Below are positions 1-46,369 of a stretch of DNA of 46,369 nucleotides, one piece after another. The notes beneath the pieces are model-generated. The model had not been told where the DNA came from and searched no databases. It saw only the letters and a program-made list of their open reading frames with translations. The position numbers were made by a program, and so were the translations under genes. The number at the start of each line of letters is the position of its first letter. Position 1 is the stretch's first letter. The DNA lies in assembly GCA_031271265.1 (NCBI GenBank), contig JAISWB010000068.1, positions 1 through 46,369 on the forward strand, read 5' to 3'. Source of the stretch: Desulfovibrio sp. GTDB taxonomy: Bacteria; Desulfobacterota; Desulfovibrionia; Desulfovibrionales; Desulfovibrionaceae.

Positions 1-163
1 GCAAATCCCGCCATGGGGCACCGCTACGGACGATCCAAACCATTGCGTTGACCATGGTTCGATTATCACGCGCAGGTCGCCCTGGGCCTGCTTTTCGTTC
101 CGGCGGTAGTAGCGGCTCACTTCGTTCCCATTCATCGTCGGTAAGTTCATATCTATGTTTCAT
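1..163 (-). CDS. IS5-family transposase, N-terminal part (runs off the window)
   Basis: Translation from an ATG at 163 leftward gives 54 residues before the window edge. They start MKHRYELTDDEWERSEPLLP and continue with a GRPARDNR stretch and then RSGAPWRDL. This is the N-terminal DUF4096-type signature of IS5-family (IS427/IS1031 group) DDE transposases, which cut and paste the element. The catalytic residues lie outside the window. The gene is on the same strand as cas3 and starts about 50 bp beyond the cas3 stop, so the element sits directly behind cas3. It is below the size of a normal ORF cut-off, but the motif match is clear. Whether the transposase is intact cannot be judged here. Confidence 0.85.
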   Translation of the reverse strand, partial: MKHRYELTDDEWERSEPLLPPERKAGPGRPARDNRTMVNAMVWIVRSGAPWRDL

Positions 164-216
164 GGGTCCATAATTGCCCATTTATTAGATTTTGTCTAGA
201 TTTTGAAAACACGCCC
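1..216 (-). mobile_element. Insertion sequence end (IS5 family, partial)
   Basis: The stretch from the transposase start to the cas3 stop (164-216) is AT-rich, unlike the GC-rich flank. Read leftward it begins GGGCGTGTTTTCAAAATC, which is plausible as a terminal inverted repeat. The abrupt change in composition at about 216-218 coincides with the cas3 TAG codon, so the insertion point is probably there. The other end, its inverted repeat and the target duplication are outside the window. The exact boundary is inferred. Confidence 0.55.
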
Positions 217-2597
217 TAACACATGCAGTCGTCCGGCGCAAGGACGTAAGGGTCGGCTTTGTACAGGTCAAGACCGACCGTTTTGTCATAGAGGCTGCTG
301 TTACTCAGTACGGCGACCTGACCGCCCGGCCCGGCGGGCCGGACGGCTCCGGCCCGCTCCAATGCTGCAAAATCCCGCTCGTAGAGTGACACGCTGTATC
401 GCTGCAGACGACGCAATACAGGTCGGGCGTTGTCGCCGAATTTCAGCGAGTCGAGACGCGTCAGCAATTCTTTGGCTGTCGCATCGTACGGGATGATGAG
501 ACCTTGTGTCAGCGTATCAATGAGATGAAAGTCTTTCTCGATTTCCCGAAAAGGAAAATCTGCTGTATTTGCCGTTGCTCCGATACGTTCAATAATATTT
601 TTTTCATCCAACTTGCCTTCGCCGCTCTGCCAATAAAGTTCTAAAAAATAATCCCGCACGGCATCCGGATGCAGCAAATCCGCCTTATGACGCTCGGCAA
701 CCGAACGCGCGGCTTGGGCGGAGCGACTCATGATGCCGGTCGGCAATCCCGATTCAGGCCGAAAAACATAGACTCGTCCTATTTTCATCAGGCCTTCACG
801 ATTGCATCTGCCGGCCGCCTGGGCAACTGAATCCATACCTGCCTCGGCGCGGTAAACCACAGGAAAATCCAGGTCAACGCCGGCTTCGACAAGTGTTGTG
901 CTTACCACGCGGCACGGTCGCCCTTCATTCTTATACGCCGCAAGGGCGGCGTGGATGTCTTTAAGCGCCTCAGTCCGGTGCTGTGGGCACATCAGCGCGC
1001 TTAGATGAAAGAGTTCTTTTTGCTCTCGGGGCACGTTTTGCGATAGCGCTGCATGGTCACGCAATCCGTCAAAAATTTTTCGGGCCATACGCCTCGTGGG
1101 TACGATGCAGAGCACGCACGGTTCCGCCGCTAGGCGTTCAACAAGCGCAGCATCGGACAACTCACCGATATGATGTATCTCCACACGCTTTAACGATGCA
1201 TGCAAGGCTTTCGGATCGGGAACGATTTCCCGAACTCCGGTAAGACCGTTCGCAAGTCCTTCGCTGTTGCCGTCCGGTGCGTCGGAAGGCGCGTTCAATG
1301 CCGGTTGAGTTGCCGTGCAGAGAACGACACTCGCCGCGTAACTTGCCGACAATTCACGTATTGCTTCAATGCATGGGCGCAGGTACGGCAAGGGCAGCAT
1401 TTGCGCTTCATCCAGAATGATAACGCTCTTGGCCAAGTTATGCAGCTTGCGGCAACGCCCGGCTCGTGCGCTGAAAAGGCTCTCGAAAAACTGCACAGAT
1501 GTAGTGACGATGACCGGTGCATCCCAATTTTCCGTGGCGGGGTGCGGACTGTCATCGTCATGTTCTTTCGGAAGCACAAGATTGCTGTGGTGCTCAATCA
1601 CGAATTGCCCGCCGGCATCGTCCAGCGCTTCGCGGAATACATCGGCATTTTGCTCAATAATGCTCGTATAGGGTATGACGTAAACTATCCTGTCAAGGTT
1701 TCGGCGCTCCGCATGCGCCAAAGCAAAGGCCAGGGAAGAGAGGGTTTTGCCGCCCCCCGTGGGCACGGTCAGCGAAAACAGACCGGGCTCCTGTTCTGCT
1801 GCTGCCCGGCAAAACTGCAACACTTCCGATCTGGTCCGGTTGACATCAAGTCCCCGAATCGCCGCCGAATACTGCAATGTTTCCGCTTTGATCCGATTAA
1901 CATCGCCGGGTTGCGCCTCTGCGGATTTTTTTTGCAGGAAAATGTCCAATCGAGCGCGCAGCTCATGTATACCGGGATAGGTCCGACGGGCCGCACGCGT
2001 GCGGTCCTGCTGGTCCCCGCCCGCTTCCGCGTCCAAACGATCCGCATCGACAAGGCAGGAAAAAAGCATGCGCAGAAAGAAGGCAACACGGAAACCGACA
2101 TTGCGTGATTGTGTGTCAAAGGGGTATGCATTGCCATCCGGATAGTCGCACATATCCGCCCCAAGGCATTCCCGCCAGGCCGAATAATCCTCTATTTTGC
2201 GGCGTGCGGGCTCAAGTCTGCGCTGCAAGGTGCCTGCTTCGGAGGATTGATCTTTTGAACGGCCGTCCGGCAGTCCCGCATGGTGTCCCGCAATGCAATA
2301 AGCAAGAAGCTTTCTCGCGTACCACAGCGCAGAGCCTGCCAAAGAAACATCGGACATCGCCTGACGTGCGCCGGCAGTGGAATGATCCACCCGTATATTT
2401 TCTCCCCGCACACGGCGTTGAAACTTTTCGCTTGCCTTGCCGATGTCGTGCAGCAAACCGAGGATGCGCCCCCAGGCGGCCGCGTCGAAACGATCGGCAA
2501 ACTCCGCCGCGTGTTCGCCCACATTGAGCAAATGGTCGCGCAATGTTTGTCCCGGTCTGGCCAGCAACATTGTCTTCTGCCTGCTTGTGTCGCACAT
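216..2597 (-). CDS. cas3: CRISPR-associated helicase/nuclease Cas3
   Basis: The product is a 793-residue Cas3, the HD nuclease plus SF2 helicase that degrades DNA recruited by a type I Cascade. An N-terminal HD domain has LLHDIGK (about residue 45) and the helicase follows with Walker A VPTGGGKT, the box II sequence ILDEAQ, motif III CTATQ and a C-terminal VEAGVDLDF...AAGRCNREG block. I chose the ATG at 2597 because GGAGG lies 9 bp upstream; the frame stays open further upstream but without such a site. The length and absence of a long C-terminal extension suit subtype I-C better than I-E, but this is uncertain. No other cas gene is visible: the next leftward sequence is an insertion sequence that begins at the stop codon, so cas5/cas8/cas7 may be separated or lost. 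Confidence 0.93.
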   Translation of the reverse strand: MCDTSRQKTMLLARPGQTLRDHLLNVGEHAAEFADRFDAAAWGRILGLLHDIGKASEKFQRRVRGENIRVDHSTAGARQAMSDVSLAGSALWYARKLLAYCIAGHHAGLPDGRSKDQSSEAGTLQRRLEPARRKIEDYSAWRECLGADMCDYPDGNAYPFDTQSRNVGFRVAFFLRMLFSCLVDADRLDAEAGGDQQDRTRAARRTYPGIHELRARLDIFLQKKSAEAQPGDVNRIKAETLQYSAAIRGLDVNRTRSEVLQFCRAAAEQEPGLFSLTVPTGGGKTLSSLAFALAHAERRNLDRIVYVIPYTSIIEQNADVFREALDDAGGQFVIEHHSNLVLPKEHDDDSPHPATENWDAPVIVTTSVQFFESLFSARAGRCRKLHNLAKSVIILDEAQMLPLPYLRPCIEAIRELSASYAASVVLCTATQPALNAPSDAPDGNSEGLANGLTGVREIVPDPKALHASLKRVEIHHIGELSDAALVERLAAEPCVLCIVPTRRMARKIFDGLRDHAALSQNVPREQKELFHLSALMCPQHRTEALKDIHAALAAYKNEGRPCRVVSTTLVEAGVDLDFPVVYRAEAGMDSVAQAAGRCNREGLMKIGRVYVFRPESGLPTGIMSRSAQAARSVAERHKADLLHPDAVRDYFLELYWQSGEGKLDEKNIIERIGATANTADFPFREIEKDFHLIDTLTQGLIIPYDATAKELLTRLDSLKFGDNARPVLRRLQRYSVSLYERDFAALERAGAVRPAGPGGQVAVLSNSSLYDKTVGLDLYKADPYVLAPDDCMC

Positions 2598-2771
2598 TTG
2601 CCGTACCTCCTTGCCTATTGTTCGGCGTATAGTGTGAAATCCGCTGCCCGGCCGAGCGGAAAACGAAACACTGTGTCCAGGCGGCCGATTCGGTAAAAAC
2701 GCCGACAGATACTCACGGCAATTCGACAGGCCGCGTCCCGGGCGCAATGCGCTTACTGAATTTTTACTTAA

Positions 2772-2817
2772 AAGTCACCATATTATTGACATATATGCGC
2801 TGTTCAAACAGTGACTT
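2772..2817 (-). promoter_or_regulatory. Leftward promoter candidate flanked by a 7-bp dyad, upstream of cas3
   Basis: On the minus strand TTGAAC (2807-2802) and TAATAT (2785-2780) are separated by 16 bp, a good sigma-70 match pointing towards cas3. AAGTCAC (2772-2778) and GTGACTT (2811-2817) form a perfect inverted repeat enclosing both boxes, as an operator for a dimeric regulator might. The resulting cas3 leader would be about 175 nt. This is sequence pattern only; no binding protein is identified. Confidence 0.45.
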
Positions 2818-2819
2818 AC

Positions 2820-2841
2820 GCAAATTGTCGGCAAATTGTCG
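2820..2841 (+). repeat. 11-bp direct repeat x2 between divergent promoters
   Basis: GCAAATTGTCG occurs twice in tandem (2820-2830 and 2831-2841), just upstream of the rightward -35 candidate at 2851. It could be a regulator binding site for the aromatic operon or chance; one helical turn of spacing (11 bp) favours a binding site. Confidence 0.4.
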
Positions 2842-2850
2842 AAAAAAAGC

Positions 2851-2879
2851 TTGACACGCGCCCCGCCGCCATGTAAGCA
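2851..2879 (+). promoter_or_regulatory. Promoter candidate of the aromatic amino acid operon
   Basis: A perfect TTGACA (2851-2856) is followed after 17 bp by TAAGCA (2874-2879), a poor -10 match. Transcription from here would begin a few bases before the leader peptide ribosome binding site at 2893. The -35 box and position are good, the -10 is weak, so an activator or another promoter may be involved. Confidence 0.45.
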
Positions 2880-2906
2880 GCCGAAAACATCAAGGAAAAC
2901 GACACC

Positions 2907-3020
2907 GTGAAGACCCGTGCCCCGGCCGCCCGGCCCGCAAATGCTGAAATTCAACCGAACTCCGTGTTCCGGTTTTATTTTTTCTACAGCGGAACCCGCG
3001 GCGACGAGGGACGTGTCTGA
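2907..3020 (+). CDS. Phe/Tyr-rich leader peptide of the aromatic operon (37 aa)
   Basis: A GTG at 2907 follows AAGGA (2893-2897) at a normal spacing and opens a 37-codon frame ending TGA at 3018-3020. Codons 20-28 read VFRFYFFYS, so six of seven consecutive residues (21-27) are Phe or Tyr. Such a run placed before an intrinsic terminator and just upstream of the genes that make Phe and Tyr is the hallmark of a ribosome-mediated attenuator, like the E. coli pheA leader. The rest of the peptide (Ala/Pro/Arg rich) shows no domain. It is in a different frame from the downstream synthase gene. Charged tRNA-Phe/Tyr shortage would stall the ribosome around 2967-2987. The reading is mine from sequence; no expression data are available. 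Confidence 0.72.
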
Positions 3021-3054
3021 CAGGTTTGGTACAACGTCACCCAAGGGCCGCGGG
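2995..3054 (+). promoter_or_regulatory. Antiterminator pairing of the Phe/Tyr attenuator
   Basis: CCCGCGGC at 2995-3002, seven bases after the last Tyr codon of the leader peptide, is perfectly complementary to GCCGCGGG at 3047-3054. The second segment contains most of the 5' arm of the downstream terminator, so the two structures exclude each other. GACGT (3009-3013) and ACGTC (3034-3038) can also pair. A ribosome stalled at the early Phe codons leaves 2995-3002 free; one stalled at the last Tyr would cover it, so the exact geometry needs folding. Confidence 0.6.
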
Positions 3055-3080
3055 CTGAATGCCGGCGGCCCTTTCTTTTC
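3045..3080 (+). terminator. Intrinsic terminator (attenuator) before the ADTH synthase gene
   Basis: GGGCCGC (3045-3051) pairs with GCGGCCC (3065-3071). After one G-G mismatch, GGC/GCC extends the stem around a TGAAT loop, and TTTCTTTT follows at once. It lies 25 bp after the leader peptide stop and 80 bp before the first structural gene, the expected place for an attenuator. Confidence 0.7.
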
Positions 3081-3159
3081 CGCCGGCGGCGGCGCAAGGG
3101 ACGGGCGACGGGAACCGGAGCCGGGGACATCCCTTTCCCCATACCCAAGGAAAACAGCC

Positions 3160-3972
3160 ATGCAGATGCAGTTTATGCAGATCGGCAAATCAATCAGGAT
3201 GGAAAGGCTCTTCAACCGCAACACCGGCAAAAGCATCATCGTCCCCATGGACCACGGCGTTTCCGTGGGCCCCCTCGACGGTCTGGAACATATGACCAAG
3301 GCCGTCACCGATGTCGCGGAAGGCGGGGCGAACGCCGTACTCGGCCACAAGGCCCTCGTGCGTTGCGGACACCGCAAAAGCGGACGCGACCTCGGCCTCA
3401 TCCTGCACCTCTCTGCCGGCACCGAGCTTTCTCCGTACCCCAACCGCAAAACCCTGACCGCCTCCGTTGAAGACGCCGTTTGTCTCGGCGCCGACGGCGT
3501 ATCCGTCCACGTGAATCTCGGCGATACCTACGAGGCGGAAATGCTGGCAGATTTCGGGCGCGTGTCCCGCGAGTCGGAGCGCTGGGGCATGCCGCTCCTG
3601 GCCATGGTCTACGGACGCGGTCCGAAAATTCCGGACAGCCTCGCCCCGGAAATCGTGGCCCATTGCGCCCGCGTGGGAGCCGAACTCGGCGCCGACGCGG
3701 TCAAGGTGCCGTACACCGGAGACATAGACAGCTTCAGCTTCGTCGTTGAATCCTGCTGCATCCCCGTACTCATCGCCGGCGGACCCAAAACCGGCACCAC
3801 CAGGGAATTTCTGCAAACCGTCCATGACGCGATCAAAGCCGGAGCGAAAGGTTTGTCCGTCGGGCGCAACATCTTCCAGCATCCCGAGCCGCGCAGGCTG
3901 ATGAGCGCCCTCAACGGCATCGTGCACGAGAACATGAGCGTCGAGCAGGCATGCGCCCTTATCGGCGCATAG
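3160..3972 (+). CDS. 2-amino-3,7-dideoxy-D-threo-hept-6-ulosonate (ADTH) synthase
   Basis: This 270-residue class I aldolase-like protein makes ADTH, the first step of the archaeal-type route to 3-dehydroquinate that replaces DAHP synthase and AroB in Desulfovibrio. Recognisable segments are [13 protein letters not shown] near the N-terminus, [10 protein letters not shown] in the middle, the Schiff-base lysine region [17 protein letters not shown] and a GLSVGRNIF phosphate-binding loop. ATG 3160 is preceded by AAGGA; an in-frame extension back to 2917 crosses the leader peptide and terminator and is rejected. It is the first gene of a three-gene operon with dehydroquinate synthase II (13 bp gap) and pheA. 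Control by the upstream Phe/Tyr attenuator is inferred. The fold resembles fructose-bisphosphate aldolase class I, but the partner gene decides the function. Confidence 0.9.
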
Positions 3973-3985
3973 ACGGAGACCGCAC

Positions 3986-4975
3986 GTGAAACCGATACTC
4001 TTCAAGGCCGTACCCTTCGTCAAAAAAGACGTCACGCGCGCCCTGGAAGCCGGGGTCGACGGCCTGATCGTCCCCGCGGAACACCTTGCCGCGGCGTCCT
4101 CCCTTGCCCGCTGCATCGTGCTGGACGCCGGCGCCCTCGAAGAAACGGAACTGCTCTCCAGGGACGACGAAGAAAGGGCCGCCGCCTGCCTCGACAGGGG
4201 GCAAACCGTGTTGCTGCGCAACAGCCGCCTGATCATCCCCGTGGAAAACCTGCTGGCGCGCGGGCAGGCCGCGGGCAAAAAAGGCCTTCTGGCCGTCGAG
4301 GTCATCACTCCCGAAGCAGCGGCCACCGCCGCGGGCATCCTGGAAAAAGGCGCCGATTCTCTCGTCGTGCCCGGCGCGGGACTGGACAGGCTTCAGGAGA
4401 TCATCGCCGTGATCCGGCAGACCGACGGCGTGCTGTCTCTCGCGGAAGCCGTGATCACAGAGATACGCAATGCAGGCATGGGGCACAGGGTCTGCGTGGA
4501 TACTCTGTCCGTGTTCCGCAGCGGACAGGGGATGCTCACCGGCAATTCCGCCGCCTTTACTTTCCTTGTGAACGCGGAAACCGAAGCCAGCGAATACGTC
4601 GCCTCGCGTCCCTTCCGCGTCAACGCTGGCGCTGTACACGCCTATGCCCTGGCGCCGGGCGATGCGACCGCGTATCTTCAGGAACTGCGCGCCGGGTCCG
4701 AAGTGCTGACCGTAGACCATGCGGGCAACACCGGCCGCGCCGTAGTCGGCCGCGTCAAGGTGGAGCGGCGTCCCATGCTCTATGTGGGCGCGAAGGTCGG
4801 TGACAGGGAAGGCGGCATATTTCTGCAAAATGCCGAAACCATACGTCTGGTCCGTCCGGGCGGACAAACGGTGAGCGTTGTCGACCTCGCGCCCGGCGAT
4901 ACCGTACTCTGCCGGCTCGACGATGCCGGACGCCACTTCGGCATGCGCATCAAGGAAGATATCCGTGAAGAATGA
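3986..4975 (+). CDS. 3-dehydroquinate synthase II
   Basis: The 329-residue protein belongs to the DHQS II family, which oxidatively deaminates and cyclises ADTH to 3-dehydroquinate using NAD. The family-typical GLLAVEV, RVCVDTLS, GMLTGN, FRVNAGAVHAY and VLTVDHAGNTGRAVVGRVKVERRPM stretches run in the expected order, and the length is normal for the family. Translation starts at GTG 3986 with GGAG just upstream, 13 bp after the ADTH synthase stop. Its last codons overlap the proposed pheA start. With its upstream neighbour it forms the standard two-enzyme entry into the shikimate pathway of these bacteria. Confidence 0.92.
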   Translation: MKPILFKAVPFVKKDVTRALEAGVDGLIVPAEHLAAASSLARCIVLDAGALEETELLSRDDEERAAACLDRGQTVLLRNSRLIIPVENLLARGQAAGKKGLLAVEVITPEAAATAAGILEKGADSLVVPGAGLDRLQEIIAVIRQTDGVLSLAEAVITEIRNAGMGHRVCVDTLSVFRSGQGMLTGNSAAFTFLVNAETEASEYVASRPFRVNAGAVHAYALAPGDATAYLQELRAGSEVLTVDHAGNTGRAVVGRVKVERRPMLYVGAKVGDREGGIFLQNAETIRLVRPGGQTVSVVDLAPGDTVLCRLDDAGRHFGMRIKEDIREE

Positions 4976-6146
4976 AGCAAACAACAACGGTGTCGCGCGT
5001 GAGAAGAAACTCTCCGTGAAGACGGGAGCGGACAATGCCCGCGCCGCAGAAGACCGTCTTGAGCGCGTCCGCGCGGATATCAACGCAACCGACACGCAAC
5101 TGCTCGCGCTCCTGAACAAACGCGCCGCCTTGAGCATTGAGGCGGGTAAAATCAAGGCTCGGGACGATGCGCCGATCTTTCGCCCCGGACGGGAAGAAGC
5201 GATTCTGGAAAGGCTGGCCGCGGCCAATAAGGGACCTCTGCCCAACGACCATCTCAGGGCCGTGTACCGGGAGGTTCTTTCCTCGTCGCGGGCGCTGCAG
5301 CGCTCGTTGCGCGTGGCCTTTCTCGGTCCCGAAGGCACCTTTTCACACATGGCCTGCCTGGAATATTTCGGCCGCGGCTTCACCGGCGCACCCATGCAGC
5401 GCATGGACGCCGTGTTCGCCGCCGTGGAAAAACGCGACTGCGACCTCGGCATCGTCCCTGTGGAAAATTCCGTCTACGGCACGGTAGCGCAGAGTTTCGA
5501 CCTCTTCGTCACCCACAACGTGCATGTGCAGGCGGAATGGTTCAGCCGCATCCGCCTCTGCCTGATCAGCAAAGAACACTCCCCGGGGGTCGTGCGCAGG
5601 GTTTACTCCCACCCCCAACCTTTGGGGCAATGCTCCGCCTGGCTGAAGGACAACCTCCCCCATGCCGAGCTGATTTCCATGGAGAGCAGCGTGTTCGCCG
5701 CCGAACGCGCGGCCGGCGAGGCAGGCGCAGCCGCCGTCTGCCGTCCCGGCATGGGCGAACGCCTGAACCTCAACACCCTGGCCTCCGGTATTGAAGATCT
5801 TCCCGACAACCTGACCCGCTTCTTCGTCATCGGCGCCGAGCCCGCCGCGGAAAGAAAAGCCCCGGCCGCGTCGCTGAAATCCTCCATACTCTTCATCATA
5901 CCCGACAAACCGGGAAGCCTGGCGACTGTGCTGCAAAGTTTTTTTCAGGCAGACATCAACCTGAGCAAACTCGAATCGCGCCCCATGCGCGGGGAATCCT
6001 GGAAATATATTTTCTTTGCCGACCTGGACTGCGACATAACCGCCCCGCAATATGGAGGGTTGCTCGAAAACCTGCATCACATCTGTCTCCGGGTGCGCAT
6101 TCTCGGCTCCTACCACAGCGGCCGGCATATCCGTCCGCCGGAATAA
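4965..6146 (+). CDS. pheA: Bifunctional chorismate mutase/prephenate dehydratase (P-protein)
   Basis: The 393-residue P-protein turns chorismate into prephenate and then phenylpyruvate. An AroQ-type mutase helix bundle spans roughly residues 25-110. The prephenate dehydratase domain follows with FLGPEGTFSH, VPVENSVYGTV, SHPQPLGQC and the NLTRFFVIG segment (about 120-300). A C-terminal ACT domain with PGSLATVLQ and LSKLESRP binds Phe for feedback inhibition. I chose GTG 4965 because AAGGAAG lies just upstream; GTG 5016 is an alternative, and the two starts sit in a possible 51-bp duplication. It overlaps the preceding gene by 11 bp. In related genomes aroA, tyrA and trp genes often follow; here lolC follows, so the operon seems to end early. 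Confidence 0.93.
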   Translation: MKNEANNNGVAREKKLSVKTGADNARAAEDRLERVRADINATDTQLLALLNKRAALSIEAGKIKARDDAPIFRPGREEAILERLAAANKGPLPNDHLRAVYREVLSSSRALQRSLRVAFLGPEGTFSHMACLEYFGRGFTGAPMQRMDAVFAAVEKRDCDLGIVPVENSVYGTVAQSFDLFVTHNVHVQAEWFSRIRLCLISKEHSPGVVRRVYSHPQPLGQCSAWLKDNLPHAELISMESSVFAAERAAGEAGAAAVCRPGMGERLNLNTLASGIEDLPDNLTRFFVIGAEPAAERKAPAASLKSSILFIIPDKPGSLATVLQSFFQADINLSKLESRPMRGESWKYIFFADLDCDITAPQYGGLLENLHHICLRVRILGSYHSGRHIRPPE

Positions 6147-6225
6147 CATCGGTTACGGGACGGCTTCTAATCTTCGGCAAGGAGGAATAATAAACGAAGC
6201 ATGACGCCCGCAATTTTTTTCGCCT

Positions 6226-6243
6226 AAACTCTGGAGTTTTTTT
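6226..6243 (+). terminator. Weak terminator-like hairpin between pheA and lolC
   Basis: AAACT (6226-6230) and AGTTT (6235-6239) form a short stem with loop CTGG followed by more T residues. The stem is short and A-T rich, so efficiency is doubtful, but it is the only candidate end for the aromatic operon in the 174-bp gap. Confidence 0.3.
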
Positions 6244-6320
6244 AGAAAATGGGCTAAAGTCCGCCGCATGCGGTTGCGAAAACGCGCAGAAACAATCCCC
6301 CGTACGAGGTTTTCTTCCGG

Positions 6321-7550
6321 ATGCGCTTTGAACTTTTCGTCGCGCGGCGCTATCTTTTCGCCCGCCGAGGACAGGCCTTCATCTCGGTCATTTCCTGGCT
6401 GTCCGTGGCCGGCGTGGCCTTGGGCGTCGCTTCCCTCATTGTCGTCATGGGCGTCATGAACGGCTTCACAACGGATTTGCGCGACAAAATTATCGGCATG
6501 GCCGCCCATGCCGTTGTTTACAGTTCCGAACCCGTCTTTGAGGAAGATCCGGCGCTTGAGGAAACTCTGCGCTCGGCGCCGGGCATTATCGGACTCACGC
6601 CCTTCATCCATTCCGGGGCACTGCTTTCGGGTCGCTCCGGCGGCTCCGGAATCTACCTGCGCGGCGTGGACCCGAAAAACGCCGCAACCGTACTCGGCGG
6701 CCTCAAAAATATGACCCGCGGCAAAGTCGAAGACCTGGACGCCCCCGAAGGGCTGCCGGGCATCATCATCGGTGAGGTCCTCGCCGACAAACTGGCCGTG
6801 AGCATGGGCGGCAGGGTCAACGTCATGGCCCCCTCCGGCCGGCAAAGCGCCGCGGGGTTCACCCCGCGCATCACGTCCTTCCGCGTTGTCGGGCTGTTCC
6901 GCATCGGCCTCGCCGATTACGACGGTGCCCTGGCCTTCGTTAACCTGCCCAACGCCAGGGAAGCCCTGGGCCGGCCGGGCCGGGGCGTTTCCGGCATAGA
7001 GACGGCCGTGAACGATGTCTACGCGGCCGGCGACATCCTGCGCAACGCCCTGTCCCGCACCGGCAGGCCGGACCTCTATGCCCGCACCTGGCAGGAAATG
7101 AACGCCAACCTTTTCGCCGCCCTGAAACTGGAAAAAGCCGCCATGGCCGTCATCCTGACCCTGGTCGTGCTGGTCGGTTCCTTTTCCATCGTGACCGCCC
7201 TCGTCATGCTGGTCATGGAAAAAACCCGGGACATCGCCGTGCTGATGTCCATGGGCGCCGATGCGGGCAAGGTGCGCCGCATCTTCATGCTCCAGGGACT
7301 GCTGATCGGCCTCATGGGCACGGCAACCGGGCTGGCCCTGGGCCTCGGCTGCTGCATGCTGCTGAAACGCTATAAATTTATCGAACTGCCCAGGGGCGTC
7401 TATTCGCTTGACTATCTGCCCGTTCTGCTGCATTGGCAAGATGTGCTGTTGACGGGAGCAGGAGCCATGCTGCTCTGCTTTTTCGCAACCCTGTACCCGG
7501 CGGGCCGGGCGGCGGGCATCGAGCCCGTCGAGGCGCTGAGGCACGAATGA
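6321..7550 (+). CDS. lolC: Lipoprotein-releasing system permease LolC/LolE
   Basis: This 409-residue inner-membrane protein is the permease of the Lol ABC transporter, which detaches outer-membrane lipoproteins from the inner membrane. It has the family layout: MRFELFVARRYL at the N-terminus, a first membrane helix (about residues 22-48, ending in GVMNGF), a large periplasmic MacB-like domain, then three helices near 275-300, 325-350 and 375-400. The C-terminus ends GRAAGIEPVEALRHE, typical of LolC/E. One permease gene is present, so it probably acts as a homodimer, as in LolF-type systems. ATG 6321 has AGG 13 bp upstream, a modest site. Its stop overlaps the lolD start in ATGA, so the two are translationally coupled. 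Confidence 0.93.
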   Translation: MRFELFVARRYLFARRGQAFISVISWLSVAGVALGVASLIVVMGVMNGFTTDLRDKIIGMAAHAVVYSSEPVFEEDPALEETLRSAPGIIGLTPFIHSGALLSGRSGGSGIYLRGVDPKNAATVLGGLKNMTRGKVEDLDAPEGLPGIIIGEVLADKLAVSMGGRVNVMAPSGRQSAAGFTPRITSFRVVGLFRIGLADYDGALAFVNLPNAREALGRPGRGVSGIETAVNDVYAAGDILRNALSRTGRPDLYARTWQEMNANLFAALKLEKAAMAVILTLVVLVGSFSIVTALVMLVMEKTRDIAVLMSMGADAGKVRRIFMLQGLLIGLMGTATGLALGLGCCMLLKRYKFIELPRGVYSLDYLPVLLHWQDVLLTGAGAMLLCFFATLYPAGRAAGIEPVEALRHE

Positions 7551-8302
7551 CGCCTGCAGCCGTGCATACATGTGCGGAGCCGCGCCCCCCGCACACCCCG
7601 GCGGATAGCTCCGGGCAACGTCCTCCGCTCTATTCGCTGCGCAATCTGGTCAAGGAATTTGACGGTCCGGGCGAAAAGGTTAGTGTTTTACAAGGCCTCA
7701 ACCTTGATATACAAGAAGGCGAAAGCGCGGCCGTTGTCGGCGCTTCGGGGTCCGGAAAATCGACGTTTCTGCACATTTTGGGCACCCTTGCCGAACCGGG
7801 CGGCGGGGAACTGTACTTTCGCGGGACGAATATGCGGACCCTGGATGCCGGAGCAAAAGCCCGCCTGCGCAATGAAAGCATCGGCTTCGTCTTTCAGTTC
7901 CACCACCTGCTGCCGGAGTTTACAACCTTGGAAAACGTGGCCATGCAGGCGGTGATCGGCGGCTGCCCGATGCAGGCCGCGCTGGACAAGGCGGCGGACA
8001 TACTGGAACGCGTGGGGCTGGCCGGCCGGGCGCGCTTTGCCGTCGGCCTGCTTTCCGGCGGCGAACGCCAGAGAGCGGCCATAGCCAGAGCCCTGATGCA
8101 GGACCCCGTCGTGCTTCTGGCCGACGAACCTACGGGCAACCTTGACGAGAAAAACGGCATGCTGGTCGCGGAACTGCTTGTGCGGCTGAACGCGGAGCAG
8201 GGCACGGCCATGGTTGTGGCGACACACAATCCGGAGTTGGCGGGACGCATGGCCAGACGCTTCGAACTCAAGTCCGGAGAACTGTATGAGCAATCACGCT
8301 GA
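7547..8302 (+). CDS. lolD: Lipoprotein-releasing system ATP-binding protein LolD
   Basis: This 251-residue ABC ATPase powers lipoprotein release with LolC. Walker A GASGSGKST, the FVFQFHHLLPEFT Q-loop region (the LLPEFTALENV-type LolD hallmark), signature LSGGERQR, Walker B VVLLADEPTGNLD and the switch H in VATHN are all present. The ATG at 7547 overlaps the lolC stop; the first 30 residues are a variable Pro-rich leader before the ABC domain. Its last 38 codons are the first copy of a 130-bp tandem duplication, and an ATG inside its 3' end (8286) opens a spurious 45-codon frame. Confidence 0.93.
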   Translation: MTPAAVHTCAEPRPPHTPADSSGQRPPLYSLRNLVKEFDGPGEKVSVLQGLNLDIQEGESAAVVGASGSGKSTFLHILGTLAEPGGGELYFRGTNMRTLDAGAKARLRNESIGFVFQFHHLLPEFTTLENVAMQAVIGGCPMQAALDKAADILERVGLAGRARFAVGLLSGGERQRAAIARALMQDPVVLLADEPTGNLDEKNGMLVAELLVRLNAEQGTAMVVATHNPELAGRMARRFELKSGELYEQSR

Positions 8303-8445
8303 CCAAGGAATATATCTGAACGCGGAGCGGAGCGCGGCCACGGCTGCGGCGACGCACAATCCGGAGCAGTCCGGCCGTACGGCCGGACGCTTCGAACCCA
8401 AGTCCGGAGATCTGTATGAGTAATCGCGCTGACCAAGGAATACAG
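8186..8445 (+). repeat. 130-bp tandem duplication across the lolD/bamA junction
   Basis: Bases 8186-8315 and 8316-8445 align without a gap and agree at about 109 of 130 positions by hand count. Copy 1 holds the lolD C-terminal codons, the lolD stop and an ATG; copy 2 holds decayed versions of the lolD codons plus the bamA start ATG at 8416. The blocks around the stop/start and ribosome binding region are the best conserved. As 130 is not a multiple of three, the lolD frame is not continued. Confidence 0.93.
8286..8423 (+). pseudogene. 45-codon frame created by the junction duplication
   Basis: ATG 8286 lies inside the lolD 3' end in another frame, and TAA 8421-8423 overlaps the bamA ATG. The frame begins MSNHADQG, matching the bamA N-terminus MSNRADQG, and ends ATHNPEQSGRTAGRFEPKSG, a decayed copy of the LolD C-terminus. 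It keeps both the lolD-stop/start overlap and the stop/bamA-start overlap, so it could pass ribosomes along the operon, but a functional peptide is unlikely. Confidence 0.5.
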
Positions 8446-11331
8446 CCGGGGGGCCGCGCTCCCCGCAGACCCGCCCGCGTACTTCCCAGGCCGGCTCCGC
8501 GCAACGCCGCGCATCCCGTCCCCCAGACCGCGCCGGTCCTGCAGGCCGCATCGATCTTCCGGACCGCATCGCTCCGCGCCGGGCACGGCGCGCGGCATGG
8601 CCTCGTCCTGTCGCTTTTCCTGTCCTGCCTGCTCATCCTGACCGGCATCGCGACCGGGGCGCAGGCGGCATCACGCGGAGGGGCGAGGGCGTCCGCCGGG
8701 TCCGGCGCGGCGCGTATTCTCGTACTGCCTTTCAACGTGCGGCATGAGGACGGCAGGCAGGCGGCGGACGCCGAGTTCGCCCGGCGCATGAACGCACGGC
8801 TGGCGGCCTCCGGAGCGGCCGTTGTGCCGCATGAGCGCATGCTGGCCCTGATCCGGACGCGCCGTGCCGAGGCCCTGGACCCCGGCTCCGTGCGCTCCCT
8901 GGCGAACGCTGCGGGCGCGGCCTACGCCGTTTACGGCACCGTGAACCTTTCCGGCTCCGCCATGAGCATCGACGCCCGGCTGACCCCGGCCGGGGCCGCC
9001 CGCCCGCCCGTGCCCGTTTTCGTGGAAGTCGACGGCGGCACGGCAAACCTGCCCGCCGCCGCGGAGCAACTGGCCGATGCCGTTCTCGCCGAACTGCCCC
9101 GCCCCGGGACGCCGGACGCCGGCGGAACGGCCGTCGCCGGTATCGAAGTGCGCGGTACCCTGGTCCTGGATCCGGATGTCGTACTCATGCGCATCAACAC
9201 CCGCAAAGGCGATAAACCCGATGCGGCGGCCATAGATCAGGAAGTCAAACAAATCTGGGACCTCGGTTATTTCAGCGACGTGCAGGTCACGCTCGAACCC
9301 CGCCCGGAAGGGCTCTGGGTCGTCTATACGGTCAAGGAGAAACCCAAGCTGGAAAGCATCAGCTTCACCGGCAACTCCGAGCTGGACGACGACGACCTCC
9401 TGGCCGTCATGGGCAGCAAAGCCGGCTCCATACTCAACGAAAAACTGCTGGCCGACGATATTCAGAAAATCCTGGAAGCCTACCGCAAGGACGGCTATTA
9501 TCTGGCAACCGTGGAACAACATGTCGACGTGCGCTCCGGCACCAACTCCGCCGCCCTGAACCTGAACATCAATGAAGGAAAAAAACTCTATATCAGCGAA
9601 GTCCGCCTGGACGGCTGCAACCGCCTCGACGAGGACGATGTCCGCGACCAGCTCCTGCTGTCCGCGCGCAGCATCATTTCCTGGATAACCGGGACGGGCG
9701 TCCTCAAGGAAGAACTCATCGAGCGCGATTCGACGGCCATCACCGCCTATTACCTCGACCGCGGGTTTCTGGACGTGACCGTGGCCGCTCCCAAAATCGA
9801 CTATACCGACGACGGCATCGTCATCACCTTCCCAATCCACGAAGGCCCGCAGTACGCTCTGGGCGACATCCTCCTCACCGGCGACCTCATCGATACCGAG
9901 GAACGTCTGAAACAGGAAATCGGCCTGGATGAGGCGGCCTCCTCCGGCGGCTGGTTCAACCTGACGCAGATGCAGAACGATGTGAAAAAGCTGACGGAAT
10001 TCTACGCCGACTACGGCTATGCCTATGCGGACATCGACGCCGCGCCGCGCAAGCGCGAGGGTAGTGCCGAAGTCGCCGACGTCGTCTTCACCGTCGCCAA
10101 GCACAACAAGTATTATGTGCGCCGCGTTACCGCGGAGGGCAACATCAAAACCCGCGACAACGTCATCCTGCGCGAAATGCGCGTTACGGACGGCGAACAG
10201 TTCCAAGGCGACAAACTTCGCCGCAGCACGGAACGCCTGAACAAGCTCGGCTACTTTGAAGTGGCCGAAGTCGAACTCTCGAAGACGGATCGCGAGGATG
10301 AGGTGGACCTCAAGGTCAAGGTCAAGGAAAAACCCACCGGGGCGCTCATGGCCGGCGTCGGGTATTCGACCTTTTCCAAGGTCGGCGTGGCCGCCACCAT
10401 CATGGAGCGCAACCTCTGGGGCAAAGGCTACAACATCTCGCTCCAGGCGGCTTTTTCCGCGCGGCGCAACGCCTATACCCTGAGCATGGGCAATCCGCGC
10501 TGGAACGACACGGACCTGAGCGTGGGCCTGGACATCTACCATTGGCGCGACGACTACATAGACTTCACCAAAAGAACGACGGGCGGCGTGCTGCGCTTCG
10601 CCTACCCCCTGGGCGAATATACTTCCATAGGCTGGGGCTACCGTCTGGACCAGTATGAAATATACGACACCAACGACAACGCGGCCAGACTGATCCGCGA
10701 CTATGCCGACGGCGTCCGCTACACAAGCGTGGGACTGCTCCGTCTCGTGCGCGACTCCACGAACCGGGAAAACCCCACCTCCGGCAACATCGACGTCCTG
10801 GGCGTCGAATACGGCGGCGGTCTGCTCGGCGGCGACGACTCCTTCATCACCGTGTCCGCCGAACACCAGACTTACTACGAGCTTTGGAAGGACCATGTGC
10901 TGCACGGGCGCATCAAGGGCATGGCCATCTTCGAGAACGGCAAGGGCGAGGTCCCCGTTTTCGAGCGCTTCTGGATGGGCGGCATGAATACGGTGCGCGG
11001 CTACGACAGCGAGGACATCGTGCCACGCGACCCGAGGACCGGCGACCGCATCGGCGGCACGCGCATGGCCTTCATGAACCTGGAGTATATCTATACCCTG
11101 AGCAGCGAGGCGGGACTGTATCTGGTTCCTTTCTACGATATGGGCTTCAACGTGGACGCGGACCGCTCCTATAAGTGGGACAAGGAAATCTTGAAATCCG
11201 CCGGTCTTGAAATGCGTTGGCGCTCGCCCATGGGCGACCTGCGGTTCTCCTACGGTATCCCCTTCGACGAAGACCGCAACGGGAGCAGAAACAGCGGGCG
11301 TTTCGAGTTTTCCATGGGCCAGACCTTCTGA
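8416..11331 (+). CDS. bamA: Outer membrane protein assembly factor BamA
   Basis: This 971-residue Omp85 protein is the core of the beta-barrel assembly machine. The hydrophobic signal core is at residues 62-84 ending AQA, after an unusually long 60-residue Arg/Pro-rich front part; no other ATG, GTG or TTG in frame lies closer, so this start is forced. Residues about 95-235 form a TolB-N/FlgO-like domain (begins ARILVLPF). POTRA repeats follow (about 240-600), then a 16-strand barrel with the family motif region GGMNTVRGYDSED (lid loop) and a final Phe in FEFSMGQTF, the C-terminal insertion signal. It follows lolD in an envelope operon. The N-terminal extra domain is not part of the classic E. 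coli BamA layout. Confidence 0.93.
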   Translation: MSNRADQGIQPGGRAPRRPARVLPRPAPRNAAHPVPQTAPVLQAASIFRTASLRAGHGARHGLVLSLFLSCLLILTGIATGAQAASRGGARASAGSGAARILVLPFNVRHEDGRQAADAEFARRMNARLAASGAAVVPHERMLALIRTRRAEALDPGSVRSLANAAGAAYAVYGTVNLSGSAMSIDARLTPAGAARPPVPVFVEVDGGTANLPAAAEQLADAVLAELPRPGTPDAGGTAVAGIEVRGTLVLDPDVVLMRINTRKGDKPDAAAIDQEVKQIWDLGYFSDVQVTLEPRPEGLWVVYTVKEKPKLESISFTGNSELDDDDLLAVMGSKAGSILNEKLLADDIQKILEAYRKDGYYLATVEQHVDVRSGTNSAALNLNINEGKKLYISEVRLDGCNRLDEDDVRDQLLLSARSIISWITGTGVLKEELIERDSTAITAYYLDRGFLDVTVAAPKIDYTDDGIVITFPIHEGPQYALGDILLTGDLIDTEERLKQEIGLDEAASSGGWFNLTQMQNDVKKLTEFYADYGYAYADIDAAPRKREGSAEVADVVFTVAKHNKYYVRRVTAEGNIKTRDNVILREMRVTDGEQFQGDKLRRSTERLNKLGYFEVAEVELSKTDREDEVDLKVKVKEKPTGALMAGVGYSTFSKVGVAATIMERNLWGKGYNISLQAAFSARRNAYTLSMGNPRWNDTDLSVGLDIYHWRDDYIDFTKRTTGGVLRFAYPLGEYTSIGWGYRLDQYEIYDTNDNAARLIRDYADGVRYTSVGLLRLVRDSTNRENPTSGNIDVLGVEYGGGLLGGDDSFITVSAEHQTYYELWKDHVLHGRIKGMAIFENGKGEVPVFERFWMGGMNTVRGYDSEDIVPRDPRTGDRIGGTRMAFMNLEYIYTLSSEAGLYLVPFYDMGFNVDADRSYKWDKEILKSAGLEMRWRSPMGDLRFSYGIPFDEDRNGSRNSGRFEFSMGQTF

Positions 11332-11352
11332 GTACCGCGTAACGCTTTATTT

Positions 11353-11410
11353 TTATGCCTCCGGCGGCCGGGGCTCCGCCCCGGACCCGGCAGGGGAAAT
11401 CATTTCCCCC
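11353..11410 (+). repeat. Dispersed GC-rich intergenic repeat, family 1, copy A
   Basis: The motif ATGCCTCCGGCGGCCGGGG is followed by a 7-bp hairpin CCGGGGC-TCC-GCCCCGG (11368-11384) and a second hairpin GGGGAAA-TCA-TTTCCCC (11393-11409). A second copy in reverse orientation lies at 23410-23455, and part of the hairpin recurs near 26670. It lies in the 107-bp bamA-amidase gap and may also weaken read-through. Confidence 0.7.
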
Positions 11411-11438
11411 GCACCCCTCAATAGAGGCGAATGCGAAA

Positions 11439-12620
11439 ATGTATGCGTTACATAGTACCGGTCCGTTCCTTCGGGGGCGGCGCGCCGCTTTCCCACGGGC
11501 CGGACCTTCCGGCCCGTTTCGCGCGCCGCATCCCGTAATCCCTTCTTTTCCCGCACTGCTGAAGCTGCCGGCGTATTGCCTGTTGCTGACGGTCTTGTGC
11601 GTAGCCGGGGTCGGCGCCTGCCGGGCCGCGTCTGCCGGGACATCCCAAAGCGTTGCGCCGACGTCAAAAAAAACGACCACCCCGGCAGTGAAGCCGCCGA
11701 GCACTCCGGCGGCAAAAAAAACGACCGTCCAGACGGCGAAGCCGTCAAACACCCCGGCGGCAAAAAAAAAGACCACCCCGGCGGCGAAGAAATCCCGTAC
11801 AGCGCCGGCCGCGAAAAAAAGCGGCACGCCCGCCCCTGACAGGGCGGCCCCGACCGGGACGTCCGCGAACAAGTCGGCCGGCAAAAGCCGCGGCAAGGAT
11901 GACGACAAGCAGGACGAACTGCTTGCCCAACTCGGTCTGGAAGTCAAGGTCATCATGCTCGACGCCGGCCACGGGGGCAAAGACCCCGGCGCCGAGGCGG
12001 CGGGCATTGTGGAAAAACAGTTCACCCTGAATGCGGCCAAACGTCTGGGCGCGATTCTGCGCAAGCGCGGGTTCACCGTTCTTTACACACGTTCCGGAAA
12101 CGGGTATCTTAGCCTTCAGAAGCGGCCGGACGTCGCCAACGCGAAAAAAGCCGATCTTTTCATTTCCCTGCACGTCAACGCCAACCCCAAGCCGTCCGTG
12201 CGCGGGTTTGAAACGTATTACCTGAGCGAGGCCAAGACGGGTGACGCGGCCACGGTGGCCGCCCGCGAAAACGGAGTAGCGGTGAGCAAAATCAGCGATC
12301 TCCAGTTCATTCTCACCGACCTGATGCTCGGTTCCAAAGTCAGGGAATCCCGCCGTCTGGCGGAAACAGTTCACCGGGGCATACGGGACAGCCTGCGCAG
12401 GAACGGGTTGCCGTCTTTCGACAACGGAGTGCGCGCCGCCCCGTTCTATGTTTTGGTCGGTGCGCGCATGCCGGCCGTCCTCGTGGAATTCGGCTACATC
12501 ACCAACAAGGACGACGCGGCGAACCTGAAGTCGGAGGCTTACCTTGCACGGCAATGCGAAGGCATCGCCGACGGCATACAAAGCTTTGCGCGTGAGACGG
12601 CCGGAACCGCGCCGCGCTGA
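11439..12620 (+). CDS. N-acetylmuramoyl-L-alanine amidase (Amidase_3)
   Basis: This 393-residue zinc amidase cleaves the amide bond between MurNAc and the stem peptide, usually during cell separation. ATG 11439 follows AGAGG; an in-frame ATG at 11355 has no such site and lies in a repeat. A hydrophobic signal core (about residues 40-60) ends VGAC, a possible lipobox. A Lys/Pro/Ala-rich linker of imperfect repeats follows (about 70-160). The catalytic domain has VIMLDAGHGGKDPG (zinc His), IVEKQF (Glu), ADLFISLHVNANP (second His) and VLVEFGYITN (catalytic Glu). Three A8-A9 runs occur in the linker coding. It resembles AmiC-type enzymes that need LytM activators; a LytM-like protein is encoded at 36.5 kb. 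Confidence 0.92.
   Translation: MYALHSTGPFLRGRRAAFPRAGPSGPFRAPHPVIPSFPALLKLPAYCLLLTVLCVAGVGACRAASAGTSQSVAPTSKKTTTPAVKPPSTPAAKKTTVQTAKPSNTPAAKKKTTPAAKKSRTAPAAKKSGTPAPDRAAPTGTSANKSAGKSRGKDDDKQDELLAQLGLEVKVIMLDAGHGGKDPGAEAAGIVEKQFTLNAAKRLGAILRKRGFTVLYTRSGNGYLSLQKRPDVANAKKADLFISLHVNANPKPSVRGFETYYLSEAKTGDAATVAARENGVAVSKISDLQFILTDLMLGSKVRESRRLAETVHRGIRDSLRRNGLPSFDNGVRAAPFYVLVGARMPAVLVEFGYITNKDDAANLKSEAYLARQCEGIADGIQSFARETAGTAPR
11666..11770 (+). repeat. Coding repeats with poly-A tracts in the amidase linker
   Basis: Runs of 8, 8 and 9 A residues (11666-11673, 11714-11721, 11762-11770) sit at exactly 48-bp spacing, each at the same place in an imperfect 48-bp unit that encodes a KKTT...TPAA type repeat. 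Slippage in any run would shift the frame before the catalytic domain. Confidence 0.75.
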
Positions 12621-12657
12621 ACGGCGCCGTTCCGACTTTCTCCACAGTTGATCACGC

Positions 12658-12801
12658 TTGACATTATTATGACTATGTCGTTTTACCGCTGTTGAATAAT
12701 CCATAACCGCGTGTAGCCTGTGACCACAGTTGACGTTATTATGCCTCTGCCGCTTGACCGCTGTTGAATAATCCGCGACCGCACGCGGTCTGTAACGTCT
12801 C
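12658..12801 (+). repeat. 72-bp tandem duplication upstream of the first hybrid kinase
   Basis: Units 12658-12729 and 12730-12801 agree at about 53 of 72 positions and share CCGCTGTTGAATAATCC exactly. Unit 1 starts with TTGACATTATTATG and unit 2 with TTGACGTTATTATG, so a -35-like box is doubled. It fills the gap between the amidase stop and the kinase ribosome binding site. Confidence 0.8.
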
Positions 12802-12823
12802 TGCCCGGTGCAAGGAATTGCCG

Positions 12824-15520
12824 ATGAACCAGCCGACCGGACGTTATATTTTTTCCGAGGAAATTCCCGTTGCGCAACTCGTCAGGCAAGGGGAACTGCT
12901 GAACGTGGTGAACAACGCGGCCCTTATACTGTTGGGCGCGGACAGGACCGGATTCGGCGATGCCTTGTGGAAAAGCATGGGCATGATGGCCGCCGGCGTC
13001 GACGTTCAACGCATAATTATCTGGAAAAATCATCTTGAGGACGGCAAGCTCCATTACCGCCGCGTTTTCGCCTGGGAGGAAGATTTTACGGACTGGCGGC
13101 ATTGCATGGAAAAGGTAATGCGTTTCTCTTATATTGAGAGCATACCGCATTGGGAGGCGCGCTTTGCCGCGAAGCAGAACGTCAACGGCCCCGTGCGGTC
13201 CCTTTCGGACGTGGAGCGCGAACGGCTTACCCCTTACGGCATAGCGTCCATTCTGGTTATCCCCGTTTTTCTGCATAACTCCTTCTGGGGTTTTGTTTCC
13301 TTTGACGACCTCCGCAGGGAGCGTGAATTCCCCCCCGATGAAACGGACATACTGCTGTCCGGCAGCCTTTTGCTGGCCAATGCCGTGGCACGCAACGAGG
13401 CGGAAACAGTCGGCGACCGCCATGCCGTCATGACGGGCGCGGTCAACCGCATAGCAGAGGTTCTGCTCCAGTCCGACGAGACCTGCTTTGACGACGACCT
13501 GTGGTCCTGCATGGAAATCATAGCGCATTGCGCAGACATAGACAGCCTGCGCGTCTGGGAAAATTTCGTGCGGGACGGCAGGCTGCATTACCGCTGCCTG
13601 TTCGCATGGCATGAGTCCGGAGATCCGCAGAGCGGTCGCGCGTGCCGGGACGAAGCCGCTTACGACGATGTCCTGCCGGACCGGCAGAAAATATTCGAAG
13701 ACGGCCGATTCATCGTCGGCCCCGTCGCCGATCTGCCCGCGAAAGAACGGGACCGCTTCGCCCGCCGCGGCATCCGCTCCGTTCTGGCGCTGCCCGTCAG
13801 CATCCACGGAGAATTGTGGGGCTTTATTTCCTACGAGGACAGCCGGAAAAAGCGGAGTTTTCCGCGCGACGATGTCCTCATCCTGCAATCGGCCGGCTTG
13901 ATCATCGCCAATGCCTTGCTGCGCAACGAAATGGACCACAAGCTCATCAAGGCGCGCGAGGAAGCCCTCGCCGGCACGCAGGCTAAAAGCGAGTTTCTCT
14001 CCAACATGAGCCACGAAATCCGTACGCCCATGAACGCCATCATCGGCATGACGGCCATAGGCCTCGGCTCGGCGGATATAACGCGCAAGGATTACGCCTT
14101 CGAAAAAATAGAGGAAGCCTCAACCCACCTGCTCGGCGTCATCAACGACGTTCTGGATATGTCGAAGATTGAGGCCAACAAGCTGGAGATTTCCCCCGCC
14201 CCCTTCAATTTCGAGAAAATGCTCCGCAAGGTGGTTGATGTCGTCAATTTCCGCATTGAAGAAAAACAACAGAACTTCAACGTCATACTCGGTCGCGGCA
14301 TCCCGGGCACGGTCATCGGCGACGACCAGCGTCTGGCGCAGGTACTGGCCAACCTGCTCTCCAACGCCGTGAAATTCACGCCGGAAAACGGCTCCATTCG
14401 CCTGTCGGCCTCCCTTGAACACGAGGAAGCGGACACCTGTACCGTCAAATTCGCCGTTGCGGATACGGGCATCGGCATCAGCGCGGAACAACAGGCGCGA
14501 CTCTTCTCTTCCTTTCAACAGGCGGAAAGCTCCACCTCGCGCAAGTTCGGCGGCACCGGACTCGGACTGGCCATCTCCAAGCGCATCGTAGAGATGATGG
14601 ACGGGCGCATCTGGATTGAATCCGAGCCGGGCAAAGGCTCGACCTTTTTCTTCACGGTACGGCTCCGGCGCGGAGATGAGGGCAAAGCCGGACACGCCGT
14701 CGGCGTCGACTGGAAATCCCTGAAAATGATCGCCGTCGATGATGATGCGGAAACCTTGTGCTTCTTCTCGGAAATCGTGAGCCGTATCGGGGGCGTCTGC
14801 GATACGGCGGAGAGCGGTGCGGCGGCCCTGGCCCTGACGGAACTCCGCGGCCCTTACGATCTGTACTTTCTGGACTGGAAAATGCCGGAGATGAACGGCA
14901 TAGAACTCGCCCGCGAACTCAGAAAACGCTGCGAGGGCCGGCCTGTACTCGTGCTGATGACCGCCGCCGACCGGGGCGTCGCCGAGGAAGAAGCCGCGGA
15001 CGCCGGTGTAGACCACTTTCTGCCCAAGCCCCTGTTCCCGTCCTCCCTCGTTGATTGTGTCAATGAATGTATGGGGGCGAGTAAACGCGCCGCGACCGAC
15101 GACCGGCACATGGAGGCGACCGACGACTTCTCCGGCCGCCGCATGCTGCTGGCCGAAGACGTGGACATCAACCGTGAAATCGTCTGCGCCCTGCTGGAAC
15201 CTGCCCGTCTGGATATCGCCTGCGCCGAAAACGGCGCCGTGGCCCTGCGCATGTTCAGCGAGGCGCCGTATGACTACGACCTGATTTTCATGGATATCCA
15301 AATGCCGGAAATGGACGGCATGGAAGCCACGCGCGCCATCCGCGCCCTGGATGTGCCGCGGGCGCGCACCGTGCCCATCATCGCCATGACCGCCAACGTG
15401 TTCCGCGAAGACATCGAGGCCTGCCTCGCCTGCGGCATGAACGACCACGTGGGCAAACCCCTTAACCTGGAAGAAGTCCTGGCTAAACTGCGCATCTACC
15501 TGCCCGCCGGCGGGCGGTAA
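12824..15520 (+). CDS. Hybrid sensor histidine kinase: two GAF-type, HisKA, HATPase, two receivers
   Basis: The product has 898 residues and no membrane helix, so it is a cytoplasmic sensor. Two related N-terminal units (about 1-190 and 200-385) each end in a [16 protein letters not shown]-type strand typical of GAF domains and look like an internal duplication. HisKA follows with [14 protein letters not shown] (phospho-His near 397), then HATPase with N-box [16 protein letters not shown] and [10 protein letters not shown]. Two receivers follow with phospho-Asp in [11 protein letters not shown] and [11 protein letters not shown]. No HPt or DNA-binding output is fused, so the output partner is elsewhere. 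ATG 12824 has AAGGA 7 bp upstream; an in-frame ATG at 12764 lies inside the 72-bp repeat. The catalytic core is closely similar to the kinase at 17-19 kb, suggesting paralogy. Confidence 0.92.
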
Positions 15521-15560
15521 AAGAATACTTCTCCCTCAAAAGAGTACATCCCCGCTTCCT

Positions 15561-16676
15561 TCAAAAACCCGGCCTTACGCAATGCTCCCGCAGATGCTTC
15601 ATAACGGCGGGAAAGACAAGGTCCGGAGTCAGTCTTTCCAGGCAAACCAGCCCGTTGTCGCAGGTATTCCTGCGGCAGAACGCGCACGGTACGGAAGTGA
15701 ACTGTCCGGCGTGGATGTGGACGTGTTCCGGTGAAGGAAAAGTCCAGCCCAGGCCGCCCGCGCCGAGGACGGTCAGGCTGGGCACATCCAGAGCCACGGC
15801 AATATGCCTCGGGGCGGAACAGTTGCCGATCTGCAGCAGCGCCCGTTCCATGCAGGCCGCCGCAAGACGCAGGCCCATCCCGGCCGCGGGGACGGCCATG
15901 CGTTCCCGGTGTCGACAGCGGGCGCGCAGGTCCTTCACATAGTCTTCTTCCCCCGGTCCGTACGTCAGGAAAAAGCCCATGTCGGGCAGCGCGTCGGCAA
16001 GCATGTCCAGGAGCGCCGCATAGTAACGCGCCGGCCAGCGCCTCGGGGCGTGAGCGTGGCCGGCGGCCATGCTGATGAAGCGTTTGTCGCGCAGGCCGAG
16101 GGCCGTCAAGCGTTCCGAAGCCGCCGCCCGCTCCGCTTCCGTCAGGTATATGCGGGGGCGTTCCCCGCGCCGGGTGATTCCCAGGGGAGCCAGGATGTCC
16201 GCCTTGTAGGCGGCGGCATAGGCCGGGCGCGGATTTGTGCTGTAGTTGTAAACAGGACGCAGGTACCACGGCGGAGTATAGGACAGACGCACCGGCGCGC
16301 GGGACAGGGCCGTCAGCGCGCGGCAGCGCGGCAGTTGCTGGAAGTCCGCAACGATGTCGTAGGAAAGCGAGGCCGCTTTCAGGTAAAAAAGGTATTCATG
16401 CAGCGGCGTGGGCAGGGCTTCCTTGTCCAGCACGTGGAACGCGTGAATGTGGGGATTGTTTTCCAGGACAGGCAGGCATTTTTTTTCCGTGAACATATGG
16501 ATTTCGGCCTGCGGGTAGTGCCGGGCCAGGAGTTCCGCGGCGGGCGTCGCCAGCAGCACGTCGCCTATCTGGCGAAGCTGGCAGATCAGGACGCGGCGCA
16601 CGGAGTCCGGCACAGGCGGGAACGGCGCGTCCGCGCTCTTGCCGGTCCGCTTATTCCTGTTCAAAAAAGATACCAT
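15561..16676 (-). CDS. Glycosyltransferase family 9 (heptosyltransferase-like)
   Basis: The product has 371 residues and resembles ADP-heptose:LPS heptosyltransferases. It has the N-terminal LICQLRQIGDVLLATPAAEL with the conserved Asp and an MFTEKKC strand. The C-terminal nucleotide-sugar region carries IGNCSAPRHIAVAL, where most family members have GNDSGPMHLA, and ends with a Cys-rich VPCAFCRRNTCDN motif also common in the family. The likely role is adding a sugar to LPS or a surface glycan in the cytoplasm; donor and acceptor are not predictable. ATG 16676 is chosen; a TTG at 16697 in frame is an alternative. It converges with the hybrid kinase (40-bp gap). Confidence 0.87.
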   Translation of the reverse strand: MVSFLNRNKRTGKSADAPFPPVPDSVRRVLICQLRQIGDVLLATPAAELLARHYPQAEIHMFTEKKCLPVLENNPHIHAFHVLDKEALPTPLHEYLFYLKAASLSYDIVADFQQLPRCRALTALSRAPVRLSYTPPWYLRPVYNYSTNPRPAYAAAYKADILAPLGITRRGERPRIYLTEAERAAASERLTALGLRDKRFISMAAGHAHAPRRWPARYYAALLDMLADALPDMGFFLTYGPGEEDYVKDLRARCRHRERMAVPAAGMGLRLAAACMERALLQIGNCSAPRHIAVALDVPSLTVLGAGGLGWTFPSPEHVHIHAGQFTSVPCAFCRRNTCDNGLVCLERLTPDLVFPAVMKHLREHCVRPGF

Positions 16677-17009
16677 GTCGCTCGTTCGGCTTGACAACCG
16701 CCCTGCTTTGCAGCCGGACGATCTCGCCTCGGCCGTTGACCGTATAGCGCGGATTGCTCCCGCGGATCCAGTCCTGCCTGCCTGCCGGCCGGCCCGGAAA
16801 ATTTCCCGGCGCCCCCCTCCTTACCGGCTCGGCCGACGTCCTGACCTTGCCCCGCATCGCATATTCCCCGGCGGGACGTATGGAAGTACTCACGCTGCAC
16901 CCGCTTTCGCAGGGCGAAAGCGTCGGGGCTCGGGAAGACTTTGTCCGGCGGACCAAGGTCGACGACCCGGCGGCCGTCCTGCCGATCAGACACTTCACCG
17001 ACGGCAAAA
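16677..17009 (+). other. 333-bp stretch without a supported gene
   Basis: Both strands have open frames of about 110 codons here, but none has a good ribosome binding site, a recognised motif or an ATG start. Fragments such as REYFHTSRRG and VNGRGEIVRLQSR on the minus strand are protein-like and lie in two different frames, which would fit a decayed gene between the kinase and the glycosyltransferase. I cannot name it. Confidence 0.4.
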
Positions 17010-19268
17010 TCAGATCTGTTTCTTCCTTACGTTGCGGGAAGTCGGCGCAGAGCGGATCAGATAACGGCGCAGCATGCGCAGCACCTCGTTAAGGTCGATG
17101 GGCTTGCCCACATGATCATCCATGCCCGCCTCCAGGCAGCGCTCGATGTCTTCCTTGAATACGTTCGCGGTCATGGCCGCGATGGGCACTTGGGCGGCAA
17201 GCGGGTGTTCCAGAGCGCGGATGCGCCGCGTGGCCTCGTAACCGTCCATCTCCGGCATCTGCACGTCCATGAAAATCATGTTGTAGCGCTCGGGTTCGGC
17301 TGCGTACATCGCGACCGCCTGCGTGCCGTTTTCCGCGCAGTCGATGCTCAGGCCCGTCGGCTCAAGCAGGCTGACGACAATTTCCCTGTTGATTTCCACA
17401 TCCTCAGCCAGCAGGATGCGAAAACCCCGAAAACAGTCCGCCTCTGTCTCCATGCGTTCTTCCTTCAGGCTGCCCCTGCCCAGGCAACTGCCGATACAGT
17501 CGGCCAAGTCGGAAGGGAAAATGGGCTTGGCCAGAAACTTGCCGACCCCGGAGCGTTTCGCCTCTTCTTCGATTTGGCTCCATTCCGCCGCCGAAATCAG
17601 GATGACGACGGATTTGTCGGCGCCGCGCTCCTTGATCTTCCTCGACAGTTCCATGCCGTCCATGCCCGGCATCTTCCAGTCCACAAAATTCAGGTCATAG
17701 GGGCCGTTGCTGTCAATCATCCGCAGGGCTTCAGCGCCGCCGGCCGCCGTGTCGCAGGCAAAGCCGAGCTGTTCGGCCAACTGCGCGAAATACTGCAGGA
17801 CTTCCGGGTCGTCGTCGACGGCGAGGACACGCACCGTATTCCAGTCCACGCCTTCCAGCAGGGCGTGCTGTTCGCTCGTCCCTTTCGCCAGCCGCACGGT
17901 AAAGGCGAAGGTCGCGCCTTTGCCCGCCTCTGATTCCACCCATATGCGCCCGTCCATCATTTCCACGATGCGCCTGGATATGGCCAGACCGAGGCCGGTG
18001 CCGCCGAACTTGCGCGAAGTTCCGCTCTCCGCCTGCTCAAAAGAACTGAAGATGCGCGACTGTTGCTCCCCGCTGATGCCTATGCCCGTATCCGTAACCC
18101 GCACAAGCAGCGAGCAGTGCGTGCCGTAGTCCTGCTCCAGCGCGATGTTCACGCGTATGGCGCCCGCTTCCGGGGTAAATTTTACGGCATTGGAGAGCAG
18201 GTTCGTGATGACCTGCGCGATCCGTTGGTCGTCGCCGACCAGGACGCGCGGTATGTTCCTGTCGATGTTGACGAAAAGATTCTGCTGTTTCTCCGCGGCC
18301 TTGAAGTTGACCACATCGGTCACCTTGCGGAGCATATTTTCGACATTGAATTCTACGGGCGAAAGGACAAACTTGTTGGCTTCGATTTTGGACATGTCCA
18401 GAATGTCGTTGATGATCCCGAGCAAATGCCGGGAAGCGTCCCCTATCCTGTCCAGACAGTATTCCTTGCGCTCCGCGGAGGGCGAAGCCTTGGCAATGGA
18501 CGTCATGCCGATGACGGCATTCAGGGGAGTGCGTATCTCGTGGCTCATGTTCGAAAGAAAGTCGGATTTCGCCGTATTGGCGCGTTCGGCCATCTCCCGC
18601 GCCTTCTCGATGGCGGTCACGTCGTGCAGGTGGACCATGATGCCTTCGTTGGCCCCGCTTTCCCCGCTCATGGGAGTAAAGACCACGGTATACTTGTGCC
18701 TGCCCGCCTGCCCGTCTATTTCCACGGTCCGGTCGGCGGGGGAGTTCGCGCGCACCGCTCCGCGCATCAGATCTAAAAGGGCGCCGGTAATCTCTTCATC
18801 GGCAAAACGCCCGAAAACTTCCTGAAAGGTGCTGCCGACAAGGTATTTGCCGTCCGGGTTGCCTATTTTCTCCAGAAAGACCCTGGTGCAGTAGACAAAC
18901 CTGAAGTTCTTGTCCAACAACAGGATAATGTCGGAGCTGTTTTCCAGCAGCAGGCGCATGTAGCGTTCGCGTTCGCGCCGGGCAAAGGATTTTGCCGCTT
19001 CGCGGTTGGCCTTGGCGATGCCGACGGTGCGTTCGTGTTCGATGGCCCTGTGCAGCCTGTTCACTTCGCGCGCGGTTTTTTTCTCGTTTTTCTCCAGCTC
19101 CGCAATGCGCAGGCGCTGTGTTTCAACAAGCGCGCGCAATGCCGGCAACTCGTCGCGCGCGCCTTCGTTCACCGCGCCGCAAGCCGCCGTATCGTCCCCT
19201 TCAAGCGGACCTCGTACGCCGCCGTTTTTCGCGCCGAAACCTGCAGTGTTGCCCCCTTCCATCATCAC
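17010..19268 (-). CDS. Hybrid sensor histidine kinase: PAS, HisKA, HATPase, two receivers
   Basis: The product has 752 residues and no membrane helix. A coiled-coil-like stretch (about 45-100, rich in Glu/Arg/Lys) precedes a PAS domain (about 105-225, containing SSDIILLLDKNFRFVYC). HisKA has [14 protein letters not shown] (His near 243), HATPase has [16 protein letters not shown] and [10 protein letters not shown], and two receivers have phospho-Asp in FVDWKMPGMDG and FMDVQMPEMDG. The start is GTG 19268 or the ATG just after it, only a few bases beyond the FIST stop at 19270, so it is coupled to the FIST gene. A FIST protein as cytoplasmic ligand sensor feeding a linked kinase is a recurrent genomic pairing; the ligand is unknown. 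The kinase core is paralogous to the gene at 12.8 kb. Confidence 0.92.
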   Translation of the reverse strand: MMMEGGNTAGFGAKNGGVRGPLEGDDTAACGAVNEGARDELPALRALVETQRLRIAELEKNEKKTAREVNRLHRAIEHERTVGIAKANREAAKSFARRERERYMRLLLENSSDIILLLDKNFRFVYCTRVFLEKIGNPDGKYLVGSTFQEVFGRFADEEITGALLDLMRGAVRANSPADRTVEIDGQAGRHKYTVVFTPMSGESGANEGIMVHLHDVTAIEKAREMAERANTAKSDFLSNMSHEIRTPLNAVIGMTSIAKASPSAERKEYCLDRIGDASRHLLGIINDILDMSKIEANKFVLSPVEFNVENMLRKVTDVVNFKAAEKQQNLFVNIDRNIPRVLVGDDQRIAQVITNLLSNAVKFTPEAGAIRVNIALEQDYGTHCSLLVRVTDTGIGISGEQQSRIFSSFEQAESGTSRKFGGTGLGLAISRRIVEMMDGRIWVESEAGKGATFAFTVRLAKGTSEQHALLEGVDWNTVRVLAVDDDPEVLQYFAQLAEQLGFACDTAAGGAEALRMIDSNGPYDLNFVDWKMPGMDGMELSRKIKERGADKSVVILISAAEWSQIEEEAKRSGVGKFLAKPIFPSDLADCIGSCLGRGSLKEERMETEADCFRGFRILLAEDVEINREIVVSLLEPTGLSIDCAENGTQAVAMYAAEPERYNMIFMDVQMPEMDGYEATRRIRALEHPLAAQVPIAAMTANVFKEDIERCLEAGMDDHVGKPIDLNEVLRMLRRYLIRSAPTSRNVRKKQI

Positions 19269-19269
19269 A

Positions 19270-20424
19270 TCAGAACAGGCAGGCTGAGAAGGTAAAGTTG
19301 TGGTGCCGGTTGTGCAGGACCCCGTTGCGGTCTTTCACAGGGCAGATTTCTCCTCCGGACAGGGCGAAGACGAAGGGCATCTTTTGACCGATCGTTTCGG
19401 CGACGAGGCGCATTTCTTCGTCCTGTTCGGGCGTCATCATGATGAAGCGCGTGACACAGGGGAGCATCAGCAGGCAGGTTTTACCCTCCACTTTCTGAAT
19501 TTGGGCCAGAGCATCGCCGGCGCTTTCCATAATGCCGTCTTTGTCTATTTCACCGCAGAAAAAGAAGGCCCCCTCCGGCACTTCGCCCCCGCACACGGCC
19601 CAGTTCTCCGGGGTCAGGGCGTAGACGGCCAGAGCCACGGGTTTTGTGCCGTTGCCGTAATCCACCATCAGCGGCAGCGTGGTGTTGTCCTGTCCGATGC
19701 GCATGATGATGCCGATGTCTTCCAGGTATTCCAACAGGGGGACATCGTTGGCTTTCTTGAGTATGCAGCCGTCTGATTCCGTAATGAGCGCACGGCGGTC
19801 GCCGATGTTCTTGTCGGGAATGGAGGCTACGATGAATTCCGGCTCAAGCGGGCCGTAGAGCAACAGCAGGACGGCGGATTTTTCATGGAAGTCCCCGTTG
19901 TCGATGATGCCGGCGCCGGCATAGGACATGTCCCTGCCGCCGGCAACGCTGCCCCATACGGGTATGCCGCCGCAGGCCGTATCCAGATGTTTGAGAACCT
20001 CAGCGCTGCTTATGTCGGAAAGAAAGGGGAACAGGCTGATGATCAAGGAGGGGTCGCCCGGCAGCGTTGCGCGCGCAGCGCCGTACGCGGCAGTCACGGC
20101 TTCCCGGGCGTTTGCGGCCGTCAGCGGCTCGGTGGAGAACGTCCGGAAAACAACGTCGTCCCCGCTCAACACGGCGAGATTGAGCATGAAAACGCCGCGC
20201 CCGGCGCCGGTCGCTCCGGCCATGGTCGTCATGCCGATTATGGCGAAAGGCAGGCGGGCGCACAAGGCGTTGATCAGGTCGGATTCAAGAAACTCCGGAT
20301 GGCAGAACAGTATCCCAACGGACTCGGCGGACAGGCGGGTGATGTCGATCTGCTCCAATATATCGTCAAGGGCGCTCTCGACATCATCCACTTCCTCGGT
20401 ATACGCCGTGAACATCTTCACCAT
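19270..20424 (-). CDS. FIST domain sensory protein
   Basis: The 384-residue protein has an N-terminal FIST domain (about 10-210, with GMTTMAGATG and VWGSVAGGRDM) and a C-terminal FIST_C domain (about 215-380, with ILKKANDVPLLEYLEDIG and a final ALSGGEICPVKD). FIST proteins are thought to bind small ligands and feed signal transduction. ATG 20424 has GGGGAG about 8 bp upstream; the frame extends to 20523 without support. Its stop is next to the kinase start, so FIST and kinase form one transcription unit. No membrane segments are seen. Confidence 0.88.
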   Translation of the reverse strand: MVKMFTAYTEEVDDVESALDDILEQIDITRLSAESVGILFCHPEFLESDLINALCARLPFAIIGMTTMAGATGAGRGVFMLNLAVLSGDDVVFRTFSTEPLTAANAREAVTAAYGAARATLPGDPSLIISLFPFLSDISSAEVLKHLDTACGGIPVWGSVAGGRDMSYAGAGIIDNGDFHEKSAVLLLLYGPLEPEFIVASIPDKNIGDRRALITESDGCILKKANDVPLLEYLEDIGIIMRIGQDNTTLPLMVDYGNGTKPVALAVYALTPENWAVCGGEVPEGAFFFCGEIDKDGIMESAGDALAQIQKVEGKTCLLMLPCVTRFIMMTPEQDEEMRLVAETIGQKMPFVFALSGGEICPVKDRNGVLHNRHHNFTFSACLF

Positions 20425-20671
20425 GGCTGTACTCCCCGTCTGTGGTACGGATCGTCCGGCAAAGCACCGCGGAACGCTTGCGCGCGTTGCGGCAACTGCC
20501 GTCGCGGAACTCCTTTCGTTCAAAGAGGGAATCGAGTTGCACGCGTTACGGCAACCCGCTCCTTACATCGGACGCTTATATGCCGCCCCTTCTTTTGTGT
20601 TTCAATCCACAACCCGGCGCCCTCCGCCGGATGACTCCGCCCCGACGGATTGGAGCCGGGTGGATTGCCGC

Positions 20672-20732
20672 CTCCCTGAAGGGGGGGGGGGACTGCCGGA
20701 AAGATATGCCCGGCAAAGCCGGGCGTCAAGCT
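20672..20732 (+). repeat. Dispersed GC-rich hairpin repeat, family 2, copy A
   Basis: The unit reads CTCCCTGAAGGGG, a G run, ACTGCCGGAAAGATATG, then the hairpin CCCGGCAAAGCCGGG and GTCAAGC. A diverged copy in the opposite orientation is at 44186-44240 with the same segment order. The G run is 11 bases here and 5 in the other copy, so it is a likely slippage site. Confidence 0.7.
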
Positions 20733-20848
20733 GGAATCTCCCTGAAGGGAGAGGTTCAGACCATAAAGGAAGTTTTGGTCGGGAAACCGGAGTGGGATGC
20801 AGCGGAGCGAGCCTCACACGGAATTCCGGCAAAACGCCGGCGCGTGTT

Positions 20849-20882
20849 CCCGCAAAGCGGGGCCCGGCCGCCGTTTTTTTTT
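20849..20882 (+). terminator. Terminator-like hairpin plus T9
   Basis: CCCGC-AAA-GCGGG (20849-20861) is followed by a GC-rich spacer and nine T residues (20874-20882). The spacer is longer than in a classic terminator. Its orientation would protect the rimP promoter from upstream transcription. Confidence 0.3.
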
Positions 20883-20895
20883 CCGAAAAAACACC

Positions 20896-20924
20896 TTGAC
20901 GGCGATGCGGATACAGGATATGTG
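20896..20924 (+). promoter_or_regulatory. Promoter candidate of the rimP-nusA-infB operon
   Basis: TTGACG (20896-20901) and TATGTG (20919-20924) are 17 bp apart. It lies about 330 bp before rimP, giving a long leader RNA, with no other good promoter match noticed between them. Confidence 0.5.
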
Positions 20925-20931
20925 CCCGCTG

Positions 20932-21258
20932 TTTACTGAAGTTCAGCGTATTTCGGCGTATTTTCGGACAAGCGGAGCCGGCCCGCGTTGCGGGAACCGG
21001 CCGGTCCTTTCAGGGTTGCGGCCGCGACGAACCGGCAGTTTTCCCCGGTGCGACAGTTTTTTGCCTGCTTTCCGGTTCCGCCGGAAGGCGTTTTTCGGTA
21101 TCTCCTTCCCCTCCGGGGAAAGAGCGCTCCACAGGCCTCCCGGTCCGCCGGGACGCTCCGGCTGTTCCGCCGGCGGTGGAGTGAAACATCCTTGCGGGCC
21201 TGCGGGCTTTTTAAGGGTGGCCCTGCGGCCTCCTTTTTTTTGGTGGAATCGGACAGGC
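20932..21258 (+). promoter_or_regulatory. Long structured leader of the rimP operon
   Basis: This 327-bp region has no supported gene. It holds several hairpins: TTCCGG-TTCCG-CCGGAA (21070-21086) soon followed by TTTTT, TCCCC-TCC-GGGGA near 21105-21120, CCCGG-TCCG-CCGGG near 21140-21153, and a terminator-like GC stem with T8 at 21216-21241 only 18 bp before the rimP start. The layout suggests transcription attenuation or RNA-based control of the NusA operon. This is inference from structure only. Confidence 0.45.
21216..21241 (+). terminator. Terminator-like stem with T8 just before rimP
   Basis: GGTGGCC (21216-21222) pairs with GGCCTCC (21227-21233) with one T-T mismatch, followed by eight T residues. 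It ends 17 bp before the rimP ATG, so if it is active it must be overridden for expression, as in an attenuator. Confidence 0.4.
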
Positions 21259-21903
21259 ATGGCGCACGAAATATTGACGAAAGCCGTGGCGGCACTGGCC
21301 GCTCCCTTGGCGCGCGGCATGGGCCTTGCGCTCTGGGGGGTCGAACTGATGCACGCCGGCCGCTTCGGCGTGCGCGTGTTCGTGGAAAATGCGGGAAGGG
21401 ACGGGCCGCGCGCAGGCGAAAGCCTTGTCGCTTCGGGCAACCTCGGCCCGGACAACGCCTGCGCGGGCGATGCGGGCGCAGGCAACGCGGGCGCGTACGA
21501 CCCCGTCCGCGGAGCGGATGTGGAACAGTGCGCGGAGTTCTCCCGCCTGCTCGGCTTAGCCCTGGACGCCGAGGACATCATGCCCGGCCCCTATGTGCTG
21601 GAAGTGTCCTCGCCGGGCATGGACCGCGCCTTTTTCGACGCCGACAGGCTTGAACAGGCCGCCGGATGCTGCGTGGAAGTGACATTGCGCGCCCCGGCCC
21701 CGGCCTTTCCGGGCCGAAAGCGCTTCCGCGGCGTCCTCCTCGGCAGGGAGGGCGCGGACTTCGTTCTCAGTTTACGCGACGAACACAACCCCGATGCGGA
21801 CGCCGCGGTGCGCTTTGCCTTTGCCGATGCCGCCAAAGTCCGCCTCGTCCCGCTGTTTCCCGACAAAAAGCCGCCCGGACGGGGCGGTAAAAAGAAAGCA
21901 TGA
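21259..21903 (+). CDS. rimP: Ribosome maturation factor RimP
   Basis: This 214-residue RimP helps assemble the 30S subunit. The N-terminal domain has LWGVELMHAGRFGVRVFVEN and, after an interruption, VEQCAEFSRLLGLALDAED; the hallmark PYVLEVSSPGMDR follows, then the C-terminal SH3-like domain. Between VFVEN and VEQCAEFSR the protein carries some 40 extra Gly/Ala/Asp-rich residues, where most family members have a short turn. This explains the greater length than the usual 150-160 residues. ATG 21259 is preceded by GGACAGG; longer in-frame starts lie in the structured leader. It heads rimP-nusA-ylxR-infB. Confidence 0.88.
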   Translation: MAHEILTKAVAALAAPLARGMGLALWGVELMHAGRFGVRVFVENAGRDGPRAGESLVASGNLGPDNACAGDAGAGNAGAYDPVRGADVEQCAEFSRLLGLALDAEDIMPGPYVLEVSSPGMDRAFFDADRLEQAAGCCVEVTLRAPAPAFPGRKRFRGVLLGREGADFVLSLRDEHNPDADAAVRFAFADAAKVRLVPLFPDKKPPGRGGKKKA

Positions 21904-21915
21904 GGAGTTTCCCCG

Positions 21916-23406
21916 ATGGGCCTCGAACTCAAGAAAGCTATCGATCAAATCAGCAAGGACAAGGGCCTGGACCGGGCCATGCTGGTCCAAACCCTGGAAG
22001 AAGCCGTCCGTACCTCGGTCCAGCGCAAATACGGCGAAGACATCGACGTTGAAGTCTCCTTCAACGAAGAAACCGGAGAGATTGATGTCTTCCAGTACAA
22101 AATAATCGTTGACGGGGTGGAGGACGAAAGCACCCAGGTGTCTCTTGAGGAGGCCCGCAAGCATGACCCAAGCATCCGCATCGACGATGAAATGGGTTTC
22201 CGCCTGAAGGTCGAGGACCTCGGCCGCATCGCGGCGCAAAGCGCCAAGCAGGTCATCATCCAGCGCATGCGCGATGCCGAGCAGGGCATTATCTATGACG
22301 AATACAAGGACCGCATCAACGAGATCGTTTCCGGCATCATTCAGCGACGGGACAAGGCGGGCTGGATTATCAACCTCGGGCGCACGGAAGCGCTGCTGCC
22401 CAAGGAAGAGCAGATTCCCCGCGAGCACTACAAGCGCGGTGACCGGGTTCAGGCCCTGCTTATCGAAGTGCGCAAGGAAGGACGCGGCCCCCAGGTCATT
22501 GTCTCCAGGTCGCACCGCGACTACATGGCCGCCCTCTTCAAACGCGAGGTGCCGGAAGTGGACGACGGTATCGTGCAAATCATGGGCGTGGCCCGCGATC
22601 CGGGAAGCAGGGCCAAAGTGGCCGTTCTGAGCCGGGAACGGGACGTGGATCCCGTGGGCGCCTGCGTCGGGGTACGTGGTTCGCGCATCCAGAACATCGT
22701 GCAGGAACTGCGCAGCGAACGCATCGACATCGTGGTCTGGAGCCCGGACATAGCCGCTTACGCGCGCAACGCCCTCTCCCCGGCCGTCATCTCCCGCATC
22801 GTCGTGGACGAAGCCGAGGGACTGCTGGAAGTCATCGTGCCGGACGACCAACTTACCAACTCCATAGGCCGCAAAGGCCAGAACGTCAAACTCGCCGCCA
22901 AGCTCCTGGGCTGGAAAATCGATATCTATACCGAAACACGCTACAACGAGGCCAACGCCATAGGCCGCGGCCTGGAGCAGTTGGCAGGCGTCGTGGAAGT
23001 GCCCGCGGAAAACTTCGCGGCCGCCGGGCTTGTGAGTTTTGAGGCCGTGAGCCTTGCCTCGGATGAAGAACTTCTGGCCGTCACCGGCATGACCGGGAAA
23101 AAACTCGGCAACCTGCGCGCGGCCGTCAACTTCCTGCGGCCGTCTGCGGAAAAAGGGAACGAGGACGGCACGGGCGACACGGCAGTGCCGGATACTCAGT
23201 ACGGAAGCGATGCCGACGCGGAAGATCCTTCCGCAACGGACAACGCAGCCGATGCGGAAGACGCGGACAACGCGGCCGATGCGGACAACGCAGCCGACGC
23301 GAAAGACGCGGACAACGACGACGATGCCGCAACGAATAACGCAACCGGCGCGGCCGATGCAACGGAAGCGGAAGATGCGGCCGCAACGGATAAGGGCGCC
23401 CCATGA
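21916..23406 (+). CDS. nusA: Transcription termination/antitermination protein NusA
   Basis: The 496-residue NusA binds RNA polymerase and modulates pausing, termination and antitermination. The order is the N-terminal polymerase-binding domain (1-125), S1 (about 130-200, GRTEALLPKEEQIP), KH1 and KH2 (about 205-345, with VGACVGVRGSRIQNIV and NSIGRKGQNVKLA), then a helix-hairpin-helix-like segment. The last 80 residues are a low-complexity Ala/Asp/Asn tail of near repeats such as DADNAADAKDADN, absent from most NusA. ATG 21916 has GAGGAG upstream, 12 bp after rimP. Confidence 0.94.
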   Translation: MGLELKKAIDQISKDKGLDRAMLVQTLEEAVRTSVQRKYGEDIDVEVSFNEETGEIDVFQYKIIVDGVEDESTQVSLEEARKHDPSIRIDDEMGFRLKVEDLGRIAAQSAKQVIIQRMRDAEQGIIYDEYKDRINEIVSGIIQRRDKAGWIINLGRTEALLPKEEQIPREHYKRGDRVQALLIEVRKEGRGPQVIVSRSHRDYMAALFKREVPEVDDGIVQIMGVARDPGSRAKVAVLSRERDVDPVGACVGVRGSRIQNIVQELRSERIDIVVWSPDIAAYARNALSPAVISRIVVDEAEGLLEVIVPDDQLTNSIGRKGQNVKLAAKLLGWKIDIYTETRYNEANAIGRGLEQLAGVVEVPAENFAAAGLVSFEAVSLASDEELLAVTGMTGKKLGNLRAAVNFLRPSAEKGNEDGTGDTAVPDTQYGSDADAEDPSATDNAADAEDADNAADADNAADAKDADNDDDAATNNATGAADATEAEDAAATDKGAP

Positions 23407-23409
23407 TGA

Positions 23410-23455
23410 GGGGGTCCGGGCGGAATCGTTTCCCCCGGCCGCCGGAGGCGTAAAA
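23410..23455 (-). repeat. Dispersed GC-rich intergenic repeat, family 1, copy B
   Basis: Read on the minus strand, ACGCCTCCGGCGGCCGGGG is followed by a short insert and CCGCCCGGACCC, the same order as in copy A at 11353-11410. It lies in the nusA-ylxR gap. Confidence 0.65.
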
Positions 23456-23503
23456 TCAAACTTTGAAATGCTCTATACCGTTGCGGGCCGAGCGGGAGAC
23501 ACC

Positions 23504-23722
23504 GTGAGCGGACACATACCGATGCGCATGTGCGTCGTCTGCAAAAAGCGCAGGCCCAAAAGCGAACTGTTGCGCTACACCCGCGCGGCGGACGGTGCGG
23601 CGCCCGTGCCGGATGTCGCGCAAAAAGCCCCCGGTCGGGGGGTATACCACTGCCCGGATGCGCAGTGCGGGGAGGCTTTCGCGCAACGCGGCGCGAAAAG
23701 GAAAAAGAGGCGGGCATTATGA
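23504..23722 (+). CDS. ylxR: YlxR family (DUF448) RNA-binding protein
   Basis: This small basic protein of 72 residues has the DUF448 pattern [18 protein letters not shown], then [12 protein letters not shown], and a basic end RGAKRKKRR. Family members sit between nusA and infB in many bacteria and are linked to RNA binding or RNase P. GTG 23504 has GGGAG about 6 bp upstream; ATG 23468 in frame lacks a site. The stop overlaps the infB start in ATGA, so the two are coupled. Confidence 0.86.
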
Positions 23723-26664
23723 GCGACGAGAGAAAAAAAATTAAAGAACTGGCGGACGAACTCGGCGTCAACAGCAAGGATGTTCTGGCTGCGGCGAAGG
23801 ATCTGGGCATCCCGGCCAAGGTCGCGGGCAGCAGCGTCTCCGAGGCGGAAGCCGCGCGCCTGCGCAACAAGATTTCCCCGCCTCCGGAACCGGACAGGCA
23901 GGAAGTCAGGGTGCGCCGCCGTCCCCGCGCCGCCGAGGACGGGGCGGAGCGCCGTGCCGGGGATGATGCCGCGCCGGAAATGTCCCAGTCGCAGCCCCCG
24001 GTCGCTGAAGTGCCGGAAACGAAGCCCGAAACCGGAATGCCTCCTGCCGATGCCGGCGCTCAAGGCTCCGCCGATGCCGATGCCGATGCCGAAGCGAAAA
24101 CGTCCGCGCCGGCCGGTCCCCGTGCGGGAAAACGCGAGCGCAGGCGCGGCGGCGCCGGCAAAGAAACGCAGCGCGCCCGCGTCGTGTCCATGCCGGAGCG
24201 GGCCGCGACGCCCGGTCAGGCTGAGCAAGCCCCGGACCTTATCCCGGCCGGCGACGCTCCGGCCGCGCCGGAGCCCGCACCCGCGATGCCGGAGATCTCC
24301 GCCGCTCCGGAGATTGCCTCCGCAACGCCGGAAATCCCCGCCGCGCCGCAACGCGAAGAACGCAAAAGGACCGCGCCCGCACGGTCGGCCGCTTTTTCCG
24401 CCGAACCGGAACGCCACGCCGATGGTCGGGCCATGTCCTCGGCGCCGGTTCTTGGCGTGCGCATCGACGCCGACGGCACCCGCGGGGACAATGCGGGAGC
24501 TGCCGGAGTACGCGTCATTTCCCGCCCCGATGTCGCAAAGACGCCCGGCGCCGCTCCCGGCGCGGGTCGTCTCAGGCCGACGCCGGGAGCGCGCCGGACA
24601 GGGCCGGGCACCCGTCCCGGAGCACCCGACCGCCCCGGCAGGCCGGATCGTCCCGGGCAACGCCCCGGAGCCGCCCGCGCGGGCGGCGCCGGGGCGGCAA
24701 AGGGCGCACCGCTCCTGCCGCCGCAGGAAGGCGAACAATCCCGCAGAAACCGCGGCAAAGGCCGCAGAACCGTCGAGTTCGCGGAACGCGGCCGGCCTGT
24801 GGACGACGACCATATCTGGAGCAGGAGCATCCCGCGCCGCAAGGCGCGCAAAAGCAAGGAGGCCGCTCCCCTGGGCGGCACACAGCCGGTCAAGGCCGTC
24901 AAACGCAAGATCCGGGTGGACGAATTCATCCGCGTTTCGGATCTCGCCCACCAGATGGGGCTCAAGTCCGGCGAGATCCTCAGGGTGCTCTTCGGCCTCG
25001 GCGTCATGGCCACCATCAACCAGAGCCTGGATATCGACACAGCGGTCCTGGTCGCCGGCGAATTCGGCTATGAAATTGAAAAAACAGGCTTTTCCGAGCA
25101 GGAGATCATCGACGCCCAGCAGGGACATTTTGAAGACAACAGCGAGGATTACGTTGTGCGTCCCCCGGTGGTTACCATCATGGGCCACGTGGATCACGGC
25201 AAAACCTCGCTTCTGGACGCCGTGCGCAAGTCTTCGGTGGCCTCGGGCGAAGCCGGCGGCATTACCCAGCACATCGGCGCGTACCACGTCAGGACCAAGA
25301 AGGGCGAAATCGTTTTTCTGGATACGCCGGGACACGAAGCCTTTACCGCCATGCGGGCGCGCGGCGCGGAGGTCACGGATATCGTCGTGCTCGTGGTGGC
25401 CGCGGACGACGGGGTTATGGAGCAGACCCGCGAAGCGGTCAACCATGCCCGCGCGGCCGGGGTGCCGATCATGGTGGCCGTGAACAAAATGGACAAGCCG
25501 GGCGCCGACACCGACCGTGTGAAACGTGAACTCGCCGAACTCGGGCTGGTTTCGGAAGAATGGGGCGGCGAAACGACATTCAGCTATGTGTCCGCCAAAA
25601 CGCGCCAGGGGCTCGACGAGTTGCTGGAACTGCTGGCCCTGCAGGCGGAAATTCTGGAACTCAAGGCCAACCCCAAGCGCCCGGCGCTGGGGCATATCGT
25701 GGAAGCGCGGCTGGACAAGGGCAGAGGCGCGCTCGGCACCGTGCTCATCCAGCAGGGGGCGCTGAAGCTCGGGGACACCTTCATCTGCGGGGTGCATTCC
25801 GGGCGCGTGCGCGCCATGTTCAACGATCAGGGCAAGAAGGTCAAGGAGGCGGGTCCGTCCATGCCCGTGGAAGTCCAGGGGTTTGAAGGCGTACCTGAAG
25901 CGGGCGAGGAATTCATCGTCATCACGGACGAAAAGTCGGCCCGGCGCATCGCCGAATCCCGCGCCCTCAAGCAGCGGGACCGCGAACTGGCCAGAGAATC
26001 CAGGGTGACCCTGGAAACCTTCCTGGCCCGCAAGGCCGGCGATACGGAAGCCCGCGTACTCAGTCTGGTCATCAAGGCCGACGTGCAGGGTTCGCTGGAA
26101 GCCATCGGCGACGCCCTGCTCAAGCTGTCCACGGACAAGGTGCGTATCGGCATCATTCACGGCGGCACGGGAGCGGTGTCGGAATCCGACGTGCTCCTGG
26201 CCTCGGCCTCGGAGGCCATCATCATCGGGTTCAACGTGCGTCCTTCGTCCAAGGCCAGGGAACTGGCCGAGCAGGAGAAGGTCGACATCCGCTTCTACGA
26301 CATCATCTACAAGCTTGTGGAAGACGTGCGCGGGGCCATGGAGGGCATGCTGGCCCCGGTCGAGCGCGAGGTCTTCCTGGGGACGGCCGAGGTGCGGGAA
26401 CTCTTTACGGTGCCCAAGATCGGCGTCATTGCCGGATGCCTCGTGGCGGACGGCAAGATCGTGCGCAACGCCGGCCTGCGTCTGTTGCGCGACGGCGTGG
26501 TCGTGCACAACGGCAAGGTTTCCTCGTTGCGCCGTTTCAAGGACGACGTGCGCGAAGTGGTCAAGGGCTACGAATGCGGCATAGGCATCGACAACTTCAA
26601 TGATCTCAAGGTCGGCGACGTCATTGAAACCTTTGAAACGGTCGAGGAGGCGGCGACCCTGTAA
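23719..26664 (+). CDS. infB: Translation initiation factor IF-2
   Basis: This 981-residue GTPase recruits fMet-tRNA to the 30S subunit. An IF2_N domain (1-55) and a long Ala/Pro/Arg-rich linker (about 60-385) precede a second IF2_N-like domain (about 395-455, [19 protein letters not shown]). The G domain has [10 protein letters not shown] (G1, about 488), [12 protein letters not shown] (G2), DTPGHEAF (G3), NKMDKPG (G4) and SAKTRQG (G5). Domains II-IV follow to a normal C-terminus. ATG 23719 overlaps the ylxR stop with AGAGG upstream. The linker coding has very high GC, which produces long spurious antisense frames. Confidence 0.95.
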
Positions 26665-26665
26665 A

Positions 26666-26690
26666 CGGTCCGGGGGCGAAGGCCCCGCCT
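26666..26690 (+). repeat. GC hairpin between infB and ylxP
   Basis: GGGGC-GAAG-GCCCC (about 26673-26687) forms a stable hairpin. On the minus strand it reads GGGGCCTTCGCCCCCGGACC, close to the central part of repeat family 1, so it may be a third, truncated copy. Confidence 0.4.
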
Positions 26691-26752
26691 CCCGCGCCGT
26701 GCGAGGATTGAAACATGCCGGATGCCCTTTAAACGCGCCGGCCTGGGGATGT

Positions 26753-27049
26753 ATGATTATAGGCATACTCGGCGTGGAGTTCCTCCTGCACGGCAACGAA
26801 AGCCTGAAAGACAAGCGGCGTGTGGCTTTGAGCCTCAAGCGCAAGGTCCGCAACCGCTTCAACGTGAGCGTTGCCGAGGTGGACAGCGAAAACGACAGAG
26901 ATCGTCTGCGTCTGGCCTTTGTGTCCGTCGGCAACGACAAGCGGCACATGGAAAGCCGCATGACCAAGTGCCTGTCCATGATTGAAGCCGTGTGTCCGGA
27001 GGAAATGGTCTACAGCGAACTTGTCGTCCAGGGGGAAGACATGCCCTGA
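26753..27049 (+). CDS. ylxP: YlxP/DUF503 family protein
   Basis: This 98-residue protein begins MIIGILGVEFLLHGNESLKD and continues KRRVALSLKRKVRNRFNVSVAEVDSEND-like sequence, the complete DUF503 (YlxP) domain. The family is of unknown molecular function and is regularly found between infB and rbfA. ATG 26753 has GGGGA upstream. Here rbfA does not follow; nrnA does, after 96 bp. Confidence 0.88.
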   Translation: MIIGILGVEFLLHGNESLKDKRRVALSLKRKVRNRFNVSVAEVDSENDRDRLRLAFVSVGNDKRHMESRMTKCLSMIEAVCPEEMVYSELVVQGEDMP

Positions 27050-27145
27050 GCGGCATTGTCGCGGCACGGCAAACTATCAACGCCGGGCGATCCTGAGGCG
27101 AAAGCATACACGACTTTTCGCTCCCGGTACAATTCGGAATTACAC

Positions 27146-28156
27146 ATGCACAGCGTTTTTGCTTTTCTGGAACAGGCCTTCAAGGAAGCCCGGCGGATAC
27201 TGATCGCCGCGCATGTCGGGCCGGACGGCGATGCCGTCGGCTCGGCGGCGGCGTTGGCTCATATTGCCCTGCACTTCGGGCTTGATACGCGTATTCTGCT
27301 GGATTCAGGCGGACGCGGCGTCCGGCAGGCGACGATCCTGCCCGCGCCCGCGGTATCCTGTTGCGCCGGCCTTGCGGGTTTTGTGCCCGATCTGGTGATA
27401 TTTGCCGACTGCGGGGACGCGGCCAGAGCGGGCGCGGAGATGCAGGCGCTGATCGAGAGCGGGGTGTTCCCCGGCACGGAAGGAGCTCGTCCGCGGATTG
27501 TCGACATGGACCACCATGCCGACAATCCGGGTTACGGGCACATCAATCTGGTATGCCCGGAATGCGCGGCCACGGCGGAACTGGTCGGACGCTTCGCCGA
27601 ATACCTTGGTCTGCCCCTCGCGGGCGGTATGGGCGAGGCTGTTTACCTCGGACTGGTCTCGGATACCGGCAATTTCACCTTTTCCAACACCAGCGCCGAC
27701 AGCCTGAGCATGGCCGCGCGCATCGTGGCCGCGGGCCTGGATGTGGCCGATTTCACGCGCCGCACGGAAAATAACTGGTCCCCGGCGCGCATGCGTCTCT
27801 GGGGCAAGCTGATGAGCAGCGTTACGTTGCATGCAGGCGGCGCGGTATCCTGTTGTCTGGTCCGCAAGGCCTGGCTGGACAAGGCGGGATTGAGCGCCGA
27901 CGACCTGGAAGGCTTTTCCTCCCGGCTCCGTTGCCTGCAAGGCGTGCGTGTCGGCCTTTTCGTGCGCGAGGACGCGGAAGGCAAGTGCAGGGTAAGCCTG
28001 CGTTCCGTGGGCGACGTCGACGTGCGCGTCGTGGCCGCCCGGTTCGGCGGGGGAGGGCACCCTTCCGCCGCCGGGGCGACCCTGGCCCTCGACCCCGACG
28101 CCGCGATGCGCGTCATGCTTGAAGCACTTGAAGCCGGGTTGCGGAGTGAAACTTAG
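27146..28156 (+). CDS. nrnA: DHH/DHHA1 phosphoesterase (NrnA-like nanoRNase)
   Basis: This 336-residue bifunctional oligoribonuclease/pAp phosphatase type protein degrades very short RNAs and pAp. The DHH domain has AHVGPDGDAVGS (motif I), FADCGD (motif II), DMDHHADN (DHH motif) and LVSDTGNFTFSN (motif IV). The DHHA1 domain ends in FGGGGHPSAAGATL. All metal-binding motifs are intact. ATG 27146 has GGAA 9 bp upstream; the frame extends to 27056 without a site. It is normally in the nusA-infB operon after rbfA and before truB; here both are missing and an accessory patch follows. Confidence 0.92.
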   Translation: MHSVFAFLEQAFKEARRILIAAHVGPDGDAVGSAAALAHIALHFGLDTRILLDSGGRGVRQATILPAPAVSCCAGLAGFVPDLVIFADCGDAARAGAEMQALIESGVFPGTEGARPRIVDMDHHADNPGYGHINLVCPECAATAELVGRFAEYLGLPLAGGMGEAVYLGLVSDTGNFTFSNTSADSLSMAARIVAAGLDVADFTRRTENNWSPARMRLWGKLMSSVTLHAGGAVSCCLVRKAWLDKAGLSADDLEGFSSRLRCLQGVRVGLFVREDAEGKCRVSLRSVGDVDVRVVAARFGGGGHPSAAGATLALDPDAAMRVMLEALEAGLRSET

Positions 28157-28294
28157 GAAACGGGGTTAGTAGAGCCCAGGGAAGTGGCGTATGGGCAGCC
28201 CCGAAGCATGAGGCACGGGGATTGCCGAAGGCGACCAGCGTATCCATCCTTCAGCGTGCGAAAAAAACTCTATCCACAAGGAGGAACGGCGGTC
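28157..28294 (+). other. Intergenic segment with a strong dyad, possible mobile remnant
   Basis: About 140 bp after nrnA contain GGCA-G-CCCCG (28194-28203) pairing with CGGGG-AT-TGCC (28216-28226) around an AGCATGAGGCA-type loop. An AAGGAGG ribosome binding site follows at about 28279-28285. The sequence has the feel of a structured RNA or a mobile-element end but I cannot assign it. Confidence 0.3.
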
Positions 28295-28618
28295 ATGGAC
28301 AGGATAAACATGTTGGAACGGCTGCGCAACAGGATTGTCGACGCCGAGCCTGATTTGCTGCGTTGCGCAATCCAGGAGTTCCGGTTCAAGCGGGGATCAT
28401 TTGCTTTTTTTCTCGGGAGGTTCGGTAAGAGTTCGCCAAATATCGTCCAAGTGGAAAGGATTAAGGACGTCGATGCCCCGAATGGTAAACCGGCGTTCGA
28501 TGTTGCAAAGCACCGCGCCGGGCATGACGCCTTTGACGCCCAACGCCTGAAACCGCTCAAGCTGTTTGATGAAAGCAGTGGAAAAGGTTACGGCGGACTT
28601 GATCTCAATCGGTATTAG
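28295..28618 (+). pseudogene. Possible transposase fragment with strong RBS
   Basis: ATG 28295 follows AAGGAGG and reads MDRINMLERLRNRIVDAEPD, then LLRCAIQEF. From 28397 on the frame is only the antisense of the ATPase gene, so real coding is likely limited to the first 34 codons. The start loosely resembles N-termini of IS256-type transposases (acidic helix with DLLR), which would make it a remnant cut by the ATPase gene's arrival. The identification is weak. Confidence 0.25.
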
Positions 28619-29590
28619 TACGCCTTGCTCACGGATGAGTAAATCAACCTCATTGCCGCGGGAATCCCGAAAGAAATAGACCTCCGGCCTGATTCCGCGG
28701 TTCAGGGCACCTTTCAGGATATCAATGATCACCAGGTTTTCGTAGAGGTTTCCGCGCAAAGGGTCACGCTCGGCCTGTCCGGACGTGTGGATGCCGAGCA
28801 GAAAGGCGGCAAGCCCGACATCGGTGAAATATATTTTGGGCGCCTTGATCAGCCGTTTTTGCACGTTCGCAAAAAACGGAGACAGTTCAAAAACTACATA
28901 GGACGCCTTCAGAACGGAGATCCAATTTCTGACGGTTGCGGCAGAGGCGCCCACATCATTGCCCAGGGAGGCAAGATTGACGACTTGACCCACTCTCCCG
29001 GCCAGGAGAATCAAAAATTTTTGAAACAGCGATAGATCGCGCAGACGAATCAGGGAGCGTACATCCCGCTCGACATACGTTTGCAGGTAGTTGTTGAAAA
29101 AACGGCGGGATTCCAGCCCTTCCTCATGAAGCCTTGGGAAAAAGCCGCGACAAATCAAATCAAAGGGGTCATACGCCGAAACGTAGGACCGCAGCTCCCG
29201 GAGCGAAAAAGGCCACAGGGACAGCATGGCTGTTCGTCCCGCCAGTGATTGGCTGATCGCTTCGTGCAACAGAGGTTGATGACTTCCGGTCAGGATAAAC
29301 CGCCCGCGCTGCACGCTGCCGTCAACCATACCCTGGATGTAAGAAAGCAGTAACGGTAGTCGCTGAATCTCGTCAAGGATTCCGCCGGCTTTCATCCGCG
29401 CGAGAAAGCTCCGTGGGTCAGCCTCCGCCGCCATGTGAACATCCGGATCTTCCAGAGAAAAATACTGCTTGTCGGGAAACGTCATCCGGGCCAGCGTGGT
29501 CTTCCCTGATTGGCGTGGCCCGAGTATGGTCACCACAGGATATTCCGACGCGGCGCGAAGCAACTCTGCAGTAATATTTCGGGTAATCAT
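28397..29590 (-). CDS. AAA+ ATPase with DUF4143 domain
   Basis: The product has 397 residues. An AAA_14 ATPase domain (about 1-150) has Walker A GPRQSGKTT and Walker B AGGILDEIQRLP, then FILTGSH. The C-terminal DUF4143 domain (about 190-360) contains a PD-(D/E)XK-like stretch, EVDLLI...LIPIEIKSA. The family is widespread, often in accessory regions and linked by some to toxin-antitoxin or defence functions, but the role is unknown. ATG 29590 is chosen; a GTG at 29644 in frame is an alternative. It is transcribed away from the CRISPR array through a shared AT-rich region. Confidence 0.9.
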   Translation of the reverse strand: MITRNITAELLRAASEYPVVTILGPRQSGKTTLARMTFPDKQYFSLEDPDVHMAAEADPRSFLARMKAGGILDEIQRLPLLLSYIQGMVDGSVQRGRFILTGSHQPLLHEAISQSLAGRTAMLSLWPFSLRELRSYVSAYDPFDLICRGFFPRLHEEGLESRRFFNNYLQTYVERDVRSLIRLRDLSLFQKFLILLAGRVGQVVNLASLGNDVGASAATVRNWISVLKASYVVFELSPFFANVQKRLIKAPKIYFTDVGLAAFLLGIHTSGQAERDPLRGNLYENLVIIDILKGALNRGIRPEVYFFRDSRGNEVDLLIREQGVLIPIEIKSAVTFSTAFIKQLERFQALGVKGVMPGAVLCNIERRFTIRGIDVLNPFHLDDIWRTLTEPPEKKSK

Positions 29591-29704
29591 GATCGGAGCA
29601 TACAGGTTTTGGTGCAAAAAGAAAGTTAAATTTTTGATTTGCACAAATTTTTATAAAAGCCGGACGCTTCCATATAGCGAGTCCGGAATATGCAGAGGAA
29701 TACG
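29591..29704 (+). promoter_or_regulatory. AT-rich region between the ATPase gene and the CRISPR array (leader candidate)
   Basis: About 110 bp are clearly AT-rich (for example AAATTTTTGATTTGC) in a GC-rich setting, and lie 5' of the repeats in the orientation usual for type I-E arrays. They could be the array leader and also carry the leftward promoter of the ATPase. CCGGAC (29660-29665) and GTCCGG (29681-29686) form an inverted repeat. Confidence 0.4.
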
Positions 29705-29915
29705 CCGTGTAGGAGCAAGTGGGGGTGTTCCCGGCCCCTGACCGCCTGCGGAGGCATCGGGTATGTATTCCCCACGGGCGGTGGGGGTGTTTCCATATCC
29801 GGATAGTCTGACTCGAAGCGCGCAATGTATTCCCCACGGGTGTGGGGGTGTTTCCTCCGCAAACTTTTGCATCCGGGTGCAAAACGCGTATTCCCCACGG
29901 GCGTGGGGGTGTTTT
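29705..29915 (+). CRISPR. Type I-E-like CRISPR mini-array: three repeats plus one degenerate, 33-nt spacers
   Basis: Repeats of 28-29 nt start GTATTCCCCACGGG and end TGGGGGTGTTT. They lie at 29765-29793, 29827-29854 and 29888-29915. A fourth, about 61 bp earlier (29705-29732), keeps only the 3' half. The two spacers (29794-29826, 29855-29887) are both 33 nt. The palindrome CCCCAC/GTGGGG and GTATTCC start match type I-E repeats. Spacer 2 contains TTTTGCA-TCCGGG-TGCAAAA, a hairpin. No cas gene adjoins; the only cas gene seen is cas3 27 kb away. Short PHTRGEYI-like peptides read from the minus strand are translation artefacts of the repeats. Confidence 0.88.
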
Positions 29916-30024
29916 TTTGCGCCGTATGCGCCGTTCAGATGACGAAGGCGACTGCACGGACGAACCTGTCGACAAAAAACATGAATGACGTTGTAGGACA
30001 GTCCGGCTTGATAACTTCTTTCAA

Positions 30025-31167
30025 TTACTCATGATGAGCAAAAGAGTGGAACCCCGCCACGCGGCACACGGTATCGCGCCGGGCCAGGCGCAGATCCTCG
30101 CGCACCATGTCGGCGGCCAGTTGCTCTACGCCGGTCTTCGGTTTCCAGCCCAGCTTGCGCGCGGCAAGCGAAGGGTCGCCCAGCAGGGTTTCAACTTCCG
30201 TCGGGCGGAAATAACGCGGGTCCACGCGCACGACCACGTCCCCGACGTTCAGGGCGCCGTGCAGTTCCGCGCCCGCCGCTGCCGCGCTTTTATCCTTGTC
30301 CAGGGTCTCCAGCCTGCCGACTTCGTCAAGACCTTTCCCTTCAAATACGAGGCTCATGCCCAGTTCCGCCGCCGCCAGACGCACAAAATCGCGCACGGAC
30401 ATCTGCCGGCCCGTGGCAATGACGAAATCCTCGGGCTTGTCCTGCTGCAGCATGAGCCACTGCATTTCCACATAGTCTCCGGCATGCCCCCAGTCGCGCA
30501 GGGCATTGAGGTTGCCGAGCATCAGCACCTTGTCCAGGCCCAGGAACATGCGGGCCAGACCCCTTGTTATCTTGCGCGTGACGAAGGTTTCTCCGCGCAT
30601 GGGCGACTCGTGGTTGAACAGTATGCCGTTGCAGGCGTAGATGCCGTAAGCTTCACGATAATTTACCGTTATCCAGTAGGCGTACAGTTTGGCGCAGGCG
30701 TACGGCGAGCGCGGGTAAAAGGGCGTGCTTTCGCTTTGCGGAATCTCACGCGCCAGTCCGTACAATTCTGAGGTGGACGCCTGATAAAAGCGGACTTTAT
30801 CCTCCATTTTCAGGATACGGACGGCTTCGAGCAGGCGCAGGGGACCGAGGGCGTCCACGTTGGCCGTGTACTCCGGCGAATCGAAGGACACTTTGACGTG
30901 GCTTTGCGCGGCCAGGTTGTAGATTTCGTCCGGCTGCGACTCGGCCGTGATGCGTATCAGGTTGGCCGAGTCGGTCATGTCGCCGTAATGCAGGATGAAG
31001 CGGCGGTTCTGTTCGTGCGGATCCTGGTACAGGTGGTCGATGCGGTCCGTGTTGAACAGGGAGGAACGCCGCTTGACGCCGTGCACCTCATACCCCTTGT
31101 TCAGCAGAAATTCAGCCAGGTAGGCGCCGTCCTGCCCGGTCACGCCGGTAATCAGAGCGCGTTTCAT
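30025..31167 (-). CDS. gmd: GDP-mannose 4,6-dehydratase
   Basis: This 380-residue extended SDR converts GDP-mannose to GDP-4-keto-6-deoxymannose, a precursor of fucose, rhamnose or perosamine in surface glycans. It has the NADP-binding [30 protein letters not shown], the catalytic TSELYG and [10 protein letters not shown] (YxxxK), and [16 protein letters not shown], all diagnostic of GMD. ATG 31167 has AAGGAACG upstream. It follows fliW by 10 bp on the same strand, so it lies at the end of the flagellar transcription unit; a role in glycan or flagellin decoration is possible but not shown. Confidence 0.95.
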
Positions 31168-31177
31168 CAAGCGTTCC

Positions 31178-31729
31178 TTATTTTTCAGGGGGCTGTATTC
31201 TGGAACGGATACGGACCCTGAGAGGCCCGGCTCCCTCAAATTGAGGAACCTGCAGTCCGAGACGCAGGGTATGATTGACCAGTATGGGGCCCAGAAGGTT
31301 GAGTACGGCGTCCTCGGGTTTGCCGGGCGGTATGGAGGCCGTTACCAGCACGGCTATATCATCGACGTCTTTCGCCTGCAACAGTTCCTGTTCGGCATCG
31401 CCCACTGTCAGGCTGTACTCGGGGATAAACACATAAGGATCCGCGACCAGCAGCCCCAAGGTCGGCGTATCCATGCTCTGCAACAGGAGCAGAGGAGCGT
31501 TCTCCTGAATCTGCAGCAGGGTAAATTCGCGTTGCCCCTCAAAGCCTATCAGCCCGCAGGGAAAGACGATGACCTTGTCCGCAAACACTTCGCGCCGGCC
31601 CAGACGGGTTTCGATGCCTATGATTTCACCCGGTTCCGGGGCGTTGCTGCTTACTTCACTTGTTTTCACAGCACTACCGCTTACTTCCCCTGTTTCCACA
31701 GCGTTGCCGTTTACTTCACTCGTTTCCAT
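31178..31729 (-). CDS. fliW: Flagellar assembly factor FliW
   Basis: This 183-residue protein binds flagellin and the regulator CsrA, so that CsrA is freed when flagellin is secreted. The core has [45 protein letters not shown] and [17 protein letters not shown], the normal FliW pattern. The first 31 residues are extra: three copies of a ten-residue unit ([30 protein letters not shown]), coded by a triplication of the csrA-fliW junction. Each unit has an ATG or GTG that could start translation, so the true start may vary. It overlaps csrA by 19 bp. Confidence 0.93.
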
Positions 31730-31740
31730 AGCGCTGCCGC
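31641..31740 (-). repeat. 30-bp unit x3 across the csrA/fliW junction
   Basis: Units 31641-31670, 31671-31700 and 31701-31730 are alike, with ten bases of a fourth to 31740. Unit 3 (31701-31730) contains the csrA stop (31711-31713) and the fliW ATG (31727-31729). The other units keep a TAA-type triplet in the csrA frame and a GTG in place of ATG, so the whole stop/start arrangement has been copied into the fliW N-terminus. Confidence 0.92.
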
Positions 31741-31944
31741 CGCCTTCAGGTCCTGTTCGGCGGCCATGACGGCCTGCCTGTTTTCTTCAAGAATGCGCGC
31801 GTAGACTTCTTCCCTGTACACGGCCGTGCCCTGCGGCACCTCAATGCCTATCTTCACCTGCCTGCCCTGTATGCCGAGCACGGTGATTTTGACATTCTCG
31901 CCTATGTGCAGGCTTTCGCCGGCGCGTCGTGTCAGGATCAGCAT
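31711..31944 (-). CDS. csrA: Carbon storage regulator CsrA
   Basis: This 77-residue RNA-binding homodimer blocks translation of target mRNAs such as flagellin. The core [20 protein letters not shown] and [21 protein letters not shown] is intact, including the Arg in VYREEVY. The last residues ALWKRVK lie in the tandem repeat shared with fliW. It lies 14 bp after flgL in the flagellar operon and overlaps fliW, which encodes its antagonist, the usual partner-switch pair. Confidence 0.96.
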
Positions 31945-31958
31945 CGGTCCGCCCTGTT

Positions 31959-33707
31959 TTACAGGAAGTTGACGAGGCCCAACTGCATAATCATGGAGGT
32001 GGATTTAAGGACGGCGTTATACGCCGTCTGCTGCTGCGCCAGCCTGACCTCAAGCTCAAGGAGATCCACGTCCTCTATCTGGCTCAGGCGGTCTTCCTCG
32101 CTGTAGCGGCGCATGATGATCGCGCTCTCCGTGGCGGCGAGGCGGTTTTCGCGCCCGCCGATTTCCGCGGCCTTGGCCAGAATGTGGTTCATCACATCAT
32201 TCAGGCTTTCGAGGGACTTTTGCACGCCGTCCTGGCTGTTGCACTCCAGGGCGCAGATCAGTTGGCCGATGCTCTCGAACATGTTAGGGATGCCGTCGTT
32301 GTAATAGGGATTTTCACTGCCCACAGGAATTGGACGGTCATTGTAGACATCTTCTCCGCTGACGACGTCGGGATATGGAGTGCCGGTATCCCAGGCTTTG
32401 ATCAGATCACCGGGGTAATTGTACAGGCCGCCGAACACGTCCTTGCCGACCATGTTCACGGTGATCCGCGACGCTTCACTTATCTGGAAATCCACATCCG
32501 CCCTGTGCGGATGGATGACGAACTGCATTCCTGCAACATTGTTGTCCAATGTAGGCGGAGTACCGGGAGTCGCAGTAGGCGCCGGGTCTAGAGTCAGGGA
32601 ACCCCCAGGTACCGGCAAAGTCATGGTAGGCGCAGTCAGGGGGGCGGTGGCGGAAATCCAGTTGTTGCCGTCGTCCACGCTGTAGGAGTAACGGATAAAA
32701 TTGAGAGGAAGAGTATCGTCTGTAGCCAGATAGGGATCAAGTCGTACCGCGACATCGCGGGCGAAATAGCCGTTGGCCGTGGATGTTACGGACGTTGCCC
32801 CATCCGGCATATATGTAGTGCTGACCTGCGTGTCGGTGTCGTCGCCCAGATAGACGGCGGACGGACGCACGCAGAACCAGGTGCCCTGGGCAAGGCTGCT
32901 CTGGTCGCTCAACGGATTTGCGCCTCCGGGCGGGTCATAATACGGCTCTACGGGCACATCGGCATCGGAAACATGCACCGATACCCCGCCGCCGCTGATC
33001 GTGCAGCCGGGCGAGGGAGGAGAATCAGGCAGCGCCTCTCCCGTCGGCGTACTATCCGCAAGACTCCACGTCTTGCCGCCGTCGGCGGTGTAATAGTATG
33101 TCGCCGTGCCCGCTGTGCCGCCCCCGCCCTTAACCGGCACAAAGGACACAACGCGGGACGGCAGCGCGCCGCCGTCCGGCGGCGAAGCCACAAGATCCAC
33201 ATAGCGGTAGTCGTCCATATTTTCGCCGTGTACGGAAACGCCAAGCGTTTCCGCATACGCCGATCCCGTGGTTTTGTGGCCTGCAAAGATATTGCTGCCC
33301 GCGAACTCGGTATTGGCCAGGCTGACCAGTTGCGACATAATCCCGCGCACCTGCTGAGCGATCTGCAGGCGATTCTCGGCCGTCACCGTGCTTGTGGCGG
33401 CCTGCATGGCTTTCTCCTTTATCTGGGTAAGCAGACTCTGCACGGAACCTTCGCCCGACCCCAGCACGGAGTCGGCCGTGGAAAGCCAGCCCGTGGCGGT
33501 TTTGATGTTTTCCTCGTAGAGGTCCAGCCTGCTCAAGGTTGCGCGGGAACTAAGCACCCGCCCCGCGCCCACAGGGTCGTCCGAAGGCTTGTTGATTTTT
33601 TTCTGGCTCGACGCCTGGATGTTGGAATCCATATAGTCGCTCAACGTCCGGTTCATGTCCCGGACAAAAGAGCCGTACATCATGCTCTGTGTTATGCGGA
33701 TGGCCAT
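31959..33707 (-). CDS. flgL: Flagellar hook-associated protein 3 (FlgL)
   Basis: This 582-residue protein forms the hook-filament junction with FlgK. The flagellin-like N-terminus reads [19 protein letters not shown], with [22 protein letters not shown] typical of FlgL. The C-terminal helix ends [20 protein letters not shown]. The long middle (about residues 150-480) is variable, surface exposed and makes the protein longer than the E. coli form of about 317 residues. ATG 33707 has AGAGGA upstream, immediately after the 24-bp repeats that separate it from flgK. Confidence 0.93.
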
Positions 33708-33718
33708 ATGGATATCCT

Positions 33719-33838
33719 CTGCTTGAACGAATGCGGGGTATGCCGCTTGAGCGAAAACAGGGTCCGCTGCTTTAACGAAAGCGGTATTCGATACTTGAGC
33801 GAAAGCAGAGTCTGCTATTTGAGCGAAAGCAGGGTCTG
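33719..33838 (-). repeat. 24-bp unit x5 at the flgK 3' end and flgK-flgL gap
   Basis: Five contiguous 24-bp units start at 33719, 33743, 33767, 33791 and 33815. On the minus strand the first (33838-33815) encodes QTLLSLK and stop, the FlgK C-terminus. The next four, outside the gene, would read QTLLSLKY, RIPLSLKQ, RTLFSLKR and HTPHSFKQ. Similarity falls with distance from the gene, so the real gene end is the likely source. Confidence 0.93.
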
Positions 33839-35986
33839 CAACATCTCGTCGGCCGTGGTGATGAGTTTGGCCGCCGCCTTATAGGAAGCCTGGAACTTGA
33901 TAAGGTTGCTCATTTCTTCGTCCAGGTTCACGCCGGAAATTTCCTGCTGCCTGTTGTACAGGTCTGTAGCCATGGCCGTTTCCGAGGCCGACACGAACTT
34001 CGTACTCACCGTGTCCGCGCCGATCTTGGTGACTATGTTGCCGTAATAGTCCGCGAGGGTCTGCGAGGTCGGGCGGTCCCAATAGGTGCCTATGGATACC
34101 TGCTTGGTCGTCAGCCCGGCTATTTCCAAGGCGGTGAGGTTGTCTCCCGCGTTTATTTCCCCCGCGCCGTTCAGCCGGCCCGCGTTGATCAGGTTGGTGT
34201 TGGTGAACAACTCGTCGCGTACGGCAAAGGTGTCGGCGTTGTCGCCCGCGAAAAAGGTGTTGAGGCCCAAGGCCGCCGCCAGGCCGGTGGTGTCCGCCGT
34301 CACGGCGAAGGAGCAGCCGTCTCCGATCTGTGCCGTGTTCATGCTGATTTCCAGCCTGCCGTTCACGATCTGCGCGATAAAAGGATTCACGGTAGCGCTG
34401 ATTTCCCCGGTGAGTTGGTCCTTGACGTGCAGCGTCGTGGCGTTGATGGCCGTTACGGCGTCTTCAAGGGAATGGACGGCCGGATCGAAGTTGCCGCCCG
34501 CCTGGGCCAGGACATTGAGGCCGGGGTAATCCGACAGCAGCTTGCCGTCCGGTCCGTAAACGGCGAAGGTCAAATTACCGGCCTGCAGTTTGTCGGACCA
34601 TACGAAACGCGCCTCGGGCGACCCCAGAGCCTCGCTCGTGTTCCCCACCGCATAGGTTCCAAGGGCATAGGTCATGGGTTCCAGACCCGCGCCCTGGCTG
34701 TGGATGCGGTTAACTTCCCAGGTCACGCCCTTGGCAAAGGCGTCGAGACGGTCCCGGTATTCGGCCAGCTTGTAGTCGCGGAACTCAAGATAGCCGGCCA
34801 GGGTGCCGCCCGTGAGGCGCAGGGAATTGTCCGACCCGTCCTTGTAGATCTGCGTGGAAATGTTGATGGGGTCGGAGGTAGGTTCAATCCAGTACACGTC
34901 CGGCTTGGGCCAGATCAGGAAACGGTCGCCGGCGTCGAGGTCGCCGGCGTCAAACCAGATGTCCAGCTCGCCTACGCGCACGGCCTGCCCTTCTTCCTGC
35001 GCGTTGAAGATGCGGTCCTGACCGCTTTCGTCCTTCAACCAGGTGCGGCCGCCGTCGGTGGATACGCGGAAGGTCGCGCCGCCCGTGGTTGCACCCACGG
35101 TACCGCCGTTCACGATTTCGACCGTGTATTCAAAATTGTCCGAGCCGCCGAAATGGATGGTTTTTTGCGTGCCGTCGGGATTGGGCGTCCTGTAAGGGGA
35201 GCCGGTGGTCAGGTTGTTTTCGGCCTGCATCCCCTTGAATTCCAGAGAAAAAGGAATGGTGTCCTGAACCAGGGTATAGCCGTTGGCCATGCTTACGTTG
35301 TAATGTCCGGGGCCTCTGTCGTCCACCTTGACGTCCATGATTTCGCCGAGAGCGCGCACCTTGGCGTCACGGGCATCCATGAGGTCGTTGGGGTTGTTGC
35401 GCCCGGCCAGGTAGGAGGCGTTGATTTCCTTGTTCAGTTCCGCAATCTCGCGCATGAGCAGGTTGGCCCGTTCCACGTCTTCGCGGATCATGGTGTTGGT
35501 CTGGTTTTCCAGGTCGCGCAGGGCTTGATCCGTATTGTTGACACTGTCCATAAGCACCGAGGCCTTGCCGAGCAGGGCCTCACGCGAGGTGCCGTCGGCC
35601 GGGTTCTGCACAAGCTTGTTCCAGGCGTCGAAAAATTCGCTCAGAGCGGTGGCCATGCCGTCCACATTGGCTTCGTTGAACAGGTTTTCCACGTAGCGGA
35701 GCTGGTTGTACTCGGCCGTGTAGCGCGAGGAAAGCCCCAGCTTGTTCAGATAGTTGCTTTCAATGAACTTGTCGAAATAGCGGATGACCTCCTTGGCCGA
35801 CACTCCTTCGCCCACCCGGCCGGGAGCGAAATCAAGCCCGGCGCGTTCCTCGAGCAGCACCGCCCGGCGCGTGTAGCCGGTGGTGTTCACGTTGGAGATG
35901 TTGTTGCCGGTGGTCGAAATCGCGGCCTGCGAGGCGAAAAGCGCCCCCACCCCCATGTTCAGTACGGAGTTTACGCCCCAGGCCAT
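33815..35986 (-). CDS. flgK: Flagellar hook-associated protein 1 (FlgK)
   Basis: This 723-residue protein forms the first hook-filament junction ring. The N-terminus has the rod/hook family signature ALFASQAAISTTGNNISNVN followed by TTGYTRR, and the C-terminus has GVNLDEEMSNLIKFQASYKA and ends MLQTLLSLK. The central region is long and variable, so the protein exceeds the E. coli form of about 547 residues. ATG 35986 has GGGGAGG upstream within the flgN stop region. The last eight codons, stop included, are unit 1 of the 24-bp repeats that continue towards flgL. Confidence 0.94.
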   Translation of the reverse strand: MAWGVNSVLNMGVGALFASQAAISTTGNNISNVNTTGYTRRAVLLEERAGLDFAPGRVGEGVSAKEVIRYFDKFIESNYLNKLGLSSRYTAEYNQLRYVENLFNEANVDGMATALSEFFDAWNKLVQNPADGTSREALLGKASVLMDSVNNTDQALRDLENQTNTMIREDVERANLLMREIAELNKEINASYLAGRNNPNDLMDARDAKVRALGEIMDVKVDDRGPGHYNVSMANGYTLVQDTIPFSLEFKGMQAENNLTTGSPYRTPNPDGTQKTIHFGGSDNFEYTVEIVNGGTVGATTGGATFRVSTDGGRTWLKDESGQDRIFNAQEEGQAVRVGELDIWFDAGDLDAGDRFLIWPKPDVYWIEPTSDPINISTQIYKDGSDNSLRLTGGTLAGYLEFRDYKLAEYRDRLDAFAKGVTWEVNRIHSQGAGLEPMTYALGTYAVGNTSEALGSPEARFVWSDKLQAGNLTFAVYGPDGKLLSDYPGLNVLAQAGGNFDPAVHSLEDAVTAINATTLHVKDQLTGEISATVNPFIAQIVNGRLEISMNTAQIGDGCSFAVTADTTGLAAALGLNTFFAGDNADTFAVRDELFTNTNLINAGRLNGAGEINAGDNLTALEIAGLTTKQVSIGTYWDRPTSQTLADYYGNIVTKIGADTVSTKFVSASETAMATDLYNRQQEISGVNLDEEMSNLIKFQASYKAAAKLITTADEMLQTLLSLK

Positions 35987-35987
35987 G

Positions 35988-36452
35988 TCAGTACCTCCCC
36001 GAATACATGGCGGCTTCCGGCCTGTATTCCTTGAGCCGGCCGCCGGCGCCGTAGCACAGCGTGCGCTTGGGCGCTATCTGCTCATGCAGGAAAAGCACAA
36101 GGGAGCGGCTCTGGTCCAGCAGCGCCAGGGAAAGCTCGGCGTTGCGCGAGGCGCGCCGCGAACTTTGCTGCTCAAGGGCGTCGATCAGCGTGTGCAGGCG
36201 CAGTATTTCCTGCCCCTCTTCATCCGGAAGCATGCCCGCGTATTCCGCTACCGTGGCCCCTTGAATGGTCCTTTTCAGCGTCGTGCGCTCATCCACAATC
36301 TGGCGCAACAGCTCATGTATGGAAAATTCCAGAGCGCTCACGGCGTCCGTATCGTGCGCGCAGAGCAGTTCAAATTCTTCTTCAAGAAGGGAAGCGAGAA
36401 GTTCCAGGGCCTTGAATTGTCTATGGAGGTTGCCGCGTATGCGGTCGTACAT
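35988..36452 (-). CDS. flgN: Flagellar chaperone FlgN
   Basis: This 154-residue helical protein is the export chaperone for FlgK and FlgL. It has the FlgN pattern of an N-terminal helix LHRQFKALELLASLLEEEFELL, then SIHELLRQIVDERTTL and EILRLHTLIDALEQQSSRRASRN. Its genes of interest follow directly (flgK begins 2 bp after its stop). It starts 4 bp after the FlgJ-like gene. An flgM gene, often next to flgN in related operons, is not seen between them. Confidence 0.85.
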   Translation of the reverse strand: MYDRIRGNLHRQFKALELLASLLEEEFELLCAHDTDAVSALEFSIHELLRQIVDERTTLKRTIQGATVAEYAGMLPDEEGQEILRLHTLIDALEQQSSRRASRNAELSLALLDQSRSLVLFLHEQIAPKRTLCYGAGGRLKEYRPEAAMYSGRY

Positions 36453-36456
36453 AGTG

Positions 36457-38145
36457 TCATCCTGCCCTTGCGTCCTGCCGTCGCGCTTCGTCGGCGCGGC
36501 TGAAAACGCTTTCGGGGTTCAATGCCATTTCTCCCTTTTTAAGCTCAAAATGCAGGGAGGCAGAATTTTCCCCGCCGGCCTGCGCCGCGGGCTGCGCAGC
36601 CACTTTTGCAAATTCCGCGCCAAGCCCCACGCGTTGGCCGACGCGCACCGTCGCAGGCTGCAGATTCCCGTAATAACTGCGGTAGCCCTCGTTGTGCTCG
36701 ATGACCACCGTGTTTCCCGCGCCGTCGCGCGGTCCGGCATAAACTACCGTGCCCGGCAGCACGGCCCGCACCGAATCGCCGGGAGAGGCCGCGATTTCTA
36801 CGCCCGGTTTCCAGCGCCTGCGCCCCGTGCCGTCGTCTTCCCAGCCGAAACGGCTGACGACAGGGCCGGGCAGGGGCTTGCGCGCCCCGTCCAGAATGCC
36901 GGCCGGAGGCTGGGTCAAGGGAGGCGCAAAGGCGTCGCCCCCGGCCTGCGCCCGGTCCGCGCCCGAATTTTGCGCCTGCGCCTGCGCCTGCGCCTGCGCC
37001 GTAGACAGAGGCTGCCCCTGGGCCTGCGTTTGCGCCGTAGACAGGGGCTGCCCCTGGGCCGGGGTCTGCGCTTGGGCCCGGAGTTGCGCCTGCTGCGCGG
37101 CACGGGCCTGCGCGGCGTTCTTTTTTCCCGTTCGGGAAGTTTTTCTGTTGCGGGCGAAATTGTTCAGCGGCCTGGGTTTGGCCGAAACCGGACCGGGGCC
37201 TTGCCAGGACAGGACGGAGGTGCCGGGGGTTGTTTCCTTGTCGTATGCCGTTTTCGGCGGGGTCGGCGCGGGGCCGGCCGGGAACACGCCGCCGTCCGTC
37301 CGCAAAAGATCCTGCGCGGCTTCCGTGAACGCTGCGCGTGTTCCGTTCTGCGGCGGCATCCCGGCGCTCGGCGCGGGCGCGCCGTCCCATGTCTGCATCC
37401 CGGCATGCGCGGCAAGTTCGCCGTTCCGCGCGGGTATCCCGGCAGCGGCGTCCGGGGTCGGCGCGGGAGCTCCGCCCGCGGATATCGCGGCTTCGATGCG
37501 CCTGTCCCCGGCAGGGGAAAGGGTAGCCGGCGTCAATGTCGCGCGCGGGCCGGGAGCGGAGGCATTGTCCACTTCCGTCCTCAGGCTTTGCAGGGCGGCG
37601 TCCAGGTCCTCATCTTCGGCGCCGTCGTCCCGGCCGGGCAGAGGGGAGTAAAGATCGTCGGCGCTGATTGTCGCCTGTACGGGCGCATCCGACGCGGATG
37701 CCGCGTCGTCCTTGGGCGCGGCGAGCAGCCCCTTGCTCGGGGGGACGTTCAGGGGGTCGCGTATGCGCCCGGGGATCGTCGTGCGCCCCGAGTCCGCAAG
37801 CTGCTGCGAAAGCTGCTCGTAGAGCATGTCCGCAAGCCCGATGCCCCCGGCCGAGGCCATTTTTTTGCACAACTCCACATCGAACAGCGACTGGTAAGTT
37901 TCCTCATCCTTGCTGTGCAGAAAGCCTTCTTTGGGCACGGTTTTGCGCATTTGTTCCCACATTTTCTGCAGGAAGACGGCTTCAAAGCCCTCGCAGGCCC
38001 CGCGCAGTTCCACCGCCTTGTCTTTTTCGGGACTCAGGCGTTTGCGCAGGGCATCCATATCCAGCTTGCGCTGGATCAGATCCTTGCGCGTGTTTTCCGA
38101 GGCGATGAACGCCGGGTCGAGGGCGGAAACGGGGGCGGCGGGCAT
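36457..38145 (-). CDS. flgJ: FlgJ-like rod-binding protein fused to a degenerate LytM (M23) domain
   Basis: The product has 562 residues. The N-terminal rod-binding domain (about 40-115) has GACEGFEAVFLQKMWEQM and ends GIGLADMLYEQL. A long Ala/Pro/Gln-rich linker follows, with near-identical repeats AQGQPLSTAQ. The C-terminal LytM domain (about 430-550) keeps the fold (PGDSVRAVLPGTVVYAG, NTVVIEHNEGY) but lacks metal ligands: the usual HxGxD is KPGVE and the usual HxH is SLH. It resembles non-catalytic LytM factors such as EnvC or NlpD. ATG 38145 (or GTG 38148) has GAGGT upstream and lies in the copied flgI/flgJ junction. It probably caps or guides the rod and binds or activates peptidoglycan enzymes. 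Confidence 0.87.
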   Translation of the reverse strand: MPAAPVSALDPAFIASENTRKDLIQRKLDMDALRKRLSPEKDKAVELRGACEGFEAVFLQKMWEQMRKTVPKEGFLHSKDEETYQSLFDVELCKKMASAGGIGLADMLYEQLSQQLADSGRTTIPGRIRDPLNVPPSKGLLAAPKDDAASASDAPVQATISADDLYSPLPGRDDGAEDEDLDAALQSLRTEVDNASAPGPRATLTPATLSPAGDRRIEAAISAGGAPAPTPDAAAGIPARNGELAAHAGMQTWDGAPAPSAGMPPQNGTRAAFTEAAQDLLRTDGGVFPAGPAPTPPKTAYDKETTPGTSVLSWQGPGPVSAKPRPLNNFARNRKTSRTGKKNAAQARAAQQAQLRAQAQTPAQGQPLSTAQTQAQGQPLSTAQAQAQAQAQNSGADRAQAGGDAFAPPLTQPPAGILDGARKPLPGPVVSRFGWEDDGTGRRRWKPGVEIAASPGDSVRAVLPGTVVYAGPRDGAGNTVVIEHNEGYRSYYGNLQPATVRVGQRVGLGAEFAKVAAQPAAQAGGENSASLHFELKKGEMALNPESVFSRADEARRQDARAG

Positions 38146-38238
38146 CACATCACCTCAGGGGTACGCGCGCGCCTGGGCGGGTACGTTACGGTTCGTGGAG
38201 AAGCGGGCGGGCATCAGATTACCTCAAGGTGCGCGTGC
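38138..38238 (-). repeat. Duplicated flgI/flgJ junction (two copies, about 69 bp apart)
   Basis: About 33 bp at 38138-38170 and 38207-38238 match at some 27 positions: GCGGGCATCA, then ACCTCA and GCGCG in both. On the coding strand each copy has a TGAGGT site and TGATGCCCGCC, so both contain a stop/start and an ATG. The upstream ATG (38214) overlaps the flgI stop and opens a 19-codon frame that ends at 38155, just before the real flgJ start. The sequence between the copies is not clearly alike. Confidence 0.8.
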
Positions 38239-39389
38239 AGGGCGCCGGCGGCCTTCATGCTGCGCAGTATGGAGATGAGGTCGCGCGGGCCGGCGCCCAC
38301 GGAATTGAGGGCGTCCACCAGTTCCTGCAGCGTCGCGCCTTCGAGAATGTTCAGGTTGCGCAGTTCTTCGGTCGCGGTGAGGTCCGTGCTCGGCGTGACC
38401 ACGGTTCTGCCGCCGCTGAAGGGTCCCGGCTGCGAAACGTCCTGGTTTTCCTGCACAGTGACCTGAAGGTTGCCGTGCGCGACCGCCACGCGCGAAATGC
38501 GCACGTCGCGCCCGAGGATGATGGTGCCGGTCTTTTCGTCAACAACCACCCGCGCGGCCGAGTCCGGCGTGATTTCTATATTTTCAAGCGACGCCATGAG
38601 GGGCACCATGTTGCCCCGGAAATCCGAGGGGATGTCCAGGTTGATGGTGGCCGAATCCACGGGCTTGGCGAAGGTGCCGCCCAGGGCCTTGTTGATGCGC
38701 TCCACAATCTGGTTGGTGGTGGAAAAGTCCGGGCTGTTCAGACTCAGGGTCAGGTGATCCTGGCTGTTGAATTCAAAGGGCACGGCGCGTTCGACAACGG
38801 CGCCGCCGGGTATCTGCGCCACGGTGCTGACGTTCTTCTGGGCCTGGGCCTGGGCGCCCGTCACGGAAAAACCGCCCACGGCCAGCGCGCCCTGGGCCAG
38901 GGCATAGACCTTGCCGTCCACGCCCTTCAGGGGCGTCTGGACCAGAACGCCGCCGAGCAGGCTCGTGCAGTCGCCCAGAGAAGATATGGTCACGTCCAGG
39001 CGCGTGCCGGGTTTGGCCGAAACAGGCATGCGCGCCGTAAGCATGACGGCCGCCACGTTTTTGGGTTTCATCTGTTTCATGTCCACGCGCACGCCCATTT
39101 TTTCCATCATGTTGACCATGGTGCGCATGGTGAAGGCAGAATCTTTCTTGTCGCCCGTGCCGGAAAGGCCGACGACCAGACCGTAGCCGGTGAGCTGGTT
39201 GTCGCGCACCCCGCTGAACGTGGCTATATCCTTGATGCGCACGGCCGCGGCATCGTGCGGCGCGAGCAGGAGCAGCGCGACAAACGCGACCAGGAAACGG
39301 ACGGGCCTTGCCCGAAGCATGCGCAAATACGCCGCGGGGAATATGCCGCTCCGCTTGCGCGCGGGGATCATACGGAGTGGTGAAGCCAT
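38214..39389 (-). CDS. flgI: Flagellar P-ring protein FlgI
   Basis: This 391-residue periplasmic protein forms the P ring around the rod in the peptidoglycan layer. The signal peptide has [22 protein letters not shown] (core about residues 30-50), then the mature start [26 protein letters not shown], which is diagnostic, as are [20 protein letters not shown] and [18 protein letters not shown] at the end. ATG 39389 has GAGGAG upstream; the frame extends to 39500 without a site. flgG, flgA and flgH, usual upstream partners, are not in the window: this gene is first in the visible operon. Confidence 0.95.
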
Positions 39390-40029
39390 GAAAATCTCCT
39401 CGCCGCGGGGCGGATACGGACGGACAGTCAAAACTCCGACTGTGCGCGTATGTTGCGGAAACGACGATGTATTCGCTCCCGAAGCCCCGATTCCGGACAA
39501 TACTTTCTAAACAACTCATTGGTTAGCAATAATCGTGCCGCCGATGCGGGTACCGGATGCGGCGGATGCCTGCCGGGCATTGCCCGTTGCGTGACGTTCC
39601 GCCGCCGGCGTAAAAAAATCTGAACACGATTTGCGCCTTGCGGGAGAAGGCCGGCACGGCAGGGCTGGCGCTGAAAACAGAGATGGGACGGACCCGGACC
39701 ACCCGGTTCCGCCCCATCGCTGCTTGCAAAATTGGAGGTACTTTCTCTGTTGCAATTCGCGTGCCGAAGGAGTATGCCGGGCGCCTGAATAATTTTCCGT
39801 TGTGATTACAAGGGGATTTGCGCATACTGCGCAAAGCGTCCGGTATGTCCCCGGTGCAAGTATTTGAACTGTTCCGGCAACGCTTCGGGAACGGCGGGGG
39901 TGAGTACAACTTTTTTTACGGATATTCCGGGCAACGGAGCGCCCGCATGTTGAAAAAAGAACGCGGGCGGCGTATACCTTTGCCGAAGAGGCAGCAAAGA
40001 CGGGATTCGGCAGCAACAAAGGACAGAGT
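39390..40029 (+). other. 640-bp gap between divergent flgI and cheV
   Basis: No gene is supported. A minus-strand frame (40019-39516) lacks a start site and motif. Visible structures are a hairpin GATGGG...CCCATC (39682-39718, inner stem CGGA/TCCG), a perfect 8-bp palindrome TTTGCGCA-TAC-TGCGCAAA (39817-39835) and TTGT-GATT-ACAA (39800-39811). The palindrome is a good operator candidate for cheV or flgI. Confidence 0.5.
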
Positions 40030-40971
40030 ATGGCGGGCCGGGATGATTCGAGCGGGAACGACCTTGAAATAATTGAGTTCTACATTGACGAGGCGCTCTC
40101 CGGAGGAGCGGACTACCGCAGCTACTACGCCATGAATGTGGCCAAGGTGCTGGAAATAATCCGCCTGCCGCCGGTGACCGGCGTGCCCGCCAAGCATCAT
40201 GCGGCGGCGCTGGGCACCTTCAGCCTGCGCGGCAAGGTTCTGCCCCTTGTGGACCTGGGGCTCTGGCTCGACAAAAAAAACGTGCCCTCGGACACCCACA
40301 AGGTCATCGTTACCGAATTTTCCCATGTGGTCACCGCTTTTGTGGTGTCGGGCGTCACGCGCATCCACCGCATGACCTGGAGCCAGGTCGAGCCGCCGGG
40401 CAAATACCTGCAGGCCTTCAGCCGGGACTCCATAACCGGGGTTGTGCGTTTCGAGGACCGCATCGTGTTCCTGCTGGATATGGAATACATTATTTCGGCC
40501 ATGGACCCGACGTTCAACCTGGCGGCGCGGGTGGAGCAGGTGGAGCGGTACGGCGGCCAGGGGTTGCGCGTGCTGATAGCCGACGATTCGCCGTCCATAC
40601 GCAAGGTTATAGCCTCCTGCCTGGAGCAGGCGCAATATACGGTAACTCCGTGCACCTGCGGCCGTGAAGCCTGGGAACAACTCCAGGCGTGGCGGGCCGA
40701 GGCCGAGCGGAAGGGAGTGCCGGTCACCGATTTCGTCAATCTGGTCATTTCCGACATCGAGATGCCCGAACTGGACGGGCATGCGCTGACGACGCGCATC
40801 AAGGGCGAAGCGGCGTTCGCCGCGGTGCCGGTCATCCTCTTCTCCTCGCTGATCTCGGATGTGGTGCATGCGAAAGGGATCAAGGCCGGGGCCGACGATC
40901 AGGTTTCCAAGCCGGACCTGCCGCACCTGACCAAGCGCGCCGGGGAGCTGATCCGCAAATTTCAGAATTGA
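40030..40971 (+). CDS. cheV: Chemotaxis coupling protein CheV (CheW + receiver)
   Basis: The 313-residue protein has a CheW-like coupling domain (about 10-165, with FSLRGKVLPLVDLGLWL and DSITGVVRFEDRIVFLLDME) and a receiver domain (about 180-310) with VLIADDSPSIRK, phospho-Asp in ISDIEMPELDG and KPDLPHLTKR. CheV couples chemoreceptors to CheA and can be phosphorylated to adapt the response. ATG 40030 has AAGGAC upstream. It stands alone between divergent flgI and a convergent unknown gene, though the flagellar setting fits. Confidence 0.93.
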   Translation: MAGRDDSSGNDLEIIEFYIDEALSGGADYRSYYAMNVAKVLEIIRLPPVTGVPAKHHAAALGTFSLRGKVLPLVDLGLWLDKKNVPSDTHKVIVTEFSHVVTAFVVSGVTRIHRMTWSQVEPPGKYLQAFSRDSITGVVRFEDRIVFLLDMEYIISAMDPTFNLAARVEQVERYGGQGLRVLIADDSPSIRKVIASCLEQAQYTVTPCTCGREAWEQLQAWRAEAERKGVPVTDFVNLVISDIEMPELDGHALTTRIKGEAAFAAVPVILFSSLISDVVHAKGIKAGADDQVSKPDLPHLTKRAGELIRKFQN

Positions 40972-41032
40972 TGCGGCGCGCCCCCGGCTTTGCTGCGACC
41001 TTGCGGCCGATGTTTACTGCTTTCCACGGAGA

Positions 41033-41758
41033 TCAGTAATTCGACTCTTCGCTTTCTTCGTGTCGGGGATGGCCTTTTTTCTGCCGAACGAGATATGCGG
41101 CTGCCTGCTCAGGAGTTATGCGTCCGGCATCCGTGAGCGCTTCAAGGTGAAATTTATCAAGCTTATGGAACCCCTCCAGAAAAATCCTCTCGGCTTCCCT
41201 GAGGATCGCCTGTTCGATGTCGCCGTCAATGATCACGCCGCCGTCGTCCGCTTCACGCTCCTCAAGGGCAATTTCCTCCAGTTCCTGAACTGCCGTATCC
41301 AGCGGTCTGCCTGACCAGTGGTCAAACAGGGAGAGGCCGTCGAACAGCCAGTCACGGACATCCATGACGGTGATGTCCGGCTCCAGGCTGTTAAGGAAGT
41401 CTTCGATCGCGTCGGAAGCGGCTTCCGCGTCCTCCGTAAAAATACCTACATGGTTTTTCCCGTCCCACTCGATTTTCCGGCCCTCATGCGCGCGCTTCAG
41501 CAGCGCGCAGAAAGTCGGGTTTTCCGCAAGGGCGGCAAGCTCTTTGCCGCTGAGGAACGGCGTTATGCCCCACCGCAGAGTACGCTCACAGAGGACCGCA
41601 TCGGGCACCGCACGCTCGTCGGAGTCATCAAAGCGGGCAAGCACGCGGCCGTTCTCGTCCAACTGCACGAAAGCCGGTTGCTCGACAGGCATGCTTTCAT
41701 GTTTCCTGTACAAGGGGGCAGGCTCATCCTTCAAGGCGCGCAACGCTGAAAAATCCAC
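41033..41758 (-). CDS. Unknown acidic protein (241 aa)
   Basis: I do not recognise a domain. The protein is acidic, with MPVEQPAFVQLDENGRVLARFD near the N-terminus, RTLRWGITPFLSG, AHEGRKIEWDGKNHVGIF, WLFDGLSLFDHWSGRPLDTAVQELEE and a 40-residue helical end with a Glu-rich tail. No signal peptide or membrane segment is seen. Similar architecture is, as far as I recall, found in mobile-element proteins of Desulfovibrio, but this is only an impression. GTG 41758 has AAAGGAGA upstream. It follows the HAD gene by 26 bp, likely in one operon with it and the thioesterase. Confidence 0.85.
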   Translation of the reverse strand: MDFSALRALKDEPAPLYRKHESMPVEQPAFVQLDENGRVLARFDDSDERAVPDAVLCERTLRWGITPFLSGKELAALAENPTFCALLKRAHEGRKIEWDGKNHVGIFTEDAEAASDAIEDFLNSLEPDITVMDVRDWLFDGLSLFDHWSGRPLDTAVQELEEIALEEREADDGGVIIDGDIEQAILREAERIFLEGFHKLDKFHLEALTDAGRITPEQAAAYLVRQKKGHPRHEESEESNY

Positions 41759-41784
41759 AAAAATCTCCTTTGTCCTGTGAAATG

Positions 41785-42648
41785 TTACGCCTGCACTGTC
41801 GTAACAGGCGGCGGCGCGCCCGGCTTCGCCCGGCGTCCGGAGTCATGACGTTCCGCGAATGACATGACTCCGGAGGTGTTCCGAAAATGTATAGGTCTAC
41901 GGTTTTCGTGCCACATGCCCAGCCCGCGCAGCAGCGCGCCGGCGTCCGGGGCCGTGATGTCGGGAGCGGCGGCCGCAAGCTCCGCAAAGCCGGAATCGCC
42001 GGTAAGCACGGCGGCCGTGCGTGTGCCCGCGCGTTTTCCCGCCTCAATATCCATGACGTGGTCGCCGACTGTCAGCGCCTGCCCGGCGGCGCAGCCCAGG
42101 CGTTCAAGGGCCGCGCCGATATGCTCCGGGTGCGGCTTGACGCGTCCTACATGCTCGCGGGTGAGGACGCAGGCGCAGTAATCGTCCAAGTCCGGGAAGA
42201 CGGCGTACACCGCTTCAGGGCAGTTGCGCGTGATGACGGCCGCGGCTGTCCCCCGCGCGCGCAACGCCGCCAGCGCGGGCCGCGCAAACGGGAAAAGCGC
42301 CGAACGGCGCGCGGCCGCGATTTCCACCTCCTTGACGGCGTCGAGCGCGGCCTTTTCGGCCGCGACGGCCGCGGCGGGAGACAGGGAGGCGAGGATGCCG
42401 GCCATCTGTTCCATAAAAGGCAGACAACAATCCCCGGCAACAGGGGCAAAGCGCGCAAGCGCCTCAAGGCCCTTGCGGCGCATTTCCGGAAAACTGAGGA
42501 TCGTGGCTGAAAGCGTGCGGTCGAAATCAAACAGCACGGCCCGCAGCGATCCGGCGGGAAAAGGGCGGCGCAAGGCGATCCAGTCCCGAAATTCACTTCC
42601 GGCGCGGTCCGGCAATTCCCGGTCTTGCGCGGCGGCGTTCGTGTTCAT
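41785..42648 (-). CDS. HAD-superfamily phosphatase
   Basis: This 287-residue protein has the nucleophile motif AVLFDFDRTLSAT (DxD), the VITRN (motif II, Thr) strand, GRVKPHPEHI (motif III, Lys) and TVGDHVMDIEAGKRAGTRT (motif IV, acidic pair). This is the layout of phosphoglycolate phosphatase-like HAD enzymes with a helical cap (about 55-115); substrate unknown. The last 45 residues after RGLGMW are an extra tail coded by a 12-bp perfect inverted repeat region and may be read-through beyond an older end. Its ATG overlaps the thioesterase stop in ATGA, so the two are coupled. Confidence 0.88.
   Translation of the reverse strand: MNTNAAAQDRELPDRAGSEFRDWIALRRPFPAGSLRAVLFDFDRTLSATILSFPEMRRKGLEALARFAPVAGDCCLPFMEQMAGILASLSPAAAVAAEKAALDAVKEVEIAAARRSALFPFARPALAALRARGTAAAVITRNCPEAVYAVFPDLDDYCACVLTREHVGRVKPHPEHIGAALERLGCAAGQALTVGDHVMDIEAGKRAGTRTAAVLTGDSGFAELAAAAPDITAPDAGALLRGLGMWHENRRPIHFRNTSGVMSFAERHDSGRRAKPGAPPPVTTVQA
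41836..41874 (-). repeat. 12-bp perfect inverted repeat in the 3' end of the HAD gene
   Basis: TCCGGAGTCATG (41836-41847) and CATGACTCCGGA (41863-41874) are perfect complements around a 15-base loop. There is no T run on either side, so it is not a typical terminator. It could be a recombination or regulator site. Confidence 0.8.
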
Positions 42649-43070
42649 CCTTTGTCCGCGTCAAAGGTGTAGGCGTTACCCACCATGTCGGCCACGCGGT
42701 TGCCCAGCTCGTCCTTGACCGTCACGCGGTACACAGAGACTTTTCTGCCTTTGGAGAGCATGGTGGAGGAGGCGATCAGGCGTCGGCCTTTTGCGATGCC
42801 CAGGTACGAGATGGAGCAGGACTGGCCGACGGTCGGGCCGACTTTGCCGCCGCAAACGCGGGCGAGGTTGGAATGCACGCCGAAGGCCATGTCGGTCAGG
42901 GTGAAGATGGCTCCGCCCTGCACGATGCCGGCGGCGTTAAGGTGACGCTCCGTGATATCCATGCTGCACGTCACGCCGTCTTCGCGGACGTCGTCTATGC
43001 GGATGCCGGCATCGGCCGCGAAAAGGTCGCGGGCGAAAATTTTGCGTATGTCGTCCAGGTTGATGTGCAT
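42645..43070 (-). CDS. PaaI-type hotdog thioesterase
   Basis: The 141-residue protein has the hotdog thioesterase core with ERHLNAAGIVQGGAIFTLTDMAFGVHSN, which matches the HxNxxG...GGxxxxLxD pattern of the PaaI/YbgC-type 4HBT2 family, and SCSISYLGIAKG and VYRVTVKDELGN strands. Such enzymes hydrolyse acyl-CoA, often aromatic. ATG 43070 has GAGGAAG upstream. It is the first gene of the leftward thioesterase-HAD-unknown operon. Confidence 0.9.
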   Translation of the reverse strand: MHINLDDIRKIFARDLFAADAGIRIDDVREDGVTCSMDITERHLNAAGIVQGGAIFTLTDMAFGVHSNLARVCGGKVGPTVGQSCSISYLGIAKGRRLIASSTMLSKGRKVSVYRVTVKDELGNRVADMVGNAYTFDADKG

Positions 43071-43388
43071 CAAAACTTCCTCTGCGAGTTTCTTTTATGT
43101 GTCCGGCGCGGACGACGAACAGGCGTGCCGGCGGGACAGAAAACAGCAACGCCGCTCCGCTCAAACAGGGCGGGGCAGCGGCGGATCGGCGCGTTAAAGT
43201 TCAGTTCCTCCATATCATCTAATTTGAACATATACTGAAAGCGGACGGCCGGCAACGGTTTATCCGGAATCTTGCGGGCGGTCGTAACGCATGTCACAAT
43301 TTTGACAGTTACTTTTTATCCGAGCTTCCCTTATGATTTGAGAATTCAGCCTGAAGGCCGAGGTTTCAAACCCATAAAGGAAACTCGG
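43071..43388 (+). other. 318-bp divergent intergenic region
   Basis: This gap separates the leftward thioesterase from the rightward SDR. Visible items are GCCGC/GCGGC arms (about 43151-43182) that can form an imperfect hairpin, and TTGACA near 43303 with no convincing -10 at 17 bp. AAAGGAA for the SDR start is at its right edge. No gene is supported. Confidence 0.4.
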
Positions 43389-44168
43389 ATGAGCAGAAAA
43401 ACGGTGTTGATTACCGGCGGCGCGCAGGGCCTGGGGAGCGCCTTTGCCTCCCTGTACGCGGAAAACGGCTTTGACGTGATCCTGGCCGACGTGCTGCCCG
43501 TCGATTCTCCGCAGTTTACGCAAAGCGTGCGCACGGCCGAACGGCACGGCGTTTCGGTGCAGGCCCGACGTTGCGACGTCACGTCCCCGGCGGAGGTCGA
43601 CGCCCTGTTCACCGAGGCCTGGGAGCGCTTTCAGCGTCTCGACGTGGTCATCGCCAACGCCGGGGTAATGGCCCTGGGCGAAACCTGGAACCTGACCGAT
43701 GCGCAGGTCGGCCGGAGTCTGGCCGTCAACCTCGAAGGCGTATGGCGCACGAACAGTCATGCCGTGCGGCGCATGCTGCGCCGGGGCTGGGGGCGGATCA
43801 TCAATGTCGCCTCCATAGCCGGAGTAATCGGGGCCCACTATCACGCCGCATACTGCATGAGTAAATTCGGGGTCATCGGCCTGACCAAAACCCTGGCGCG
43901 TGAACTGCAGGGAAGCGGCATCCGCGTCAACGCCCTGTGCCCTTCCCCCGTCAAAAGCCCCATGTCGGAAACAGCCGAGTTCATTACCTACATGAACAGG
44001 GTGACGGGCAAAAAGTTCCGCAACGCGCGCGAGATGTACGACGACCCGGCAACGCATTTTCTGGAACCGGAAACCGTGGCGCGCATGGCGTTCTGGCTCG
44101 GCAGCAGCGAGGAGGCCGGAACCTTCAACGGCCGGGAAATCATCATGGACCTGTACGGCCAGGTCTGA
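43389..44168 (+). CDS. Short-chain dehydrogenase/reductase
   Basis: The 259-residue classical SDR has VLITGGAQGLGSAFASLY (TGxxxGxG cofactor loop), the acidic DVILADV, CDVTSPAEVD, VIANAGVM (NAG), catalytic Ser in NVASIAGVIG and YCMSK (YxxxK), then RVNALCPSPVKSPM. All catalytic residues are present. The Asp at the end of strand 2 (ILADV) favours NAD. The substrate is unknown. ATG 43389 has AAAGGAA upstream; the frame extends to 43272 without a site. It stands alone and converges with the DegT-like gene. Confidence 0.93.
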   Translation: MSRKTVLITGGAQGLGSAFASLYAENGFDVILADVLPVDSPQFTQSVRTAERHGVSVQARRCDVTSPAEVDALFTEAWERFQRLDVVIANAGVMALGETWNLTDAQVGRSLAVNLEGVWRTNSHAVRRMLRRGWGRIINVASIAGVIGAHYHAAYCMSKFGVIGLTKTLARELQGSGIRVNALCPSPVKSPMSETAEFITYMNRVTGKKFRNAREMYDDPATHFLEPETVARMAFWLGSSEEAGTFNGREIIMDLYGQV

Positions 44169-44185
44169 TGCCGTTTCTCCGCGAC

Positions 44186-44240
44186 GCCTGACGGCCGGCA
44201 AAGCCGGGCAACATTTTCGGCAACTCCCCCTTTCAGGGAC
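44186..44240 (-). repeat. Dispersed GC-rich hairpin repeat, family 2, copy B
   Basis: On the minus strand TCCCTGAAAGGGGGAG, TTGCCGAAAATGTTG, CCCGGCTTTGCCGGC and CGTCAGGC follow the same order as 20672-20732. It lies in the SDR/DegT convergent gap and could work as a bidirectional terminator. Confidence 0.65.
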
Positions 44241-44327
44241 GGGATATGCCGGCCGGCTTCCGGCAGGCGGATGCGGACCGAAGCGCTGTGAGCGGAAAGC
44301 GCGGCGGCGCGACAGGTCTGTACGCCG

Positions 44328-46187
44328 TCAAGGCCCGAGCTCCTTCACGGAAATGATCAGGCCGGCATCCGGCTGTTCGCGGTTGGGCCGGAGCATGGGC
44401 CGGTACTGCGTGCCTGTGGGCGTGCTGTGCCTGCGCAGTGAGACGCGGTGCAGGGCGGCGAACCCGTGCGAGGCGGCCAGAAGCCGCGAGCCGTTGTTGT
44501 CCGCGGCAATGTGGTTGAACATGCTCCGCATGCCCAGACCTTCCCGCGCCCACACGAAAAGCCGGTCACAGGCCGCGGCAAGCAGACCGCGCGGCGCGCC
44601 CGCGCGCATGATCAGCATGTCCATGCAGCAGGATTCACGGCGTAAATCAAAACCTTCCAGACCCACATGTCCCCAAAATTCCCGGCCCGGCTCCGGGCCT
44701 GCGCCCGTATGCCCGCAAAGCACCCGGCCCGGCTCCGGGCCGGGAACGGCTTGCCCGCAGGCCTCTCCCTTCCGTTCTACGACCATGAACAGCAGGGCAT
44801 CGCGGGTGTTGCGCAGGTATTCGATCTGTCTCTTGAAATCCACTTCGGGGCTGCCGGCGGTAAAGAGGATGTGCCGGTTTTCCTTCCACAACACCCGCAG
44901 AAAGCCGGTGATTTCCCGGTCCTGCAGGTCGTCCGCGTTGAGCGCCCGCAACAGGTACTCCGTTCCCGCATGCCCGAAAGCGAGTTCAAGGCCCTCACGG
45001 CGGATCACGGCAAGCTTGCGCCGGGTGTCCGACTTGCGCAACATAGGCTCGGGAGGCGCAGGCCAGGCGGTTTTCACCCCCTTATCGCGCAGAACGGCCT
45101 TGACGCAGGCCGCTATGTAGTCCGCCTCGTCGTCGCTGAGGCTGCATCCGCCCGGCAGAAGCAGGGCGCGGTCGGCAGCGGCATACGCCGCAGGGTTGTC
45201 CGCCTTTGTGAACAGGGGCATGGACGAAAGGGGAAAAAAGGCCGGACTGGTGGTGATGCCGCGCTCCCGCAGCCGCTGCGCCGTCTCTCCCGCCCCCGCC
45301 CGCTCCGTAATCAGCAAGGGCATGATGCAACTGTTGCGCGTTTCGGCGTCTTCCGGGTTGAGGCGCACGCCGGGCACATCCTTCAGGACCCGCCGGTAGC
45401 GGTCGACTATGCGCGCTTTGTGCCGGAGCAGTTCGGGCAGGCGCTCCACCTGCGCCAATGCCGCGGCAGCCGCGAGATCGGAGAGGGCAAAATCGTAGGC
45501 GGGAAAAATGTACGCAAGGGGATCCGAAGCGCTGCGCCCATCCCCGCCCGTCAGGGCGACCCGGCGCATGCGTTCGCGGTCGGAGGACACCACCATGCCG
45601 CCGCCGCCGCAGTCGGGCAGGGACGGAGCGCTGAAGCCGAAAACGGACAGATGCCCGAAGGAACCCGCCGGACGGCCCCGGTACAGCGCCGCGACCGCCG
45701 TGCCCGCGTCTTCCAGGACAAAGATTCCGCGCGCGGCGGCAAGCGCGAGCAAGGGGGCCATGGCGCAGGTCCGGCCGTACATGTGGACGGCAATCAGGCA
45801 TCTGGTGCGGCCGTTTATCCGGGCCGCGGCCGCTTTCGGGCTCAGGCAGAGGGTATGCGGGTCCAGGTCGCAGAACACGGGGACGGCCCCGCAGTGCAGC
45901 ACAGCCGCCGCCGGAGAAAAATCCGCGCTTTCCGGCAACAGGACTTCGTCTCCGCAGCCGACTCCGAGAGCGCGCAAGGCCAGGAAAAACGCCGCGCGGC
46001 GGCCGGAAACGGCAAAGGCGAAGTCCCGCTGCGCCATGCGGGCCACGGCCGACTGCAGGCGCACAACGGCGCGCGCATGGAATGCGCCCCGATCTTCGGC
46101 GACCGCGTCCGCTACGCATCGGATTTCGTCATGGCCGACGGGTGTGGTATAAAGAGCTGTGGGGTCAACCGTCATGTTGCGCGGCAC
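44328..46187 (-). CDS. DegT/DnrJ/EryC1-like protein fused to a GNAT domain; PLP lysine missing
   Basis: The product has 619 residues. The N-terminal part (about 10-375) is a DegT-type fold: AVSGRRAAFFLALRALGVG, DEVLLPESADFSPAA, VFCDLDPHTLCL, LIAVHMYGRTCAM, VLEDAGTAVAALY and FSAPSLPDCGGGGMVV. In active family members the last segment carries the PLP lysine (as in KxxTTGEGG); here that place is Ser (SAPSLPD). The C-terminal part (about 390-600) looks like a GNAT acyltransferase (IAADNNGSRLLAASHGFAAL). A 42-bp duplication gives GPEPGRVLCGHTGA then GPEPGREFWGHVGL. It may be a sugar N-acyltransferase with a sugar-binding relic or a non-PLP enzyme. Start is GTG 46187 or ATG 46175. Confidence 0.82.
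   Translation of the reverse strand: MPRNMTVDPTALYTTPVGHDEIRCVADAVAEDRGAFHARAVVRLQSAVARMAQRDFAFAVSGRRAAFFLALRALGVGCGDEVLLPESADFSPAAAVLHCGAVPVFCDLDPHTLCLSPKAAAARINGRTRCLIAVHMYGRTCAMAPLLALAAARGIFVLEDAGTAVAALYRGRPAGSFGHLSVFGFSAPSLPDCGGGGMVVSSDRERMRRVALTGGDGRSASDPLAYIFPAYDFALSDLAAAAALAQVERLPELLRHKARIVDRYRRVLKDVPGVRLNPEDAETRNSCIMPLLITERAGAGETAQRLRERGITTSPAFFPLSSMPLFTKADNPAAYAAADRALLLPGGCSLSDDEADYIAACVKAVLRDKGVKTAWPAPPEPMLRKSDTRRKLAVIRREGLELAFGHAGTEYLLRALNADDLQDREITGFLRVLWKENRHILFTAGSPEVDFKRQIEYLRNTRDALLFMVVERKGEACGQAVPGPEPGRVLCGHTGAGPEPGREFWGHVGLEGFDLRRESCCMDMLIMRAGAPRGLLAAACDRLFVWAREGLGMRSMFNHIAADNNGSRLLAASHGFAALHRVSLRRHSTPTGTQYRPMLRPNREQPDAGLIISVKELGP
44662..44745 (-). repeat. 42-bp tandem duplication inside the DegT-GNAT gene
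   Basis: CCCGGCCCGGCTCCGGGCC occurs at 44681-44699 and 44723-44741, exactly 42 bp apart, with partly matching flanks. It encodes two 14-residue units (GPEPGR...GH) at the start of the GNAT part. As 42 is a multiple of three the frame is kept. Confidence 0.75.
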
Positions 46188-46298
46188 GTTGCTTCTTGAC
46201 CGGATGCGCTTTTACCGGAGATGGATTTATTCGGTTTCCAAGGAAACGCTGCTTACTGATATCCGCATTGAAAAGTAAACTTTTCCCTGCGGAGGATC

Positions 46299-46328
46299 GT
46301 CAGCCGAAAAGCGTGGTTTTCGGCTGAC
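46299..46328 (+). terminator. Perfect 12-bp hairpin, bidirectional terminator candidate
   Basis: GTCAGCCGAAAA (46299-46310) and TTTTCGGCTGAC (46317-46328) pair perfectly around GCGTGG. A second hairpin CGCCG-CTTCG-CGGCG follows near 46331-46346, with a stable TTCG loop, and AGCC-TAA-CGGCT near 46350. It probably ends transcription arriving from the right side; the gene it serves is outside the window. Confidence 0.5.
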
Positions 46329-46369
46329 TCACGCCGCTTCGCGGCGATATCAGCCTAACGGCTGCTGTT

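Follow-up and report, generated by a model that had tools for sequence, protein, structure and literature searches.

A predicted phenylalanine/tyrosine attenuator before the ADTH synthase operon of a Desulfovibrio, and related elements in the Desulfobacterota

What decides whether the genes for aromatic biosynthesis are read in Desulfovibrio? The window analysed here is a 46,369-nucleotide stretch of Desulfovibrio sp. DNA. It forms contig 35 of a genome of 2.5 Mb, and the relatives of that genome belong to the Desulfovibrionaceae. The window carries an operon for ADTH synthase, DHQS II and PheA, and a leader region on the plus strand sits between cas3 and the first of these genes:

3160–3972, plus strand: 2-amino-3,7-dideoxy-D-threo-hept-6-ulosonate synthase (ADTH synthase), first gene of the operon proposed to be regulated; TIGR01949, 375.7 bits (cut-off 299)
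3986–4975, plus strand: 3-dehydroquinate synthase II (DHQS II); PF01959
4980–6146, plus strand: pheA, chorismate mutase-prephenate dehydratase with an ACT domain; PF01817, PF00800, PF01842; exact start uncertain
219–2597, minus strand: cas3, Cas3 helicase-nuclease with HD domain (type I CRISPR), divergent from and adjoining the aromatic operon

The leader region holds a terminator, which can end only transcripts entering ADTH synthase, since cas3 points the opposite way. From its sequence the element is very probably a ribosome-mediated transcription attenuator through which the ADTH synthase-DHQS II-pheA operon responds to charged tRNA-Phe and tRNA-Tyr.

Leader gene and alternative helices in the window

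The upstream part of the element consists of a short gene with its translation signals and a putative promoter:

2851–2856, plus strand: candidate −35 element TTGACA of a putative promoter; GCTTGACACG is the same in the closest relative despite diverged flanks
2892–2897, plus strand: AAGGAA, Shine-Dalgarno-like ribosome-binding site of the leader gene, 9 nt 5' of the start codon
2907–3020, plus strand: leader peptide gene of 37 codons, start GTG at 2907, stop TGA at 3018–3020
2967–2987, plus strand: control codons TTC CGG TTT TAT TTT TTC TAC, read FRFYFFY (residues F21–Y27), six of seven being Phe or Tyr

Both AAGGAA and the leader start are kept in the closest relative (locus L002), with GTG in the window and TTG in L002. 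An open reading frame with at least six F/Y/W in eight codons occurs only once on the two strands of the window; a weaker aromatic one (5/8) lies at 38767. Three features count against an attenuator: the GTG start, the Arg codon inside the aromatic run, and the promoter. For the last, a search upstream of the leader for a full sigma-70 consensus found none apart from the conserved TTGACA, and the candidate −10 element, TAAGCA at about 2874–2879, is weak. The ADTH synthase frame is itself open over 2917–3972, across the leader (in another frame) and the terminator, and similarly long open frames are found in several relatives; gene callers could therefore start the gene too early and so hide the attenuator.

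Downstream of the aromatic run, the RNA can adopt alternative helices:

2925–2938, plus strand: possible segment 1, a G+C-rich 5' leader segment that pairs with the segment-2 region in single-sequence folds only
2995–3002, plus strand: segment 2 (antiterminator 5' strand), CCCGCGGC, within leader codons T30-R31-G32
3008–3041, plus strand: middle hairpin, with the leader stop codon in its 5' arm
3043–3079, plus strand: intrinsic terminator, stem 3043–3051/3065–3073, inner stem 3053–3055/3061–3063, U tract 3072–3079
3047–3054, plus strand: segment 3 (antiterminator 3' strand and terminator 5' arm), GCCGCGGG, defined by folding and covariation

The strand CCCGCGGC pairs perfectly with GCCGCGGG over exactly 8 bp, and the minimum free energy structure of 2987–3055, folded alone, is the antiterminator enclosing the middle hairpin (−29.8 kcal/mol). 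The fold of 3042–3080 is the terminator, at −26.7 kcal/mol (z −5.1, with none of 200 shuffles as good), and TTTCTTTT follows. Antiterminator and terminator share 3047–3051 and are therefore mutually exclusive. When everything up to 3032 is removed, mimicking a ribosome at the stop codon, the terminator alone forms. When the whole untranslated leader is folded, the terminator appears together with a pairing between the G+C-rich 5' segment and the segment-2 region, a fold that would correspond to the default state of classical attenuators. The terminator form is favoured over the antiterminator at equilibrium, which was also counted against an attenuator; antitermination must therefore be kinetic, as in known attenuators. 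The earlier note had claimed a 37-codon leader with six Phe/Tyr in seven codons, an 8-bp mutually exclusive antiterminator and a strong terminator, in the right order and spacing; its coordinates and codon count are correct, and the alternative folds bear out the helices.

The arrangement suggests how the switch would work. A ribosome would follow the RNA polymerase as the leader is transcribed. With Phe or Tyr in short supply it would stall in the aromatic run at 2967–2987, just 5' of segment 2, leaving 2995–3002 free to pair with segment 3 (3047–3054) as this emerges and to close over the middle hairpin; the antiterminator so formed would block the terminator, and the operon would be read. 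With Phe and Tyr plentiful, the ribosome would reach the stop codon at 3018–3020 and cover part of segment 2 and an arm of the middle hairpin, so that segment 3 would be free, the terminator at 3043–3079 would form and transcription would stop near 3076–3080. If the leader is not translated, its G+C-rich 5' part may sequester segment 2, and termination would likewise follow.

Conservation and covariation across the phylum

Loci encoding ADTH synthase were gathered from the family, from named genomes, from the class and from the phylum, and a leader was scored as an open reading frame with at least six F/Y/W in eight codons no more than 500 nt upstream of ADTH synthase. Such a leader is present in 71 of 95 loci, as against 0.4% of 3740 same-length stretches elsewhere and 0.5% of dinucleotide shuffles. 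The loci without one include ADTH synthase-like paralogs that have no aro genes behind them (L054, L057, L059, L063, L064) and truncated contigs. Nitratidesulfovibrio, the genus of Nitratidesulfovibrio vulgaris Hildenborough, has the same element, with NYYFWYFFSYGEARG. Beyond the Desulfovibrionales, 25 of 30 sampled loci carry a leader (examples are YYSYFWWYYITGLPG, FYFSYYYFTGPG and YYFYFWYYWFGRGLP), and these 25 cover 11 families of the phylum; in a twelfth family the best leader has five aromatic codons in eight. Of 120 genomes of the class, 118 contain a match to a covariance model of the element, and many of them contain several, the loci not being independent events. The element is thus not limited to the Desulfovibrionaceae: it is found in the Desulfovibrionales and in 11 sampled families elsewhere in the phylum.

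The pairing of segment 2 with the terminator 5' arm is preserved while its sequence changes. In the Desulfovibrionales, the codons after the aromatic run mostly read A/T-C/R-G (GCC TGY GGY or GCC CGY GGY), and their reverse complement, GGCCGCAGGC or GGCCGCGGGC, forms the terminator 5' arm. Both sides have changed together in Mailhella (GTGCCTGTGGTT with AACCACGGCAC), in locus L049 (CCTGTGGCC with GGCCACAGG) and in the Desulfobacterales (CGGTCTGC with GCAGACCG). Overall, the pairing beats shuffles (p ≤ 0.05) in 50 of 70 loci, with a Fisher combined p of 8e-52 that overstates independence because the loci are related; the other 20 fall short partly because shuffles of a G+C-rich segment 2 pair well and partly, in a few loci, because the terminator finder chose the wrong hairpin. 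Spacing is regular in the 50 loci: segment 2 usually starts about 5–6 nt past the last aromatic codon and most often ends 11–16 nt before the stop codon. When a locus's own segment 2 is ranked among all others for the same terminator, the preference is modest (median rank 17%), because segments 2 are alike within the Desulfovibrionales; the contrast between groups is clearer, at about −20 to −22 kcal/mol for own and −16 to −17 kcal/mol for swapped pairs.

In an alignment of 42 loci, 91.4% of antiterminator cells are paired, against 36–45% when the strands are slid, and there are 19 double changes and a covariation score matched by none of 500 shuffles. For the terminator, 97.8% of cells are paired and 7 of 11 pairs show double changes. 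The most informative antiterminator pair, columns 43 and 123, is UA in 24 loci, CG in 10, UG in 6 and GC in 1, with one mismatch; column 123 is mostly unpaired in the terminator (it faces a mismatch in most terminators), and the pair appears to matter mainly for the antiterminator. Its CG state occurs in about five separate lineages on the ADTH synthase tree (the window's pair, L007, L034, L048 and the L014-L025 group). The middle hairpin reaches z < −1.5 in 33 of 75 loci. Conservation of the leader codons in relatives, a check that the earlier note had named, was thus found, with leader, antiterminator and terminator kept and covarying; its proposal of a complete Phe/Tyr attenuator before this operon is strongly supported by the leader, the exclusive helices, the covariation and the operon logic.

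Variants occur in several groups. Loci of the Desulfobacterales (L075, L088, L091, L093-L101, L107) have the leader followed by two tandem hairpins upstream of ADTH synthase, the second of which, AAGGCCGTGGAG...CTTCACGGCCTTTTTT, lies outside the antiterminator. In one family (f41; L236-L238, L240) the U tract is on the second tandem hairpin only. In another (f9; L103, L222, L227-L231, L233-L235) the leader often ends in ...CASTFKxx, and CTTTTAAAAG, found both in the leader end and just 5' of the terminator, may lengthen the antiterminator.

Control codons and the genes they precede

The aromatic run is kept in the leaders of relatives, most of which hold Trp codons besides those for Phe and Tyr, and this bears on what is sensed. 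The attenuator of the window could report on aromatic amino acids generally (Phe, Tyr and, indirectly through chorismate supply, Trp) and not on Phe and Tyr specifically. In the closest relative the run reads FWFYFFY, against FRFYFFY in the window, a difference of one base (TGG for Trp against CGG), and many trp-free operons keep a Trp codon. However, the window's leader has no Trp codon, and the trpE operon of its genome has a separate Trp leader, so that we consider the general reading unlikely here, if better placed than the other alternatives below. When Trp was counted in the best 12-codon stretch of the entire leader, all 10 operons that run on into trpE had one or two Trp codons, whereas trp-free operons had mostly none or one (p 0.007, kinship ignored).

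The trpE of the window's genome lies on another contig (G000:C37:25963-26095; L158, L135), behind its own Trp leader, MILTTATTLYFGDAPMIWRAFLWCGHTRGPVEAVR (IWRAFLW), with a terminator of the same design as that of the aro attenuator. The aro covariance model finds this element independently (32 bits, E 2e-4), and several relatives in the window's genus likewise have a separate trpE with its own Trp leader (WRGFWW and similar). Because of this separate leader and the single-base difference between FRFYFFY and FWFYFFY, the break-up of the operon seems to have been accompanied by a shift of Trp sensing to trpE. The shared T/A-R/C-G plus GGGCCGCRGGC design suggests that the trpE leader was copied from the aro element.

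In at least four genera a sodium:solute symporter gene (PF00474) lies behind a near-twin of the attenuator, whose leader is almost Phe-only (FFFFFSFRFF..., FFFFFSFRFFRSACGLGVC):

L197:554-2158, symporter, PF00474
L209:640-2235, symporter, PF00474
L205:1148-2776, minus strand, symporter, PF00474
L164, L165, L170, L175, L179, L193, L196, L198, L200, L201, L202, L204, L206, L208, L210: further symporter loci

The nearest named families are PutP-like, at scores below their cut-offs. The simplest reading is that the symporter is a phenylalanine importer under Phe attenuation, a role predicted from its leader. Other matches of the model lie before additional copies of the ADTH synthase gene, with RFFFFFSFYF among their leaders. 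Three loci (L191, L195, L199) have an isolated ADTH synthase copy behind a Phe-rich leader, and the gene that comes next is uncharacterised and lipoprotein-like (SCSRYDAVRLARAAATG...), not an aro gene.

This match between codons and genes also weighs on a second alternative, a terminator-antiterminator switch worked by the binding of a protein or a small molecule (a riboswitch, a TRAP-like system or a T-box), to which the short open reading frame would be irrelevant. Two exclusive helices would suffice for such a switch, and it need not belong to an Rfam family. We nevertheless hold it to be very improbable: the aromatic codons are kept in register right before segment 2; leader codons track the genes (Trp for trpE, Phe for the symporter, Trp in all trp-containing operons); and, outside the leader codons, conservation across genera is limited to the helices. 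Rfam covariance models, including the T-box and leader families, gave no match in the window or in eight other loci (E ≤ 1 / 0.1, in a search run without a positive control). A sub-threshold CPEB3 ribozyme match on the minus strand was taken as chance. Lastly, a chance open reading frame before a constitutive or unrelated terminator is scarcely credible: short frames are common and the ADTH synthase frame is itself open from 2917, but chance yields a leader at well under one locus in a hundred in the controls, as against leaders, with covarying helices, in most relatives.

The preferred reading, a ribosome-mediated Phe/Tyr attenuator in the window, can then be placed in a wider frame. We think it probable that a phylum-wide, recurrently copied attenuator family is a main regulator of aromatic amino-acid supply in the Desulfobacterota. 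It would use one design (in the Desulfovibrionales, an A/T-C/R-G segment 2 with a GGGCCGCRGGC-type terminator) with retuned control codons: those for Phe, Tyr and Trp before the ADTH synthase operon, those for Trp before trpE operons that have split off, and those for Phe before a sodium:solute symporter, which would then be a phenylalanine transporter so far unrecognised.

Known attenuators and the reach of the element

The pheA and trp operons are classical cases of ribosome-mediated attenuation. Like the enterobacterial pheL attenuator, the window element has an aromatic-rich leader peptide, a terminator just before the gene, an exclusive antiterminator and a chorismate mutase-prephenate dehydratase gene in the operon it is predicted to control. 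Unlike pheL, it would also control ADTH synthase and DHQS II, and it has Tyr codons besides Phe (in relatives also Trp). With no Rfam match, no sequence-level kinship with pheL is shown. In the trpL attenuators of Proteobacteria, too, a stalled ribosome exposes a terminator-blocking segment, and the trpE leaders WRGFWW and IWRAFLW are of this kind; in the aro element, by contrast, segment 2 lies inside the leader coding sequence, directly past the control codons.

In a relative whose operon likewise begins with ADTH synthase, DHQS II and pheA, an attenuator has been predicted before. Song et al. 2005 (PMC1173090, Table 7) list, from Merino's prediction database, a putative attenuator before the D. 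vulgaris aroA'-aroB'-aroQ-pheA-aroF-tyrA-[trp] supraoperon. Their listing gives no leader peptide (the words "leader peptide" are absent), amino-acid assignment or test of phylogenetic depth, and the authors name the phylogenetic depth of such attenuators as future work. The earlier note knew of no report for the Desulfovibrionaceae; given this putative attenuator, that statement is correct only in part. Rodionov et al. 2004, on delta-proteobacteria, leave an attenuator before the ADTH synthase operon unmentioned, and passages of a 2016 survey that treats regulons of Proteobacteria assign RNA-level control of trp and pheA to gammaproteobacteria. For a leader peptide in Desulfovibrio, a search of the open-access literature yielded no paper other than Song et al. 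2005, and older subscription work, such as comparative attenuator surveys, may be missed by it. The mechanism is old; the leader peptide, its phylum-wide spread, the retuning of its codons and the symporter branch look new within the open-access literature.

For a large group of sulfate reducers, the element would be a concrete means of regulating the alternative entry to aromatic biosynthesis (ADTH synthase/DHQS II). It also extends leader-peptide attenuation, with its control codons defined, across a phylum for which only one earlier structural prediction was found. The covariance model makes the element searchable. Its leader codons may serve as a readable label of gene purpose: they point to a phenylalanine-specific sodium:solute symporter, and they would trace how control of trp split off as operons broke up. 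In the organism itself, the operon should be read only when phenylalanine or tyrosine runs short.
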